Part shown: in pieces, positions 1-64,000 of the stretch
Layout of the letters: the number at the start of each line of letters is the position of its first letter
How positions within the stretch are numbered: the first letter of the stretch is position 1
Assembly (NCBI RefSeq): GCF_000153465.1
Contig: NZ_CH672387.1
Location: 1,642,046 to 1,706,045, forward strand
Reading direction: 5' to 3'
Source of the DNA: Aurantimonas manganoxydans SI85-9A1
GTDB lineage: Bacteria > Pseudomonadota > Alphaproteobacteria > Rhizobiales > Rhizobiaceae
Length of the DNA stretch: 64,000 nucleotides
Position numbers and translations under genes: made by a program
Notes under the pieces: generated by a model
The model's database searches: none
Told to the model about the DNA's origin: nothing
What the model saw: only the letters and a program-made list of their open reading frames with translations

Positions 1-646
1 GAAGGTGACCTGGAACCCGAACCAGGACGTCATCCATCCGGCCAACACGCCGATCACCCAGACCGGCGGCGTCGTCGGCCTGAAGGGTAACCTCGCCCAG
101 GACGGCGCCATCGTGAAGGTCGCGGGCATGAAGAACCTGCGGTTCTCCGGCCCGGCGCGCTGCTTCGATTCGGAAGAGGAATGCTACGAGGCCGTCTCCA
201 AGCGCCAGTACAAGGAAGGCGAGGTTCTCGTCATCCGCTACGAGGGCCCGCGCGGCGGACCCGGCATGCGCGAGATGCTGTCGACCACGGCGGCGCTCTA
301 CGGCCAGGGCATGGGCGACAAGGTCGCGCTGATCACCGACGGCCGGTTCTCCGGCGCGACCCGCGGCTTCTGCATCGGCCATGTCGGTCCGGAAGCGGCG
401 CTCGGCGGTCCGATCGGCCTGCTGCGCGACGGTGACATCATCACCATCGATGCCGTCGCCGGGACACTGGACGTGGACGTCTCGGATGACGACATGAAGA
501 AGCGGGCCGAAGACTGGAAGCCCCGCGAAACCGACTACCAGTCCGGTGCCATCTGGAAATACGCCCAGCAGGTCGGCACGGCGCGCCTCGGCGCAGTGAC
601 ACATCCGGGCGCAGCGGCGGAAAAGCACTGTTATGCGGACCTCTAG
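1..646 (+). CDS. ilvD: Dihydroxy-acid dehydratase, C-terminal part (5' truncated by window edge)
   Basis: IlvD dehydrates 2,3-dihydroxy-acids to 2-keto acids in isoleucine, valine and leucine synthesis in the cytoplasm, using an Fe-S cluster. Only about the last 214 codons are present; the first whole codon starts at base 2. Visible IlvD/Edd-family signatures are [12 protein letters not shown] and [15 protein letters not shown] followed by GPEA. The C-terminus ends in EKHCYADL, an ending I associate with alphaproteobacterial IlvD. The related 6-phosphogluconate dehydratase (Edd) is the main alternative, but this tail favours IlvD. The stop codon lies inside the first codons of the next gene, a 14-base overlap. 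Confidence 0.9.
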
Positions 647-1469
647 TTCGTTCCTGTCGGTCTCGATCCTGGCGTTGACGCTGCTTGGCAGCGTCGGCGG
701 GTCGGCGCTCGCGCTCGACCCTGCGGCCAGGGTCAATCCCGACGCAGGACCGCTGGAACTGTTCTCCTTCGGCTTCAAGGCCTATCAGCGCGGCGAGAAG
801 GTGGAAGCCTTCGAGGCGCTGCGCTACGCCGCCGACAAGGGACATCCGGGCGCGCGCTGGAAGCTCGGCCGGATGTATGCCGAGGGCGACGGCGTGCCGG
901 AGAACGACTACGAGGCCTTCAAGATCTTCGAGCAGATCGTGCGCGATCAGGGCGAGGAGGAAGGCAACTTCACCAATGCCGCCTATGTTTCCAGCGCGGT
1001 CGTCGCGCTGGCCGACTATCTGCGCGTCGGGATTTCCGGCAGCCCGGTGGCGGTAGACCTGCAGCGTGCGCGGCAGTTCTACTTCCACGCCGCCTCCTAT
1101 TTCGGCGACGCCAAGGCGCAGTTCGAACTGGGCCGCATGACGCTGAACGGGGAGGGCGGCAAGGCCAATCCCCGGCAGGCGGCGCGCTGGCTGAATCTGG
1201 CCGCCGAGAAGGGCAATGTCGGCGCCGCGGCGCTGCTCGGCTATCTGCTGTTCGACGGTGACCGCATCTCGCTGCCGGCCCAGCCGGTGCGCGGGCTCGG
1301 CATGCTGACCATGGCGCTGAAGCGGGCCTCGCCGCGCGACGAAAAGTGGATCCGGCCGCTGCAGGAAGAGATTTTCGCGATCGCCTCGGAAAGCGAACGG
1401 CGCACTGCGCTCGCCTATGCCGAGCAGCAGATCGCGTCGGCGACCGGCGTGGTCAGCACCAAGAACTGA
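633..1469 (+). CDS. exoR: Sel1-repeat periplasmic regulator, ExoR-like
   Basis: In Sinorhizobium and Agrobacterium, ExoR is a periplasmic Sel1-repeat protein. It binds the sensor kinase ExoS (ChvG) and holds down the ExoS-ChvI response, which controls exopolysaccharide, motility and acid or host signals. This 278-residue protein has a signal peptide ending near SALA (residue ~28). The mature start ([20 protein letters not shown]) and Sel1 units such as [19 protein letters not shown] match the ExoR layout. Length is close to the known ~268 residues. Its start overlaps the ilvD stop, and it faces xth. A generic Sel1 protein is possible, but full-length resemblance and the xth neighbour favour ExoR. 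No ExoS/ChvI genes are in the window. Confidence 0.8.
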
Positions 1470-1528
1470 TCATCTGCGGCTGTCTGTGACGGTCGCCTGC
1501 GCGGTTCGACCCAAGGCGTCAGAGCGGC

Positions 1529-2311
1529 TCAGGCTGCCAGTTCGACCAGCACCGGGACGTGGTCCGACGGCTTTTCCCAGCCGCGCACATGCCGGTCGAT
1601 GCCCGCCGACGCCATCCGGTCCTGCGCCTCGGGCGACAGCAGCAGATGGTCGATGCGGATGCCGTTGTTCTTCTGCCATGCCCCGGCCTGATAATCCCAG
1701 AAACTGTAGGTGCCGTCGGCATCGGTCGTGGCGCGAATCGCGTCGCTCAGCCCCAGATTGATCAGCCGGCGATAGGCCGCGCGGCTCTCGGGCTGGAAGA
1801 GGGCATCGCCCGTCCATTTGTCGGGCCGCGCCGCGTCGCCGCGCTCGGGAATGATGTTGTAGTCGCCGGCCAGCACCAGCAGTTCCTCGCGGGCCATGCT
1901 GTCGCGGGCATGGGCGAGGAGACGCTGCATCCAGGCGAGCTTGTAGGTGAATTTCTCGGTGCCCAGCGGATTGCCGTTGGGCAGGTAGAGCGAGGCGACC
2001 CGCAAGGGGCGGCCGTGGAAATCCCAGACGCCCTCGATGAAGCGGGCATGCTCGTCGCTGCTGTCGCCCGGCAGCCGCGGCTCGATCGAGACCGGCTTCT
2101 CTTTCGACAGCAGCGCGACGCCGTTAAAGCCCTTCTGGCCATGCGTCTCCACATGGTAGCCGAGCGCTTCGATCGCCTCGCGCGGGAAGGTCTCGTCGAC
2201 ATTCTTGATCTCCTGCAGGCAGGCGATGTCGGGCGAACGTTCCTGCAGCCAGGCAAGGAGGGCGTCGAGGCGGGCCTTGACGCCGTTGATGTTCCAGGTC
2301 GCGATCAGCAC
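1529..2311 (-). CDS. xthA: Exodeoxyribonuclease III (AP endonuclease)
   Basis: Exonuclease III cleaves abasic sites and removes 3' blocking groups during base excision repair. The 260-residue protein has the full EEP fold. It starts MLIATWNINGVKARLD (metal/Asn motif), followed by CLQEIKN with the catalytic Glu, LAGDYNI with the Asp-x-Asn pair, and WEKPSDHVPVLVEL with the C-terminal Asp-His pair. The start is GTG at 2311, eight bases after the erpA stop, so the two genes probably share a transcript from the erpA promoter. An upstream ATG overlapping the erpA stop hits a stop after four codons and is not usable. Length is typical for the XthA family. Confidence 0.93.
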   Translation of the reverse strand: MLIATWNINGVKARLDALLAWLQERSPDIACLQEIKNVDETFPREAIEALGYHVETHGQKGFNGVALLSKEKPVSIEPRLPGDSSDEHARFIEGVWDFHGRPLRVASLYLPNGNPLGTEKFTYKLAWMQRLLAHARDSMAREELLVLAGDYNIIPERGDAARPDKWTGDALFQPESRAAYRRLINLGLSDAIRATTDADGTYSFWDYQAGAWQKNNGIRIDHLLLSPEAQDRMASAGIDRHVRGWEKPSDHVPVLVELAA

Positions 2312-2318
2312 GAGGGCA

Positions 2319-2660
2319 TCAGACCGAGAAGGACGTGCCGCAGCCGCAGGAGGCGACGGCGTTGGGATTGCGGATCTGGAAGGACTGGCCCATCAGGTCG
2401 TCGACGAAATCGACCACCGAGCCTTCCATATAGACGATCGAGACCGGGTCGATGACGACCCGCGCGCCGTCGCGCTCGAGGATGATGTCGTCCTCCTCGC
2501 GGCCGCTGGTCAGGTCGTATTTGTAGGAAAAGCCCGAGCATCCGCCGCCTTCGACGGAAATGCGCAGCGAATCGGCGTCGTCGCTTTTCGACAGGATCGC
2601 CGCGATCCGCCGGGCTGCGGCTTCGGAAACGGTGACGGTGTGATCGGTGGTGTCGGTCAT
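2319..2660 (-). CDS. erpA: A-type iron-sulfur cluster carrier (ErpA/IscA family)
   Basis: A-type carriers accept and deliver Fe-S clusters to apoproteins. The 113-residue protein has the three conserved cysteines: one in [10 protein letters not shown] and two in the C-terminal CGCGTSF. I chose the ATG at 2660 because the family starts shortly before [12 protein letters not shown]; the open frame continues upstream but into the promoter region. It is divergent from dgt and leads the erpA-xthA pair. ErpA and IscA are hard to separate by eye. The isolated position, outside an isc/suf cluster, and the usual alphaproteobacterial neighbours favour ErpA. Confidence 0.88.
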
Positions 2661-2698
2661 CTTGCCGTTCGGCGCGTCGTTGGCGGGCGCGCCGCTCC

Positions 2699-2727
2699 TT
2701 GTTCGAGGGCTGACACTTAAGTATGGA
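2699..2727 (+). promoter_or_regulatory. Putative housekeeping promoter of dgt
   Basis: TTGTTC (2699-2704), a 17-base spacer, then TATGGA (2722-2727), 39 bases before the dgt ATG. It overlaps the erpA promoter candidate, so the two divergent transcripts could compete. Motif match only. Confidence 0.4.
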
Positions 2728-2746
2728 CGCCGGGTTGGCCGGTCAA
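2718..2746 (-). promoter_or_regulatory. Putative housekeeping promoter of erpA
   Basis: Read on the minus strand: TTGACC (2746-2741), a 17-base spacer, then TACTTA (2723-2718), 58 bases before the erpA ATG. Its -10 overlaps the -10 of the divergent dgt promoter candidate. Motif match only. Confidence 0.5.
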
Positions 2747-2766
2747 TCGGGACGGATCGTTTCGCG

Positions 2767-3999
2767 ATGGATGAATTCCAGGGAACACGCGACGCGGCAT
2801 TCGCGCGGATCGGGATGGGCGGCATCGCCCGCGCCCCTTACGCCGTCCAGCCCGAGGAATCCCGCGGCCGCCTCTATCCCGAACCGGCCAGCCTCACCCG
2901 CACGCCATTCCAGCGCGATCGCGACCGGATAGTCCATTCCACCGCCTTTCGCCGGCTGAAGCACAAGACCCAGGTCTTCGTGGCCGACGAGGGCGACCAT
3001 TTCCGCACCCGCCTGACCCACACGATCGAGGTGTCGCAGATTGCCCGCGCCTTCGCCCGGGCGCTGCGGCTCGACGAGGACCTCACCGAGGCCATCGCGC
3101 TGGTGCATGACTTTGGCCATACGCCCTTCGGCCACGCCGGCGAGCGGGCCCTCGACCGGCAGATGGCGGCTTATGGCGGCTTCGACCACAACGCCCAGTC
3201 GCTGCGGATCGTCACGGCGCTGGAGCATCGCTATGCCGAGTTCGACGGGTTGAACCTTGCCTGGGAAACGCTGGAGGGGCTGGTCAAGCACAATGGCCCG
3301 CTGGTCGGGCCGCGGGCCGAGCCGGGCACGCTGCTGCCCAGGCCCGTGGCGGATTTCGACGCGCTGTTCCCGCTGGATCTCCACGGCTTCGCCAGCCTCG
3401 AAGCGCAGGCCGCGGCGATCTCGGACGACATCGCCTACAACACGCACGATCTCGACGACGGGCTCAGGGCCGGCCTGATCGACGTGGAGGATCTGCGCGA
3501 GCTGCGGCTCGCGGGCGCCATCCTGAAGGAGGTGGAGGAGGCCTATCCGGGTCTCGACCGCACCCGCACCGGCCACGAGATCCTGCGGCGCCACATCACC
3601 CGCATGGTCGAGGACGTGATCGGCACGGCGCTCTCGGGCATCGCCGCGATCGAGCCGAAGAGTGCGGGGGACATCCGCTCGGCCGACCGCGCGGTCGTGG
3701 TGTTCTCGCCGGCCATGCGCGAGGCGGTGGACGAGACGCGGCGCTTCCTGTTCGAACGGGTCTATCGCAACGAGAGCATCATGCAGGTGATGCGCACCGC
3801 CGAAGGCATCGTGGATGCGCTGTTCGAGCGGCTGATGGCGCGACCCGACCTGATGCCGGGCGACTGGAGCCGCGATGCCGAGAGGCTGCCGGCGGACAAG
3901 CTGCCGCGGCGCGTCTCGGATTACCTCTCGGGCATGACCGATACCTTCGCCATGTCCGAGCATCGCCGGCTGTTTGACGTCACTCCGCAATTGCGCTAG
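2767..3999 (+). CDS. dgt: Deoxyguanosinetriphosphate triphosphohydrolase-like protein
   Basis: This is an HD-domain dNTP triphosphohydrolase, which splits dNTPs into deoxynucleosides and triphosphate. The 410 residues carry the expected order. [20 protein letters not shown] lies at the N-terminus. The metal-binding HD motif set follows: the His of [12 protein letters not shown], then [13 protein letters not shown], and a later Asp in [15 protein letters not shown]. The length fits type-2 Dgt proteins of proteobacteria. The ATG at 2767 places the conserved core at the normal distance; an upstream in-frame extension crosses the promoter region. It precedes argS in the usual alphaproteobacterial order. 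Confidence 0.9.
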
Positions 4000-4021
4000 C
4001 CGGCCTTTCCTTCTTTAAGGC

Positions 4022-4033
4022 ACGCATATGCGT
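4022..4033. repeat. 12-bp perfect palindrome between dgt and argS
   Basis: ACGCATATGCGT is a perfect palindrome in the 102-base gap, 69 bases before the argS start. Its function is unknown. Confidence 0.4.
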
Positions 4034-4101
4034 AATGCCCGGTCGCCAGAACGTCCGGGCCGCGCCGCGACGGCGGCCGCCGGAACCAGTCGAGGTCCAG
4101 G

Positions 4102-5853
4102 ATGAACATCTTCGCCGATTTCGAATCGCGCGTGAAGGCTGCGGTCGAAGCCGTTCTTTCCGATAGTGAAAACGGCGTGCCGGACCTGGCGCGCGTCACG
4201 GTCGAGCCGCCGCGCGATGCCGCCCATGGCGATCTTGCGACCAATGCCGCGATGGTGCTGGCCAAGCCGCTGGGCCTGAAGCCGCGCGATCTGGCGACCC
4301 GCATCGCCGCGCATCTCGCCCGCGATCCCGATGTCGAGACGGCCGAGATCGCCGGACCGGGCTTCATCAATCTGAAGCTCCGCCAACCCTTCTGGATCGC
4401 GCATCTGGCCGGCATTCTCGCCGCCGGCGGCGATTTCGGCCGGGCGCCGGCCACCGGCCGTCGGGTGAATGTCGAATATGTCTCGGCCAACCCCACCGGG
4501 CCAATGCATGTCGGCCATTGCCGCGGTGCGGTCGTGGGCGACGCCGTGGCGAGCCTGATGGCCTTCGGCGGCGACGAGGTGACCACCGAATACTACATCA
4601 ACGATGCCGGCGAGCAGGTGAACGTCCTCGCGCGCTCGGCGCTGCTGCGCTACCGCGAGGCGCTGGGCGAGACGATCGACGAGATCCCGGCCGGTCTCTA
4701 TCCCGGCGAGTATCTCAAGCCGGTAGGCGAAAAGCTGGCGAGCGAGTTCGGCGACCGGCTGCTGGCGATGGACGAGGCGGAATGGCTGCCGCTGGTGCGC
4801 GAACGGGCCATCGACGCCATGATGGCGATGATCCGCGCCGATCTGAAGTTGCTGGGCATCGAGCAGGACGTGTTCTTCTCCGAGCGCACCCTGCATGACG
4901 ACAATGGCGGCAAGATCGCCGCGGCGATCGCCGATCTGCGGGAGCGGGGCTTCGTCTATCAGGGCTCGCTGCCGCCGCCCAAGGGCCAGTTGCCCGAGGA
5001 TTGGGAAGACCGCGAGCAGACCCTGCTGCGCTCGACCGAGGTCGGCGACGACCAGGACCGGCCGCTGGTGAAGTCCGACGGGCGCTACACCTATTTCGCC
5101 GCCGATGTCGCCTATTTCCACGACAAGTTCGAGCGCGGCTTTCAGGAGATGGTCTACGTCCTCGGCGCCGATCACGGCGGCTACGTGAAGCGGCTGGAAG
5201 CCGTGGCGCGGGCGGTGTCCGGCGGCACCGCGACGGCGGACGTGCTGTTGTGCCAGCTCGTGAAGCTCTACCGGAACGGCGAGCCGGTCACGATGTCGAA
5301 GCGCTCCGGCAATTTCGTCACGCTGGCGGATGTGGTGGAGGAGGTGGGCCGCGATCCAGTCCGCTTCATGATGCTGTTTCGCAAGAGCGACGCGCCGCTC
5401 GACTTCGACTTCCAGAAGGTCACCGAGCAGTCGAAGGACAATCCGGTCTTCTACGTGCAGTACGCCCATGCCCGTTCGGCCGCGATCTTCCGCCAGGCCG
5501 TCGAAGCCGGGCTGACGCTGCCCGACTTCGCTTCGCTCGACCGCGAGACGCTGAATCTCTTGAACGACGAGGGTGAGATCGGCCTGATCCGCAAGCTCGC
5601 GGAGTTCCCGCGGCTGATCAAATCGGCCGCCGATGCAAAGGAGCCGCACCGGCTGGCCTTCTATCTCTACGACCTCGCATCGTCCTTCCACGCGCAGTAC
5701 AATCGCGGCAAGGACCTGCCGGAATTACGGTTTGTTAACGCTGATGAGGCCAAGATCACCTTTGCCCGACTGGCTCTGGTGAAGGCCGTGGCGCTGGTTC
5801 TGGCTACGGGACTCGGCCTGATCGGGGTCGACGCTCCGGAAGAAATGCGCTGA
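4102..5853 (+). CDS. argS: Arginyl-tRNA synthetase
   Basis: ArgRS charges tRNA-Arg. The 583-residue class I synthetase has the N-terminal Add1 domain (residues ~1-100, including [12 protein letters not shown]). The HIGH-type motif is [10 protein letters not shown] near residues 130-139. The KMSKS-type loop is VTMSKRSGN near residue 400. The DALR anticodon-binding domain is C-terminal and contains the family sequence YVQYAHAR. The ATG at 4102 follows a weak purine-rich site. The next gene is 85 bases downstream, so argS and the SPOR gene could be co-transcribed. Confidence 0.97.
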
Positions 5854-5864
5854 CCGATCACGCT

Positions 5865-5893
5865 TTGGTCAAGTTCGTCCCCTAGCCCATAAG
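5865..5893 (+). promoter_or_regulatory. Weak promoter candidate before the SPOR gene
   Basis: TTGGTC (5865-5870), a 17-base spacer, CATAAG (5888-5893), 45 bases before the ATG at 5939. The -10 is poor. Confidence 0.25.
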
Positions 5894-5938
5894 AAGGGGC
5901 CGGACGCCTCCGGAGCACGAAGATAGGCGGGGGTGTGA

Positions 5939-7867
5939 ATGTCGACGGGGGACATGAACGGCGCGGGTTCGAAGACGGACCGGCTGACGGCAACGCCTGA
6001 CGAAGATCCGTTCGCGGATCTGGCGAAACTGATCGATCAGCCCTGGGGCGCGGAGCCTGCGGTACGCGCCGAGCGTGACATCGCTGCCGCGCCGACCGGC
6101 GATGCGACCGGTTTCGACGAGGAGGCCCTGGCCGGCGTCCTCGACGAGGAATTCAACCGCAGCTTCGAATCGATGGACGATTTCGCGGCGCCTGCGATGG
6201 CTGCTGACGCGCCGTCCCGCGACGACGAGGCCATCACCAATTCCTATGCGAACTGGGTGTCGCCGCGCGGCGCCGCCGCCGCGACCACGGGTTTTGCCGG
6301 CCAGCCGCGCTCGGCGACGCCGCCGGCCGCTCCCGAGGCCCAGCTCGACGCCGCGATCGACGACGAGCTGGAGGTCGCCCTGCGTGGCCTGTCGGCTCCC
6401 GCCAATCCGCGCGGCACGCCGCTGCATCACAGCGAGGCCTTTGCGCCGGCACGGGTCGAACCCGCGCCGATGCCGCAGGCCAGCACCAAGCCGCTCGACG
6501 ATTTCGACGAACTGATCGCCAGCGAACTCGCGGCGATGACCACGACGCCGCAGGTTCAGCGCGTCAACGAGGCATGGGACGGGTCCGATACGCGCACGGC
6601 AGCGAGCGGACCGTCCGCGCCGCAGCACAGCCATGCCGGTCTCGCCCAGGACGACAGCAATGCCTTCGGCGTCGAATCGCTCGACGATCGTTTCGATGAT
6701 GGCCGCGGTGTTCGCGGTGCGTCCCAGCGTGCTGCGGGTGCCATGCTCGCGGCGGGGCAGGGACGTTTCTCGCCCCGTTCGTTCGGCTTCGGCGCCAGTG
6801 TGCTGGTCATCGCGCTGCTCGGCGGCGTCGGCGCCTATTACGCATCCGGAAGCGGCGGCGTAGCGGGCTCGGACGAGGTGCTGATCGTGCGCGCCGACCC
6901 CGAGCCGGTGAAGGTCGCGCCGAAGGATCCGGGCGGCCGGGCCGTGCCGAATCAGAACAAGGCGGTCTACGAGCGCGTCCAGAGCGCCGATGCCGACATC
7001 AAGCCGTCGCAGACCACCCTCCTGTCGGCTGCCGAAGAGCCGCTGGAACTGCCCTCGCAGGTCGCCAACGATCTGCCGGGCGTCGATCTCAGCCCGATCG
7101 GCTCGGCGCGTGCCGCGTCGAACGGGATCGGCGACGGCTCCGTGCGGGTCGCCGACGCGTCTGCCTCGGCCGAGCCGATCGCGGTGCTGACGCCACGGCG
7201 CGTGCGTACCCTGACCGTGCGGCCGGATGGCACGCTGGTCACCGAGGACACCGTGCCCGAGACGTCGATGGCGGATCTGCGCGGCGAGAATCCGGCGATG
7301 ATTCCGGCCTCCTCGCGTCCGGTCGAACTGGCAACGGACGCGGCCGATGCCGCGACGACCGAGACCGCGGACGACACCGCATCGGCCGGACAGCCCGCAC
7401 CGGGCATGCCCGTGCCGGCGATGAAGCCAACGCGACCGGCCACGGCCGCGACCCGCGTGGCGGCGCTTGCCACGGCGCAGCCGGAGCCGCAGGTGTCGCC
7501 GGCCGCCATCGCGCCCGCGCCGACCCCGGTCGCCCCGGAGCCGGCCGTCGATTCGGCCACGGAAACCGCCAGCATCGCGGCACAGCCCGCAGCGGCGCCC
7601 GCCGCCGGGACGGCCTCCGCCGGTGACGGCTATTACGTCCAGATCTCCTCGCAACCGAGCGAAACGGCGGCGCGGGAATCGTCGCAGGCGCTCGGTCAGC
7701 GCTATGCCGGCGTGATCGGCGGGCGCAATCTCGTCATCCAGTCGGCCGACATTCCGGGCAAGGGCACCTATTACCGGGTGCGCGTGGCGACCGGCTCCAA
7801 GGACGAGGCGACGAGCCTGTGTTCCCAGCTCAAATCAGCCGGCGGAAGCTGCTTCGTGGCGCGCTGA
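5939..7867 (+). CDS. SPOR-domain inner-membrane protein
   Basis: SPOR domains bind denuded glycan strands of septal peptidoglycan, so the protein probably acts at division sites. Of 642 residues, ~1-275 are an acidic, low-complexity cytoplasmic part. A single membrane helix lies near 282-305 (FGASVLVIALLGGVGAYYAS). A long Ala/Pro/Thr-rich periplasmic linker follows. A C-terminal SPOR domain occupies about 562-642 (GYYVQISSQPSETAA to SAGGSCFVAR). This type II topology is typical of FtsN-like and DedD-like proteins. The argS-SPOR-nagZ order is common in Hyphomicrobiales. The gene name is unsettled; it is not clearly FtsN. Confidence 0.85.
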   Translation: MSTGDMNGAGSKTDRLTATPDEDPFADLAKLIDQPWGAEPAVRAERDIAAAPTGDATGFDEEALAGVLDEEFNRSFESMDDFAAPAMAADAPSRDDEAITNSYANWVSPRGAAAATTGFAGQPRSATPPAAPEAQLDAAIDDELEVALRGLSAPANPRGTPLHHSEAFAPARVEPAPMPQASTKPLDDFDELIASELAAMTTTPQVQRVNEAWDGSDTRTAASGPSAPQHSHAGLAQDDSNAFGVESLDDRFDDGRGVRGASQRAAGAMLAAGQGRFSPRSFGFGASVLVIALLGGVGAYYASGSGGVAGSDEVLIVRADPEPVKVAPKDPGGRAVPNQNKAVYERVQSADADIKPSQTTLLSAAEEPLELPSQVANDLPGVDLSPIGSARAASNGIGDGSVRVADASASAEPIAVLTPRRVRTLTVRPDGTLVTEDTVPETSMADLRGENPAMIPASSRPVELATDAADAATTETADDTASAGQPAPGMPVPAMKPTRPATAATRVAALATAQPEPQVSPAAIAPAPTPVAPEPAVDSATETASIAAQPAAAPAAGTASAGDGYYVQISSQPSETAARESSQALGQRYAGVIGGRNLVIQSADIPGKGTYYRVRVATGSKDEATSLCSQLKSAGGSCFVAR

Positions 7868-7995
7868 GCGTCGCCGGGCTTGCCGGGGTCGCACTGACGG
7901 GCCGTTCCTCGCGCGGAACGGCGCCTTCCATTCTTCATACAGACACACGTCCCGGCGCTGACGCGGGACCATCCGTGCACGCACAGGAGACGGGA

Positions 7996-9015
7996 ATGAG
8001 CGGATCGAAGGCGTGGATTGCCGCGCCGGCCGGGCTTCGCCTGACGGCGGACGAACGCGCATTCTTCGCCGACGAGCGGCCCTGGGGATTCATCGTCTTC
8101 GGCCGCAACATCTCCGACGCGTCGCAACTGTCCGATCTGGCGGCCGGACTGCGCGAGATCGGCGGGCGCGCCGCCACCCCGATCTTCATCGACCAGGAAG
8201 GCGGGCGGATCAATCGCCTCAAGCCGCCGATGGCGCCGGCCTATCCGACGCCGGCCGATCTCGGTCGCCTGTACGCCGCCGATCGCGAAGCGGGCGTGCG
8301 CGCCGCCTGGCTGCAGGGCCGGCTGCTGGCCGCCGACATCATGGTCTACGGCATCAATGCCGACTGCGTGCCGTGCCTCGACGTGCCGGTGCAGGGCGCG
8401 AATTCGGTCATCGGCGATCGGGCCTACGGCCTCGACGGCGACACCGTCGCCGCCCTCGGCCAGGCCGTGGCGGACGGGTTCGTGGCTGGCGGCGGCCTGC
8501 CGGTGGTGAAGCACATTCCCGGCCATGGTCGTGGCAATGCCGACAGCCATTACCGCCTGCCGGTGGTCGCAACGCCCCGCGCCGAGCTGTCCCGGACCGA
8601 TTTCGCCCCGTTCAGGGCCCTGAACACGGTGCCCGCGGCGATGACCGCGCATATTCTCTATACCGATATCGATGCAACGCGCCCCGCAACGCTGTCGCCC
8701 GTGGTGATCGAAGAGGTCATTCGCGGCGAGATCGGTTTCGACGGTCTCCTGATGAGCGACGACATCTCGATGAAGGCGCTGCAGGGCGATCTCGGCGACC
8801 TCAGCCGCGAATGCCTCGATGCCGGCTGCGACGTGGTGCTCCACTGCAATGGCGACATGGCGGAGATGCGCAAGGTCGCTGACGCCGCGCAGTCACTGAC
8901 CGGGGAGGCCCAGCGCCGGGCCGCCGCCGCTGAGAGCTATATCGCGCCGATCGTGCCGTCCGACGAGGCCGCGCTGCGGGCGGAATACCGCGAACTCGTC
9001 GCCCGCGTCGCCTGA
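7996..9015 (+). CDS. nagZ: Beta-N-acetylhexosaminidase (NagZ, GH3)
   Basis: NagZ removes GlcNAc from 1,6-anhydroMurNAc muropeptides in cell-wall recycling. The protein is ~339 residues with GH3 signatures. FIDQEGGRINRLKPP is followed by KHIPGHGRGNADSH, the NagZ-specific loop with the His-Asp general acid/base pair, and by GLLMSDDISMKAL with the nucleophile Asp. I chose the ATG at 7996 because it follows AGGAG at 7985-7989 and gives a normal-length cytoplasmic enzyme. The frame is open further upstream, to a GTG at 7819 inside the SPOR gene. That extension would add a twin-arginine-like N-terminus (see findings). Confidence 0.92.
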   Translation: MSGSKAWIAAPAGLRLTADERAFFADERPWGFIVFGRNISDASQLSDLAAGLREIGGRAATPIFIDQEGGRINRLKPPMAPAYPTPADLGRLYAADREAGVRAAWLQGRLLAADIMVYGINADCVPCLDVPVQGANSVIGDRAYGLDGDTVAALGQAVADGFVAGGGLPVVKHIPGHGRGNADSHYRLPVVATPRAELSRTDFAPFRALNTVPAAMTAHILYTDIDATRPATLSPVVIEEVIRGEIGFDGLLMSDDISMKALQGDLGDLSRECLDAGCDVVLHCNGDMAEMRKVADAAQSLTGEAQRRAAAAESYIAPIVPSDEAALRAEYRELVARVA

Positions 9016-9104
9016 ACCGGTTGCCGTCGCCGCGGCGAAGGGTTAGCCAGAGCGCAGAAGGTTGGGCGCGCGCGCCGGCCGACCAGAGTGACGGGCTGTC
9101 CAAC

Positions 9105-10229
<1,125 letters not shown>

Positions 10230-10273
10230 CTTGGGAAGATCGAACGCCTTACGCGTTCCAGGGAGATTTTATA

Positions 10274-10507
10274 ATGGGTAGCTTCAGCATCTGGCATTGG
10301 CTCATCGTCCTTGCGGTCGTGCTGCTGCTCTTCGGTCGCGGCAAGATCCCGGAACTGATGGGTGACGTTGCCAAGGGCATCAAGAGCTTCAAGAAGGGCA
10401 TGTCGGAGGACGAGACCGAGGCGACTGCTCAGGAGCGCCGGTCGCTCGACCACAACGAGGCCGATGTGGTGGCCCGCGACGTCAAGCGGGAGAAGACGGT
10501 CAACTGA
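10274..10507 (+). CDS. tatA: Twin-arginine translocase subunit TatA
   Basis: TatA forms the protein-conducting pore of the Tat pathway for folded, twin-arginine-tagged proteins. The 77-residue protein has a short N-terminal membrane helix ([14 protein letters not shown]), the hinge motif FGRGKIPEL, an amphipathic helix ([13 protein letters not shown]) and a charged tail. The ATG follows a GGGAG site with a suitable spacer. A strong hairpin separates it from tatB. The L,D-transpeptidase at 42.3 kb in this window carries a Tat-type leader and is a likely substrate. Confidence 0.96.
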
Positions 10508-10528
10508 TCGCCTGCACATGAGGTCATC

Positions 10529-10554
10529 GATGACGACGGTGTGCCGTCGTCATC
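10529..10554 (+). promoter_or_regulatory. Perfect 11-bp intercistronic hairpin between tatA and tatB
   Basis: The arms GATGACGACGG (10529-10539) and CCGTCGTCATC (10544-10554) are fully complementary around a TGTG loop. There is no T-run, so it is more likely an mRNA-stability or processing element, or a partial terminator, than a strong terminator. It would help keep TatA in excess over TatB and TatC. Confidence 0.6.
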
Positions 10555-10584
10555 AGGTCAGTTCGCTGTTTCCGAGACGCTGAA

Positions 10585-11037
10585 ATGTTCGATATCGGCT
10601 GGTCCGAACTCATGGTCGTCGCGGTGATCCTGGTGGTCGTCGTGGGGCCAAAGGATTTGCCGCGCATGCTGCGCACGTTCGGGCGCACCAGCAAGCAGTT
10701 GCGGTCCATGGCCGGCGATTTCCGCCGCCAGTTCGACGATGCGTTGCGCGAGGCTGAGCTCGACGATGTCAGGGACACCGTCAGCAAGGTGCGCGATCTC
10801 GATCCGACCAAGGACGTGCGGGCGGCAATGAACCCGATGAAGGCGGTGGGCGACGAGATTCGCTCGTCGCTGAAGGCCGCGACCAAGGCGCCCGAGCCGA
10901 AGGTGCCGGGCGCCTCCGGTGCGGCCGTTGCGGCCGAACCCGACAAGGCGGGGGCGACCAACAGCCCGCAGCCGGCGGACAAGCCTGCCGAAAGCGCGGA
11001 TGCCGCGCCCCAGAAGAAGAGCGAGGACGCGGCGTGA
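10585..11037 (+). CDS. tatB: Twin-arginine translocase subunit TatB
   Basis: TatB works with TatC as the receptor for twin-arginine signal peptides. The 150-residue protein starts MFDIGWSELMVVAVILVVV with the characteristic Glu in the membrane helix. The hinge VGPKDLP and a long amphipathic/charged region (RTFGRTSKQLRSMAGDFRRQ) follow. The tail is Ala/Pro/Lys-rich. Its stop overlaps the tatC start by four bases (GTGA), indicating translational coupling. Confidence 0.95.
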   Translation: MFDIGWSELMVVAVILVVVVGPKDLPRMLRTFGRTSKQLRSMAGDFRRQFDDALREAELDDVRDTVSKVRDLDPTKDVRAAMNPMKAVGDEIRSSLKAATKAPEPKVPGASGAAVAAEPDKAGATNSPQPADKPAESADAAPQKKSEDAA

Positions 11038-11849
11038 GTCGGAACGACACCGATATCGAGGCCTCCTCGGCGCCGCTGATCGAGCACCTCATCGAGCTGC
11101 GTACGCGGCTGATGTGGAGCATCGGCGGCTTCCTGCTCGCCTTTATCGTCTGCTTCTTCTTCGCCAAGCCGATCTTCAATTTCCTCGTCATTCCGTATCA
11201 GACGGCGACAGAATGGGCCGGCGTGCACAACAAGCAGGTCGAACTGATCTACACGGCGCCGCAGGAATTCTTCTTCACCCAGGTGAAGATCGCGGCGTTC
11301 GGCGGCTTCTTCCTCGCCTTCCCGCTGATCGCCTCGCAGATCTACAAATTCGTGGCCCCCGGGCTCTACCGCGAGGAGCGCGGCGCGTTCCTGCCGTTCC
11401 TCGTCGCCACGCCGCTCCTGTTCCTGCTCGGTGCGGCGCTGGTCTATTATTTCTTCACCCCGATGGTGATGTGGTTCTTCCTGTCGATGGAGCAGACGGG
11501 AACCGGCGGACAGGCCGCGATCCAGCTTCTGCCGCGGGTCTCCGAATATCTGTCGCTGATCATGACGCTGATCTTCGCCTTCGGACTGGTGTTCCAGCTT
11601 CCTGTGGTGGCGACGCTTCTGGTGCGGGCGGGCATCACCTCCTCGCAGGGGCTGGCCGACAAGCGCAAATACGCCATCGTGCTGGCCTTCGTCGCCGCGG
11701 CGATCCTGACGCCGCCCGACCCCATGTCGCAGATCGGTCTTGCCCTGCCGACGATCCTTCTCTACGAGGTGTCGATCTTTGCGGCACGGATGATCGAACG
11801 CAAGCGGGTCCAGCGGCAGCGCGAAAGCGAGGCGCAAGCCGATAGCTGA
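11034..11849 (+). CDS. tatC: Twin-arginine translocase subunit TatC
   Basis: TatC is the six-helix inner-membrane core of the Tat receptor. The 271 residues contain the signature SAPLIEHLIELRTRLMWS, followed by PQEFFFTQVKIAAFGGFFLAFP with the conserved Glu in the second periplasmic-side region. LYREERGAFLPF and the later AILTPPDPMSQ also match. The start is GTG, overlapping the tatB stop. Length is typical for the family. Confidence 0.97.
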   Translation: MSRNDTDIEASSAPLIEHLIELRTRLMWSIGGFLLAFIVCFFFAKPIFNFLVIPYQTATEWAGVHNKQVELIYTAPQEFFFTQVKIAAFGGFFLAFPLIASQIYKFVAPGLYREERGAFLPFLVATPLLFLLGAALVYYFFTPMVMWFFLSMEQTGTGGQAAIQLLPRVSEYLSLIMTLIFAFGLVFQLPVVATLLVRAGITSSQGLADKRKYAIVLAFVAAAILTPPDPMSQIGLALPTILLYEVSIFAARMIERKRVQRQRESEAQADS

Positions 11850-11896
11850 CAGCATGACCCGGATCCCGCCGCTCGTCGGTCGGGAAACGGGAATCA

Positions 11897-13180
11897 ATGC
11901 TCGACATCAAGTGGATACGTGACAATCCGGACAAGCTGGATGCGGCCCTCGCACGACGCGGCGCCGCGCCCCTGGCCGAACAGCTTCTCAAACTCGACGA
12001 AGAGCGCCGGGCGCATCTGACCCGCCTGCAGACCTTGCAGGGTCGGCGCAACGAGGCGTCCAAGGCGATCGGCAAGGCCAAGGGCACCGGTGACGAGGCC
12101 GGCGCCGAGGAGCTGATCCGCGAGATCGGCGAGATCAAGGAAGCCATCCAGGACGGCGAGGAGACCGAGCGGCGCATCGACAAGTCGCTCGAGGACGCGC
12201 TTGCCCGCATTCCGAACATCCCGCTCGACGACGTGCCCGAGGGCGCGGACGAAACCGACAATGTCGAGATCCGCCGTCACGGCGAGGCGCCGAACTTCGG
12301 TTTCGCGCCCAAGGAGCATTACGAGCTCGGCGAAGGCCTCGGCCTGATGGATTTCGAGCAGGCAGCGAAGATCTCCGGCTCGCGCTTCACCATCCTGAAG
12401 GGCCAACTCGCCCGCATGGAACGTGCCCTCGGCCAGTTCATGCTCGATCTGCACACCGGCGAGCACGGCTATCAGGAAACCGCGGCGCCGCTGCTGGTGC
12501 GCGACGAGGCGCTGTTCGGCACCGGCCAGTTGCCGAAATTCAGCGAAGACCTGTTCCACACCAGTGAAGGCCGCTGGCTGATCCCGACCGCCGAGGTGCC
12601 GCTGACCAACATGGTGCGCGAGCAGATGCTAGGGGCAGGCGACCTGCCGCTGCGCTTCACGGCGCTGACCCCGTGCTTCCGCTCGGAAGCCGGCTCGGCC
12701 GGACGCGACACCCGCGGCATGCTGCGCCAGCACCAGTTCTACAAGGTCGAACTGGTCTCGGTGACCGACGAGGGCTCCTCGATTGCCGAGCACGAGCGCA
12801 TGACCGCGGCGGCCGAAGAGGTGCTGAAGCGCCTCGGCCTGTCCTACCGGGTCGTCACGCTGTGCGCGGGCGACATGGGGTTCGGTGCGCGCAAGACCTA
12901 CGACATCGAGGTCTGGCTGCCGGGGCAGGACGCGTTCCGCGAAATCTCCAGCTGTTCGGTCTGCGGCGACTTCCAGGCGCGCCGCATGGGCACGCGCTAC
13001 CGCGTCGAGGGCGAGAAGGCCGCGCGCTACGTTCACACGCTGAACGGCTCCGGCGTCGCCGTCGGACGGGCGCTCATCGCGGTCATGGAGAATTACCAGA
13101 ACGAAGACGGCTCGATCACCGTTCCGGAGGCCCTGCGGCCCTATATGGGTGGGCTCGAACGGATCGAGAGGACGGCCTGA
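11897..13180 (+). CDS. serS: Seryl-tRNA synthetase
   Basis: SerRS charges tRNA-Ser and tRNA-Sec. The 427-residue class II synthetase starts [20 protein letters not shown], followed by the N-terminal coiled-coil arm (~30-110). Motif 2 is [20 protein letters not shown] and motif 3 includes [19 protein letters not shown]. Its stop overlaps the surE start (TGATG), so serS-surE-pcm is a tightly packed operon. Confidence 0.97.
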
Positions 13181-13935
13181 TGCGCCTGCTGCTGACCAAT
13201 GACGACGGCATCCACGCCGAAGGCCTTGCCGTGCTGGAGCGGATCGCGCGCGAACTGACGGACGACGTCTGGGTGGTGGCGCCCGAGACCGACCAGAGCG
13301 GGCTGTCGCATTCGCTGACGCTGTCCTCGCCGCTCCGCCTGCGCAAGATCGACGAGCGCCGCTTCGCCTTGTCCGGCACGCCGACCGACTGCGTCATCAT
13401 GGCGGTCAAGCAACTGATGGATTCTCCGCCGGACCTAGTGCTGTCGGGCGTCAATGCCGGGCAGAATATCTGCGACGACGTCACCTATTCGGGCACGGTC
13501 GCCGGCGCCATGGAAGGCACGATGCTGGGCCTGCGCTCGATTGCGCTCAGCCAGGCGTTCAAGCCCGGCAGCCATCGCGAAGCGCTGTGGAAAACGGCCG
13601 AGACCCATGCGCCGGCGCTGATCGAGCGCCTGATGACCTTCGACACCCCGCCCGGGCATCTGATCAACGTCAATTTCCCGGCAGTCGAAGCCGACGCGGT
13701 CGAGGGCATCGAGGTCACGCGCCAGGGCAAGCTCGACTATTCGCTGGGCATGGAAGAGCGCCGCGACGGCCGCGGCTTCCCGTATTTCTGGCTGAAGTTC
13801 GGACGTCAGGCCGGCGCCGAGGTGGAACAGTCGGATGTGGCCGCCCTGACCGCCGGGCGAATCTCGGTCACGCCGCTGCATCTCGACCTGACCGCCCATG
13901 CGCTGCGCGACGAGCTGCGCACGCTGCTCGGTTGA
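13180..13935 (+). CDS. surE: 5'/3'-nucleotidase SurE
   Basis: SurE is a metal-dependent nucleoside monophosphatase linked to stationary-phase survival. The 251-residue protein begins [16 protein letters not shown], where the Asp pair binds metal. The conserved [20 protein letters not shown] and a late [11 protein letters not shown] also match. The ATG shares its A with the serS stop. It is followed directly by pcm, the classic surE-pcm pairing. Confidence 0.95.
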
Positions 13936-14597
13936 TGGCGCCGACCGGCGAAGGCGCGGGGCGCGACCGCGAGGATCTGGCGGCCTTCCTGCTGTCGCTC
14001 CGGTCGGAGCGCATCACCGACGCACGGCTTCTGGAAGCGGTGGAATCGGTGCCGCGTCGGCTGTTCCTGCCCGAGGGCATCGCCAACGCCTATGAGAACC
14101 GCTCGGCCCCGCTCGCCTGCGGGGAGACCATGCACGGGGCGCTGGCCGCGGTGCGGCTGGTGGCGGCGCTGGACGTACAACCGGCGCACCGGATTCTGGA
14201 GATCGGAACCGGCAGCGGCTACATCACCGCCCTCCTGGCGCGGCTCGGCACCCATGTCAGCTCCTTCGACCGCTATCGGGGGCTGGTGGAGCCGGCGGGG
14301 CGGCGGCTGCGCGACATCGGCATCACCAACATCTCGCTGTTCCTGGAAGACGGACGCGACGGCTTCGCCGGCGGGGCGCCGTTCGACCGGGTGATCGTCC
14401 ATGCGGCGTTTCCCGCTGTGCCGCGCCAGTTCCTCGACCAGCTCGGCTCCAACGCCGCGATGATCTGCGCACTCGGGCCGGGGGACGGGCCGCAGGAACT
14501 CCTGCGCCTGCGCAAGGTGGGCAGCCGCTTCGAGCGCGAGCCACTGGGCACCGTGCACTACCAGCCATTGGCCTTCGGCACGGCCGACGCCCTCTGA
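13935..14597 (+). CDS. pcm: Protein-L-isoaspartate O-methyltransferase
   Basis: PCMT methylates isoaspartyl residues with S-adenosylmethionine to start repair of aged proteins. The 220-residue protein has RLFLPEGIANAYENRSAPL, then the SAM-binding loop ILEIGTGSGYITALLARLG (about residues 89-107). The later FDRVIVHAAFPAVPRQFLDQL also fits. In the usual family motif the last segment reads VTAA.P.vP; here it is VHAA. The start ATG overlaps the surE stop by one base. Substrate activity is inferred from family. Confidence 0.88.
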   Translation: MAPTGEGAGRDREDLAAFLLSLRSERITDARLLEAVESVPRRLFLPEGIANAYENRSAPLACGETMHGALAAVRLVAALDVQPAHRILEIGTGSGYITALLARLGTHVSSFDRYRGLVEPAGRRLRDIGITNISLFLEDGRDGFAGGAPFDRVIVHAAFPAVPRQFLDQLGSNAAMICALGPGDGPQELLRLRKVGSRFEREPLGTVHYQPLAFGTADAL

Positions 14598-14741
14598 CCG
14601 GGCGCGACAGGGCGTCGATGGGCCGTCAAACATGGCGTCGACGTCCAAGAAATGTCGTTTTTGCCCCGCGACTTAACCGGGCAGTAAGATTAACGCGCTT
14701 CAATAGGTCCAAGAGTAAACTAGCGTGCTCAAGGGACGGCG

Positions 14742-16061
14742 ATGCGTATCAATGTGCTGAAATCCGTGCGGCTCAGAATGGTGCGCTCCGTCGCGATGGT
14801 GGGAATGGCCGGCCTCGCGGCGGGTTGCAGCTCCGACGTCGTGCGTTTCGACGACGGCTTCTACACCGGGGCCGTGCCGCAGGCGCCGGCCAGCAACCAG
14901 ATGGCGGCAGCCAGCCAGCCCTATCCGGGCGACGTCGATGCCATGAACACCGGCAGCGTCTCCCGCGGCATGCCGGCCTATGGCAACGGCGCGCAGGCGG
15001 CATCGGGTTACCCGGCGCAGAACCAGGGTTCCTACCAGACGGCGGCGAACAGCTATCCGCAGGGCGGCGTCGCCACCTCGGGCGCCGTGCAGACCAGCCA
15101 GCTGCCGCCTCCGCCGCCGCCGAGCTACGCCAACGCGCCGCAGTCGCAGGTCTCCGCTGCGCCGACCTCATCCTCGATGCCCGCGACCCGCGGCGCACCG
15201 CCATCGACCCTGGGTGAGCAGGCGGCCCGTGTCGTCTCTCCGCAGAGCCGGCCGATGCAGTCGAGCGCTGCGACGTCGCAGCCGACGCGGTCGGCCGCCG
15301 CCAGCGGCAGCGTGAAGGTGGAGAGCGGCGATTCGCTGCTCGGCATCGCACGCCGCACCGGCGTCTCGGTCGCCGACATCAAGCGCGCCAACGGCATGAG
15401 CGACGACACGATCCGCATCGGCCAGACGCTGAGCCTGCCGGCCGGCGCATCGGCGCCGACCCGCGTCGCAAGCGCCGAGCCGAAGGCCGCGCCGGAGCCC
15501 CAGCGTCAGGCCGAGCCGCAGAAGGTTGAAGCCGATTCGTCGCCGAAATCCTATTCGCCGCCGAAGACCGCCGAGAAGTCCGGCCGTCCGTCGGCCACGG
15601 AGACGCCGACAGCGGCCAGCCCGTCGACGACGGTCAGCAAGGAAGTCGAGACCGAGGTGGCGGCCGTCGCGCCCAACTCCACGGGCATCAGCCAGTTGCG
15701 CTGGCCGGTGCAGGGCCGCGTCGTCAATCGCTTCGGCGAGAAGGTCGGCTCGCGCCGCAATGACGGCCTGAACCTGTCGGTGCCGCGCGGCACGCCCATC
15801 AAGGCCGCCGAGAACGGCGTCGTGATCTATGCCGGCGACGGACTGAAGGAGTTCGGCAACACCGTTCTCGTCAAGCACGACAACGGCCTCGTCACCGTCT
15901 ACGGCCACGCCGATCAGATCGACGTGGAGCGGGGCGCCAAGGTCAAGCGCGGTCAGCAGATCGCCAAGTCCGGCATGTCGGGCGACACCGACGTTCCGCT
16001 TCTGCACTTCGAGGTGCGCAAGGATTCGGCTCCGGTCGATCCGACCAAGTACCTCCAGTAG
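14742..16061 (+). CDS. LysM + degenerate M23 (LytM) lipoprotein, NlpD-like
   Basis: This is an outer-envelope lipoprotein that probably activates amidases for septal peptidoglycan splitting. The 439 residues begin with a signal ending in lipobox LAAGC (Cys ~29). A Ser/Gln/Pro-rich linker follows, then one LysM domain (~188-236, KVESGDSLLGIARRTG...IRIGQTLSLPAG), a second linker, and a C-terminal LytM domain (~318-438). The zinc site is broken. The usual HxxxD motif reads NDGLN and the HxH motif reads YGHAD, while LHFEVR is kept. That is the pattern of EnvC/NlpD-type activators rather than active endopeptidases. It follows surE-pcm, as nlpD does in many proteobacteria. Confidence 0.85.
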   Translation: MRINVLKSVRLRMVRSVAMVGMAGLAAGCSSDVVRFDDGFYTGAVPQAPASNQMAAASQPYPGDVDAMNTGSVSRGMPAYGNGAQAASGYPAQNQGSYQTAANSYPQGGVATSGAVQTSQLPPPPPPSYANAPQSQVSAAPTSSSMPATRGAPPSTLGEQAARVVSPQSRPMQSSAATSQPTRSAAASGSVKVESGDSLLGIARRTGVSVADIKRANGMSDDTIRIGQTLSLPAGASAPTRVASAEPKAAPEPQRQAEPQKVEADSSPKSYSPPKTAEKSGRPSATETPTAASPSTTVSKEVETEVAAVAPNSTGISQLRWPVQGRVVNRFGEKVGSRRNDGLNLSVPRGTPIKAAENGVVIYAGDGLKEFGNTVLVKHDNGLVTVYGHADQIDVERGAKVKRGQQIAKSGMSGDTDVPLLHFEVRKDSAPVDPTKYLQ

Positions 16062-16083
16062 ACGCCGACCTCCAGGCGTGACC

Positions 16084-16120
16084 GGCCCGGCCCCGCGGAC
16101 AGCAGCGGGGTCGGGCCATT
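16084..16120. terminator. Hairpin terminator between convergent nlpD-like and DUF815 genes
   Basis: Thirteen-bp stem (one G-T pair) at 16084-16096 and 16105-16117 with an 8-base loop, followed by ATTTG. It may serve both convergent genes. Confidence 0.6.
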
Positions 16121-16139
16121 TGCGTTCGGGCCTGCGGAA

Positions 16140-17027
16140 TCAGCTACCGGCTACCGGCGTCAGCGTGCGGCCGAGGCGGCCGGCCAGGTCCTGGACGAAC
16201 TGGAAGGCCACGCGGCCGGAGCGGCTGCCCCGGGTCGTCGCCCATTCCAGCGCCTCGTGGCGGACCCGATCGGCATCGACGTCAAGGTCATAGGCGGCCA
16301 GATAGCCGTCGATCATCGCCAGATAGTCGTCCTGGCTGCAGCGGTGGAAGCCGAGCCACAGGCCAAACCTGTCGGACAGCGACACCTTTTCCTCGACCGC
16401 CTCGCCGGGATTGATCGCCGTCGACCGCTCGTTCTCGATCATGTCGCGCGGCAGGAGATGGCGCCGGTTCGAGGTCGCGTAGAACAGAACATTGCCCGGC
16501 CGTCCCTCGACGCCGCCCTCCAGCGCCGCCTTCAGCGACTTGTAGGCCGAATCCCCCATGTCGAAGGACAGGTCGTCGCAGAACAGCAGGAACGGGTAGG
16601 GCGCGGCCCGCACGATCCCCATCAGGCGCGGCAGATGATCAATGTCCTCGCGGTGTATCTCGATCAGCTTGACCGGCGCCGCGCCCGCCTCGAGCCCGGC
16701 ATTGACCGCGCCGTGCGCGGCCTTCACCAGTGACGACTTGCCCATGCCGCGCGCGCCCCACAGAAGCGCGTTGTTGGCCGGCAGACCCCGGGCGAAGCGG
16801 TCGGTGTTCTCCAGCAGGATGTCGCGCGAACGCTCGATACCCTTCAGCAGCGCGATCGGCACGCGGTTGACCGAGGGGACCGGCACGAGCGCGGCCGGCG
16901 GGTCGAAGACGAAACAGTCCGCCGCCGTAAAGTCAGGCGCCGGGGCGGGGGGCGGTGCCAGCCGCTCCAGCGCCCCCGCGATCCGGTCCATCGTGTGCTT
17001 CAGGCTGGCGAGTTCTGCGGCATCCAT
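16140..17027 (-). CDS. DUF815-family AAA ATPase
   Basis: The 295-residue protein is a P-loop ATPase of the DUF815 family, whose cellular role is not established. Walker A is WGARGMGKSSLVKA and Walker B is FLLFCDDLSFD. Polar residues in LFYATSNRRHLLPRDM resemble a sensor-1 region. I chose the ATG at 17027, because the open frame further upstream extends into the divergent yajC promoter. The first ~40 residues (MDAAELASLKHTMDRIAGAL) could form a short helix. It is divergent from yajC-secDF and convergent with the nlpD-like gene. Confidence 0.85.
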   Translation of the reverse strand: MDAAELASLKHTMDRIAGALERLAPPPAPAPDFTAADCFVFDPPAALVPVPSVNRVPIALLKGIERSRDILLENTDRFARGLPANNALLWGARGMGKSSLVKAAHGAVNAGLEAGAAPVKLIEIHREDIDHLPRLMGIVRAAPYPFLLFCDDLSFDMGDSAYKSLKAALEGGVEGRPGNVLFYATSNRRHLLPRDMIENERSTAINPGEAVEEKVSLSDRFGLWLGFHRCSQDDYLAMIDGYLAAYDLDVDADRVRHEALEWATTRGSRSGRVAFQFVQDLAGRLGRTLTPVAGS

Positions 17028-17080
17028 GGTGGCTCTTTCGTCTCGAAGCTCCGCCGGACCGTCGGCCCGGTGGACGCTTG

Positions 17081-17108
17081 TTGCATTCGGGGCGACCGAT
17101 CGTATATT
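17081..17108 (+). promoter_or_regulatory. Putative promoter of yajC-secDF
   Basis: TTGCAT (17081-17086), a 16-base spacer, TATATT (17103-17108), 83 bases before yajC. It is among the better sigma-70-type matches in the window. Confidence 0.5.
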
Positions 17109-17191
17109 CCGCGCACATCGTAAAGGCCCTGCTGTCGGCGCTGCGTCGCGCAAGGCATGATCCTGTGCCGATTCTCTGAGAGGTTTTTTCC

Positions 17192-17530
17192 ATGTTCGTG
17201 ACCGAGGCTTTCGCCCAGACGGGTTCCGTAGCGGGGGGGAGCGATCTGTTGATCAGCGTTCTGCCGTTCGTGGCCGTGTTCGCGATCATGTATTTCCTCA
17301 TCATCCGCCCGCAGCGCACCGCGATGAAGAAGCGCGAGGAAATGCTGAAGAACATCCGCCGCGGCGACACCGTCGTCACGGGCGGCGGGATCGTCGGCAA
17401 GGTCACCAAGGTTCACGATAGCGGCGAACTGGAAGTGCAGATCTCCGAGCAGACCCGCGTGCGCGTCATGCAGGGCACCGTCGCCGATGTCCGGGTGAAG
17501 GGCGAGCCGACCGCCGCCAACACCAAATAG
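17192..17530 (+). CDS. yajC: Preprotein translocase accessory subunit YajC
   Basis: YajC is a small inner-membrane protein that copurifies with SecDF. The 112 residues contain a membrane helix (LLISVLPFVAVFAIMYFLII), the signature RPQRTAMKKREEMLKNIRRG and a beta-rich soluble tail (VVTGGGIVGKVTKV). It lies 139 bases before secDF, the usual order. Confidence 0.95.
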   Translation: MFVTEAFAQTGSVAGGSDLLISVLPFVAVFAIMYFLIIRPQRTAMKKREEMLKNIRRGDTVVTGGGIVGKVTKVHDSGELEVQISEQTRVRVMQGTVADVRVKGEPTAANTK

Positions 17531-17669
17531 CCGTGTTGGCGCCGCACACAGCGCCACGGGACTGAGATCGCGTCGCTGCTGGCCTTGCCACAAGGGTCGG
17601 CGGCGGCGGTTTTAACGCTTGCCAACGGCGCGCAATACCGGCGCGGCCGTCGACCCTGTCGGGACACCC

Positions 17670-20237
17670 ATGCTCTATTTCTCGCGCTGGAAGACGTTTC
17701 TGATCTGGCTGACGGTCGCCATCGGCGTCCTCTATGCGGCGCCCAACGTCCTGCCGCAGCAGGCGCTGGACAAGCTGCCGTCCTGGTTCCCGCAGCAGTC
17801 CGTCACGCTCGGCCTCGACCTGCAGGGCGGCTCCTACATCCTTCTCGAGGTGGATTCGCAGTCGCTGGTCGCCGACCGGGTGCAGACCCTGCGCGACGAC
17901 GCGCGGCAGGCGTTGCGCACCGAGCGCATCGGCTATGCCGGCCTGTCCGACAGCGATCGCACCGTGACCATCCGCCTGCGCGACCCCGAACAGGTGGCGG
18001 CCGCCCGGGAGGCGCTGTCGCCGATGACCGACCCGATCTCCAGCGGCAGCGTGCTGGGTGGTGGCGCGGTGACGGAAGTGGCGATCGCCGAGCCGCAGCC
18101 CGGCGTCCTGACCCTGTCGCTTACCGACGAGGGTGTTGCCTATCGCACGTCGGCCGCGGTGACCCAGTCGATCGAGGTGGTGCGCCGCCGCGTCGACGAG
18201 CTTGGCACCACCGAGCCGGTGATCCAGCGCCAGGGCGACGACCGCATCATGGTGCAGGTGCCCGGTCTCGGCGATCCGCAGCGGCTGAAGGCGCTGCTCA
18301 ACCAGACCGCCAAGCTGACCTTCCGCCTCGTCGACGTCACCGCTTCGGCCGAAGACGTCGCCCGGGGCAGCCGTCCGCCGGCGGGCTCCGAGCTTCTCTA
18401 CACCAACGACCCGACCCCGGCGCCGGTTCTCGTGCAGCGCCAGATCATGGTGTCGGGTGAAAACCTGACCGACGCCCAGGCCGGCTTCGACAGCCAGAGC
18501 AACGAGCCGGTCGTCAACATCCGCTTCGACACCCAGGGTGCCCAGCGTTTCGGCGCTGTCACCCAGCAGAATGTCGGGCGGCCCTTCGCCATCGTTCTCG
18601 ACGAGAAGGTGCTGTCGGCGCCGAACATCCGCGAGGCGATCCTCGGTGGCCAGGCGCAGATCAGCGGCAGCTTCACCGTCCAGAGCGCCAACGATCTCGC
18701 GGTGCTGCTGCGCGCCGGCGCGCTGCCGGCAACGCTCAACATCATCGAGGAACGCACGGTCGGACCGGGCCTCGGCGCCGATTCGATCGCCGCCGGCGAG
18801 ACCGCCGGCGTGATCGGCGCTCTTCTCGTCGTGGTCTTCATGCTGGCTGCCTATGGCTTCCTCGGCATCATCGCCAACATCGCGCTGATCGTGAACCTCG
18901 TGCTGCTCTTCGCGGTGCTGACCGTCATCGGCGCCACGCTGACCCTTCCAGGCATCGCCGGCATCGTGCTGACGCTCGGCATGGCGGTGGATTCCAACGT
19001 CCTGATCTACGAGCGGATCCGCGACGAACGCCGGCAGGGCCGGTCCGTGGTGCAGGCGATCGACATCGGTTTCCAGAAGGCGCTGGCGACGATTCTCGAC
19101 GCCAACATCACCACGCTGATCGCGGCGGTCGTCCTGTTCTTCCTGGGATCGGGACCGGTGCGCGGCTTCGCCGTGACCCTGGCCATCGGCATCATCACGA
19201 CCGTCTTCACCGCTTTCACGCTCACCCGCTGGCTCGTCGCCGCATGGGTGCGCCGCAGCCGGCCGAAGGAACTGCCGCGCGGCTTCATCCGGCTGGTGCC
19301 GGAAGTCACGCGCATTCCGTTCATGAAGGTCCGTCTGCAAGCCTTTGCCCTGTCGATGCTCCTGTGCGTCGCGTCGGTGGGCGGCCTGTTCGCCGTCGGG
19401 CTCAACCTGGGCATCGACTTCACCGGCGGCACGCTCATCGAGGTGCAGGCCAAGAATGGCGAGGCCGATATCGGCGACATCCGTGAGCGTCTCGGCGCGA
19501 TCGGCGTACCGGACGCGCAGGTGCAGGAGTTCGGCACCCCGACCGAGGCGCTGATCCGCATCGGCTCGCAGGGCGGCGACGCGTCGCAGGTGGCGATCGT
19601 GGAATCGGCGCAGGAGGCCCTGGCGGCCGACTATGACTTCCGCCGCACCGAAGTGGTCGGCCCGACCGTGTCGGGTGAACTGGCCTTCGCGGCGGTCATC
19701 GGCGTTCTGGCGTCGCTCTTCGCGATCCTGATCTATGTCTGGATCCGCTTCGAGTGGCAGTTCGCACTGGGCGCGATCATCGCGACGGTCAACGACGTCT
19801 TCCTGACGCTCGGCTTCCTGGTCGTGACGCAGCTCGAATTCAGTCTGGCCAGTGTCGCGGCGATCCTGACGATCGTCGGCTACTCGCTGAACGACACGGT
19901 GGTCATCTACGACAAGGTCCGCGAGAATCTGCGGCGCTTCAAGAAGATGCCGATCGGCCAGCTTCTCGACCTGTCCGACAACGAGATGCTGGCGCGCACG
20001 ACCATGACCTCGGCGACCACGCTTCTGGCGCTGGCGGCCCTGTTCGTCTTCGGCGGCGAGGTGATCCGTTCCTTCGTGGCCTCCATGCTCTTCGGCGTGG
20101 CGATCGGCACCTTCTCGTCGATCTTCGTCGCCGCGCCGGCGCTGATCTTCTTCAAGCTGCGGGCCTCGGACTTCGCGGCCAAGAAGGAAGAGGAAGAGGC
20201 GGCGCGCGAGGGCGGCTCGACGGCGCGCGAGGCCTGA
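17670..20237 (+). CDS. secDF: Fused protein-export membrane protein SecDF
   Basis: SecD and SecF use the proton gradient to pull exported proteins through SecYEG. Here both are one 855-residue chain, a form seen in Rhizobiaceae and relatives. The SecD half has its first helix at ~5-25, then VTLGLDLQGGSYILLEVD (~46-63), a large periplasmic region and GMAVDSNVLIYERIRDE. The SecF half includes GIDFTGGTLIEVQ and VGYSLNDTVVIYDKVREN. I chose the ATG at 17670 because it sits right before the first helix. It is followed one base later by the Mth938-domain gene, so the two are probably co-transcribed. Confidence 0.96.
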   Translation: MLYFSRWKTFLIWLTVAIGVLYAAPNVLPQQALDKLPSWFPQQSVTLGLDLQGGSYILLEVDSQSLVADRVQTLRDDARQALRTERIGYAGLSDSDRTVTIRLRDPEQVAAAREALSPMTDPISSGSVLGGGAVTEVAIAEPQPGVLTLSLTDEGVAYRTSAAVTQSIEVVRRRVDELGTTEPVIQRQGDDRIMVQVPGLGDPQRLKALLNQTAKLTFRLVDVTASAEDVARGSRPPAGSELLYTNDPTPAPVLVQRQIMVSGENLTDAQAGFDSQSNEPVVNIRFDTQGAQRFGAVTQQNVGRPFAIVLDEKVLSAPNIREAILGGQAQISGSFTVQSANDLAVLLRAGALPATLNIIEERTVGPGLGADSIAAGETAGVIGALLVVVFMLAAYGFLGIIANIALIVNLVLLFAVLTVIGATLTLPGIAGIVLTLGMAVDSNVLIYERIRDERRQGRSVVQAIDIGFQKALATILDANITTLIAAVVLFFLGSGPVRGFAVTLAIGIITTVFTAFTLTRWLVAAWVRRSRPKELPRGFIRLVPEVTRIPFMKVRLQAFALSMLLCVASVGGLFAVGLNLGIDFTGGTLIEVQAKNGEADIGDIRERLGAIGVPDAQVQEFGTPTEALIRIGSQGGDASQVAIVESAQEALAADYDFRRTEVVGPTVSGELAFAAVIGVLASLFAILIYVWIRFEWQFALGAIIATVNDVFLTLGFLVVTQLEFSLASVAAILTIVGYSLNDTVVIYDKVRENLRRFKKMPIGQLLDLSDNEMLARTTMTSATTLLALAALFVFGGEVIRSFVASMLFGVAIGTFSSIFVAAPALIFFKLRASDFAAKKEEEEAAREGGSTAREA

Positions 20238-20238
20238 C

Positions 20239-20628
20239 ATGGCGAAGGGTATCGAGATCCGCGAGGCTCACTTCCCGGGCCGCGCCCCGATCGAGGCCTA
20301 TGGCAATGGCGGCTTCCGCTTCGCCTCCATGTCGCATCGCGGCTCGATCCTGTGTCTGCCGTCGGGCATCTACGGCTGGGACGGCACCGCGGAGGCGCCG
20401 TTTACCGGCGAACGTCTCGGCAAGGTGTTCGAGGAGGCCGAGGAGATCGGCTTCCTTCTGTTCGGCACCGGCACGGACATTCGTCGGCTGCCGCCGGCGC
20501 TGGCCGACCGCATGCGCCAGGTCGGCATCTCCTGCGACCCGATGTCGACGGGTGCGGCAGTCCGCACCTTCAACATCATGCTGTCGGAAGGCCGGCCCGT
20601 GGCGGCGGCGCTCGTCGCGGTCGACTGA
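20239..20628 (+). CDS. Mth938-domain (DUF498) protein
   Basis: This 129-residue protein belongs to the Mth938/DUF498 family. Recognisable parts are PIEAYGNGGFRF, GSILCLPSGIYGW, and GFLLFGTGTDIRRLP followed by VGISCDPMSTGAAVRTFNIML. Human NDUFAF3 is in the same family and assists assembly of respiratory complex I; bacterial function is not settled. It starts one base after the secDF stop. The next gene resembles NDUFAF6, so two complex I assembly-factor relatives sit side by side. Confidence 0.85.
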   Translation: MAKGIEIREAHFPGRAPIEAYGNGGFRFASMSHRGSILCLPSGIYGWDGTAEAPFTGERLGKVFEEAEEIGFLLFGTGTDIRRLPPALADRMRQVGISCDPMSTGAAVRTFNIMLSEGRPVAAALVAVD

Positions 20629-20752
20629 GCCAGTTCTCGTGACCTCCGCGGCGGCCTGACGCCGGCAGACGGCTGGCTTGAAGCCCCGCGCCACACCATC
20701 TTTCATCCGCGGGCCTGCAGCCCGAACCAAGCCGAGGCGCTGAGACACGGCC

Positions 20753-21592
20753 ATGACGGATCTGAGCGAGAATTACGCCGAGTGCCTGCGACTGGTGGAG
20801 GCCGCCGATCGCGACCGGGCGATCTCGCTGGCTTTCGTTCCGGCGGACAAGCGCGACGATGTCGCCGCCCTCTACGCATTCAACATAGAGACCGCGCGGG
20901 TGCGCGATTCGGTGAGCGAACCGATGCCGGGGGAGATCCGCCTGCAATGGTGGCGGGACGCACTGGCGGCGCCCGACCAGGGCGCGGCCGGGCATCCGGT
21001 CGCCGCTGCCGTTGCCGACACGATCGCCCGCCACGAGCTGCCGCGTGCGGCGTTCGACCGCTTCCTCGAAGCGCGCATCTTCGACCTCTATGACGATCCG
21101 ATGCCGTCGAGCGAAGAACTGGAGGCCTATGCCGGCGAGACCGCCTCGACGCTGATCATGCTGACGGCGATGGTGCTGGCGCGCGATGCGGCGGAGACGC
21201 AGGCCGATGCTGCCGGGCATGCCGGTGTCGCCCAGACGGTGGCCGGCGTCCTGCGCCTGTTGCCGCAGCATCGTGCCCGGCGGCAGGTCTTCGTGCCGGC
21301 CGACATCCTCGCAGCTGCCGGCTGCTCGACCGAAGAACTGATCCGCGGCGAGCGCGAACCGGCAGGCCGCGCGATTGCGGCGATGACCGCTTTCGGGCGC
21401 CAGCATGTGCGCGCCTGGATGGCCGAACTCGGCGACATTCCCAAGCCGCTGCGACCGGCCTTCCTGCCGGCGGCGCTAGCAGGGCGGTACCTCGACCTCA
21501 TCGAACGGGACGGGGCGGCGGCGCTCGACCAGCCCGTCGAGATCGGCCCGCTGCGCAAGGTCTACATCAACTGGCGCACGATGCGGCGCTGA
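20753..21592 (+). CDS. Squalene/phytoene synthase-like protein (NDUFAF6-type)
   Basis: The 279-residue protein has the squalene/phytoene synthase fold (ISLAFVPADKRDDVAALYAFN, LQWWRDAL) but lacks both Asp-rich catalytic motifs. The first region reads ETARVRDSVSE instead of a DDxxD type. The second reads VAGVLRLLPQHRARRQVFVP without the aspartates. It is therefore unlikely to make squalene or phytoene. The human relative NDUFAF6 is a complex I assembly factor, and alphaproteobacteria carry similar proteins after the Mth938 gene. A complex I role here is inference only. Confidence 0.75.
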   Translation: MTDLSENYAECLRLVEAADRDRAISLAFVPADKRDDVAALYAFNIETARVRDSVSEPMPGEIRLQWWRDALAAPDQGAAGHPVAAAVADTIARHELPRAAFDRFLEARIFDLYDDPMPSSEELEAYAGETASTLIMLTAMVLARDAAETQADAAGHAGVAQTVAGVLRLLPQHRARRQVFVPADILAAAGCSTEELIRGEREPAGRAIAAMTAFGRQHVRAWMAELGDIPKPLRPAFLPAALAGRYLDLIERDGAAALDQPVEIGPLRKVYINWRTMRR

Positions 21593-21698
21593 CGGCAGGG
21601 ATCGACCGCCGGAGCGATCCGCGCTTACATCGCCGCAGCGGCTCGTGCATCCGGGCCGGCACACCGAATTTCCAACTGATCCGAAAGCCGACCCCACG

Positions 21699-23507
21699 AT
21701 GGCATTGCGCACGATGAGGTCCGCGCCCCGGCATGTCGGGCAGTTCTGGCGCTCGCTGGCGGCGGGAGCGGGCGTCGCGGCCTTCCGCTTTCCCCTGGCG
21801 AGCCTGCTGATCGTCGCCATCGCGATCCTCTCCAACCTTGCCCTGCGGGATGTCTACCCGGTGGCCGAGGACGATCTGGCCTGGCTGCTGGCCGCCTTCT
21901 ACGGCGCGGCGGCCATTTCGGTCGTGATGGTGCTGGCAATGGAGGCGCGGGACGTGTCCGTGGCGGTGCGACAGGGCGCGTCTGTCCTTGTCGCGCTCGT
22001 CGTCGGCGCGGCGATCTGGGTCGGGCCGGCGCTGGCGGTATTTCCGCCGCCGTTGATCGTTGCCGCGACCTTTGCCGTTCCGCTTGCGGGGTATCTGAGC
22101 CTGCGCGATGCGGAAAGGTTCTGGGTCTTCACCTTCTGGACCGTGGTCGGCGTCAGCCTCGCCTTCCTGTCGGTGCTGCTGTTCGTTCTCGGCCTGTCGG
22201 CGATCCTGGAGATGATCCGCTACCTGTTCGAGGTCGGGCTGCCGAGCGACGCCTACGAGCATATCTTCGCTACGGCCTTCGCGCTGGTCGGGCCGCTCTT
22301 CGCGCTGGGGCGGATTCCGCATCATTTCGACGAGCGCATGCCGGCGGGGCAGGACGAGCGGCTGATCTCGGGGCTGCGCATCCTGTTCGACTGGGTTGCC
22401 GTGCCGCTGGTGCTGGCAACGGCGCTGGTCCTGCATCTCTATGCCGCGAAGATCCTCGTCACGGGCGATGTGCCGCAGGGCGAGATCGGCTGGATCGTCA
22501 CCTTCTTCGCGGTGTTCGTCCTGCTGCTGCGCATTGCGGTCGATCCGTTCCGCACCGGCGCCGCGGCAGCCACGCGGCTTTTCACACGCTACTTCGCCTT
22601 GGCACTTCTGGTGCCCCTGACTCTGCTCGCCTATGCAATCTGGCTGCGCCTCGACGCCCAGGGGTTCACGCTTGAGCGCTACTATCTGATGCTCGGGGCA
22701 CTCGCGGCGGGGTTGGTCCTCACCCTGCAGCTTCCGGGCCGGACGCGGGGCGACATTCGCTGGATGGCGGCCGTACCGGTCCTGCTGCTGGCGCTTTCGG
22801 CCTTCGGGCCATGGGGCGCCTATGACACCGTTGGCCGCAGTCAGACGGCCCATATCGTTGAGCGCTTCGTTGTGGACGATGGCGCCGGCGGGCACCGGCT
22901 GGCCGCGACCGGGCGTTCGGATCGCGAGGCCGCCGAACTGCGCTCGCGGCTCTACGTTCTCGACGACGTCAGCCAACTCGAGCGGCTGGCGCCGCTGCTG
23001 CCGGCGGATTTGATGGAGGGCAAGGAATCGGACCGGCGCGAGCGTGTCTTCGCGGAGCTCGATCTGTCGGGTCCGGTCGGCGTGCGCGAACTGCGCAGCT
23101 TTACCGCGAACGCGCCGATGGTGATCGACATTGCCGGGTTCGATCGCGTCGTCCCGGAGCGCGACGTACGTCAGGGCCTTGCAGACGGAGAGACGAGCAG
23201 CACCGGCGCCCCGTTATCCGGAGGAGTTGTGTTGCAGCTTGAGGGTTGGGAGTTCGTGCTGCGGATCGGCGAAGCCGAGGATCGCTTCGATCTCGCGTCG
23301 GCGATCGACGCTCTGCCGGACACGATCTACTCGGCGGCGCCGGACCGATTGCCGATGCAGATCGTGGACCTCAACGGCGTCAACGGGCGCAATGTCCGCC
23401 TGGCGCTGCGCCAGATCGTGCGGGATGGCGACGATGGGGCGATCCTGTCGGCGCTGCTGACGGTCTACTACCGGTCCGGCGAATGGCAGGAGCGGCCGGG
23501 CGGCTGA
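21699..23507 (+). CDS. DUF4153 multi-spanning membrane protein
   Basis: I recognise the DUF4153 family, whose function is unknown. The N-terminal ~380 residues hold about ten to twelve hydrophobic helices (e.g. FPLASLLIVAIAILSNLAL and VTFFAVFVLLLRIAVD). A soluble C-terminal part of ~220 residues follows, with AFGPWGAYDTVGRSQTAHI marking the transition. The start is uncertain: ATG 21699 is used here, and GTG 21645 is also in frame. It follows the squalene-synthase-like gene and faces trmFO. There are no catalytic motifs I can identify. Confidence 0.75.
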   Translation: MALRTMRSAPRHVGQFWRSLAAGAGVAAFRFPLASLLIVAIAILSNLALRDVYPVAEDDLAWLLAAFYGAAAISVVMVLAMEARDVSVAVRQGASVLVALVVGAAIWVGPALAVFPPPLIVAATFAVPLAGYLSLRDAERFWVFTFWTVVGVSLAFLSVLLFVLGLSAILEMIRYLFEVGLPSDAYEHIFATAFALVGPLFALGRIPHHFDERMPAGQDERLISGLRILFDWVAVPLVLATALVLHLYAAKILVTGDVPQGEIGWIVTFFAVFVLLLRIAVDPFRTGAAAATRLFTRYFALALLVPLTLLAYAIWLRLDAQGFTLERYYLMLGALAAGLVLTLQLPGRTRGDIRWMAAVPVLLLALSAFGPWGAYDTVGRSQTAHIVERFVVDDGAGGHRLAATGRSDREAAELRSRLYVLDDVSQLERLAPLLPADLMEGKESDRRERVFAELDLSGPVGVRELRSFTANAPMVIDIAGFDRVVPERDVRQGLADGETSSTGAPLSGGVVLQLEGWEFVLRIGEAEDRFDLASAIDALPDTIYSAAPDRLPMQIVDLNGVNGRNVRLALRQIVRDGDDGAILSALLTVYYRSGEWQERPGG

Positions 23508-23544
23508 GCCCGGACGCCTGGATCTTCGATCAGGCCCGCAGGAA

Positions 23545-24966
23545 CTACTCCGCGGCTTCCGCGATCGGGGCCTGGCCGAGCCAGCCGGCGAAATCGGCGA
23601 GGGCGCGGGCCGAAAGCGCCTTCTTCTTGGCAATCGCCTTGTCCTTGCCGCGAAAGCGCGTGACGCCCTCCGGCTTCTGGATGGCCCCCGGCTCCAGCGG
23701 CGGGAACAGGCCGAAATTGATGTTCATCGGCTGGAAGGACCGCTTGCCGCTCTCTTCCTGATGGGCGAGGTGGCCGCCGGTGATATGCGCGGCGAGCGCG
23801 CCCATGGCGGTCGTCTGCGGCGGCGGGGTGGCGGCTTCGCCCAGACGCTCGGCGGCGGCGAAACGGCCGGTCATCAGCCCGACGGCGGCCGATTCCACAT
23901 AACCCTCGCAGCCGGTGATCTGGCCGGCGAAACGGATATGCGGGCGCACCTTCAGCCGCAATGTCGGGTCGAGCAGGGTCGGCGAGTTCAGATAGGTGTT
24001 GCGGTGCAGGCCGCCGAGCCGTGCGAATTCGGCGTTCTCGAGCCCGGGGATCATCCGCAGCACGGCCGCCTGGGCGCCGTATTTCAGCTTCGTCTGGAAG
24101 CCGACGATGTTGTAGAGCGTGCCCAGCGCATTGTCCTGGCGCAGCTGCACCACGGCATAGGCCTTGATGTCCGGCTGATGGGCGTTGGTCAGGCCCATCG
24201 GCTTCATCGGGCCGTGGCGCAGGGTCTCGGGACCGCGCTCGGCCATGATCTCGATCGGCAGGCAGCCGTCGAAATAGGGCGTGCCTTCCCATTCCTTGAA
24301 CTCGGCGCGGTCACCCTCGACGAGGGCGGCGACGAAACGCTCGTAGGTGTCCTTGTCGAGCGGGCAGTTGATGTAGTCCTTGCCGGTGCCGCCGGGGCCG
24401 ACCTTGTCGTAGCGCGACTGGAACCAGGCCTTGTCCATGTCGATGGAATCGAAATGCACGATCGGCGCGATGGCGTCGAAGAAGGCGAGGGCGTCAGTGC
24501 CGGTGGCGGCGCTGATCGACTCGGCCAGCGACGGCGCCGTCAGCGGGCCGGTGGCGACGATGCTGGGGCCCCATTCCTCGGGCGGCAGGCCCTCGACCTC
24601 GCCGCGCTCGACGGTGATCAGCGGATGTGCCGCGATCGCTTCGGAGACGGCGCCGGAAAAGCCCTCGCGATCGACCGCGAGCGCGCTGCCGGCGGGCACT
24701 TGGTGGGCGTCGGCGCAGCGCATGATCAGCGAATTGGCGAGCCGCATCTCGGCATGGAGGACGCCGACCGCATTGGTCTGGCTGTCGTCCGACCGGAAGG
24801 AGTTGGAGCAGACGAGCTCGGCCAGATGGTCGGTCTTGTGGGCCTCGGTACCGCGGACGGGCCGCATCTCGTGCAGGACCACGGGCAGACCGCGTTCGGC
24901 GATCTGCCAGGCAGCTTCGGATCCGGCGAGCCCGCCGCCGACGACGTGAATGGGTTGTTTCGACAT
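23545..24966 (-). CDS. trmFO: Methylenetetrahydrofolate-tRNA-(uracil-5-)-methyltransferase TrmFO
   Basis: TrmFO is a folate- and FAD-dependent enzyme that makes the T54 (m5U) of the tRNA T-loop. The 473 residues start [20 protein letters not shown], the Rossmann FAD site. GlyCys-containing family motifs follow, such as [20 protein letters not shown] and the late [20 protein letters not shown]. Length is typical. The gene begins about 90 bases from the last hairpin of the DUF1127/sRNA array and is transcribed in the same direction. The array's last hairpin may therefore insulate it. Confidence 0.95.
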
Positions 24967-25056
24967 GGGGACAATTTAGCAGTCGCGCGTGGCGATCAAA
25001 AGGCCGCGTGGCGATCCGCGCGCATGATCGAGCAAGTTTGCGGCCTCCAAACGACA

Positions 25057-25157
25057 ACACCCGCCGGGGGGAGGACCCGACGGGTGTCGCATTGGGACCT
25101 GCGCTGGGAGGAGGATGCGCAGGTCATATCCGCTTCAGGCCCGGGAGGAGGTGGGCC
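25057..25157 (-). ncRNA. CcsR/cuckoo-like small RNA unit 3 (last transcribed)
   Basis: Three hairpins read on the minus strand. 25157-25138 has a 5-bp stem GGCCC/GGGCC. 25124-25097 has an 8-bp stem ACCTGCGC/GCGCAGGT with loop ATCCTCCTCCCA. 25087-25057 has an ACACCCG stem, one mismatch, then a CGGG/CCCG stem with loop TCCTCCC. The last hairpin is followed by TGTCGTTTG, which could act as an intrinsic terminator for the whole array. The loops expose an anti-Shine-Dalgarno-like CUCCUCCC. Assignment rests on structure and position behind a DUF1127 gene. Confidence 0.75.
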
Positions 25158-25185
25158 CTACGCGAAACTCTAGAAGGTCTCTGAT

Positions 25186-25289
25186 CGCCCGTCGGGGGGA
25201 GGACCCGACGGGCGACTGAGAGGTACCTGCGCTGGGAGGAGGATGCGCAGGCACTTTATCCGCCTTGGGCTTGGGAGGAGGAGTAGCCC
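25186..25289 (-). ncRNA. CcsR/cuckoo-like small RNA unit 2
   Basis: Three hairpins on the minus strand. 25289-25267 has stem GGGCT/AGCCC. 25251-25226 has stem CCTGCGC/GCGCAGG. 25214-25186 has a perfect 11-bp stem CGCCCGTCGGG with loop TCCTCCC. The two longer loops contain CTCCTCCCA-type sequence. The spacing to units 1 and 3 is ~128-129 bp, measured loop to loop. An extension of the third stem would include C-to-T differences from unit 1 that are compensated on the other arm, which supports an RNA structure. Confidence 0.75.
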
Positions 25290-25314
25290 GCAGCGAAGCT
25301 CTGTAATCTCTGGG

Positions 25315-25417
25315 CGCCCGCCGGGGGGAGGACCCGGCGGGCGTCTGGGTGGAAACTGCCTGGGAGGAGGAGTGGCAGTTTCCGATCCGCTTGGGTCCTG
25401 GGAGGAGGAGTGGACCC
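25315..25417 (-). ncRNA. CcsR/cuckoo-like small RNA unit 1 (next to DUF1127 gene)
   Basis: Three hairpins on the minus strand begin 22 bases after the DUF1127 stop. 25417-25393 has stem GGGTCC/GGACCC with loop ACTCCTCCTCCCA. 25383-25351 has a perfect 10-bp stem GGAAACTGCC/GGCAGTTTCC with the same 13-base loop. 25343-25315 has an 11-bp stem CGCCCGCCGGG with loop TCCTCCC. The middle stem has a different sequence from those in units 2 and 3, yet it pairs perfectly around the same loop. Co-transcription with DUF1127 followed by RNase processing is expected from the known Rhodobacter CcaF1-CcsR locus. Confidence 0.78.
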
Positions 25418-25430
25418 TTGCGAAAGTCTT

Positions 25431-25445
25431 GGCTGATGATCAGCC
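25431..25445 (-). promoter_or_regulatory. Small hairpin overlapping the DUF1127 stop codon
   Basis: GGCTGA-TGA-TCAGCC (6-bp arms, 3-base loop) spans the stop codon of the DUF1127 gene, just before the sRNA units. It could mark an RNase processing boundary; that is inference. Confidence 0.4.
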
Positions 25446-25583
25446 GATGGCGCGGCGGGCGACCGAGTTGATGTCGCCGCGCGAGATGCCGAGATCGGCC
25501 AGTTCGCGCAGGGAGAGACGGTTCAGTTCGTTGACCGTCTCGCGGTAGCGGCGCCAGTTGTTGTAGGAGCGAACGAGGTTCAT
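25440..25583 (-). CDS. DUF1127 small basic protein (CcaF1-type)
   Basis: This 47-residue Arg-rich protein starts MNLVRSYNNWRRYRETVNEL and contains the DUF1127 core LSLRELADLGISRGDI. Small DUF1127 proteins in Rhodobacter (CcaF1) and Agrobacterium bind RNA or affect RNA turnover and phosphate/carbon metabolism. The ATG at 25583 follows AGGA with a 7-base spacer. The gene leads an array of three hairpin units on the same strand, the arrangement seen for ccaF1-ccsR. In Rhodobacter that locus is induced by heat and oxidative stress through RpoHI/RpoHII. No convincing RpoH site is visible here. Confidence 0.88.
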   Translation of the reverse strand: MNLVRSYNNWRRYRETVNELNRLSLRELADLGISRGDINSVARRAIG

Positions 25584-25973
25584 CGGTTTATCCTGCGGTC
25601 TTAAATCGATTGAAGCGGCTGATTGTTTCGTCTGCGTCGCTTCGGTGACTGGAAGGTAGGCGGTGCAGGGCGGACCCGCTAGAGCCTTCGATGCATGGCA
25701 GCCTTGCGATTTGTGCAACGCAACAATCGGCGCATGTGCGGGGGCTGCCGCCGCGATCGGCAGGGCATTCGACACCACCCTCTTGCTGACAGGACCAATC
25801 CAAGTCGCACGCCGTTCTTTGAAGGGATGCGCGCTGGATCACGCCAAAAGGGCCGGTCCCGTGTGAAAAAGCCATGGAATCATGCGGATTGGCCCCCATA
25901 TGGGCCTTTCGTGGCCGCGAGGCCGGTGATATAGAAGCGCGCGTCTCGCGTCGCCCACCGTACGGCGCATTAT
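25584..25973. other. 390-bp gap between divergent DUF1127 and tRNA-Leu
   Basis: I see no gene here. It holds the DUF1127 leader, a TTGTTGC-type palindrome (25711-25726), and a near-palindrome GGCCCCCATATGGGCC at 25891-25906 or within a base or two of it. It must also hold the promoter region of tRNA-Leu, for which I cannot pick a clear -35/-10 pair. Confidence 0.6.
25711..25726 (-). promoter_or_regulatory. Imperfect palindrome upstream of DUF1127 gene
   Basis: On the minus strand TTGTTGCGTTGCACAA, ~130 bases before the DUF1127 ATG. The internal TTGCAC with a 16-base spacer to ATGCAT could also be a promoter. It may be a transcription-factor site; the factor is unknown. Confidence 0.35.
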
Positions 25974-26058
25974 GCGGGTGTGGCGGAATTGGCAGACGCA
26001 CTTGGTTTAGGTCCAAGCGCCGAGAGGCATGGGGGTTCAAGTCCCTCCACCCGCACCA
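25974..26058 (+). tRNA. tRNA-Leu (anticodon UAG)
   Basis: 85 nt including encoded CCA. The acceptor stem is GCGGGTG/CACCCGC. The anticodon stem CTTGG/CCAAG holds loop TTTAGGT, giving anticodon TAG. It has a class II long variable arm and the T-loop GGTTCAAGTCC. It lies directly before tig. Confidence 0.97.
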
Positions 26059-26134
26059 GCGGCCGCTTTCACGGAATTCATTGCGGGTCGGCCTGAATGA
26101 TCGGTCGTCTCGAGCACACAAGAAGGTATCCAGA

Positions 26135-27499
26135 ATGCAGGTAACGGAAACCAAGGCCGAGGGCCTGAAGCGCGAGATCGAGATCGTCGTGCCGGCCTCG
26201 GATCTTGAAGCGCGGCTCCAGACCCGGCTCTATGAAGCCAAGGACCGGGTGCAGCTGAAGGGTTTCCGGCCGGGCAAGGTGCCGGTTGGCCATCTGCGCA
26301 AGATGTACGGCAAGTCGCTGATGGCGGAGATCGTCAACCAGATCCTGACCGAGACCCCGCGCAACGTCATTGCCGAGCGCAACGAGCGCTCCGCCATGCA
26401 GCCGGAAATCGGCATGTCCGAGGACGAGGCCGAGGCCGAGAAGGTCCTCAACGGCGGCGCCGACTTCAAGTTCACCCTGACCTACGAGACGCTGCCGGCG
26501 TTCGAGATCAAGGGCACCGAGGGCATCAAGATCGAGCGTCCCGTCGTCGAAGTGGCTGACGAGGAGATCGACGAGCAGGTCGAGCGCATCGCCGAGAATG
26601 CCCGGACCTACGCCGCCAAGGATGGCGCTGCGGACAAGGGCGATCGCGTCACCATGGACTTCGTCGGCAAGATCGACGGCGAGCCCTTCGATGGCGGCAC
26701 CGCCACCGACAGCAACTTGGTGATCGGCTCCGGTCAGTTCATCCCGGGCTTCGAGGACCAGCTGATCGGCGTGAAGGCCGGCGACGAGAAGACTGTCGAG
26801 CTGACCTTCCCCGAGGATTACGGCGCAGCGCATCTCGCCGGCAAGCCGGCGACCTTCGACGTCACCGTCAAGGAAGTCGCCGCTCCCGAAGAGACCACGA
26901 TCGACGACGAGTTCGCCGCCAAGCTCGGTGTCGAATCGCTGGATCGCCTGAAGACGGTCGTGCGCGAGCAGATCGAGAGCCAGTACGGCCAGGCGACGCG
27001 CCAGAAGGTCAAGCGCCAGCTGCTCGACGCCCTCGATGCGGCGTATGATTTCGATCTTCCGGAGAAGCTGGTCGAGGCCGAGTTCACCAACATCTGGAAC
27101 CAGGTGCAGGGCGAGCTGACCAACAGCGGCAAGACCTTCGAGGACGAGGACACCACCGAGGAGAAGGCGCGCGCCGAATATCGCCGCCTCGCCGAACGTC
27201 GGGTCCGTCTGGGCCTGGTCCTGTCCGAGATCGGCGAGAAGGCCGGCGTGCAGATCACCGACGAAGAGCTGCAGCGCGCCATGTTCGAGCAGCTGCGCCG
27301 CTATCCGGGCCAGGAAAAGGAAGTCTACGAGTACTTCCAGAAGAACCCGGACGCCGTCGCCAGCCTGCGCGCGCCGCTCTACGAGGAGAAGGTCGTCGAC
27401 CATCTGCTCGCCGAGGTGGACGTCACCGACAAGACCGTCAGCAAGGAAGAGCTGATGGCCGAGGACGAGGACGACAAGGAAACCGCCCTCGCGTCGTAA
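26135..27499 (+). CDS. tig: Trigger factor (ribosome-associated chaperone)
   Basis: Trigger factor binds the ribosome exit and shields nascent chains. The 454 residues follow the family layout. The N-terminal ribosome-binding domain includes [16 protein letters not shown] (~44-59). The FKBP-type PPIase domain (~165-250) contains [20 protein letters not shown] and [17 protein letters not shown]. The C-terminal helical domain ends in an acidic tail. I chose the ATG at 26135; the frame extends upstream only through tRNA-Leu. It heads the protein quality-control stretch tig...clpP-clpX-lon, although a channel gene lies between tig and clpP. Confidence 0.97.
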
Positions 27500-27539
27500 G
27501 GCGGGGCGTCGCGCAAGCGACCATCGTCGAGAATTTCGG

Positions 27540-27563
27540 AGGGCCGGCGCGAGTCGGCCCTTT
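27540..27563 (+). terminator. Intrinsic terminator of tig
   Basis: Seven-bp stem AGGGCCG/CGGCCCT with an 8-base loop, followed by TTTCG. Confidence 0.65.
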
Positions 27564-27735
27564 CGCATATCTGGCCGGCAGTGGGGGGCTCGCGCCCGCC
27601 CAAGTCTGGTCATCACTATCGCCGATAGAGGCGTGCGCCGCGCGGACCCGCCGCGTCGGCACAAGCTGGCAGCGCCGATCCGTCGGCGCTGCGCCCCGCC
27701 ACCCGGACCGATCACAGAACAGGCTTCCCCGCGGC

Positions 27736-30081
27736 ATGCAGCGATTTCCGACGACCGCCATCCTCGCCTTCCTCATCGGGCTCTTGGTCCTCGCCGGCGC
27801 AAGTCACGCCCAGATGCCGGGATTGGCGATCGGCGGGTCGGGCGAGACCGAGTCCAGCACGTCGGTCGATCCGTCGCTGGACGATCTGATCGGCATTCTC
27901 GAGAACGACGACACCCGCGCCAAGCTGATCGAATCGCTGAAGGCGGCCGCCTACAAGGCACCGGAAGCCGCTGAAGCGGCCGAGGCCGGCACGGAGGCCG
28001 CGCCGCGCACGCTGCCCGGCGAGATCGCGCAATGGACCCGCTCCATGGCGGGCGGCCTGCTGGACACCTGGGACCAGGTTGCGGCCAGCCTCGTGTCGGC
28101 GTCCCAGATGCTGTCGGGCGCCAGCCGGATCGACCTGCCGATGCTGATCTCGGCGATCCTGCCGGTGGGGCTGGTGGCTCTCGTCGCCTTCGGCGTGCTG
28201 TTCGCCAGCCGGGTCATCAAATATCCGATCTTCCGGAGGCTGGCCGATGCCGCCGAGCGCACCGGCCCGATCAACAAGCTCCTGCTGCTGGTCATCTCGT
28301 CGATCGTCGACGCGTTGTCGGTGGTGGTCGGCTGGGCCGCCGGCTATCTCGCCGCGGTGATCTTCTTCGGCGGCGAGCCGGGCATCAACCAGGCCCTGTT
28401 CCTCAACGCCTTCCTGCTGATCGAGATGGTCAAGGTGGGCCTTGCCAGCTTCGTGTCGCCGTCCTACCCGCAATTGCGCCTGACGCCGTTCTCGAACCGG
28501 CAGGCGAGCTACTGGTATTTCTGGATCTCGCGGCTGATCTCGATCCTCGGCTATACCTTCATGTTCGTCGCGCCCATCGTGCAGCAATCGTCGAGCATCG
28601 CGGCAGCCGAGGCGGTGCGCTTCATCGTCGTGGTCCTCTGCCTGCTCCTGACCATCGGGCTGATCCTGAAGAATCGCGGCGTCGTGCGCGAGCGGCTGAA
28701 GCGCGCCAAGCACCAGGGCGACCGTTCGGTCAGCGCCTGGGTCTATGCCTTTGTCGGCCAGATCTGGTGGGTGCTGGCGATCGGCTTCGCGCTGGCGCTG
28801 TTCATCGTGTGGGTGCGCAGTCCCGAATCCGGCCTCGCCTTCATGACGACGGCGACGCTGAAGTCGATTGCGGCCATGGCCGTCGGCGGGCTGATCGTGT
28901 CGATCCTGTCGCGCGTCATCGCCCGGGGCATCCCGATCCCGCAGAACCTCAAGGACCGGCTGCCGCTCCTGGAGCGCCGGGTGAACTCCTTCATCCCCAA
29001 CGCGCTGACCGTGCTGCGCGGCGTCGTCATCGTCGTCGTCCTGGCGGTGATCCTGGAGGCCTGGAACCTGTTGTCGTTCAGCGACTGGCTGGCCAGCCCG
29101 CTGGGGCAGCGCTTCGCCGGTGGCCTCGTCGGCGCGGGCATCATCCTGGCGGTCGGCGTGGCGATCTATATCGGCGTGTCGTCCTGGGTGGAGTACCGCC
29201 TCAATCCGAATTACGGCACCGTGCCGACGGCGCGCGAGCGCACGCTGCTGTCGCTGTTTCGCAATGCCTTCACCATCACGATGATCGTGCTGGTGGCGAT
29301 GCTGGTTCTGTCGCAGATCGGCATCGACATCGCGCCGCTCCTCGCCGGTGCCGGTGTCGTCGGCCTGGCCATTGGTTTCGGCGCCCAGAAATTCGTCCAG
29401 GACATCATCACCGGCGCCTTCATCCAGATCCAGAATGCCATGAACGAGGGCGACATCGTCGAACTGAACGGCATCTCCGGCACGGTCGAGGAACTGACCG
29501 TGCGGTCCGTCGGGCTGCGGACGCTGGAAGGCACCTGGTACCTGATCCCGTTCTCCTCGGTCGATCAGGTGGCGAACTTCTCCAAGGACTTCGCCTATTA
29601 CGTCGCCGATATCGGCGTCGCCTATCGCGAAAATGTCTACGACGTGAAGCAGATGATGTTCGACGCTTTCGACGAACTGAAGACCACCGCCGTCGGGGAG
29701 AACCTCCTGAGCGAACTCGACATGTTCGGCGTCAACGAACTCGGCGATTCGGCCGTGGTCGTGCGCGGCCGGGTGATGACCAAGCCGTCGACCCAGTGGG
29801 GTGTCGGCCGGGCCTATCGCGAGATCATCAAGCGGATGTCCGACGAGCGCGGCATCGAGATCCCGTTCCCGCACATGACGCTGTGGTTCGGCGAGGATCG
29901 GGACGGCAAGGCGCCGCCGTTGCGGGTGCGCCAGAACCGGCAGGCCGACACCGCGCGTCCGGCGATCGAGGCGAGTTCGCAGCGGGCGGATGCCGGCGAC
30001 CACGGCACCCACGATGCGGACCGCAAGCCGATCCCGCCGGGCGGCGGCGACATCGACAGTGCCGGCGAGGGCAGGGGCTGA
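27736..30081 (+). CDS. MscS-type mechanosensitive channel (YbiO-like size)
   Basis: This is an inner-membrane channel that opens under membrane tension to release solutes. The 781 residues begin with a signal peptide ending near SHAQ (~26), then a periplasmic part. About ten predicted membrane helices precede the MscS core (~510-720). The pore-lining helix is recognisable in LLAGAGVVGLAIGFGAQKFV. The beta domain contains GDIVELNGISGTVEELTVRS and YLIPFSSVDQVANFSKD. The size and helix number match large MscS paralogs such as E. coli YbiO. It sits between tig and clpP with its own spacing; no operon is evident. Confidence 0.88.
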   Translation: MQRFPTTAILAFLIGLLVLAGASHAQMPGLAIGGSGETESSTSVDPSLDDLIGILENDDTRAKLIESLKAAAYKAPEAAEAAEAGTEAAPRTLPGEIAQWTRSMAGGLLDTWDQVAASLVSASQMLSGASRIDLPMLISAILPVGLVALVAFGVLFASRVIKYPIFRRLADAAERTGPINKLLLLVISSIVDALSVVVGWAAGYLAAVIFFGGEPGINQALFLNAFLLIEMVKVGLASFVSPSYPQLRLTPFSNRQASYWYFWISRLISILGYTFMFVAPIVQQSSSIAAAEAVRFIVVVLCLLLTIGLILKNRGVVRERLKRAKHQGDRSVSAWVYAFVGQIWWVLAIGFALALFIVWVRSPESGLAFMTTATLKSIAAMAVGGLIVSILSRVIARGIPIPQNLKDRLPLLERRVNSFIPNALTVLRGVVIVVVLAVILEAWNLLSFSDWLASPLGQRFAGGLVGAGIILAVGVAIYIGVSSWVEYRLNPNYGTVPTARERTLLSLFRNAFTITMIVLVAMLVLSQIGIDIAPLLAGAGVVGLAIGFGAQKFVQDIITGAFIQIQNAMNEGDIVELNGISGTVEELTVRSVGLRTLEGTWYLIPFSSVDQVANFSKDFAYYVADIGVAYRENVYDVKQMMFDAFDELKTTAVGENLLSELDMFGVNELGDSAVVVRGRVMTKPSTQWGVGRAYREIIKRMSDERGIEIPFPHMTLWFGEDRDGKAPPLRVRQNRQADTARPAIEASSQRADAGDHGTHDADRKPIPPGGGDIDSAGEGRG

Positions 30082-30162
30082 TTGCGCTACGGCCTGCGCA
30101 AGACCATATGGGGCGCAGGGGCCAATCCCTTGGGCCTCATGGCATTCGGCGCGGGGGAACGC

Positions 30163-30192
30163 CTTGCATAGGCGCTCGGCCAAGTCCTATCT
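30163..30192 (+). promoter_or_regulatory. RpoH-like heat-shock promoter candidate of clpP
   Basis: CTTGCA (30163-30168), a 17-base spacer, CCTATCTACT (30186-30195). The alphaproteobacterial RpoH consensus is about CTTGAA-N17-CYTATNTNNG. The -35 has one mismatch and the -10 lacks only the last G. It lies 82 bases before the clpP ATG. Confidence 0.5.
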
Positions 30193-30273
30193 ACTGAACC
30201 AGACGAATCCCTTCGCTATTCCCGCGGCACCCGGTGGTGCCGCTCATCAGACCAAGCAGCGAGACGACGACCG

Positions 30274-30906
30274 ATGACACATCCCGTGGAAACCGCGATG
30301 AACCTCGTTCCCATGGTGGTCGAGCAGACCAACCGGGGCGAGCGCGCCTACGACATCTTCTCGCGGCTTCTGAAGGAGCGGGTGATCTTCATCACCGGCC
30401 CGATCGAAGACTCGATGGCCACGCTGGTCTGCGCCCAGCTGTTGTTCCTCGAGGCCGAGAACCCGAAGAAGGAGATCGCCCTCTACATCAACTCGCCCGG
30501 CGGCGTGGTGACCAGCGGCATGGCGATCTACGACACCATGCAGTTCATCAAGCCGGCGGTCTCGACCCTGTGCATCGGCCAGGCGGCGTCGATGGGCTCG
30601 CTGCTGCTGTGCGCCGGTCACAAGGACATGCGCTTCGCCACGCCCAACGCCCGTATCATGGTGCATCAGCCGTCGGGCGGCTTCTCGGGCCAGGCCTCGG
30701 ATATCGAGCGTCACGCCCAGGACATCATCAAGCTGAAGCGCCGCCTGAACGAGGTCTATGTCGAGCACACCGGCCAGGACTACGAGACGGTTGAACGCAC
30801 GCTCGATCGTGACCACTTCATGACCGCTCAGGAGGCGCGCGAGTTCGGCCTGATCGACAAGGTCTATTCGTCGCGCGACGCCCTCGAGGCCGAAGGCACC
30901 AAGTAG
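30274..30906 (+). CDS. clpP: ATP-dependent Clp protease proteolytic subunit
   Basis: ClpP is the tetradecameric serine protease of ClpXP and ClpAP. The 210 residues include [20 protein letters not shown] and [20 protein letters not shown]. The catalytic triad is Ser106 (AASMGSLLL), His131 ([10 protein letters not shown]) and Asp180 (TLDRDHFM). The N-terminal propeptide is short. It is followed by clpX 231 bases later. The RpoH-like site upstream fits heat-shock control. Confidence 0.97.
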
Positions 30907-31051
30907 GGCTGCGTCGTCACGCCACAGCCACACTTGCATCGCGATCATGGCGGGGCGTGCGTTAAGCGCCGCTCAAGCAATCGACGCTACGCTGGACGAT
31001 GTGCAAGAGTGGCCGATGGTATCGGATCGTGGCTTTCGGGTGAGAGTCGCT

Positions 31052-31080
31052 TTGCCGAACGGGGCCGGGGGCACTAGGTT
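31052..31080 (+). promoter_or_regulatory. Weak promoter candidate of clpX
   Basis: TTGCCG (31052-31057), a 17-base spacer, TAGGTT (31075-31080), 57 bases before clpX, in the 231-base clpP-clpX gap. Motif match only. Confidence 0.3.
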
Positions 31081-31137
31081 CGGTAGACCAAACGAGAAAC
31101 GGATCCCTGGAGGGGACCGGATCGGAAGGAAAGACGC

Positions 31138-32406
<1,269 letters not shown>

Positions 32407-32441
32407 TGTGAACCATCAGTGCGATGTTTGACGGCTGATGA

Positions 32442-32477
32442 GCCCGTCCCGGCTTGGCGCCGGGGCGGGCTTTTCTA
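32442..32477 (+). terminator. Intrinsic terminator of clpX
   Basis: Twelve-bp GC-rich stem (32442-32453 with 32459-32470, one G-T pair), loop TTGGC, then TTTTCTATTT. Confidence 0.85.
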
Positions 32478-32533
32478 TTTCGAGGACTGCCGCCTGCGAC
32501 ATCGGACAGCACCCGCGTCCCGCTGCCGAATCG

Positions 32534-32563
32534 CTTGAATAGCAGGCGTGTGACGCCCACATT
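32534..32563 (+). promoter_or_regulatory. Possible RpoH promoter of lon
   Basis: CTTGAA (32534-32539) is followed 16 bases later by CCCACATT (32556-32563), about 90 bases before lon. The -35 is perfect. The -10 resembles the enterobacterial CCCCATNT form more than the alphaproteobacterial one. Confidence 0.4.
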
Positions 32564-32652
32564 ACGGTCGTGATGGCGCTGGACCCGCGCGCTTCGAAGA
32601 AGGCGCGGGATCGGTGGCCGAACACGGCGAGGATGCCGTAGAAAGGAATACC

Positions 32653-35073
32653 ATGTCTGATACGCAAGAACGCCAGGGTGCCGCCGAGGCGGCTCTGTAC
32701 CCGGTTCTGCCGCTGCGCGACATCGTCGTGTTTCCGCACATGATCGTGCCGCTCTTCGTCGGCCGCGAGAAATCGATCAAGGCGCTTGAGGAGGTGATGG
32801 GCGCCGACAAGCAGATCCTGCTTGCGACCCAGAAGAACGCCTCCGACGAGGACCCGACCGCGGATGCGATCTACGAGATCGGCACCGTCGCCAATGTGCT
32901 GCAGCTCCTGAAACTCCCGGACGGCACCGTGAAGGTGCTGGTCGAAGGCATGGGCCGGGCGAAGATCGAGAGCTTCTCGCCGCGGACCGAGTGGCACGAG
33001 GCTTCGGCCAGCCTGATCGAGGAGACCGAGGAAGACCCGGTCGAGATCGAGGCGCTGGCGCGTTCGGTGGTCTCGGAGTTCGAGAACTACGTCAAGCTGA
33101 ACAAGAAGATCTCGCCCGAAGTGGTGGGGGCTGCCGGCCAGATCGAGGACTACTCGAAGCTCGCCGACACGGTCGCCTCGCATCTGGCGATCAAGATTCC
33201 CGAGAAGCAGGACATGCTGGCGATGATCAGCGTGCGCGAGCGGCTGGAAAAGGCCCTCGGCTTCATGGAATCGGAGATCTCGGTCCTGCAGGTGGAAAAG
33301 CGTATCCGCTCGCGCGTCAAGCGCCAGATGGAGAAGACCCAGCGCGAGTACTACCTGAACGAGCAGATGAAGGCGATCCAGAAGGAGCTCGGCGACGGCG
33401 AGGACGGCCGCGACGAGATGGCCGAGCTGGAAGACCGGATCAAGAAGACCAAGCTCTCCAAGGAGGCGCGCGAGAAGGTCGCCGCCGAGATGAAGAAGCT
33501 GAAGCAGATGTCGCCCATGTCCGCCGAATCGACGGTCGTGCGCAATTATCTGGACTGGATCCTCGGGCTGCCCTGGGGCGTGAAGTCGCGCGTCAAGGTC
33601 GACCTGAAGAAGGCCGAGGACGTTCTCGAAGCCGATCATTTCGGGCTCGAGAAGGTCAAGGAGCGGATCGTCGAGTATCTGGCCGTGCAGAGCCGCCAGT
33701 CGAAGCTGAAGGGGCCGATCCTGTGCCTCGTCGGTCCTCCGGGCGTCGGCAAGACCTCGCTCGCCAAGTCGATCGCCAAGGCGACCGGCCGCGAATATGT
33801 GCGCATGGCGCTGGGTGGCGTGCGTGACGAGGCCGAGATCCGGGGCCACCGGCGGACCTATATCGGCTCGATGCCCGGCAAGGTCATCCAGTCGATGAAG
33901 AAGGCCAAGAAGACCAACCCGCTGTTCCTTCTCGACGAGATCGACAAGATGGGTCAGGACTTCCGCGGCGATCCGTCGTCGGCGCTTCTGGAGGTGCTCG
34001 ATCCCGAGCAGAACGCCAGCTTCGTCGATCACTATCTCGAGGTCGAATACGATCTGTCGTCGACCATGTTCGTGACGACGGCCAATACGCTGAACATACC
34101 GGCGCCGCTGATGGACCGGATGGAGATCATCCGCATCGCCGGCTACACCGAGGACGAGAAGGTCGAGATCGCGTCGCGGCACCTGCTGCCGAAGGCGATC
34201 CGCGACCATGCGTTGAAGCCCGAGGAGTTCTCCGTCAGCGCCGATGCGCTGCAGGAGATCGCCCGTCGCTACACCCGCGAGGCCGGCGTGCGGAACTTCG
34301 AGCGCGAGCTGATGACGCTCGCCCGCAAGGCCGTCACCAAGATCCTCAAGGGCGAGGAGACCAAGATCGAGGTCACGGCGGCGAATCTGGCGGACTATCT
34401 CGGCGTGCCGCGTTATCGCTACGGCGAGGCGGAGACCGAGGATCAGGTCGGCGTGGTGACCGGGCTGGCATGGACCGAGGTCGGCGGCGAATTGCTGACG
34501 ATCGAAGGCGTCATGATGCCCGGCAAGGGCAAGATGACGGTGACGGGCAACCTCAAGGAGGTGATGAAGGAGTCGATCTCGGCTGCGGCCTCCTATGTCC
34601 GGTCGCGGGCCCTCGACTACGGCATCAAGCCGCCGCTGTTCGAGAAGCGGGACATCCACGTCCACGTGCCGGAAGGCGCGACGCCGAAGGACGGTCCGTC
34701 CGCCGGCGTCGGCATGGCCACGGCCATCGTCTCGGTGCTGACCGGCATTCCGGTGCGCCGTGATATCGCCATGACCGGCGAGATCACCCTGCGTGGACGG
34801 GTCCTGCCGATCGGTGGCCTGAAGGAGAAGCTCCTTGCGGCGCTGCGTGGCGGCATCAAGAAGGTGCTGATTCCGCAGGAAAACGCCAAGGATCTGGCCG
34901 ACATCCCGGACAATGTGAAGAACGGGCTGGAGATCGTGCCGGTGTCGCGGATGGGCGAGGTGCTGCGGCACGCGCTGATCGAGATGCCGACTCCGGTCGA
35001 ATGGTCGGAGGTGGACGAGCCGATGTCCGGCCAGCCGCTGGTGGAAAACGGTGCCACGGCTGTTGCCCACTAG
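32653..35073 (+). CDS. lon: ATP-dependent protease Lon
   Basis: Lon degrades misfolded and regulatory proteins. The 806 residues comprise the N-terminal LON domain ([19 protein letters not shown]), then a coiled-coil region with [20 protein letters not shown]. The AAA+ module follows (Walker [10 protein letters not shown], Walker [11 protein letters not shown]). The protease domain has the Ser-Lys dyad: Ser683 in [12 protein letters not shown] and Lys726 in [11 protein letters not shown]. The ATG at 32653 follows AAGGAA with a short spacer; an in-frame ATG 39 bases upstream lacks a good site. A perfect terminator separates it from hupB. Confidence 0.98.
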
Positions 35074-35097
35074 GCTCACCTTCACACTTTGTTAGTA

Positions 35098-35127
35098 ATG
35101 CCGCCGCTCGTCGGCGGCATTTTTTTG
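35098..35127 (+). terminator. Intrinsic terminator of lon
   Basis: Perfect 9-bp stem ATGCCGCCG/CGGCGGCAT, loop CTCGT, then a run of seven T. Confidence 0.92.
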
Positions 35128-35129
35128 CC

Positions 35130-35156
35130 CCAAAGCCCGGAAAACAGGGGCTTTGG
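35130..35156 (+). repeat. Inverted repeat between lon and hupB
   Basis: Nine-bp arms CCAAAGCCC (35130-35138) and GGGCTTTGG (35148-35156). There is no T-run, so it may be an operator or a leader structure of hupB. Confidence 0.4.
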
Positions 35157-35241
35157 CGTTGCAGAACGTTGTATCATCCGCGAAAGTCGCGGCCGTACTC
35201 ACGGATCGCTAAGATGCGCGAACGATAAAAGGAGGGTATCC

Positions 35242-35520
35242 ATGAACAAGAATGAACTGATCGCCGCCGTATCCGAGAAAGCTGAGCTGTCCAAGCAGGA
35301 CGCAAGCTCCGCAGTGGACGCGGTGTTCGAGACGCTCCAGGCCACCATGGCAAAGGGCGACGACATCCGCCTCGTTGGCTTCGGCACCTTCTCGGTGTCG
35401 CATCGTGCCGCCTCCAAGGGCCGCAACCCCTCGACCGGTGCCGAGGTCGACATCCCGGCCCGCAACGTGCCGAAGTTCGCTGCCGGCAAGGGTCTCAAGG
35501 ACGCCGTCAACAACAAGTAA
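35242..35520 (+). CDS. hupB: DNA-binding protein HU
   Basis: HU is an abundant histone-like protein that bends DNA. The 92 residues start MNKNELIAAVSEKAELSKQD and carry the DNA-binding arm (GFGTFSVSHRAASKGRNPST, ~45-64). The tail includes FAAGKGLKDAVN. A strong AAGGAGG site lies 6 bases before the ATG at 35242, which fixes the start. It follows lon, the order conserved across proteobacteria. IHF subunits are excluded by the HU-type GRNPSTGAEVDIPA arm end. Confidence 0.96.
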   Translation: MNKNELIAAVSEKAELSKQDASSAVDAVFETLQATMAKGDDIRLVGFGTFSVSHRAASKGRNPSTGAEVDIPARNVPKFAAGKGLKDAVNNK

Positions 35521-35563
35521 GGCCTGGCGCGGCCCACGTGGCCGCAGCAGTGCGAATGCAAAG

Positions 35564-35598
35564 ACACCGGTCCAGGCGACGAGCCTGACCGGTGTTTT
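35564..35598 (+). terminator. Intrinsic terminator of hupB
   Basis: ACACCGGT pairs with ACCGGTGT and, inside, CAGGC pairs with GCCTG with one bulged base. TTTTG follows. Confidence 0.75.
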
Positions 35599-35787
35599 GC
35601 GTTTCAGGGGCCGGTATCGCACAGCGAGCGAAAGCCGGCGTGACCTGCAATCAGATGGCGGAGAGAGTGTGCGGCAGGTGCGCATCGCCGGAGCGGGCAG
35701 GGGTCCGCTGGCAGGGTGCGGTCCGCGCGCCATAGCGCTGCGGACGGCTGGCGGGGGGCAGGCCCGGAAGGCCCGCCCCGCGGCGTA

Positions 35788-36420
35788 TCAGTCGGCGCTG
35801 AGGGTCCGTGCTTCCGGGCCCTTGTTGCCCTGGACGAATCGGACGGTGACCTTCTGGCCGTCGGCGAGGGTGGTCAGGCCCGAGCGGTTGAGGGCCGTGG
35901 CATGGACGAAAACGTCCTTGCCGGCGCCGTCGTCGAGGCCGATGAAGCCGAAGCCCTTGTCGGCATTGTACCACTTGACCGTGCCGGTGGCTTCTTCCTC
36001 GGGACCGCCGGGGGCGCCGCCGCCCTGCCGCGCAGGCGCGGGACGGGCGCGTGCCGGTGCGGGAGTGCCGGAGCCGGCCGCGACCGAGAGCACTTCGGTG
36101 ACCTGCATGCCCTTCTGGCCCTGGTCGATCCGGACCGTGAGGCGGGTGCCTTCGGTCACGGCGTCGGCGCTGGCGCCGGCCGCTTCGAGGGCCCGCACGT
36201 GCAGGAATGCCTCGGTGCCGTCAGCCGCCTTCACGAAGCCGAAGCCCTTGGTGGCGTTGAACCACATCACTTCGGCGTCGGACGGCAGCGATCCGCCGGA
36301 CCCGCCAGCGGGCGACGAGCGCTGGAAGTAGCTCGGCTCGGCATCCCGCTCCGCCGGCAAGGCGCCGTCATCATCGAATCCGCGGCGGCGCGTGTCGCGG
36401 TGGTCTCGGTATTTACCCAT
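35788..36420 (-). CDS. Double cold-shock-domain protein
   Basis: This RNA/ssDNA-binding protein has two cold-shock domains in 210 residues. CSD1 (~48-112) contains VMWFNATKGFGFVKA and FLHVRAL. CSD2 (~142-206) contains GTVKWYNADKGFGFIGL and DVFVHATALNRSG. Both have the RNP1-like (K-G-F-G-F) and RNP2-like (V/L-F-V/L-H) motifs, and CSD2 is closer to the consensus. A charged N-terminus (MGKYRDHRDTRRRGFDDDG) and a Pro/Ala-rich linker join them. Two-CSD proteins of this size are common in Hyphomicrobiales. I chose the ATG at 36420. It may act in cold or general stress; the exact role is unknown. Confidence 0.9.
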   Translation of the reverse strand: MGKYRDHRDTRRRGFDDDGALPAERDAEPSYFQRSSPAGGSGGSLPSDAEVMWFNATKGFGFVKAADGTEAFLHVRALEAAGASADAVTEGTRLTVRIDQGQKGMQVTEVLSVAAGSGTPAPARARPAPARQGGGAPGGPEEEATGTVKWYNADKGFGFIGLDDGAGKDVFVHATALNRSGLTTLADGQKVTVRFVQGNKGPEARTLSAD

Positions 36421-36455
36421 GGTGGTCTCAGCTTGGACATGTTCGGATTGCGGAA

Positions 36456-36483
36456 TATGTAAAGGAAACGGCATCACGCGCAA
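36456..36483 (-). promoter_or_regulatory. Promoter candidate of the cold-shock gene
   Basis: On the minus strand TTGCGC (36483-36478), a 16-base spacer, TACATA (36461-36456), 36 bases before the ATG. Confidence 0.35.
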
Positions 36484-36584
36484 GCGGCAGGGGATGCGTT
36501 TTACATCCTCCGCTCGCGCGATAGCTGTTTTCCGCGAATGATTTACCAGCAAATTGTCGCACATGCGACGGCGAAATATCGTCG

Positions 36585-38486
36585 TCAGGCGCGCTCCGCC
36601 GCGTCGGCGATGACGGCGAGGAAGGTGTCGCCGTAGCGTTCCAGCTTGGCGAGGCCGACGCCGGGAACCGCGTGCAGGGCGTCGGCATCATGCGGTCGCC
36701 GCTCGGCCATGGCCCTGAGGGTCGCGTCGGAAAACACCATGTAGGGCGGGACCTGCTGCTCCTTGGCGAGCCGCAGGCGCTCCTGTCGCAGCGCCTCGAA
36801 CAATGTCGCGGCGGTCTCGTCCATCCCCTCTGTCGCATGATCGCTGCGGCGGAACTGGGTGGCCTTGCGCACCCGGTCCTTGCGCAGGATCACCTTGCGC
36901 TCGCCGCGGAACACGGCGCGGGCATCCTCGCCCAGCTTCAGGGCCCCGAAAGCGGCGTGGTCAATGGTCAGAAGGCCCGATGCGGTGAGCTGCCGGGCCA
37001 CCGACTGCCAAACGCGCTGTTCGGTGTCCTTGCCGGCGCCGAAGACCGGGATTCCGTCCTGGCCGGCGCGCACGACCTTGTCGGTCGCCTTGCCGGTGAG
37101 AACGTCGATCACATGGCCCGAGCCGAACCGTTCGCCGGTGCGGTAGACGGCGGCGAGCAGCTTGACCGCCGCCTCGGTGCCGTCCCAGGTCTCGACCGGC
37201 GACAGGCAGGTGTCGCAATTGCCGCAACGCCCCTCGTGGTGCTCGCCGAAATGCGCGAGGATGGCGGCACGGCGGCAGTCGGCCGTCTCGCAGATGGCCA
37301 GAAGGGCGTCGAGCTTGGCGCGCTCAACCCGCTTGATGGTCTCCTCCGAACCGCCCTGATCGATCATCCGCCGGCGCTGCACCACGTCCTGCATGCCGTA
37401 GGCCATCCAGGCGTCGCTTGGCTGGCCGTCGCGGCCGGCGCGGCCGGTCTCCTGGTAATAGGCCTCGACCGACGAGGGCAGGTCGAGATGGGCGACGAAG
37501 CGCACGTCGGGCTTGTCGATGCCCATGCCGAAGGCCACCGTCGCGACGAGGCAGAGATTCTCCTCGTTGAGAAAGGCCGCCTGGTTCGCCGCGCGCACGC
37601 TGGCATCGAGCCCGGCATGATAAGGCAGGGCGCGGATGCCCTGGGTGTTCAGCCAGGCCGCCGTCTCTTCCACCTTGCGGCGCGACAGGCAGTAGACGAT
37701 GCCGCTGGCACCTTCGTGGCGTTCCAGGAACGACAGCAGCTGCTTCTTCGGATTGTCGCGTTCGACGATGGCGTAGCGGATGTTCGGCCGGTCGAAGCTG
37801 GTCATGTAGACCGGTGCGTCCGTCAGCCGCAGACGCTCGATGATGTCGGCCCGCGTCGTCGGGTCCGCGGTCGCGGTCAGGGCGATCCGCGGCACCGACG
37901 GGAAATCGTCGGCAAGGGTTTCGAGCAGCCGGTATTCGGGCCGGAAATCGTGCCCCCAGGCGCTGACGCAATGGGCTTCGTCAATGGCGAAGAGGGCGAT
38001 GCGGACACGCGACAGCGTGCGCCGGAACCCCTCGCTGACGATCCGCTCCGGCGTGACGTAGAGAAGGTCGAGCCTGCCGGCGAGAAGGTCGGCGCGCACC
38101 GTGTCGCGCTCCTCGTCGCTCATGGACGAGTTCAGGGAGGCGGCGTTGACGCCGGCCTGGCGCAGGCCCTCGACCTGGTCGTGCATCAGCGCGATCAGCG
38201 GCGAGACGACGATGCCGACGCCCGGGCGGCAGAGCGACGGGATTTGGTAGCAGACCGACTTGCCCGCGCCGGTCGGGAACAGGACGACGGCATCGCCACC
38301 GGCAACGACCTGGTCGACTACCGCTTCCTGCTGGCCGCGAAAGGCCGCGTGGCCGAAGACCGTCCGCAGCATCTCGCGCGGATCGGCCGTCGCGCCGACA
38401 TTGGTCGCCTGCGTCGGGCCGTTCCTGTCGAACAGGGGATCGGTCTTGGCCGGCCCGGCGGACCGGCGTCCTTCTTGCTGCATCAT
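36585..38486 (-). CDS. recQ: ATP-dependent DNA helicase RecQ
   Basis: RecQ unwinds DNA 3'-5' in recombination and repair. The 633 residues hold the superfamily 2 helicase motifs: [17 protein letters not shown], Walker [12 protein letters not shown], and DEAH in [32 protein letters not shown] and ETGRAGRDG are also present. The RQC zinc-binding cysteines follow ([18 protein letters not shown]...CGNCDTC), then the winged helix. An HRDC domain (~555-633) ends in [20 protein letters not shown]. Two adjacent ATGs at 38486 and 38483 are possible starts. Confidence 0.97.
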
Positions 38487-38610
38487 CGTCTCCGGGAATC
38501 GCCGCGCGAGGGTCGGTCATCGGGCGGCGCAACGCAACTCGTCGGCTAGTGCCGGACCGGCGGCGATCCGTCACGTGCCGGTGGTGGCCCGTGACGGGGC
38601 CGCAATGGGC

Positions 38611-39198
38611 TCATGGGTTGCCCGGTCGGGTGTCGACGGGAAAGCGGCCGCTGAGATAGCTGGAGCCCGCAAGGCCGAACCGCCACGGCGTGTCGGCGCC
38701 CTTGGTGATCCCGATCCGCGGCCCGGCGACGATCTGCGGCGATGCGCCTGCCGGCTCCAGCCGGAACGGTGGCGCGTCGAGCCGGCAGCCATTCTGCGCG
38801 CCGGTGATGCCGAGGGCCTGGGTAAGTCGTCCAGGACCGGCGCAGAGCTTGCGGATGTCGGCGAGGCCGCGCCGCGCCGCCATGGCGTCGAGGCCGAGCG
38901 TCGGTTCGATCGCCCGGATCAGGACGGCGCTGGCGTTGCCCGGCGCCTCGCAGACAAAGTTGAGGCACCAGTGGATGCCGTAGGAGCGATAGACATAGGC
39001 CCGGCCGGGTTCGCCGAACATCGCCGCGTTGCGCGCCGTCGCGCCCTTGAAGCTGTGGGAGGCGGGGTCCTGCTGATCGTAGGCCTCGGTCTCGACGATC
39101 GTGCCGCCGACGGTGCCGTCGACGACCAGCGTCGCGCCGATCAGATCCCGGGCCACGGACACGACGTCACGGTCGAAGAAGCGCGTTGAGATCATCAT
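38611..39198 (-). CDS. 3-methyladenine DNA glycosylase (AAG/MPG family)
   Basis: AAG-type glycosylases flip out and excise alkylated and deaminated purines. The 195 residues include DLIGATLVVDG and the catalytic-region motif GGTIVETEAYDQQDPASHSF, with the Glu that activates water. AYVYRSYGIHWCLNFV and a later RKLCAGPGRLTQALGI also match. The start is at 39198, with a second ATG directly behind it (39195). Divergent from the DUF3008 gene; an EcfG-like site with one mismatch lies upstream (39249-39273, minus strand). Confidence 0.93.
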   Translation of the reverse strand: MMISTRFFDRDVVSVARDLIGATLVVDGTVGGTIVETEAYDQQDPASHSFKGATARNAAMFGEPGRAYVYRSYGIHWCLNFVCEAPGNASAVLIRAIEPTLGLDAMAARRGLADIRKLCAGPGRLTQALGITGAQNGCRLDAPPFRLEPAGASPQIVAGPRIGITKGADTPWRFGLAGSSYLSGRFPVDTRPGNP

Positions 39199-39248
39199 GG
39201 CTCGGCGGTGGCTGTTTACGACGCTTGGCGATTGGTGGGCGCTTCGAC

Positions 39249-39273
39249 GACGCACGGCGCGCCGTTTCGTTCC
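39249..39273 (-). promoter_or_regulatory. Near-consensus EcfG site upstream of the glycosylase gene
   Basis: On the minus strand GGAAC (39273-39269), 16 bases, CGTC (39252-39249). The alphaproteobacterial general-stress consensus is GGAAC-N16/17-CGTT; the last base differs. Confidence 0.3.
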
Positions 39274-39353
39274 GGCTGCGGCGAGGTGAGAAGGCATCAA
39301 TGTCGTGTGCCCGTGCCTCCGCACACCAGTTGCCGCCCGGATGGGGGTGATCG

Positions 39354-39378
39354 GGAACGGCATCGACGCCATGACGTT
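39354..39378 (+). promoter_or_regulatory. EcfG-type general stress promoter of DUF3008 gene
   Basis: GGAAC (39354-39358), exactly 16 bases, CGTT (39375-39378). This is a perfect match to the consensus recognised by EcfG sigma factors under PhyR-NepR control. It ends 30 bases before the ATG, a normal leader length. Confidence 0.7.
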
Positions 39379-39408
39379 TCGCGGTCGAGGCAACCCGAGG
39401 AGGTACCC

Positions 39409-39594
39409 ATGCCCGCTCAGTCCAAGTCACAGCAGAAGGCCGCCGGCGCAGCCCTGTCCGCCAAGCGCGGCGACACCAAGGTCTCCGATCTGCAGGGCGC
39501 GTCGAAAGGCATGTACGAAACGATGAGCGAGAAAGAGCTCGACGACATGGCGTCCACCGAGCGCAAGGGCAAGCCAGAGCACAAGTCAGACTAG
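39409..39594 (+). CDS. DUF3008 small stress-type protein
   Basis: This 61-residue hydrophilic protein starts MPAQSKSQQKAAGAALSAKR and contains LQGASKGMYETMSEKELDDM, which is typical of DUF3008. The family is widespread in alphaproteobacteria and has no assigned biochemical role. The ATG follows GAGGAGG at a good distance. A consensus EcfG promoter lies directly upstream, so general-stress induction is likely. A strong hairpin follows. Confidence 0.88.
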   Translation: MPAQSKSQQKAAGAALSAKRGDTKVSDLQGASKGMYETMSEKELDDMASTERKGKPEHKSD

Positions 39595-39617
39595 CGCCGC
39601 CGTCCTTCGGTGTGCAA

Positions 39618-39651
39618 ACGACAGCCGGCAGGTGACCCTGCCGGCTGTCGT
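39618..39651 (+). terminator. Perfect 15-bp hairpin after DUF3008 gene
   Basis: ACGACAGCCGGCAGG (39618-39632) pairs with 39637-39651 around a TGAC loop. There is no T-run, so it may stop transcription weakly or protect the 3' end. Confidence 0.6.
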
Positions 39652-39789
39652 CGTATCGGGCGGCGGACGCGGGCCCGGGCGCCGTGGCGCTTGTGCGACA
39701 GCAGCGCCGCCATCGTGCCGCGCGGCGTGCATCAGGAACCACATGTGCTAAGGGCGCCCGACATCATGTGACGGAGTTGTCTTCAAGAG

Positions 39790-41295
39790 ATGCCGAAAAG
39801 CGCCCTCGACAAGGATCTGAAAAAGGTCGTTTCGCTGGAAACGGCCACCTACGGTTCGGCCCGCTCGGTCGCGGCGCCCGGCATGGCGGTGCTCTTCCTC
39901 CTAGGGGCGATGGCGCTGGCCAGCGTCTTCGTGGCCGATGGTCCGCTGACCTATCTCGTCGTCATCGCCGCGGTCATCGCCGGCTACATGGCGTTGAATG
40001 TCGGCGCCAACGATGTTGCCAACAACATGGGCCCGGCCGTCGGCTCGAAGGCGCTGACGCTGGCCGGCGCGCTGGCGATCGCTGCGGTCTGCGAGGGCGC
40101 CGGTGCCATCATCGCCGGCGGCGACGTGGTCAGCACGATCTCCCGCGATCTCCTGCAGCCGCACGAGGCGATGGAGGCGATCGACTTCATCCTCATCATG
40201 ATGGCGGCGTTCCTGGCCGCCGGTCTGTGGATTCACCTGGCGACCGTCTTCGGCGCGCCGATCTCCACCACCCACGCCATTGTCGGCGGTGTCGTCGGCT
40301 CCGGCGTGGCGGCGGCCGGCGCGGGGATCGTCGCATGGCCGATGCTGGGCACGATCGTCGCCAGCTGGATCATCTCGCCGGCGCTGGGCGGCGGGATCGC
40401 GGCCCTGCTCCTGGCGCTGGTCGAGACCCTGATCCTCAACCGGGAGGACCGTCTCGCGGCGGCCCGGCGCTGGGTGCCGGTGCTGGTGGCGCTGATGTCC
40501 GGCATCTTCGCGATGTATCTGATGACCAAGGGCCTGAAGCGGCTGTGGAAGCCGGAACTGACGCATGTGCTGGCGGGCGGGCTCGCCTTCGCGCTTCTCG
40601 GCTGGCTCGTCTCTCGGCCCTGGATCCGACGGCGTTCGACGGGCATGGACAGCCGCATCAAGACGATCAGCAGCCTGTTCGTGCCGCCGCTGATCTTCGC
40701 GACCGCGCTGCTTTCCTTTGCGCATGGCGCCAACGACGTCGCCAATGCGGTCGGACCGCTGGCCGCGATCGTCGCGACCGCCACGTCGGGATCGACCGCC
40801 GACGGGCAGGTGGTCCTGCCCCTCTGGGTGCTGTCGATCGGCGCGATCGGCATCGCCGTCGGCCTCGCATTGTTCGGGCCGCGAGTGATCCGCACCGTTG
40901 GCGAGAAGATCACCAAAATGAACGAGATCCGCGCCTATTGCGTCGCCCTGTCAGCCGCGATCACGGTGCTGCTGGCCTCAAGCCTCGGCCTGCCGGTGTC
41001 CTCGACCCATATCGCGGTGGGCGCGATCTTCGGCGTCGGCTTCCTGCGCGAGTTCAAGTCGAACCGCGGGCTGGTCAATCCCGGCGTGCAGCCGCGGACA
41101 TTGTTCCTGAAGACGTCGCGGCTGAACGCGACGCCGGAGGAGGCGATCGCCAATTTCCAGAAGCGCGAACGGCGGCGTCTGGTGCGGCGTCAGCACCTGT
41201 TCGGCATCGCCGCCGCCTGGGTGATCACGGTGCCCGCGGCGGCCCTGCTCTCGGCGCTGCTCTACCTCGCCATGGCGGCCATGGTCGTCAGCTAG
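39790..41295 (+). CDS. pit: Inorganic phosphate transporter, Pit family
   Basis: This is a low-affinity, proton-coupled phosphate (metal phosphate) importer of the inner membrane. The 501 residues carry the two PHO4 signature repeats: NVGANDVANNMGPAVGSKA near residue 72 and AHGANDVANAVGPLAAIVA near residue 316. About ten to eleven membrane helices are present. Further repeat motifs are GAPISTTHAIVGGVVGSG and GLPVSSTHIAVGAIFGVGF. No pap-type regulator (DUF47/PhoU-like) sits beside it. Its stop overlaps the convergent NUDIX gene by 8 bases. Confidence 0.95.
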   Translation: MPKSALDKDLKKVVSLETATYGSARSVAAPGMAVLFLLGAMALASVFVADGPLTYLVVIAAVIAGYMALNVGANDVANNMGPAVGSKALTLAGALAIAAVCEGAGAIIAGGDVVSTISRDLLQPHEAMEAIDFILIMMAAFLAAGLWIHLATVFGAPISTTHAIVGGVVGSGVAAAGAGIVAWPMLGTIVASWIISPALGGGIAALLLALVETLILNREDRLAAARRWVPVLVALMSGIFAMYLMTKGLKRLWKPELTHVLAGGLAFALLGWLVSRPWIRRRSTGMDSRIKTISSLFVPPLIFATALLSFAHGANDVANAVGPLAAIVATATSGSTADGQVVLPLWVLSIGAIGIAVGLALFGPRVIRTVGEKITKMNEIRAYCVALSAAITVLLASSLGLPVSSTHIAVGAIFGVGFLREFKSNRGLVNPGVQPRTLFLKTSRLNATPEEAIANFQKRERRRLVRRQHLFGIAAAWVITVPAAALLSALLYLAMAAMVVS

Positions 41296-41761
41296 CGGTC
41301 AGCCGGCGATAGAGCTTCTCGGTCAATTCGACGACCGGCTTTTCCGTCAAGAGGCGGCGGGTCTCGGCGAAGGTCGCCCAATGCCGGTAGCGCTGGCGCA
41401 TTTCCTGCCACGCGTCGTGCTGCTGCTCGACCCGCAGGGGATAGAGCGTCACGTCGAGGACCTTGGTCTGGCGAAGTCCGCGCTTGAGCGTGCGGTAGGT
41501 GCCGAGCGGGGCCTGTTCGACGTGGCCCTGGACACCTGCCTCCTCGAGCGCTTCCTGCGCGGCGCTCTCCCAGGGGGCCAGGCCCTCCATCAGGGAGCCC
41601 TTCGGAAAGATCCAGCGGCCGGTGCGGCGCGAGGTGATCAGGAGGAAGACCGGCTGGTCGCCGACCATCGCATAGGGGATCGTCCCGGTCTGGGTGCCCG
41701 AGGGGTCGCTGCCGCGCAGCATCGAACGTTCGGCGAGTCTTTCGCGCAGCACTTCCATCAT
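41288..41761 (-). CDS. NUDIX hydrolase with diverged Nudix box
   Basis: This is a 157-residue NUDIX-fold protein. The box is GSLMEGLAPWESAAQEALEE plus AGV. Glutamates at the REUxEE positions are kept (QEALEE), but the conserved Arg is Gln and the first box Glu is Leu. FPKGS before the box and the loose resemblance to diphosphoinositol-type enzymes are family hints only. The substrate is unknown. The start is at 41761, with a second ATG directly after; the leader contains GAGAGAGGAACC. A LexA-like GTTC-N7-GTTC overlaps this leader. Confidence 0.85.
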   Translation of the reverse strand: MMEVLRERLAERSMLRGSDPSGTQTGTIPYAMVGDQPVFLLITSRRTGRWIFPKGSLMEGLAPWESAAQEALEEAGVQGHVEQAPLGTYRTLKRGLRQTKVLDVTLYPLRVEQQHDAWQEMRQRYRHWATFAETRRLLTEKPVVELTEKLYRRLTAS

Positions 41762-41767
41762 GGGCCG

Positions 41768-41782
41768 GTTCCTCTCTCGTTC
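41768..41782 (-). promoter_or_regulatory. LexA-like GTTC-N7-GTTC element at NUDIX start
   Basis: The sequence matches the alphaproteobacterial SOS box GTTC-N7-GTTC exactly. It overlaps the ribosome-binding region, so it may be a chance match. Confidence 0.3.
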
Positions 41783-42044
41783 CGCTCGGCGCGCAGGCCA
41801 TCCCGGCGCGCGCAAAGCAGATCATCATCATATCAACTGCATTGAACTTGCCCCGATCTGGCGGCGGCAAGTTGCCTGTGGAGACTGTGTCGCGGCGAGC
41901 GCGCGCGGCGCCTGGCAGAGGCGGGGCGGCGAATATCGAATCGCAGCGTATCATCCGTGTATGAGTTATAGGGCGCACGCTGTGCGCTTTCCAGCCCTGT
42001 TGCTCGGGGCGAAAGGAAAAGCACTGTTGCGCCAAGCGTTTGTC

Positions 42045-42060
42045 TTCACGCTTGCGTGAA
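42045..42060. repeat. 16-bp inverted repeat
   Basis: TTCACGC-TT-GCGTGAA, perfect 7-bp arms with a 2-base centre, 213 bases before the transpeptidase start. Operator-like. Confidence 0.45.
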
Positions 42061-42158
42061 TTGCGGGAGCCCGGTGGCCGTTCGGGCACGGTCGTGGCGA
42101 GACCCGGCAAGGCCGCGTAAAGCGGGCTTCCGGCTTCATGCTTTGGCCATATTGGAGT

Positions 42159-42178
42159 GCGTTACGAGCTTGTAACGC
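42159..42178. repeat. 20-bp inverted repeat
   Basis: GCGTTAC-GAGCTT-GTAACGC, perfect 7-bp arms, 95 bases before the transpeptidase start. Operator-like dyad; the factor is unknown. Confidence 0.5.
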
Positions 42179-42272
42179 TTGGTCAGCGGGCGGATCCGGC
42201 AAGACCCGTCAGCTTCCGTTTACCATGACGGGCTAGGTTCTGCAGGGACGTGCATATCCACGAGGAGTTTCG

Positions 42273-43616
42273 ATGACGATTTCCAACGACGCGTGCAACG
42301 GCAAGCGGCTCAGCCGCCGTCGCTTCGTGCTCGGCACGGCGGCCGCCAGTGCAGCGATGCTGCCCGGTGCCGCCTTTGCGCAGAACGCCCTCGGCGAACT
42401 GCTGCAGGCGCCGACGCGCGGCAATTGGGACGATCAGTTCGACACGCGCGGCTCCAACGTCCGTCAGGTCGCCTCGAACTCCCCGGTGTTCTCCGAAAAC
42501 ACGATCTATTCGCTGCAGGAGGCGATCAACAGCTATTCCGCCATCGTGCAGGGCGGTGGCTGGCCGATGGTGCCGGAAGGCGAGACGCTGAAGATCGGCG
42601 TGCAGTCGCGCACCGTGCCGGTGCTGCGGCAGCGTCTGGCGATCGCCGGCGACCTCGGCAACAATGCCGGCGGATCCCCGGCCTTCGATACCTATGTCGA
42701 CGCGGCTGTGAAGCGCTTCCAGGCCCGTCACGGCCTCCCGGCCGACGGCGTCGTCTCGGGCCACACCTACAAGGCGATGAATGTCGGCGCCGACCTGCGC
42801 CTCGGCCAGCTCCAGACCAATCTGCAGCGTCTGCGCGAGAAGCTCGCCACCGATCTCGGCCAGCGCTACGTGGTGGTCAACATTCCGGCCGCATCGATCG
42901 AGGCCGTCGAGAATGGCCGCGTCGTGCAGCGTCATACGGCGGTTGTCGGCAAGGTCGACCGGCAGACGCCGATCCTCGACTCGCGCATCACCAACCTCAA
43001 CCTGAACCCCTACTGGCATGCTCCGGTGTCGATCGTCCGCAAGGACATCATCCCGCTGATGCAGAAGGACCCGACCTATCTAGAGCGGAACGCCATCCGC
43101 ATCTTCGACGGCAATGGTCAGGAAATCCCGCCGCAGACGATCGACTGGAACACGGAAGAGGCGGTGAAGTATCTGTTCCGTCAGGATCCGGGCAAGATCA
43201 ACGCGATGGCGTCGGTGAAGATCAACTTCCCGAACCCGCATGCGGTCTACATGCACGACACCCCGCAGCAGAGCCTGTTCTCGGAACTGATGCGCTTCGA
43301 ATCGTCGGGCTGCGTGCGCGTGCAGAACGTGCGCGACCTGATCGTCTGGCTGGCCCGCGACGTGCCGGGCTGGGATCGCCAGCGCATCGAGCAGGTGATC
43401 GCCGCCCGCGAGCGCCAGGACATCGACCTCCTGAACCCGGTGCCGGTGCATTTCACCTACGTCACCGCCTGGGCGACCGATCCGACGGTCGTGCAGTTCC
43501 GCGACGACATCTATCACCGCGACGGTGTCGAACAGCTGGCGATGAGCGAACTGACGGCGACGGCCTATGCGCCGAACCAGCAGAACCCCTACGCCCGCGG
43601 CGACGACGGCTACTGA
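42273..43616 (+). CDS. L,D-transpeptidase (YkuD) with Tat signal
   Basis: This is a periplasmic enzyme that forms 3-3 peptidoglycan cross-links or attaches proteins to peptidoglycan. The 447 residues start with a twin-arginine signal (LSRRRFVLGTAAASAAMLPG) cleaved near AAFAQ. A peptidoglycan-binding domain lies near 108-172 (VPVLRQRLA...VKRFQARHGLPADGVV). The YkuD domain (~205-375) carries a conserved His in YMHDTPQQSLF and catalytic Cys347 in ESSGCVRVQ. Family rules require a Tat route, and tatABC is in this window. The size and Tat leader match the large YcbB-like proteins of Hyphomicrobiales, which grow by polar 3-3 cross-linking. Confidence 0.93.
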   Translation: MTISNDACNGKRLSRRRFVLGTAAASAAMLPGAAFAQNALGELLQAPTRGNWDDQFDTRGSNVRQVASNSPVFSENTIYSLQEAINSYSAIVQGGGWPMVPEGETLKIGVQSRTVPVLRQRLAIAGDLGNNAGGSPAFDTYVDAAVKRFQARHGLPADGVVSGHTYKAMNVGADLRLGQLQTNLQRLREKLATDLGQRYVVVNIPAASIEAVENGRVVQRHTAVVGKVDRQTPILDSRITNLNLNPYWHAPVSIVRKDIIPLMQKDPTYLERNAIRIFDGNGQEIPPQTIDWNTEEAVKYLFRQDPGKINAMASVKINFPNPHAVYMHDTPQQSLFSELMRFESSGCVRVQNVRDLIVWLARDVPGWDRQRIEQVIAARERQDIDLLNPVPVHFTYVTAWATDPTVVQFRDDIYHRDGVEQLAMSELTATAYAPNQQNPYARGDDGY

Positions 43617-43640
43617 GCCACGCCACGGCGACGACATGCG

Positions 43641-43671
43641 GGCCGGGTGCAGCGATGCGCCCGGCCTTTTT
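43641..43671 (+). terminator. Intrinsic terminator of the transpeptidase gene
   Basis: Seven-bp stem GGCCGGG/CCCGGCC, extendable inwards with a G-T pair, followed by TTTTT. Confidence 0.8.
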
Positions 43672-43778
43672 CATGCGCGGCCTTTCGCCGTTGGTGCTGC
43701 GCAAGCTGCTATGGTATTGGCGCAGCCATCTCGTGGCAGGACCCCGCCGGGTCGCCGCGCCGCCCGAAGGAGACCATC

Positions 43779-45095
43779 ATGAGCCAGGCCATTCGTAACG
43801 ATGCGTCGCGCGAGTTCGGCGATTTCTTCACCGCCTCGCTGGCCGACCGCGACCCCGACATCTTCGGCGCCGTCGGCAACGAACTGTCGCGCCAGCGTCA
43901 CGAGATCGAACTGATCGCGTCCGAAAACATCGTGTCGCGCGCCGTGCTCGAGGCGCAGGGCTCGGTGCTGACCAACAAATATGCCGAGGGCTATCCGGGC
44001 CGGCGCTACTACGGCGGTTGCGAGTTCGTCGACGTCGTCGAGACGCTGGCCATCGACCGGGTGAAGCAGCTGTTCGGCTGCGAATTCGCCAATGTGCAGC
44101 CCAATTCCGGCAGCCAGGCCAACCAGGCGGTCCTCCTGGCCCTGTCGAAGCCGGGCGACACGCTGCTCGGCATGAGCCTGGACGCCGGCGGCCACCTGAC
44201 CCACGGCGCCAAGCCGAATCTGTCGGGCCGCTGGTTCAACGCCGTGCAGTACGGTCTCGATCTGGAGACCGGCCTCATCGACTACGACCAGGTCGAGGCA
44301 CTGGCCGTCGAGAACAAGCCGGCGATCATCGTGGCGGGTGGTTCGGCCTACTCGCGCCAGATCGATTTCGCCCGCTTCCGGGCGATCGCCGACAAGGTCG
44401 GTGCGTATCTGTGGGTCGACATGGCGCATTTCGCCGGCATCGTGGCCGCTGGTCTCCACCCGAGCCCGTTCCCGCACGCCCATGTCGCCACCTCGACGAC
44501 CCACAAGACCCTGCGCGGTCCGCGCGGCGGCATCGTCCTGACCAATGATGAGGCGATCGCCAAGAAGATCAACTCGGCGGTGTTCCCGGGTCTGCAGGGC
44601 GGACCGCTGATGCATGTCATCGCCGGCAAGGCCGTGGCCTTCGGCGAGGCGCTGACGCCGGGCTTCCGCTCCTATATCGGGGCGGTCTGTGAGAATGCGC
44701 GGGCGCTGGCGGAGACGCTGCGCGAGGGCGGCGTCGACATCGTGTCGGGCGGCACCGACACCCATCTGATGCTCGTCGACCTGCGGCCGAAGGGCCTGAC
44801 CGGCAAGGCCTCGGAACTGGCGCTCGGCCGGGCCAACATCACCTGCAACAAGAATGGCGTGCCCAACGACCCGGAAAAGCCGATGGTGACCTCGGGCATC
44901 CGGCTCGGCACCCCCGCGGCCACCAGCCGCGGCTTCGGCGTGCCGGAGTTCCAGGAAGTCGGCCGGATGATCGTCGAGGTTCTCGACGGACTGAAGGCGG
45001 CCAATTCCGAAGAAGGCAACGCCGCCGTCGAGGCTGCGGTAAAGGAGAAGGTCGTCGCGCTGACGGACCGGTTCCCGATTTACGAAGGCCTCTGA
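43779..45095 (+). CDS. glyA: Serine hydroxymethyltransferase
   Basis: GlyA interconverts serine and glycine and makes 5,10-methylene-THF. It thus supplies one-carbon units, including those used by TrmFO. The 438 residues include [32 protein letters not shown] and the PLP lysine K243 in [13 protein letters not shown]. The ATG at 43779 follows GAAGGAG with a normal spacer; the frame also extends upstream across the terminator. It precedes nrdR, the standard order. Confidence 0.97.
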
Positions 45096-45126
45096 CAGCC
45101 GCCCGGGCCGGCACGGCCCAGCCAGG

Positions 45127-45159
45127 GATCATGCGCGCCGGACATCGGCACGCATGATC
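45127..45159 (+). promoter_or_regulatory. Hairpin between glyA and nrdR
   Basis: Nine-bp arms GATCATGCG (45127-45135) and CGCATGATC (45151-45159) with an inner GCCG/CGGC stem (45137-45140, 45146-45149). There is no T-run. It could be an attenuator, an mRNA-stability hairpin or a protein site in the 87-base gap. Confidence 0.5.
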
Positions 45160-45182
45160 GCTTCCAAGATCGAAGAGGTGCC

Positions 45183-45689
45183 ATGCGCTGTCCCTATTGC
45201 GGCTCGCAGGACAGTCAGGTGAAGGATTCGCGCCCCGCCGAGGATGGCGGCACGATCCGGCGCCGGCGCGTCTGCCCCGATTGCAATGGTCGCTTCACGA
45301 CCTTCGAGCGCATCCAGCTCCGCGAGCTCCAGGTGCTGAAGAAGTCCGGTCGCAAGGTGCCGTTCGATCGCGACAAGCTGGCGCGTTCGGTCGAGGTGGC
45401 GCTGCGCAAGCGCTCGGTCGATCCCGACCGGGTCGAGCGGTTGATCTCCGGCATCGTGCGCCGGCTCGAGCAGTCGGGCGAACAGGAAGTACGCTCCGAA
45501 GCGCTCGGCGAGATGGTCATGGAGGCCCTGAAGGGCCTCGATGACGTCGCCTATGTCCGCTTCGCCTCGGTCTATCGCGATTTCCGTGAGGCCCGCGATT
45601 TTCAGTCGCTGATCGGCGAGCTGGGACGCGGCGACGGCCTTGCCGCGATCGACGAGGAGGAGACCACGCCCGACGAGACATCCTCGTGA
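45183..45689 (+). CDS. nrdR: Transcriptional repressor NrdR
   Basis: NrdR senses ATP/dATP and represses ribonucleotide reductase genes. The 168 residues start [18 protein letters not shown], the zinc ribbon completed by [14 protein letters not shown]. The ATP-cone follows (~49-139, [20 protein letters not shown]). Its stop overlaps the ribD GTG start by four bases (GTGA), so nrdR and ribD are translationally coupled, as in many proteobacteria. Confidence 0.97.
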
Positions 45690-46837
45690 CCGGGCAGGGC
45701 GCCTCGACGACCATTCCCGAACGGCCGGCCACCGATGCGGACCGGCGCTTCATGGCGGCCGCCATTCGCTACGCACAGCGCCATGTCGGACGCACGGCGA
45801 CCAACCCGTCCGTCGCGACGCTGATCGTGCGCGACGACGGAACCGGCCCGCGCATCGTCGGCCGCGGTGTCACCGCGATTGGCGGCCGGCCGCATGCCGA
45901 GACGGGCGCGCTCGCCGAAGCCGGCGAGCTTGCGCGCGGCGCCACCGCCTATGTCACATTGGAGCCCTGCGCCCATCACGGGCGCACGCCGCCCTGCGCC
46001 GAAGCGCTGGTGACGGCGGGAATCGCACGCGTCGTTTCGGCGGCGGCCGATCCCGACCCGCGGGTCGACGGCCGCGGACATGCGATCCTGCGCGCCGGCG
46101 GATTGTCGGTCACGCCGCGCGTCATGGCCGCCGAGGCCGCCGCGCCGATCTCGGGCTATCTGACCCGGCACGGCGCGGGCCGGCCAGAGATCCTTTTGAA
46201 GATGGCGCTGTCCCGCGATGGCCGGATCGGCATTCGCGGCGGCGGCCAGGTGAAGATCACCGGTGCGGTCGCCGACGCCCAGACCCATCTGGTGCGGGCG
46301 CGCCACGACACGATTCTGATCGGTGCCGGGACCGCGCAGGAGGACGATCCGCGGCTCGACTGCCGTCTGCCGGGCATGGCCGACCGTTCGCCCAACCGGA
46401 TCGTGCTCGATCCGCGGCTGCGGACCCCGCCGGACCTGACCATCGCGCGTACCGCCGCCGAGACGCCGACGCTGATCGCCACGCTCGCCAGCGCCGATCC
46501 CGAGCGCCGGGCGGCGCTGGCCCGGCAGGGCGTGCAGTTCATCGCCTGCGAGGCCGATCCGGAAACCGGCCGCATCGCACTGCCCGAACTGCTGGAGGAT
46601 CTGGCCGCGACGGGCGTGGCGAGCGTGCTGGTGGAGGGCGGCGCCGAGACCGGCGCCAGTTTCCTCGACAGCGACCTCGTCGACCGCCTGATCCTGGTGC
46701 AGGGGCCCGTCGAGATCGGCGAGGAGGGCGTGCGCGCGCCCATCGACGTCGCCACGGCGCGCTGCCGCTTCCGCCTGGTCCGCGAATATCGCTTCGGCGA
46801 CGATCATTGGTACGAGTTCGAGAGAAGGGCCGCCTGA
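45686..46837 (+). CDS. ribD: Bifunctional pyrimidine deaminase/reductase RibD
   Basis: RibD performs the deamination and reduction steps after GTP cyclohydrolase II in riboflavin synthesis. The 383 residues hold the deaminase half with the zinc motif: His-Ala-Glu in [11 protein letters not shown] and [12 protein letters not shown]. The reductase half begins near [15 protein letters not shown] and contains [15 protein letters not shown]. The start is GTG. Its stop shares one base with the ribE start. A gene for GTP cyclohydrolase (ribA/B) is not in the window. Confidence 0.96.
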
Positions 46838-47454
46838 TGTTCACCGGGATCGTCACCGACGTTGGCCGGGTCGTCCGCACCGAGCGCCTCGACGCCGGCC
46901 GCCGCTTTCGCATCGCCACCCACTACGACCCGGCCGGGATCGCGCTTGGCGCGTCCATCGCCTGCTCGGGCGTCTGCCTGACCGTGACGGCGCTGCCCCA
47001 GGCGGGCGACGCCGATCGCTGGTTCGAGGTGGAAGCCTGGGAGGAGGCGCTGCGTCTGACCACGGCCGGAAGCTGGGAGGAGGCGAGCGCCCTCAATCTC
47101 GAGCGGTCGCTGAAGATCGGCGACGAGATCGGCGGCCATCTCGTTTCGGGTCACGTGGACGGGCAGGCGGAGATCGTCGCCGTCACCGGGGAGGGCGAGG
47201 CCGTGCGCTTCACCCTGCAGGCGCCCGGCGACCTCAGCCGCTTCATCGCCCGCAAGGGCTCCGTCTGCCTCGACGGGACCTCGCTGACGGTGAACGGGGT
47301 CGACGGCGACCGCTTCGACGTTCTCCTGATCCGCCACTCGCTGGACGTGACCACCTGGGGCGCGCGAAAAGCCGGCGACAGGGTGAATCTCGAGGTCGAC
47401 CAGATCGCGCGCTATGCCGAACGGCTGTTCGGCGCACGGTCGGCGGAGAGCTGA
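46837..47454 (+). CDS. ribE: Riboflavin synthase (alpha chain)
   Basis: This enzyme dismutates two lumazines into riboflavin. The 205 residues show the two-lobed lumazine-binding layout. The N-terminal repeat is [13 protein letters not shown]...IACSGVCLTVTAL. The second repeat is GHLVSGHVDGQAEIVA...GSVCLDGTSLTVNGVD. The ATG overlaps the ribD stop by one base. No FMN riboswitch is visible upstream of the operon. Confidence 0.96.
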   Translation: MFTGIVTDVGRVVRTERLDAGRRFRIATHYDPAGIALGASIACSGVCLTVTALPQAGDADRWFEVEAWEEALRLTTAGSWEEASALNLERSLKIGDEIGGHLVSGHVDGQAEIVAVTGEGEAVRFTLQAPGDLSRFIARKGSVCLDGTSLTVNGVDGDRFDVLLIRHSLDVTTWGARKAGDRVNLEVDQIARYAERLFGARSAES

Positions 47455-47601
47455 GGCTCCGAGCGAGCCGGCGACCTATCGTCTTTTCTGCATGTCTTTG
47501 CGGGTTTTGCCCGTCGCGACACGCTTTCGCCGCCTCGGTCCTGTTGCGTGCAGGGCGCGCGAGGGGTAACCCACGCCATCGCTTCCCCGAAGGATACCGC
47601 A

Positions 47602-48051
47602 ATGGCTGCCAAGCTGAATCTCCTCGTCGTCGAGGCCCGCTTCTATGACCCCATCGCAGACCTCCTTCTGGACGGTGCGACGGCGGCACTGACGGAAGCC
47701 GGCGTCGATTTCGACGTCGTCACCGTTCCCGGCGCGCTCGAGATTCCGGCCGCCATCGGTTTCGCTCTCGGGGCGGCGGATGAATCGGGCACCGAGTATG
47801 ACGGCTTCGTCGCGCTCGGCTGCGTGATCCGCGGCGAGACCTATCATTTCGAGCTGGTGTCGAATGAATCGGGCCGGGCGCTGACCGACCTGACGGTGCA
47901 TGAGTCGATTGCGCTCGGCAACGGCATCCTGACCGTCGAGAACGAGGAACAGGCCCGCGACCGGGCCGACCCGAAGCGCAAGGACAAGGGCGGTGCCGCG
48001 GCCCGTACGGCACTGGCGATGATCGCCCTGCGCGAGCGGATGGGAGCCTGA
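47602..48051 (+). CDS. ribH: 6,7-dimethyl-8-ribityllumazine synthase
   Basis: RibH condenses the ribityl-pyrimidine with dihydroxybutanone phosphate and forms icosahedral or pentameric shells. The 149 residues include [52 protein letters not shown] and [18 protein letters not shown]. All are family hallmarks. The ATG at 47602 follows GAAGGA; it lies 147 bases after ribE. It precedes nusB by 3 bases, so ribH-nusB form one unit. Confidence 0.96.
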
Positions 48052-48054
48052 ATC

Positions 48055-48588
48055 ATGTCCAGTTCCGACCCTCAGGCACGCCCGGTCAAGCAGGCCAACA
48101 AGCGCGGCGCGGCACGGCTCGCCGCCGTGCAGGCCCTCTACCAGATGGAGGTCGGCGGCACAGCGCTGCTGGAGACCGTCGCCGAATACGAGAATTTCCG
48201 GCTGGGCAGCGAGATCGACGGCGAGACCTATCGCGAGGCCGATGCCGGCTGGTTCCGCGACGTGGTGTCGGGTGTCGTCCGCAGCCAGACCGAGATCGAC
48301 CCCAAGATCCACGCCTCGCTGCCGACCGACTGGCCGCTGTCGCGCATCGACACGACGCTGCGAGCGATCCTGCGGGCGGGCACCTACGAATTGTCGAACC
48401 GCAAGGATGTGCCGGTCGCGGTGATCGTCTCGGAATATATCGACGTCGCCAAGGCCTTCTACACCGGCGACGAACCCGGCCTGGTCAACGCCGTGCTCGA
48501 CCGCGTGGCGCGCAGCGTGCGGGCCGAGAAGCCCGGCGAGACCCGGACCGCCCGTCGCGGCGCAGCCGGCGGTGAGCCCTCGGCGTGA
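48055..48588 (+). CDS. nusB: Transcription antitermination factor NusB
   Basis: NusB with NusE (S10) binds BoxA RNA in rRNA antitermination. The 177 residues contain [20 protein letters not shown] at the start and [40 protein letters not shown] and a C-terminal [10 protein letters not shown] complete the family pattern. The C-terminal extension after ~155 is charged and low-complexity. Its stop overlaps the following MFS gene's GTG by four bases. Confidence 0.95.
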
Positions 48589-49829
48589 GCGCCCCGGTCG
48601 CCGGAACGCCAGCCGCCGGGCCGGTGCTCGGCGAAAAGACCGTCCGTCGCAACGCCATCATCCTGGCCGCTGCGCAGGCCTTGTGCGGCGCCTGCGGGCC
48701 CGTCGCCATCTCGATCGGCGGCCTGGCCGGCTCCTGGCTGCTTCTGGCGGACAAGTCGCTCGCGACCCTGCCGGTGACCGGCTACAATCTCGGCGTCGCC
48801 CTCGGCGCACTTCCGGCAGCCGCGCTGATGCGCGCGGTCGGCCGCCGCTACGGCTTCATGTCGGGGGCGCTGGTCACCTCGGCCGGCGGCCTCGTTGCGG
48901 CGACAGCGCTCTTCCAGGAGAGCTTCTGGCTGTTCGCCTTCGCGCTGATGCTGATCGGCGTCGGCGGCTCCTTCGTCCAGCAATATCGCTTTGCGGCCAC
49001 CGACGGCGCGCGCCGCTCGTTCCAGTCGCGGGCCATCTCGATCGTCCTGGCGGGCGGCATCTTCGCCGCGGTGATCGGCCCGCAGACGGTGCGCTATACG
49101 GCCGACCTGTTCCTGCCGGTGGAATTTGCCGGCGCGTTCATCGGACTGGTCTTCCTGGGGCTTGCCGGCGCGGCCATCCTGTCCTTCCTGCGCATTCCCG
49201 ACAGTCCCGACGAGGGGCATCCGGCCGATCTCCTGCCGGCGCGGCCGCTGGCGACGGTCGTGGCGCAGCCGCGGTTCCTGGCCGGCCTGTGCTGCGGTGT
49301 CGGCAGCTTCGCCATGATGAGCTTCGTGATGACCGGCGCACCGCTGGCCATGGTCGGCTGCGGCCTGTCCAAGGACATCAGCACGCTCGGCATCCAGTGG
49401 CACGTCCTGGCGATGTTCGGCCCGAGCTTCTTCACCGGCCGGCTGATCCAGCGCTTCGGCAAGGAGCGCATCGTCGCGACCGGCCTGCTGCTGCTGGCGG
49501 CCAGCGCCGCCGTCTCCCTGTCGGGTCTCGCGGTCTGGCAGTTCTGGACCGGACTGGTCCTGCTCGGCCTCGGCTGGAACTTCGGCTTCATCGGCGCAAC
49601 CGCCATCGTGGCGGAGACCTATCGGCCGTCGGAGAAGAACAAGACGCAAGGCCTGCATGACTTCGTCCTGTTCTCGTCGGTCTCGCTGGCCTCCTTCCTG
49701 TCGGGGCGCACCTTCGTGGCCGCCGGATGGGAGACGATGAACATGGTCGTCTTCCCGGTGGTGCTGGTCTGTCTCGTCGTTCTCGTCCTGCAGGCGCGCT
49801 TCGCGCCGCTGCAACCGGCTGCCGACTGA
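48585..49829 (+). CDS. MFS transporter of unknown substrate
   Basis: The 414-residue protein has twelve predicted helices of the major facilitator type. Family-like motifs are [16 protein letters not shown] (loop 2-3, GxxxDRxGRR-like but without the Asp) and [32 protein letters not shown] near the tenth helix also recurs in YfcJ/YwoG-type exporters of unknown role. It starts GTG overlapping the nusB stop, so it is transcribed with ribH-nusB. In related genomes thiL usually stands after nusB, and it is absent here. Substrate cannot be assigned. Confidence 0.85.
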
Positions 49830-49919
49830 GATACTCGTGCCGGGCGCCCCTCCGGCCCGGACGGGCACCAGCTCGAATTCCAGCCTGACCGCGACCGCGT
49901 CGTGCCGAAGATCACGGCG

Positions 49920-49946
49920 CTTGACGGCTTGCCGACTCCATATAAC
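49920..49946 (+). promoter_or_regulatory. Promoter candidate of hppA
   Basis: CTTGAC (49920-49925) and TATAAC (49941-49946) are good hexamers, but the spacer is short (15 bases). It lies 93 bases before the hppA ATG. Confidence 0.45.
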
Positions 49947-50039
49947 CTCGACCCGCTTGGCAAGGCGGGGAGCCTTCCCCGTCTTCGGCAGAACAATCGA
50001 AGATTGCCGGACCAAACCGGCACGGATCGAGGGGACAGC

Positions 50040-52190
50040 ATGCCGACAATTCTCATAGTGGTGGCCCTGTGCGGGCTGCTGGCTCTTGCCTATGCGGGCT
50101 GGGCGACACGATCGGTGCTTGCGGCCGACCAGGGCAATGCCCGGATGCAGGAAATCGCCGGGGCCATCCGCGAGGGTGCCCAGGCCTATCTCGCCCGCCA
50201 GTACACGACGATCGCCATTGTCGGCGTGGTCGTGACCATCGTTACCGCACTGCTCCTGTCGATCTACGCGGCGGTCGGCTTCGTCATCGGAGCCGTCCTG
50301 TCCGGTCTGGCCGGCTTCATCGGGATGAACGTCTCGGTACGGGCCAACGTGCGCACGGCGCAGGCCTGCTCGCGTTCACTCAGCCTCGGCCTCGGCATCG
50401 CCTTCAAGTCCGGCGCCATCACCGGCCTTCTGGTTGCCGGTCTCGCGCTCCTCGGCGTCACCCTGTATTTCTACGTCCTGACGGTCTGGATCGGTCTCGA
50501 CGTCTCCGATCGCACGGTGATCGACTCGCTGGTCTCGCTCGGCTTCGGCGCCTCGCTGATCTCGATCTTCGCCCGCCTGGGCGGCGGCATCTTCACCAAG
50601 GGTGCCGATGTCGGCGGCGATCTCGTCGGCAAGGTGGAAGCCGGCATTCCGGAGGACGACCCGCGCAACCCGGCGACCATCGCCGACAATGTCGGCGACA
50701 ATGTCGGTGACTGCGCCGGCATGGCGGCCGACCTCTTCGAGACCTACGCCGTGACCGTCGTCGCGACCATGGTGCTCGGCGCGATCTTCTTCGCCGGGAC
50801 CGACATCATCGAAAGCGTCATGATCTACCCGCTGGCGATCGGCGGTGCCTGCATCCTGACCTCGATCGTCGGCACGTTCTTCGTGCGGCTCGGCTCGAAC
50901 GGCTCGATCATGGGTGCGCTCTACAAGGGCCTGTGGGCGACGACGCTTCTGTCGATCGTCGGCATCGCGGTCGCCACCTGGGCGACCATCGGCTTCGGCG
51001 ACATTGGCCAAGCGGCGTCGGGCATGACCATCAACGGTCTGAACCTGTTCGTCTGCGGCATCATCGGCCTCGTGGTCACCGGACTGATCGTCTGGATCAC
51101 CGAGTACTACACGGGCGTCGGCTTCCGGCCGGTCCGCTCGATCAGCGAGGCGTCGGTGTCGGGCCATGGCACCAACGTCATTCAGGGCCTGGCCATCTCG
51201 CTGGAATCGACGGCGCTGCCGACGATCGTCATCGTCGCCGGCATCATCTCGACCTTCCAGCTTGCCGGGCTCTACGGCACCGGCATCGCGGTGACGGCCA
51301 TGCTCGGCATCGCCGGCATGATCGTGGCCCTCGACGCCTTCGGTCCGGTCACCGACAATGCCGGCGGCATTGCCGAAATGGCCGGACTGCCGGCGGATGT
51401 CCGCAAGTCCACCGACGCGCTCGATGCGGTCGGCAACACCACCAAGGCGGTCACCAAGGGCTATGCAATCGGCTCGGCCGGTCTCGGCGCACTGGTGCTG
51501 TTCGCGGCCTATAATTACGATCTGGCCTATTTCGTCGAGCAGGCGAATGCCGGCAACGGCTTCGAATATTTCCGGGGCGTCGAACCGGATTTTGCCCTGA
51601 CCAACCCCTTCGTCGTGGTCGGTCTGCTGCTCGGCGGCCTCATCCCGTTCCTGTTCGGCGGTATCGCCATGACCGCCGTCGGCCGCGCCGCGAGCTCGGT
51701 GGTGGACGAGGTGCGCCGGCAGTTTCGCGAGAAGCCGGGCATCATGGCCGGCACCGAACGGCCGGACTATGCACGGGCCGTCGACCTGCTGACCAAATCG
51801 GCGATCCGCGAGATGATCGTGCCGTCGCTGCTGCCGGTGCTGGCGCCGATCGTGGTGTATTTCGGCGTCTATCTGATCGCCGACAAGAGTCAGGCGTTCT
51901 CGGCGGTCGGCGCGATGCTGCTCGGCGTCATCGTCACCGGCATCTTCGTCGCCATCTCGATGACGTCCGGTGGCGGGGCCTGGGACAATGCGAAGAAGTC
52001 CTTCGAGGACGGCTTCGTGGACAGCGCAGGCGTGCGTCACGAGAAGGGCTCCGACGCCCACAAGGCCTCGGTGACCGGCGACACGGTGGGCGATCCCTAC
52101 AAGGATACGGCCGGACCGGCGGTCAATCCGGCGATCAAGATCACCAACATCGTCGCGCTGCTGCTGCTCGCGGTGCTGGCGCACAACTGA
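50040..52190 (+). CDS. hppA: Proton-translocating pyrophosphatase, K+-independent type
   Basis: This membrane enzyme hydrolyses pyrophosphate and pumps H+. The 716 residues hold about sixteen helices. The substrate-site motif is [20 protein letters not shown], followed by [19 protein letters not shown]. The second acidic cluster is near [20 protein letters not shown] and [14 protein letters not shown]. The motif [10 protein letters not shown] carries the Lys that marks the K+-independent class (the K+-dependent class has GNTTAA). The ATG at 50040 follows a GAGGGG site. It ends in a bidirectional terminator facing bamE. Confidence 0.97.
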
Positions 52191-52212
52191 TCGCGGCCTG
52201 GCCGAAACAAAG

Positions 52213-52247
52213 AAAGGCCCCGCAGGCGAAAACCTGCGGGGCCTTTT
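52213..52247. terminator. Bidirectional terminator between hppA and bamE
   Basis: Perfect 14-bp stem AAAGGCCCCGCAGG / CCTGCGGGGCCTTT, loop CGAAAA, with TTTT on the plus side and TTTCTTTGTTT on the minus side. Confidence 0.92.
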
Positions 52248-52277
52248 CGTTGACGCGGTAGCGGTGTCGGCGAAACC

Positions 52278-52742
52278 CTAGAGGTTCGGCCCCGGCGAGC
52301 CGCTGCCGGTATCGGACAGGATCTGGCCGAGGAAGGTGCGGTCCTGACCGCCGGTCGGCGTGGTGCGCGAGATGAAGTCGAAGGGCTGGCCGTCCTGCAG
52401 GCCGTAATTGGCAATGCGCTCGACCCGGCCCTCGCCGTCGAAATAGACCGACAGGACGCGCTGGTCGACGAGCTGCGGCTTCATGAAGGCGACCGGCCGG
52501 ACCCGCTTCTGCGAGATGTAGTAGAACACCTCGTTATCGAAGGTCGCCGTGGTCGAGGGCGAGCCCAGTGCGAGCAGCACCTGTTCGCGGCTCGAGCCGA
52601 CCGGCACGAGTTCGACGGTCTTTTCGTCGATCACGTAGCCCTGGGTCAGCACTTCGCTAGTCGTGCAGTTCGACAGGGTCAGTGCGGCCATGACGGCGGC
52701 CGAGGCGAGGAGAGGGCGCTTGAGTCGGACGGAAGGCTTCAC
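52278..52742 (-). CDS. bamE: Outer-membrane assembly lipoprotein BamE (SmpA/OmlA)
   Basis: BamE stabilises the BamABCDE complex that inserts outer-membrane proteins. The 154 residues begin with a signal (LKRPLLASAAVMAALTLSNC) whose lipobox ends in N-C, unusual at position -1 (Gly/Ala/Ser expected). The mature part starts TTSEVLTQGYVIDEKTVELV. The SmpA core follows (VPVGSSREQVLLALGSPS, VFYYISQKR). It is divergent from the CBP3 gene and convergent with hppA, as in rhizobial genomes. Confidence 0.88.
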   Translation of the reverse strand: MKPSVRLKRPLLASAAVMAALTLSNCTTSEVLTQGYVIDEKTVELVPVGSSREQVLLALGSPSTTATFDNEVFYYISQKRVRPVAFMKPQLVDQRVLSVYFDGEGRVERIANYGLQDGQPFDFISRTTPTGGQDRTFLGQILSDTGSGSPGPNL

Positions 52743-52823
52743 GCTGTCTTACTCCTTGAGGCCATCGCCGATACGCGGCTGGCAGGTCCGTTGCCGCGAC
52801 GCGGGACTGCCGGCCGGCGGAAT

Positions 52824-52837
52824 GTCCGCGAGCGGAC
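52824..52837. repeat. 14-bp inverted repeat between bamE and CBP3 gene
   Basis: GTCCGC-GA-GCGGAC in the 214-base divergent gap. Operator-like, function unknown. Confidence 0.35.
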
Positions 52838-52956
52838 GCCTCCGGCTGGCGCGCGAGCGCGGCGGATGCGTTTTGGTAAAGCACCTGCGGGAGCGTTGCA
52901 ATCGATCCGGCGCTGTGGCACCGCCCATGGCAGTGTAGCCATCGATCGGCCCAGCA

Positions 52957-53496
52957 ATGTTTCAACGCTTCAGAGCCAACCGTCGTCTCAAGGCGCGCAA
53001 CCGCGAGGTCGTCGACGATCTCTACGCCGCGCTGGTGATCCGGTCGCGCCAGGACGACCTCTATCTCGCCTGCGCCATTCCCGACACGGTGATGGGACGC
53101 TTCGAGGCACTGTCGGTGCACGTCTTCCTGTTCCTGCGGCGCTGCCGGGACGAGGCGACCCTGCGGCCGCTGGCGCAGGAGGTGGTCGATCGCTTCATCA
53201 CCGACATCGAGGATTCGATCCGCGAACTCGGCGTCGGCGATCCGTCCGTGCCCAAGCGCATGCGCAAGCTGGCGGGCGTGTTCTACGAGCGGGTGTCGGT
53301 CTATGACGCCGCGCTCGACGCCGATGACGCAGCGGCGCTGTCGGCCAGCCTGAAAGGCCGGGCGGTGCCGGCGGACGCGCCGGAGGATGCAAGCGCGCGC
53401 CTTGCGACCTACATGATGGCGGAAAACGAGCGATTTGGAGCGATCGCGGCTGAGACGATCCTGGCCGGCACGCTCCAACCAGGGACCAGACCATGA
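52957..53496 (+). CDS. Ubiquinol-cytochrome c chaperone-family protein (CBP3-like)
   Basis: The 179 residues belong to the Ubiq_cyt_C_chap family, which includes mitochondrial Cbp3/UQCC1. Members help make and assemble cytochrome b of the bc1 complex. Family segments are VVDDLYAALVIRSRQDDLY and DTVMGRFEALSVHVFLFLRR. ITDIEDSIRELGVGDPSVPKRMRKL and FYERVSVYDAAL also match. It starts the CBP3-DUF177-plsX-fabH unit; its stop overlaps the next ATG (ATGA). Its role in bc1 assembly is by family. Confidence 0.88.
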   Translation: MFQRFRANRRLKARNREVVDDLYAALVIRSRQDDLYLACAIPDTVMGRFEALSVHVFLFLRRCRDEATLRPLAQEVVDRFITDIEDSIRELGVGDPSVPKRMRKLAGVFYERVSVYDAALDADDAAALSASLKGRAVPADAPEDASARLATYMMAENERFGAIAAETILAGTLQPGTRP

Positions 53497-54074
53497 GCAA
53501 TCCGCAGACCGGGCCCGACCCGATCCGACTTCACATCGCCGCCGAGAAGCTGCCGCGCGACGGCCTCGAGATCCGCTACGAGGCGAACGAGGCCGAGCGT
53601 GCCGCGCTGGCCCGGCATCTCGATATTCTCGAGGTTCGCGAGCTGCGGGCCGACCTGACTGCCTCGCGCTGGCGCGGCGAGGGGGTGAAGGTGAAGGGCA
53701 GCCTGCGCGCCACCCTGGTCCAGGAGAGCGTCGTCACGCTGGAGCCGGTGAGCCAGGCGCTGAACGAGGCGTTCGAAACCACCTTCGTGCCGGAGGGCTC
53801 GCGGCTGGCGCCGGTGCCGCAGACCGGCGAGAACGAAATCCACGTCGATCTGGAAAGCGAGGACCCGCCGGAGACCTTCCGCGGACCGCAGATCGACGTC
53901 GGGCCGTTTCTCATGGAAGCGGTATCGCTGGGGCTCGATCCCTATCCGCGCGAATCCGACGTCGCCTTCGAGGCCGTCGATACCGATCCCGACCCCAAGG
54001 CCGGCGTCCGCTCGGCCTTCGACGTGCTCACCACCCTGGTGCCGCGCGAAACCAAGGACGCCAAGGGCGAATGA
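53493..54074 (+). CDS. YceD (DUF177) family protein
   Basis: The 193-residue protein carries the DUF177/YceD pattern. LTASRWRGEGVKVKGSLRAT is followed by ESVVTLEPVSQALNEAFETTF and a C-terminal IDVGPFLMEAVSLGLDPYPR. E. coli YceD sits before rpmF and plsX and plant relatives affect 23S rRNA, but a function is not firmly assigned. Here rpmF is absent between it and plsX. It overlaps the CBP3 gene by four bases. Confidence 0.85.
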   Translation: MSNPQTGPDPIRLHIAAEKLPRDGLEIRYEANEAERAALARHLDILEVRELRADLTASRWRGEGVKVKGSLRATLVQESVVTLEPVSQALNEAFETTFVPEGSRLAPVPQTGENEIHVDLESEDPPETFRGPQIDVGPFLMEAVSLGLDPYPRESDVAFEAVDTDPDPKAGVRSAFDVLTTLVPRETKDAKGE

Positions 54075-54162
54075 CTGTTTCAATTCGGCGGTTGCTGTTC
54101 ACGCGTAAACCGATATCTTCGCGCCGCGCGGCCAACACGCCGTGCGCAAAGGCGAGAGACCA

Positions 54163-55236
54163 TTGATTTCAAACACTGGTATCACGATTTCGGTCGACGC
54201 CATGGGCGGCGACCACGGCCCTTCCGTCGTCTTGCCGGGAGCTGCCATTGCGCTCCAGCGGCATCCGGGCACGCGGTTCGTGCTGTTCGGTCAGAGCGAG
54301 GCGGTGCTGCCGGTGCTCGACCAGCATCCCGAACTGAAGGCGGCATCGACCTTCCACCATTGCGAGATCTCCATCCGCATGGACGACAAGCCGTCCCAGG
54401 CGTTGCGGCAGGGGCGGTACAAATCGTCCATGTGGCGCGCCATCGAGGCGGTGAAGACCCATGAGGCGGATGTCGCGGTCTCGGCCGGCAACACCGGCGC
54501 GCTGATGGCGATGGCGAAATTCTGCCTGCGCACCATGGCCAATATCGAGCGCCCGGCCATCGCGGCGATCTGGCCGACCCTGCGCGGCGAGAGCATCGTC
54601 CTCGACGTGGGCGCCACGATCGGTGCCGACGCCCAGCAGCTGATCGATTTTTCGATGATGGGCGGCGCAATGGCGCGCGCGCTCTTCGGCGTCGAGCGGC
54701 CGACGGTCGGCCTCCTCAACATCGGCGTCGAGGAGGTGAAGGGTCAGGACGAGATCCGCGAGGCGGGCCGGCTGCTCAAGGAGACGCCGATCCCAGGCAT
54801 CGACTATCGCGGCTTCGTCGAAGGCGACGATCTGGGACAGGGAACGGTGGACGTGGTGGTGACCGAAGGCTTCACCGGCAACATCGCCCTGAAGACCGCC
54901 GAGGGCACCGCCCGGCAGATCGGCGCCTATCTGAAGGCGGCGATGAACCGGACCTGGATGGCCCGCGCCGGCTATCTACTCGCCCGCAGCGCCTTCCAGC
55001 GGCTGCGCGACAAGATGGATCCGCGCAAGGTCAATGGCGGCGTCTTCCTCGGCCTCAACGGCATCGTCATCAAGAGCCATGGCGGGACCGACGCCGAAGG
55101 CATCGCGGCGGCGATCGATCTGGCCCATGCGATGGCCCGGCACGGCCTGCGCGAGAAGATCGAGGCCGATCTGGAAAACTTCCACCTGCGTGTGTCCGAC
55201 GACGTACCGGCGACCCCCGAGAGCAGCAGTCAATGA
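54163..55236 (+). CDS. plsX: Phosphate acyltransferase PlsX
   Basis: PlsX converts acyl-ACP to acyl-phosphate for phospholipid synthesis. The 357 residues include the family start [52 protein letters not shown] and [20 protein letters not shown] also match. The start is uncertain. TTG 54163 sits 12 bases after AAAGGCGAGAG, and a GTG at 54142 is also in frame. Its stop overlaps the fabH ATG (ATGA), so plsX and fabH are coupled. Confidence 0.95.
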
Positions 55237-56219
55237 CGATGTCCATCCGATCCGTGATCCGCGGCACGGGCTCCGTTCTGCCCGCACGCACGATGCGCAA
55301 CCAGGACTTCGCCGGCATCGTCGAGACCTCCGACGAGTGGATCCGCCAGCGCACCGGCATCGAGGCGCGTCATATTGCCGGCGAGGGGGAGACGACGGTG
55401 TCGCTCGCCGAGGGCGCGGCCCGCAAGGCGCTGGACGCGGCCGGCCTGACGCCCGCCGATATCGACGTGATCATCCTGGCGACCGCCACGCCGAACAACA
55501 CCTTTCCCGCCTCCGCCGTGCAGGTGCAGCACAAGCTGGGCATCACCCATGGCTTTGCCTTCGACGTCCACGCCGTGTGCAGCGGCTTCGTCTATGCGCT
55601 GACCACCGCCGATCTCTATCTGAAGGGCGGCGCCGCCAAGCGGGCGCTGGTCATCGGCGCGGAAACCTTTTCGCGCATCCTCGACTGGGAAGACCGCTCG
55701 ACCTGCGTCCTGTTCGGCGACGGCGCCGGCGCGGTGGTGCTGGAAGCGGTGCCGGCGGACGAGGCCGATGCCGGTGCGGCCCAGGGCATCATCACCAGCA
55801 AGCTGCGCTCGGACGGCTCCCACCAGGGCAAGCTCTATGTCGACGGCGGCCCGTCCACGACCGGCACCGTCGGCAAGCTGCGCATGGAGGGTCGCGAGGT
55901 CTTCAAGCATGCGGTCGGCATGATCACCGACGTCATCGAGGATTCCTTCGCGGCGGCCGGCATCGGTCCGGACGACGTCGACTGGTTCGTGCCGCACCAG
56001 GCCAATCGCCGGATCATCGACGCCTCGGCGCGCAAGCTCGGAATCGCGCCGGAAAAGGTGGTGATCACCGTCAATCAGCACGGCAACACCTCCGCCGCCT
56101 CGATTCCGCTGGCGCTCGACGCGGCCGTCCGGGACGGCCGGATCAAGCGCGGCGACCTCGTCCTTCTGGAGGCGATGGGCGGCGGGTTTACGTGGGGGGC
56201 AGTTCTGATCCGCTGGTAG
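55233..56219 (+). CDS. fabH: 3-oxoacyl-[ACP] synthase III
   Basis: FabH condenses acetyl-CoA with malonyl-ACP to start fatty-acid synthesis. The 328 residues show the triad: Cys116 in [13 protein letters not shown], His255 in [11 protein letters not shown] and Asn near 285 in [27 protein letters not shown] near the N-terminus is also typical. An ATG three codons later is possible as a start. It overlaps plsX by four bases. Confidence 0.97.
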
Positions 56220-56229
56220 ACATCGATCC

Positions 56230-56257
56230 TTGATTCACATGCTGTTTTCGTTAATGT
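56230..56257 (+). promoter_or_regulatory. Promoter candidate of ihfA
   Basis: TTGATT (56230-56235), a 16-base spacer, TAATGT (56252-56257), 68 bases before the ihfA ATG. An inverted repeat TGTTCG-CAA-CGAACA (56255-56269) overlaps the -10 end. Confidence 0.45.
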
Positions 56258-56324
56258 TCGCAACGAACAAGGCGCTGCCCGCATGTTTCGCCCTGCGGTC
56301 TTCCGGCAAAGTTAGGGGACATTG

Positions 56325-56693
56325 ATGGGAGAGAGAACTCTCACCAGAGCGGATCTTTCGGAGGCCGTCTTTCGCAAGATCGGGCTGTCGCGAACCGAGT
56401 CGGCGCAGCTGGTGGAAATGGTCCTCGACGAGATGTGCTCGACGATCGCCAGCGGAGAATCGGTGAAGATCTCGTCCTTCGGGTCGTTCCTGGTGCGCGA
56501 GAAGAACGAGCGGATCGGCCGCAATCCGAAGACCGGCGAAGAAGTGCCGATCCTTCCGCGCCGCGTTGCCGTGTTCAAGCCGTCCAACGTCCTCAAGGAC
56601 CGGATCGTCGAGGCGCATGTGCAGCGGGCGGACGGCGGCAGCGCCGACAAAGAGACCGAATCCATGGCCATGCTGAACGCGGCGGCCGAATAG
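56325..56693 (+). CDS. ihfA: Integration host factor subunit alpha
   Basis: IHF bends DNA at specific sites. The 122 residues start [20 protein letters not shown]. The arm is [20 protein letters not shown] plus KTGEEVPI, and [16 protein letters not shown] follows. These are IHF-alpha features and differ from the HU gene at 35.2 kb. The ATG at 56325 follows AGGGGA. The C-terminal ~20 residues ([17 protein letters not shown]) extend beyond the usual ~100-residue form, as often in Hyphomicrobiales. It is followed by a MerR gene, the standard order. Confidence 0.95.
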
Positions 56694-56718
56694 CCGAAAC
56701 GGCTCGACGATTGCGACC

Positions 56719-57339
56719 ATGACCGACAAGAGCGCCGACGCCTTCCGGACCATCAGCGAGGTCGCCGACGAACTCGACCTGCCGCAGCATGTGCTGCGGT
56801 TCTGGGAAACCCGCTTCCAGCAGATCAAGCCGATGAAGCGTGGCGGGGGGCGGCGCTATTATCGGCCCGACGATGTCGAGCTGCTGCGCGGCATCCGCTA
56901 CCTGCTTTACGTTAAGGGCTTCACCATCAAAGGCGTGCAGCGGATCCTCAGGGAGAACGGTCCGCGCTTCGTCGTTGCCATCGGGACCGGCGACATGGCC
57001 GCGTTGGCCCAGATCCAGGCGGGCCGGACCGGTCTGCCCGCTGCCGCCGCGCCCGCGGCCGAGGCGCCCCAGCCGCCGCTGCACGATCTCGATCTGATCG
57101 CCACCGAACCGCTGCCCGAGCCGCCGGCGGCCGAAGCCGCGCCGGCGCCCATGGCTGCGCCCGAACCGGAGATGCGGGAACCGGACGAGCCGGCCAGGCC
57201 GCGCGGCGGGTTCCTGAAGCGTTATCGCGAGCCAGCCGTAGAGGCCGGCGCCGGGCTTCCGGCCGAAAGCATCGCCGCCCTCGACGACGTGATTCTCGAA
57301 CTTCTCGAGTGCAAGCGCCTGCTCGATCAGGTCCGCTGA
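56719..57339 (+). CDS. MerR-family transcriptional regulator
   Basis: The 206 residues begin with a MerR-type [23 protein letters not shown] is followed by [20 protein letters not shown] and [20 protein letters not shown] (~10-85). The C-terminal half is Pro/Ala-rich and lacks cysteines for metal sensing. A short coiled-coil-like end ([19 protein letters not shown]) could mediate dimerisation. It lies 25 bases after ihfA and may be co-transcribed. Targets unknown; the ihfA-merR-tRNA-Pro order is widely conserved in alphaproteobacteria. Confidence 0.9.
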
Positions 57340-57459
57340 CCGGCCGGTACGGGCCGCCCCTTCCATAACCACCACCGCGTTGCCGCCGCTGCGTTCCGGG
57401 CCGCTCGCATGCGCAGCCGATCGACGTCAGACGATGGCGCTTTGGCGCCGATTTTCCTG

Positions 57460-57488
57460 TTGCACCGAAAGCGTCCGGCCTCTAGGAG
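57460..57488 (+). promoter_or_regulatory. Promoter candidate of tRNA-Pro
   Basis: TTGCAC (57460-57465), a 17-base spacer, TAGGAG (57483-57488), nine bases before the mature tRNA end. This is a spacing expected for a tRNA promoter with a very short leader. Confidence 0.45.
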
Positions 57489-57497
57489 TGACGCAGT

Positions 57498-57574
57498 CGG
57501 AGCGTAGCGCAGCCTGGTAGCGCACCTGAATGGGGTTCAGGGGGTCGGAGGTTCGAATCCTCTCGCTCCGACCA
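57498..57574 (+). tRNA. tRNA-Pro (anticodon GGG)
   Basis: 77 nt including encoded CCA. The acceptor stem is CGGAGCG/CGCTCCG. The anticodon stem CCTGA/TCAGG holds loop ATGGGGT, anticodon GGG. The T-loop is GGTTCGAATCC. A run of five T follows at 57577-57581. Confidence 0.97.
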
Positions 57575-57844
57575 GCTTTTTCCCACCTGACATCGCAGCA
57601 TGATTTCCGAGACGGACAGGGCCTGTCCGCTGCCGTATGCGGCGCGGCGCCCGAGCTTGTCCCGTTGCGCGTGGTCGTCGCCTGCACAGTCGCGCGTGCA
57701 GCCAACCCGTCCGTCATGGCCGGGCGTCGAGGCGTGGCCGGTCCGTCTGCGACGGCATGCGGCAATCTGCTCGCCGGTCGATCCGCAACCTATCGCGCCA
57801 CGCACTGTTTCATCCCTTGAGTGGGAACACGAAGCGGAGCACGC

Positions 57845-58078
57845 ATGGTCAAGAAAGTCAGTTCGACCGAGGCCCGGCAGGGAAGCAGGGGGCGTCCCGT
57901 CCTCCTGATCCTGGTTGCCGGTCTCTTCCTCATCGTGGTCGGTTATTTTATCGTCGGAGCGATCGGTTATTCGACGCAGCCCGATGGCGATACGCTGGAA
58001 CCGGATTCCACCCGGACCACGTCCGAACAGACCGACAGCGTGGTGGTGTCACCGCAGGGTTCGCAGACCGCCGATTGA
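57845..58078 (+). CDS. Small single-span membrane protein, unknown
   Basis: The 77-residue product starts [20 protein letters not shown], has one strong membrane helix ([20 protein letters not shown], ~20-40) and an acidic, Ser/Thr-rich tail. I do not recognise a family. The ATG follows GGAG at a fair distance, and an in-frame ATG 24 bases upstream is also open. It stands alone between tRNA-Pro and the phospholipase gene. The basic start followed by a helix and an acidic tail suggests N-terminus in the cytoplasm. Confidence 0.6.
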
Positions 58079-58268
58079 CCGTTGCGGTCTGACGAACGCG
58101 GGAGCACCGTTCGCCGACCCCTCGGCTCAATCAGATCGTGAAGGGCTCAAACGTCCCGATATCTCTTTTCGAGGGCGCACCGCGTGGGCTTATCTGCCAG
58201 TCCCGCTCGTATCGTCGTTGCAGGCCGTGCCAAGCGAAGGCCGCAGGTCCGCCTCCCGATGGCGATCA

Positions 58269-59699
58269 TCAGCCGAGCAGCTTGCGGAAGGTCCGTTTGA
58301 GCCGGCCGGGGCGCAGCGGGTCGGCGAGGTTGGATTCGGCCAGCATTTCCTCGTCCGGGCTCAGTTCGCGCATCGGCAACGGCACCAGGCGGCGACCGTT
58401 CGTGGCGCTGACCCTGTCGACGAGGGCGATCATCGATCCGCCGTCGGCAAGCGCGTCGCGCACCGCGTTCTCGGAGAGGTCGAGATGCTCGGCCAGAAGA
58501 TCGTCCCGGATGTGGGCGATCCGTTTCGCGACCGCGGGATCGTCCTCGGATTCGATGACGAGATCGCACTCACTGTCATAGCCCATGGACCGGTTGTTGA
58601 GGTTGGCCGAGCCGATCTTCAACAGGCGGTCGTCGGCGATCATGATCTTGGCGTGGACGTAGATCGGCGTGCCGGCGGCGTTCACCGGATAGACCAGCCT
58701 GAAGCGGTCGTTGTGGTCGGCCTGGCGCACGATCTGCATCATGCGGATGCGCGAGGAATCCATGAACTCGGCTTCCAGCCAGCCATCGGCGGTGTCGGGA
58801 TTGACCACGAGGATTTCCGGCCCGTCCGGTTCGGCCAGCCGTTCGGCGATCGCTTCCGCAATCCGGCGGGAGGCAAAATACTGGCTTTCGATATAGAGGC
58901 GCTGCCTGGCCGTCGCGATGGTCGCCAAGGTCGCGCGTTCGATCTCGGTCACCTGCGGACGTTCGAGATGCTCGGGCACCGTACGGCAGATCGAGACGTC
59001 GATATTCTCGAAATCCACCGTTACGTCGCTGGGCCAGATATCGAAGTCGCCGGCGAAGGGGCCGAGCATCTTGCCGGTCGCATGGGCCCAGCGGCTGCGG
59101 GCGAGATCCGAGAGCGCCTTGGCCGCCGGGCCCGTGACGCAGGTCGTCGCGTCGTGCCAGGGGCCGAGCGGCGCCTTGCGGGGCGACAGCCGGCCCGGGC
59201 TCGCCTCGGCGTGGTCGCGGGTGTCCCAGCGCCCGGTGGTCATGTCGATGCCGCCGCAGAAGGCCAGTGCCTCGTCGATGACGAGCAGTTTCATGTGATG
59301 CGTCGAGAGCGGCGGATGCACGCCGTCGAGCCGCATCTGCACCGGGCCCGACAGTTTCCAGCGCAGCAGGGTGAGGGGCGTCTCGCCGCGGCCGATCGAG
59401 TACATCATGCCGGTATCCCATTTGAGGATCCGGATATCGAGCTCGGGCCGGCGCTTGCCGAGCCATGTGAGGAAGGGGCCGACAGGGTTGGGACCGTCCA
59501 GCGTCTTGCCTTCCGGTTCCAGGTCGATACGCGCGTCGAAATCCCAGCCGATCAGGAGGATCGAATGCCGGGCCTGCAGCATGGCATCCTTGGCCGCCTT
59601 GAAGAAGTCGGCGGCGTCGATGATGACCGACAGTCTGTCGGCCCGTTCCCGGCGCCAGAACCAGTCGTCCGTCTGCTCGTCGAGCGCATGCGCGTTCAT
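58269..59699 (-). CDS. Phospholipase D-like protein with two HKD motifs
   Basis: The 476-residue protein has the two catalytic HxKxxxxD motifs: STHHMKLLVIDEALAFCGGI near 170 and YVHAKIMIADDRLLKIGSAN near 385. The second is followed by LNNRSMGYDSECDL. Early SILLIGWDFDARIDL also matches plant- and bacterial-type PLDs. It has no predicted membrane helices, unlike classical cardiolipin synthases (Cls). It could hydrolyse phosphatidylcholine or transfer phosphatidyl groups. I chose the ATG at 59699 because GGAAG precedes it; the open frame continues upstream to 59861, toward the formamidase gene. Confidence 0.88.
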   Translation of the reverse strand: MNAHALDEQTDDWFWRRERADRLSVIIDAADFFKAAKDAMLQARHSILLIGWDFDARIDLEPEGKTLDGPNPVGPFLTWLGKRRPELDIRILKWDTGMMYSIGRGETPLTLLRWKLSGPVQMRLDGVHPPLSTHHMKLLVIDEALAFCGGIDMTTGRWDTRDHAEASPGRLSPRKAPLGPWHDATTCVTGPAAKALSDLARSRWAHATGKMLGPFAGDFDIWPSDVTVDFENIDVSICRTVPEHLERPQVTEIERATLATIATARQRLYIESQYFASRRIAEAIAERLAEPDGPEILVVNPDTADGWLEAEFMDSSRIRMMQIVRQADHNDRFRLVYPVNAAGTPIYVHAKIMIADDRLLKIGSANLNNRSMGYDSECDLVIESEDDPAVAKRIAHIRDDLLAEHLDLSENAVRDALADGGSMIALVDRVSATNGRRLVPLPMRELSPDEEMLAESNLADPLRPGRLKRTFRKLLG

Positions 59700-59820
59700 A
59701 CAGTCTTCCAGTGGCGTTTCGTTGACGGGAACGAAGCTAGCAGCAGACCCGCGCACGGAAAGCCCGTCGCGCAACGATCTTGTCGCCGATCCTCCGAAAC
59801 CTTCGGAAACGACGTGGCGG

Positions 59821-60744
59821 TCACGCGGTCGCGCCGGCCCGTTCGAGGTCCTCTTTCGCAACCCGGCAAGCGACGGAATAGGCCGGGTTGAAGACGTTGG
59901 CGACGTCGTAGCGGACCGTCTGGCCGAGGAAGTGGCTCGCCGTCACCGCGTCCATTGCGTAGTCGCGGGACAGCCAGTCCAGCATCTCCGTGGTGGCGTG
60001 CTGCAGCGCCTGGTCGAGGGGGCGGGCATTGCCGAGGGTGAAGATGCTCTCTGCATTCTCGCCACGTGGCCAGCCGATGGTGCGGCCCTTGTCGATCTCC
60101 ACCGTAAAGGCGACCTCGAAGGAGGTCTCGATGCCGGTGCCGACGATCTCGCCGTCACCCTGGCAGGCATGACAATCGCCGAGAAAGAACAGGGCACCGG
60201 GCCTGAAGACCGGGAAGGACAGGGTCACGCCGGCCGTGATGCCGCGATAGTCCATGTTCCCGCCATGAGGACCGCTGGTGGCGGTGGAGATGGCCTGGCC
60301 GAGCGCCGGCGCGACGCCGCAGCAGCCGATCATCGGCGCCAGCGGCAACACCCAGTCGCGTAGCCGCGTCGGCGGATTCTCCAGCCGCACGGTGCCGGCA
60401 TCCCTGTCGATGATCCATTCCACCCGCTCGCGCTCCGGCATTTGCGCGGCGCGTTGCGGATCGACGACGTTCGGCGCCAGGACGGAGAAGGTCCAGCCGC
60501 GGTCGCGGTTCGGCGCCATGCGCTCGATGGTGACGCGCAGCGTATCGCCCGGCTCGGCGCCTTCGACCAGAAAGGGACCGGTCATCGGGTTCGGCCGCGT
60601 GCCGACGATGGCGCCGGTGGCGTCGGCGCCCCAGGCGTCGAGCGTGTCGGTGACCACGGTGTCGCCCGGCGCGATGCTCAGCGCCGGCTCGTGCGGGCCC
60701 AGCGTGTTGTGGAAGCGTGTCGGCTGGAAACGGTGTTCGGCCAC
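59821..60744 (-). CDS. Acetamidase/formamidase family protein
   Basis: Family members hydrolyse formamide or acetamide to ammonia and the acid. The 307 residues include EPALSIAPGDTVVTDTLDA, TGPFLVEGAEPGDTLRVTIE and MIGCCGVAP with the conserved Cys. HGGNMDYRGITAG and FFLGDCHACQGDGEIVGTGI also match; together they contain metal- and catalytic-site residues of FmdA/AmdA. The start is GTG at 60744, after GGAG. No urea or nitrogen regulon genes adjoin. Substrate choice cannot be made by eye. Confidence 0.9.
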   Translation of the reverse strand: MAEHRFQPTRFHNTLGPHEPALSIAPGDTVVTDTLDAWGADATGAIVGTRPNPMTGPFLVEGAEPGDTLRVTIERMAPNRDRGWTFSVLAPNVVDPQRAAQMPERERVEWIIDRDAGTVRLENPPTRLRDWVLPLAPMIGCCGVAPALGQAISTATSGPHGGNMDYRGITAGVTLSFPVFRPGALFFLGDCHACQGDGEIVGTGIETSFEVAFTVEIDKGRTIGWPRGENAESIFTLGNARPLDQALQHATTEMLDWLSRDYAMDAVTASHFLGQTVRYDVANVFNPAYSVACRVAKEDLERAGATA

Positions 60745-60971
60745 GGGACAACTCCGGTCATTCGCGTTCCCTCTGCCTATAGCCGCGGGGACGGGGGCCG
60801 GCCAATGCCGCCGGACGACAAAACGCCGGCGGGCCGCGGAATCTCGTCCGGACTCCGCGATCTGCCGACCCGGCCTTTGCCGATTTGCGCGAGGTCAAGG
60901 GTGCTCGTGCGGGGCCAAGCTACGGTCGGGCGAATGACGGCCCCGTCGCGGCCCAGCCAAGGGAGATTTCC

Positions 60972-61790
60972 ATGTACCGGACGATACTGGTCTGCCTCGA
61001 CAACAGCGAGCGCGCCGGCGCGATCCTGCGGACGGCGCTGACGATCGCCGAGCGGCAGGGCGCGCATCTGGTCGGCCTGCATGTCGTCCAGGACGTGGTG
61101 GTCAGCATCCCGACCGAGGTGTCGCTGGAATACATCGACCAGGCCCGGCAGGCCGCGCAGAGCGAGGCCGACGCCATTGCCGAGGTCTTCAAGACGGCGA
61201 CCGCGGGCGCCGGCGTCTCGACCGAATGGCGTCGCGAGGAGCCCATGGCGGGCGATGCGGACACGGTCTGGACCCGGAATGCGCTCGTCGCCGATCTCGT
61301 CGTGGTGGGTCAGGCGGCCGGGGCGGCCGACGTGCCGCTGACCGATCTCCTGATCGAAACCGGGCGGCCGGTGCTGTTCGTGCCCTATGCCGGTGAATAT
61401 GCGCAGGTGGGCAAGCAGCCGCTCGTCGCCTGGAACGGCAGCCGCGAATCGGCGGGCGCCGTGTTCGACGCGCTGCCGCTTCTGAAGGACGCGTCGCTGG
61501 TGCGGGTGCTCTGCATCGACCCCGACAAGGCGGGCGCCAGGGCCGGCCTGGCCCCGGCCGACGACATGGCGCTGGCGCTGGCACGGCACGACATCAGGGC
61601 CGAGGCGGCCCGTTCGCACAGCGGCGAGATTTCCGTCGGCGACGAGGTCCTGGCGCAACTCGTCGATCACGGCCACGATCTTCTGGTGATGGGCTGCTAC
61701 GGCCATTCGCGGCTGCGCGAGATGCTGTTCGGCGGCGTCACCCGGCATATCCTGCAGCACATGACCGTGCCGGTTCTGATGTCGCGATAG
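60972..61790 (+). CDS. Universal stress protein with two Usp domains
   Basis: The 272 residues form a tandem pair of Usp folds (~1-145 and ~148-272). The first starts MYRTILVCLDNSERAGAILR. The second ends GHDLLVMGCYGHSRLREMLF then GGVTRHILQHMTVPVLMS. The G-2x-G-9x-G signature of ATP-binding Usps is only partly kept (GCYG...GG). The ATG at 60972 follows AAGGGAG. It precedes a cation ATPase by ~110 bases, a pairing often seen in alphaproteobacteria. Role in stress tolerance is by family. Confidence 0.9.
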   Translation: MYRTILVCLDNSERAGAILRTALTIAERQGAHLVGLHVVQDVVVSIPTEVSLEYIDQARQAAQSEADAIAEVFKTATAGAGVSTEWRREEPMAGDADTVWTRNALVADLVVVGQAAGAADVPLTDLLIETGRPVLFVPYAGEYAQVGKQPLVAWNGSRESAGAVFDALPLLKDASLVRVLCIDPDKAGARAGLAPADDMALALARHDIRAEAARSHSGEISVGDEVLAQLVDHGHDLLVMGCYGHSRLREMLFGGVTRHILQHMTVPVLMSR

Positions 61791-61898
61791 GCCGATGACG
61801 CGCAAGGCGGTTTCGCCCGCCCGGGCGAACGGTGCGCCCGTGGTGCGGCAGGACATATCCTGCCGGCACGACCATCCCTCGCGCCTCCGGGCCGCGCA

Positions 61899-64000
61899 AT
61901 GACTGCGAGCGATCCGATGAGCCCCATGAGCGCAGACCCGGAGCCGGGTCCGCTGCCGGCGGATGGATGGCACGCGCTCGACGCGGCCGCGACCTTCGGC
62001 AGGCTCGCCACGACCGCCGCCGGGCTTGGCGATGGCGAGGCGGCACGGCGACTGGCCCAGTACGGTCCGAACGCGCTGCCGGAGCCGCCGTCGCGCTCGC
62101 TGGCGCTGATCGTCCTCGGTCAGCTCAAGAGCCCGCTGATCTATCTGCTGCTCGCCGCCGCTTCCGTATCGCTTGTCCTTGCGGAGATCGACCAGGCGGT
62201 CTTCATCTTCATCGTCCTGGCCATCAACACCGCCATCGGCGCGGCGCAGGAATCGCGCGCGGAAGCCAATACCGCCGCGCTGCGCACGGCGATCACGACC
62301 GTCTGCCGCGTCTGGCGGCAGCGGACGGTGCGTCTGACGGACAGCAAGGCGCTTGTCCCCGGCGACGTGGTGATCCTGGAGGCCGGTGACCGGGTCCCGG
62401 CCGATCTGCGCCTCCTGTCCGCATCCGAACTCCAGGCCGACGAATCCGCGCTTACCGGGGAATCGCTGCCGGTGGCGAAGGCCGCCGGCGTGGCGCTGGC
62501 ACCGGACACGCCCCTTGCCGAGCGGGCGACCATGCTGTTCGCCGGCTCGACGCTGCATCGCGGAGGCTGCCAGGCGGTGGTGATCGCCACCGGCACCCAT
62601 ACCGAGCTCGGACATATCGCAGGCTCGCTGCAGAACGCCTCGGCGCCGCCGCCGCTGACCGTCAAGCTCGATCGCTTCACCCGCATGCTCGGCCTCGTCG
62701 CGCTCGCCCTGGTGGCGGTCGTCGTGACCCAGCAGCTGAGTACGGGCGCATCGCTGCACGCGACCTTCTTCGTGGCGGTGGCGCTGGCTGTCTCGGTCAT
62801 TCCCGAGGGACTACCGGTGGCCGTTACGGTGGCTTTGTCTGTGGCGACGCGCCGGATGGCCCGGCGCAACGTCATCGTGCGGCATCTGCCCGCCGTCGAG
62901 GGCCTGGGCGCCTGTACGGTTGTGGCAACCGACAAGACCGGCACGCTGACCCGCAACCAGCTGACGGCCAAGCGGCTGTGGTTGCCCGGGCACGGGGCCG
63001 TCGCGATCGAGGGCGCCGGCTTCGATCTGGGTGGCCGGCTGCTGCAGGAAGGTGTGCCGCTCGCCCCGCCGGCGCAGGAGGCGGCCCGGGACCTCGCCGC
63101 CGCGGCCGCGCTCTGCAACGACGCGGCCTTCGATCCGGACGGCGGCGCGGCGGGGCGCAGCGGCGACACCGTCGATCTGGCGTTTCTCGTTCTGGCGATG
63201 AAGACCGGGCTCGACGTTGCGGAGCTGCGCCACACAGCACGGCGGACGGCGGAATTGCCATTCTCGGCGGAGCGTAAATATGCTGCGAGCCTCGATGAAC
63301 AGGACGGCGTCCTCCGCCTGCACGTCAAGGGAGCGGCGGAAGTGCTGGTGCCGCACTGCCTCGGCATCGATGTCGATGCGGTGCTGTCGCTCGCCGACGA
63401 GATGGCCGGGCAGGGCTATCGTGTCATGGCGGTTGCCGCCAGAACCCTCGGAGTGGACGAGGCCGCGGGTCGCCGGCCCAGAATGGACCGGGCACTGGAA
63501 GGGCTGACCCTTCTCGGTCTCGTCGGCTTCATCGACCCGTTGCGCACGGAAGCAAAGGCGGCCGTCGCCGATTGCCGTGGGGCCGGCGTCGCGGTGAAGA
63601 TGATCACCGGCGATCATGCGGCCACGGCGCTGTCGATCGCCCGCGACCTCGGCATCGCAGCCCGGGCCGAGGAGGTGATGACCGGCCGCCAGCTGGACGA
63701 TCCGGCGACGGGTACAGACGCGCGCATCGCGGCGACGTCCGTGTTCGCCCGCGTCGAGCCGAGCCACAAGGTGCGGATCGTCGAGGCCTTGCAACGCTGT
63801 GGCCATGTGGTGGCGATGACCGGCGACGGCGTCAACGACGCGCCGGCGCTGCACCGGGCCGATCTCGGCGTCGCGATGGGGCGCGACGGCACCGATGCGG
63901 CCCGCGACGCGGCCGATCTCGTTCTGACCGACGACAATTTCGCCTCGATCACCGCCGGCATCCAGGAGGGCCGCGCCGCCTACGCCAATATCCGCAAGGT
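61899..64000 (+). CDS. Cation-transporting P2-type ATPase (3' truncated by window edge)
   Basis: The reading frame opens at ATG 61899, with further ATGs at 61917 and 61926, and runs without a stop to the window end. It covers ~700 residues. Family order is seen. The cation-ATPase N-domain is RRLAQYGPNALPEPPSRS. The A-domain is DESALTGESLPV. The M4 ion site is VIPEGLPVAVTVAL, the phosphorylation site is ATDKTGTLTRNQ, and GDGVNDAPAL lies in the P-domain hinge. The PEGLP motif places it in the P2 class (SERCA/PMR1-like Ca2+ or Na+/K+ type), not heavy-metal P1B. The ribosome-binding site is poor, so the start is not certain. Confidence 0.92.
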   Translation, partial: MTASDPMSPMSADPEPGPLPADGWHALDAAATFGRLATTAAGLGDGEAARRLAQYGPNALPEPPSRSLALIVLGQLKSPLIYLLLAAASVSLVLAEIDQAVFIFIVLAINTAIGAAQESRAEANTAALRTAITTVCRVWRQRTVRLTDSKALVPGDVVILEAGDRVPADLRLLSASELQADESALTGESLPVAKAAGVALAPDTPLAERATMLFAGSTLHRGGCQAVVIATGTHTELGHIAGSLQNASAPPPLTVKLDRFTRMLGLVALALVAVVVTQQLSTGASLHATFFVAVALAVSVIPEGLPVAVTVALSVATRRMARRNVIVRHLPAVEGLGACTVVATDKTGTLTRNQLTAKRLWLPGHGAVAIEGAGFDLGGRLLQEGVPLAPPAQEAARDLAAAAALCNDAAFDPDGGAAGRSGDTVDLAFLVLAMKTGLDVAELRHTARRTAELPFSAERKYAASLDEQDGVLRLHVKGAAEVLVPHCLGIDVDAVLSLADEMAGQGYRVMAVAARTLGVDEAAGRRPRMDRALEGLTLLGLVGFIDPLRTEAKAAVADCRGAGVAVKMITGDHAATALSIARDLGIAARAEEVMTGRQLDDPATGTDARIAATSVFARVEPSHKVRIVEALQRCGHVVAMTGDGVNDAPALHRADLGVAMGRDGTDAARDAADLVLTDDNFASITAGIQEGRAAYANIRK

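Follow-up and report, generated by a model that had tools for sequence, protein, structure and literature searches.

A DUF1127 gene with three tandem ar14-type anti-Shine-Dalgarno RNA units in Aurantimonas manganoxydans, preceded by a candidate LsrB/VtlR promoter block

What kind of small-RNA locus follows the short DUF1127 gene of Aurantimonas manganoxydans SI85-9A1, how might it be transcribed, and how does it relate to the anti-Shine-Dalgarno (anti-SD) RNA systems already described in other bacteria? An earlier note on this DNA had described a 47-residue DUF1127 gene on the minus strand, followed by nine hairpins in three units of ~129 bp with an anti-SD motif in every loop, and had proposed a possible new variant of the ccaF1-CcsR or "cuckoo" type of stress RNA locus. 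We analysed the locus within a 64-kb stretch of the genome (the window; 64,000 nucleotides, to which all positions refer) and compared it with related genomes. Papers are cited by PMC number, for those parts of their text that were available. The features of the locus are as follows.

25693–25717, minus strand: conserved promoter block TGCACAAATCGCAAGGCTGCCATGC, candidate LsrB/VtlR site (alignment, published motifs)
25654–25659, minus strand: candidate −10 element CTACCT, 58 nt from the block start, with a predicted transcript start near 25647 (spacing in relatives)
25440–25583, minus strand: DUF1127 gene, 47 aa with the start Met, stop included (Pfam PF06568; aligned with relatives)
25309–25428, minus strand: ar14-type sRNA unit 1, three hairpins, without a U-tract after hairpin 3 (RF02344, 87.1 bits)
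25302–25308, minus strand: linker joining units 1 and 2, a possible site of processing (sequence; linkers of relatives)
25180–25301, minus strand: ar14-type sRNA unit 2, three hairpins, without a U-tract after hairpin 3 (RF02344, 74.0 bits)
25171–25179, minus strand: linker joining units 2 and 3, a possible site of processing (sequence; linkers of relatives)
25052–25170, minus strand: ar14-type sRNA unit 3, whose hairpin 3 (loop 25075–25069) with its U-rich tail is the likely transcript terminator (RF02344, 74.5 bits; tail test on relatives)

Read along the minus strand, the promoter block (25717–25693) is followed by the DUF1127 gene, the three RNA units and then trmFO (GidA family, Pfam), which starts at 24966 and shares its strand with DUF1127 and the array, while a tRNA-Leu (25974–26058) and the trigger-factor gene lie upstream of the locus on the opposite strand. 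The 47-residue gene of the earlier note was recovered as an open reading frame at 25583–25440 that matches Pfam PF06568 with 57.2 bits (cut-off 23.3), its stop codon lying 11 nt from unit 1. Among the best 80 of 325 DUF1127 relatives, the closest named one comes from Aurantimonas coralicida DSM 14790 (98%), with one residue changed; the tails of the three RNA units of that strain are identical to those in the window. A bin also named Aurantimonas coralicida (L074) carries a DUF1127 that is 83% identical to the query, and perhaps represents another species. Two other DUF1127 genes of the A. manganoxydans genome (L177 and L178) are without an anti-SD hairpin array directly behind them, and show a single weak, isolated hairpin ~1 kb and 1.6 kb downstream.

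The array itself consists of three ~129-bp units, with unit-to-unit steps of 127 and 131 bp. In its minimum-free-energy fold, 25052–25428 forms nine hairpin loops, as had been described, plus some long-range pairs, and none of 100 dinucleotide shuffles was equally stable (z = −9.35). The loops read ACUCCUCCUCCCA, ACUCCUCCUCCCA and UCCUCCC in unit 1, ACUCCUCCUCCCA, AUCCUCCUCCCA and UCCUCCC in unit 2, and ACCUCCUCCC, AUCCUCCUCCCA and UCCUCCC in unit 3. An anti-SD motif was indeed found in every loop, with UCCUCCC unpaired in 9/9; the nine-base CCUCCUCCC occurs in 6/9, namely in hairpins 1 and 2 of every unit (6/6) and in none of the third hairpins (0/3). These loops resemble the anti-SD sequence of the ribosome; a search of the A. 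manganoxydans genome with a 16S 3′ end pattern gave no match, perhaps since rRNA is missing from it. A hairpin finder detected 11 hairpins with TCCTCC loops on the 64-kb minus strand, eight of them inside the 0.35-kb array, and one on the plus strand; the ninth array hairpin (unit 2 hairpin 1, with a 5-bp core stem) fell below the 6-bp stem limit of the finder. This clustering of anti-SD loop hairpins is not due to chance.

The stems are also conserved as pairs. We aligned 34 units, 32 of them distinct, taken from 11 genomes; 96.4% of cells were paired and 18 of 27 pairs had changed on both sides. The covariation score of 0.370, compared with 0.199 for shuffled data, was reached by none of 500 shuffles, and sliding the partners by 1–3 columns gave at most 0.113. 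A pair-type count gave a weaker covariation signal, reached by nine of 500 shuffles.

Searches with Rfam covariance models place the units in a known family. All three pass the ar14 model (RF02344), with 87.1, 74.0 and 74.5 bits for units 1, 2 and 3 at a gathering threshold of 58.8. The CcsR model, a check that the earlier note had recommended, did find the units, but all three remained below gathering: the CcsR1 scores (RF02791) were 37.9, 31.3 and 28.1 bits against a threshold of 65.3, and these matches (E = 1.8e-07, 1.6e-05 and 1.4e-04) cover hairpins 1 and 2 only. Over the class, CcsR1 matched at E ≤ 0.001 in 10 of 190 genomes, including that of A. manganoxydans, and exceeded its cut-off in none, so the model is narrow. 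In the 4.3-Mb A. manganoxydans genome, with 150 of 289 first-look candidates scored, the three array units were the only RF02344 matches at E ≤ 0.001. No AbcR-type sRNA (ar15, RF02345) was matched in this genome, and the controls gave no match either, so that the result does not speak for its absence.

Judged by these scores, the units belong to the ar14 family, the three-hairpin anti-SD sRNAs of the Sinorhizobium meliloti NfeR1 type. Published descriptions equate ar14 with the NfeR1 family, with three hairpins and CCUCCUCCC loops (PMC10746234, PMC7143759), and three- and four-hairpin members have been on record since 2011 (PMC3927594 section 2.7). Among the latter, SmelA075 and SmelA099 of S. 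meliloti resemble the units by description, having three and four hairpins with CCUCCUCCC loops, and stress induces SmelA075, which occurs in several processed forms (PMC3927594 section 2.7). The three hairpins per unit, which the earlier note had seen as a departure from two, are therefore no novelty, ar14 itself being a three-hairpin family, and the suggestion of a new variant went too far, since every unit passes RF02344. We also considered a new hairpin class and dropped it, as ar14 fits all three units. The cuckoo paper reportedly describes a family with two to four hairpins, each with CCUCCUCCC.

At the level of gene order, a short DUF1127 gene lies directly upstream of tandem anti-SD sRNAs on the same strand, and on this layout the locus is a further example of the known DUF1127 and anti-SD sRNA locus type ("CIN1"). 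The likeness to ccaF1-CcsR and cuckoo operons that had been proposed for it is upheld by gene order and loops, as is the presence of several RNAs per operon by the three RF02344 units. The locus shares with ccaF1-CcsR1-4 of Rhodobacter sphaeroides a DUF1127 gene and tandem anti-SD sRNAs, which there have a common terminator (PMC10253847), and with CIN1/cuckoo (Reinkensmeier and Giegerich 2015, cited in PMC10253847) a short DUF1127 gene with CcsR-like sRNAs. It differs from CcsR in the number of hairpins, two per unit there (RS0680a, PMC3927594 section 2.7) and three here, and from ccaF1-CcsR in its promoter, which is of the RpoHI/RpoHII type there whereas an LsrB/VtlR-like block is found here; in addition, CcaF1 has 71 aa, compared with 47 aa for the DUF1127 protein. 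With NfeR1/ar14 the units have in common three hairpins per ~120-nt unit and anti-SD loops, but NfeR1 is described as transcribed alone from a promoter of its own, and here three tandem units stand behind DUF1127.

The association between DUF1127 and ar14 units was then evaluated in relatives. Among 60 relatives searched, ar14 was matched at E ≤ 0.001 in 44 and over the cut-off in 36, with three or four matches in each of seven congeners. From these matches we picked 40 regions, taking arrays and several solitary copies first. DUF1127 adjoins the array in all seven congeners fetched, and a DUF1127-like ORF was present in 28 of the 40 regions; ar14 copies are not all linked to DUF1127, since 12 of the 40 showed none (in at least one case, L044, the region is truncated by the end of its contig).

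From the protein side, we took the best 80 of 325 DUF1127 relatives as named loci, which are related, so that their counts are not independent. The 1.5 kb downstream contained at least two anti-SD hairpins on the coding strand in 80/80, compared with 2/80 on the opposite strand and 1/80 upstream. A covariance model built from the 34 units found at least one unit in 80/80 loci, and 147 units there besides the three of the window, with one extra match on the other strand. Rfam was run on seven of the 80, yielding 17 ar14 matches with at least one in each, and the other 73 were assessed with our own model and the hairpin finder. One unit was found in 47 loci, two in nine, three in 18, four in three, five in two and six in one, where L087 and L088, from one metagenome bin, look like one array seen twice and were both counted, and where the first unit of L091, spanning 217 nt, may be two units. 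Several RNAs per operon are common in this group of 80 named loci. The first unit follows DUF1127 at a median distance of 19 nt (4 to 242), measured with a fixed gene length of 141 nt.

Some arrangements depart from this layout. One locus (L072, 1410–3073, genome G042) has four consecutive DUF1127 genes, all but the first of them followed by sub-cut-off ar14 matches. It looks as though multiplication had affected the entire DUF1127-plus-RNA cassette, rather than the RNA unit alone. In four others (L060–L063), ar14-type loop motifs occur before or between DUF1127 genes, and the order of gene and RNA is therefore not fixed outside the Aurantimonas group. The arrays of L043, L044 and L085 lie at or near contig ends, which is expected where near-identical tandem units break assemblies.

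Is such an array one transcript or several? In the window, a U-rich tail follows unit 3 only and is weak (GUUGUCGUUUGG); units 1 and 2 have none. The third hairpin had been called terminator-like, which in units 1 and 2 holds for its stem only. In this the array differs from ar14 elsewhere, where a U-rich tail is typical of solitary members and of the model consensus, though Rfam membership does not depend on it. A consensus scanner for intrinsic terminators found none in 24950–26100. For the 80 named loci, a tail was scored as U-rich when it had at least 7 T in 16. No internal unit (0/67) had such a tail, compared with 23/33 last units and 43/47 single units, and a run of at least 3 T followed 9/67, 31/33 and 47/47, respectively. 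The T count of the last unit exceeded that of each internal unit in 32/32 multi-unit arrays, L085 having been excluded because its contig ends inside the array, and the mean T count was higher in the last unit in 10/10 genus-level groups. Because only the last unit keeps a U-rich tail, a tandem array would correspond to one precursor with one terminator, and the linkers of 7 and 9 nt in the window are too short for promoters between units. The array thus looks like a single precursor that would need cleavage. Most simply, the inner terminators would have disappeared since they would end the transcript early. By analogy with CcsR (PMC10253847), the individual RNAs may be released by RNase E.

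To what promoter might such a precursor be attached? When the upstream regions of 12 genomes were aligned, one strongly conserved block stood out. The best match to the published Brucella VtlR motif (PMC12595884) in the window lies here, at 25692–25706, with 2 mismatches in 15; within the window alone, three matches at ≤ 3 mismatches compare with 1.66 expected and were equalled in 25 of 100 shuffles, so the case for a VtlR-like site rests on conservation. In the upstream regions of the 80 loci (best 80 of 325 relatives), the motif was found at ≤ 3 mismatches in 65/80, against 0/80 reversed regions (best 5 mismatches) and 0/78 downstream regions (best 4; two contigs were too short). Matches fall mostly between −101 and −139, with off-register ones at about −290 to −312 in five Aminobacter loci (L127, L143, L145, L147 and L150). 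The left half of the block in the window, TGCA-N6-GCAA, is one base off the LsrB motif of the S. meliloti NfeR1 promoter, TGCA-N6-GCAT (PMC10746234). This LsrB motif is exact in 25/80 loci and present with GCAW in 52/80, where the exact and GCAW controls gave 0 and 1 reversed, and 0 and 0 downstream. The combined block was found at ≤ 2 mismatches in 70/80 loci, the best in both controls having 4, for a pattern that was written after the alignment was seen and a Brucella motif that derives partly from orthologous DUF1127 genes. In 10/80 loci, nine of Phyllobacterium and L110, the left half is largely unrecognisable. The A. manganoxydans genome has one perfect place for the combined block, at the DUF1127 locus, and one with 3 mismatches. 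The latter copy (L154) was set aside as possibly due to chance; the ORF nearby resembles, by eye, that of an ABC transporter ATPase, and Rfam at gathering listed nothing there. A contig labelled Xylophilus (L113) shares an identical 60-nt promoter stretch with Brucella pseudogrignonensis (L114), and is probably mis-binned.

No sigma-70 consensus promoter was found in 24950–26100. Spacing in relatives suggests a candidate −10 element: CTANNT lies 58 nt from the block start in 31/31 loci having CTANNT 50–75 nt downstream, and 39 of the 70 block-bearing loci have no CTANNT in that interval. Should this −10 candidate be correct, the start of the block would fall near −70, which is close to −72 as given for NfeR1 (PMC10746234), and the block would resemble the LsrB site of NfeR1 in spacing as it does in sequence.

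As to the regulator, the A. manganoxydans genome encodes a 298-aa LysR protein directly downstream of trxB, a candidate LsrB/VtlR by gene order only; the trxB-vtlR order is said to be well conserved (PMC7486931). The VtlR/LsrB circuits have diverged between species (PMC7486931), which makes the transfer of this control to Aurantimonas uncertain. LsrB is oxidative-stress-responsive (PMC10746234), and oxidative stress may therefore be a relevant condition, apart from RpoH. Similar gene arrangements are known from VtlR targets: BAB1_0914, BAB2_0512 and BAB2_0574 of Brucella and atu1667 of Agrobacterium are short DUF1127-type genes with a VtlR site upstream, but are treated as small-protein genes in the available sections of PMC12595884 and PMC7486931. 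PMC7486931 does not decide between a protein and an RNA as the product of atu1667, and one Brucella DUF1127 gene is described as being without the VtlR motif (PMC12595884). In L108, of the genus Brucella, a VtlR motif match, DUF1127 and an ar14-type unit occur together.

Heat induction as in Rhodobacter, which the earlier note had anticipated, found no support: the block is LsrB/VtlR-like, and the 350 nt in front of DUF1127 gave no match to a simple RpoH-like pattern (CTTG-N15-19), a weak one that also missed the CcsR-type loci L174 and L175. The block suggests that LsrB/VtlR is in control here, and not RpoH as in the ccaF1-CcsR operon of Rhodobacter. Within it, GTTG-N17-CCATGC can be read by eye as a poor version of what we take to be an RpoH-type promoter; we rejected this candidate, as the stretch is part of the LsrB/VtlR-like block and the simple pattern gave nothing. 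L174 and L175, which are CcsR-type or related and come from other families, have a weaker similar block at −117 and −109, with 4 and 2 mismatches; two loci provide only a lead.

The anti-SD loops raise the question of which mRNAs they might bind. The A. manganoxydans genome contains 18 sites of the form GGGAGGAG-N4-8-ATG and three of the reversed pattern. Two of the 18 open only short ORFs of 11 and 51 codons, and the other 16 ORFs were scanned and all match Pfam. Seven of the 18 sites belong to uptake systems, comprising three DctP, one DctQ and one DctM (TRAP) as well as two periplasmic binding proteins; TRAP/ABC candidates lie, for instance, at 383591, 994696, 2029731 and 3165528 of G000:C1. 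With 25 DctP Pfam matches in the genome, the chance of at least three DctP in 16 is ~1e-4, assuming 4100 genes, a post hoc figure for a small list. A different strong SD gave 11 sites (reversed control, two), four of which open ORFs of ≤ 47 codons; one of the ORFs, judged by eye, is like a sugar ABC permease. Another ORF behind the control SD (L204, 1514–2971; G000:C1 near 559810) looks by eye like a RuBisCO large subunit. Uptake systems are therefore candidates for a prominent place among the predicted targets, and the predicted targets of NfeR1 are mostly transport genes as well (PMC7143759, PMC10746234).

Taken together, we consider it probable that the locus is an ar14-type DUF1127-sRNA operon, activated by LsrB/VtlR, whose single precursor is cut into anti-SD RNAs that block the translation of uptake mRNAs. 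The LysR-type LsrB/VtlR regulator encoded beside trxB would most likely activate one promoter upstream of DUF1127, from which RNA polymerase would copy DUF1127 and the three units and stop at the last hairpin. Cleavage in the single-stranded linkers, probably by RNase E, would divide the precursor into a small mRNA and three RNAs of ~120 nt. The DUF1127 protein probably aids this cutting, a part that CcaF1 plays in Rhodobacter; contacts with other proteins are a further way in which DUF1127 proteins work (PhoR; PMC12501420), so an RNA-processing role need not hold here. The three anti-SD loops of each RNA may then pair with GGGAGGAG-type ribosome-binding sites and block the translation of mRNAs that are predicted to serve largely solute uptake (TRAP, ABC), and three units, giving nine loops per transcript, would act as a dose multiplier.

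This proposal has to be weighed against three others. The locus might be a strict Rhodobacter CcsR-type locus, an RpoHI/RpoHII-driven ccaF1-CcsR operon whose units merely gained a third hairpin. Its gene order is identical, the first two hairpins do match CcsR1 below threshold, and a genome of the same class (G081) has DUF1127 with four two-hairpin units in the same layout, also below the CcsR1 cut-off. The GTTG-N17-CCATGC stretch, too, could by eye be a poor RpoH-type promoter, presumably, and the ccaF1 operon has an RpoHI/RpoHII promoter (PMC10253847). However, all three units pass RF02344 and none RF02791, the conserved upstream block is LsrB/VtlR-like, and CTTG-N15-19 is absent from the 350 nt upstream, a weak point given that L174 and L175 were missed likewise; we therefore think a strict CcsR-type locus unlikely.

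We see even less room for the view that every unit is an independent sRNA of the NfeR1 kind, equipped with a promoter and a terminator of its own, and that the units stand behind DUF1127 by chance. NfeR1 is transcribed alone (PMC7143759, PMC10746234), and ar14 copies without a nearby DUF1127 do exist in the 12 of 40 fetched regions, among them the contig-end-cut L044. Against this, linkers of 7 and 9 nt leave no room for a promoter, no internal unit among 67 passes the U-tail threshold, and the first unit follows closely behind DUF1127 (median 19 nt) in the 80 loci, all of which were found through DUF1127 and therefore carry no information on copies located elsewhere. A role mainly in cis, in which the hairpins, as a structured 3′ UTR, make the DUF1127 mRNA more stable or adjust read-through into trmFO and have little activity in trans, would fit the position of the array between the two genes on one strand, and also its weak last tail, which did not score as a terminator. 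Stability in cis, however, needs no conserved SD-mimic loops alongside covarying stems, and the ar14 member NfeR1 acts in trans through its loops (PMC10746234), making a mainly cis role, to our mind, similarly improbable.

What the analysis suggests beyond the known locus type is the LsrB/VtlR-like promoter block and the rule of one tail per array, both over 80 loci. Our literature search did not find ar14/NfeR1 and DUF1127 treated together in the text available to it; the 2015 cuckoo paper, the likeliest place, lay outside its scope. Extending the LsrB/VtlR-activated ar14-type operon to the Aurantimonas-Phyllobacterium-Brucella-Aminobacter group, we lean, with reserve, towards the view that each LsrB/VtlR-driven DUF1127 transcript is a dual-function RNA, an mRNA with one to six ar14 sRNAs made from its 3′ part, and that unit multiplication, with loss of the inner terminators, serves as an evolutionary volume control. 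The 80 loci provide a testable statement in this respect, that DUF1127 genes of the VtlR-target sort carry ar14 sRNAs on the same transcript. If true, the RNAs may account for effects of vtlR or lsrB mutants that have been sought in small proteins, and deletions of the DUF1127 frame alone would miss the RNA effects. The dual-function reading would then join LsrB-NfeR1 in S. meliloti, VtlR-DUF1127 in Brucella and Agrobacterium, and CcaF1-CcsR in Rhodobacter.
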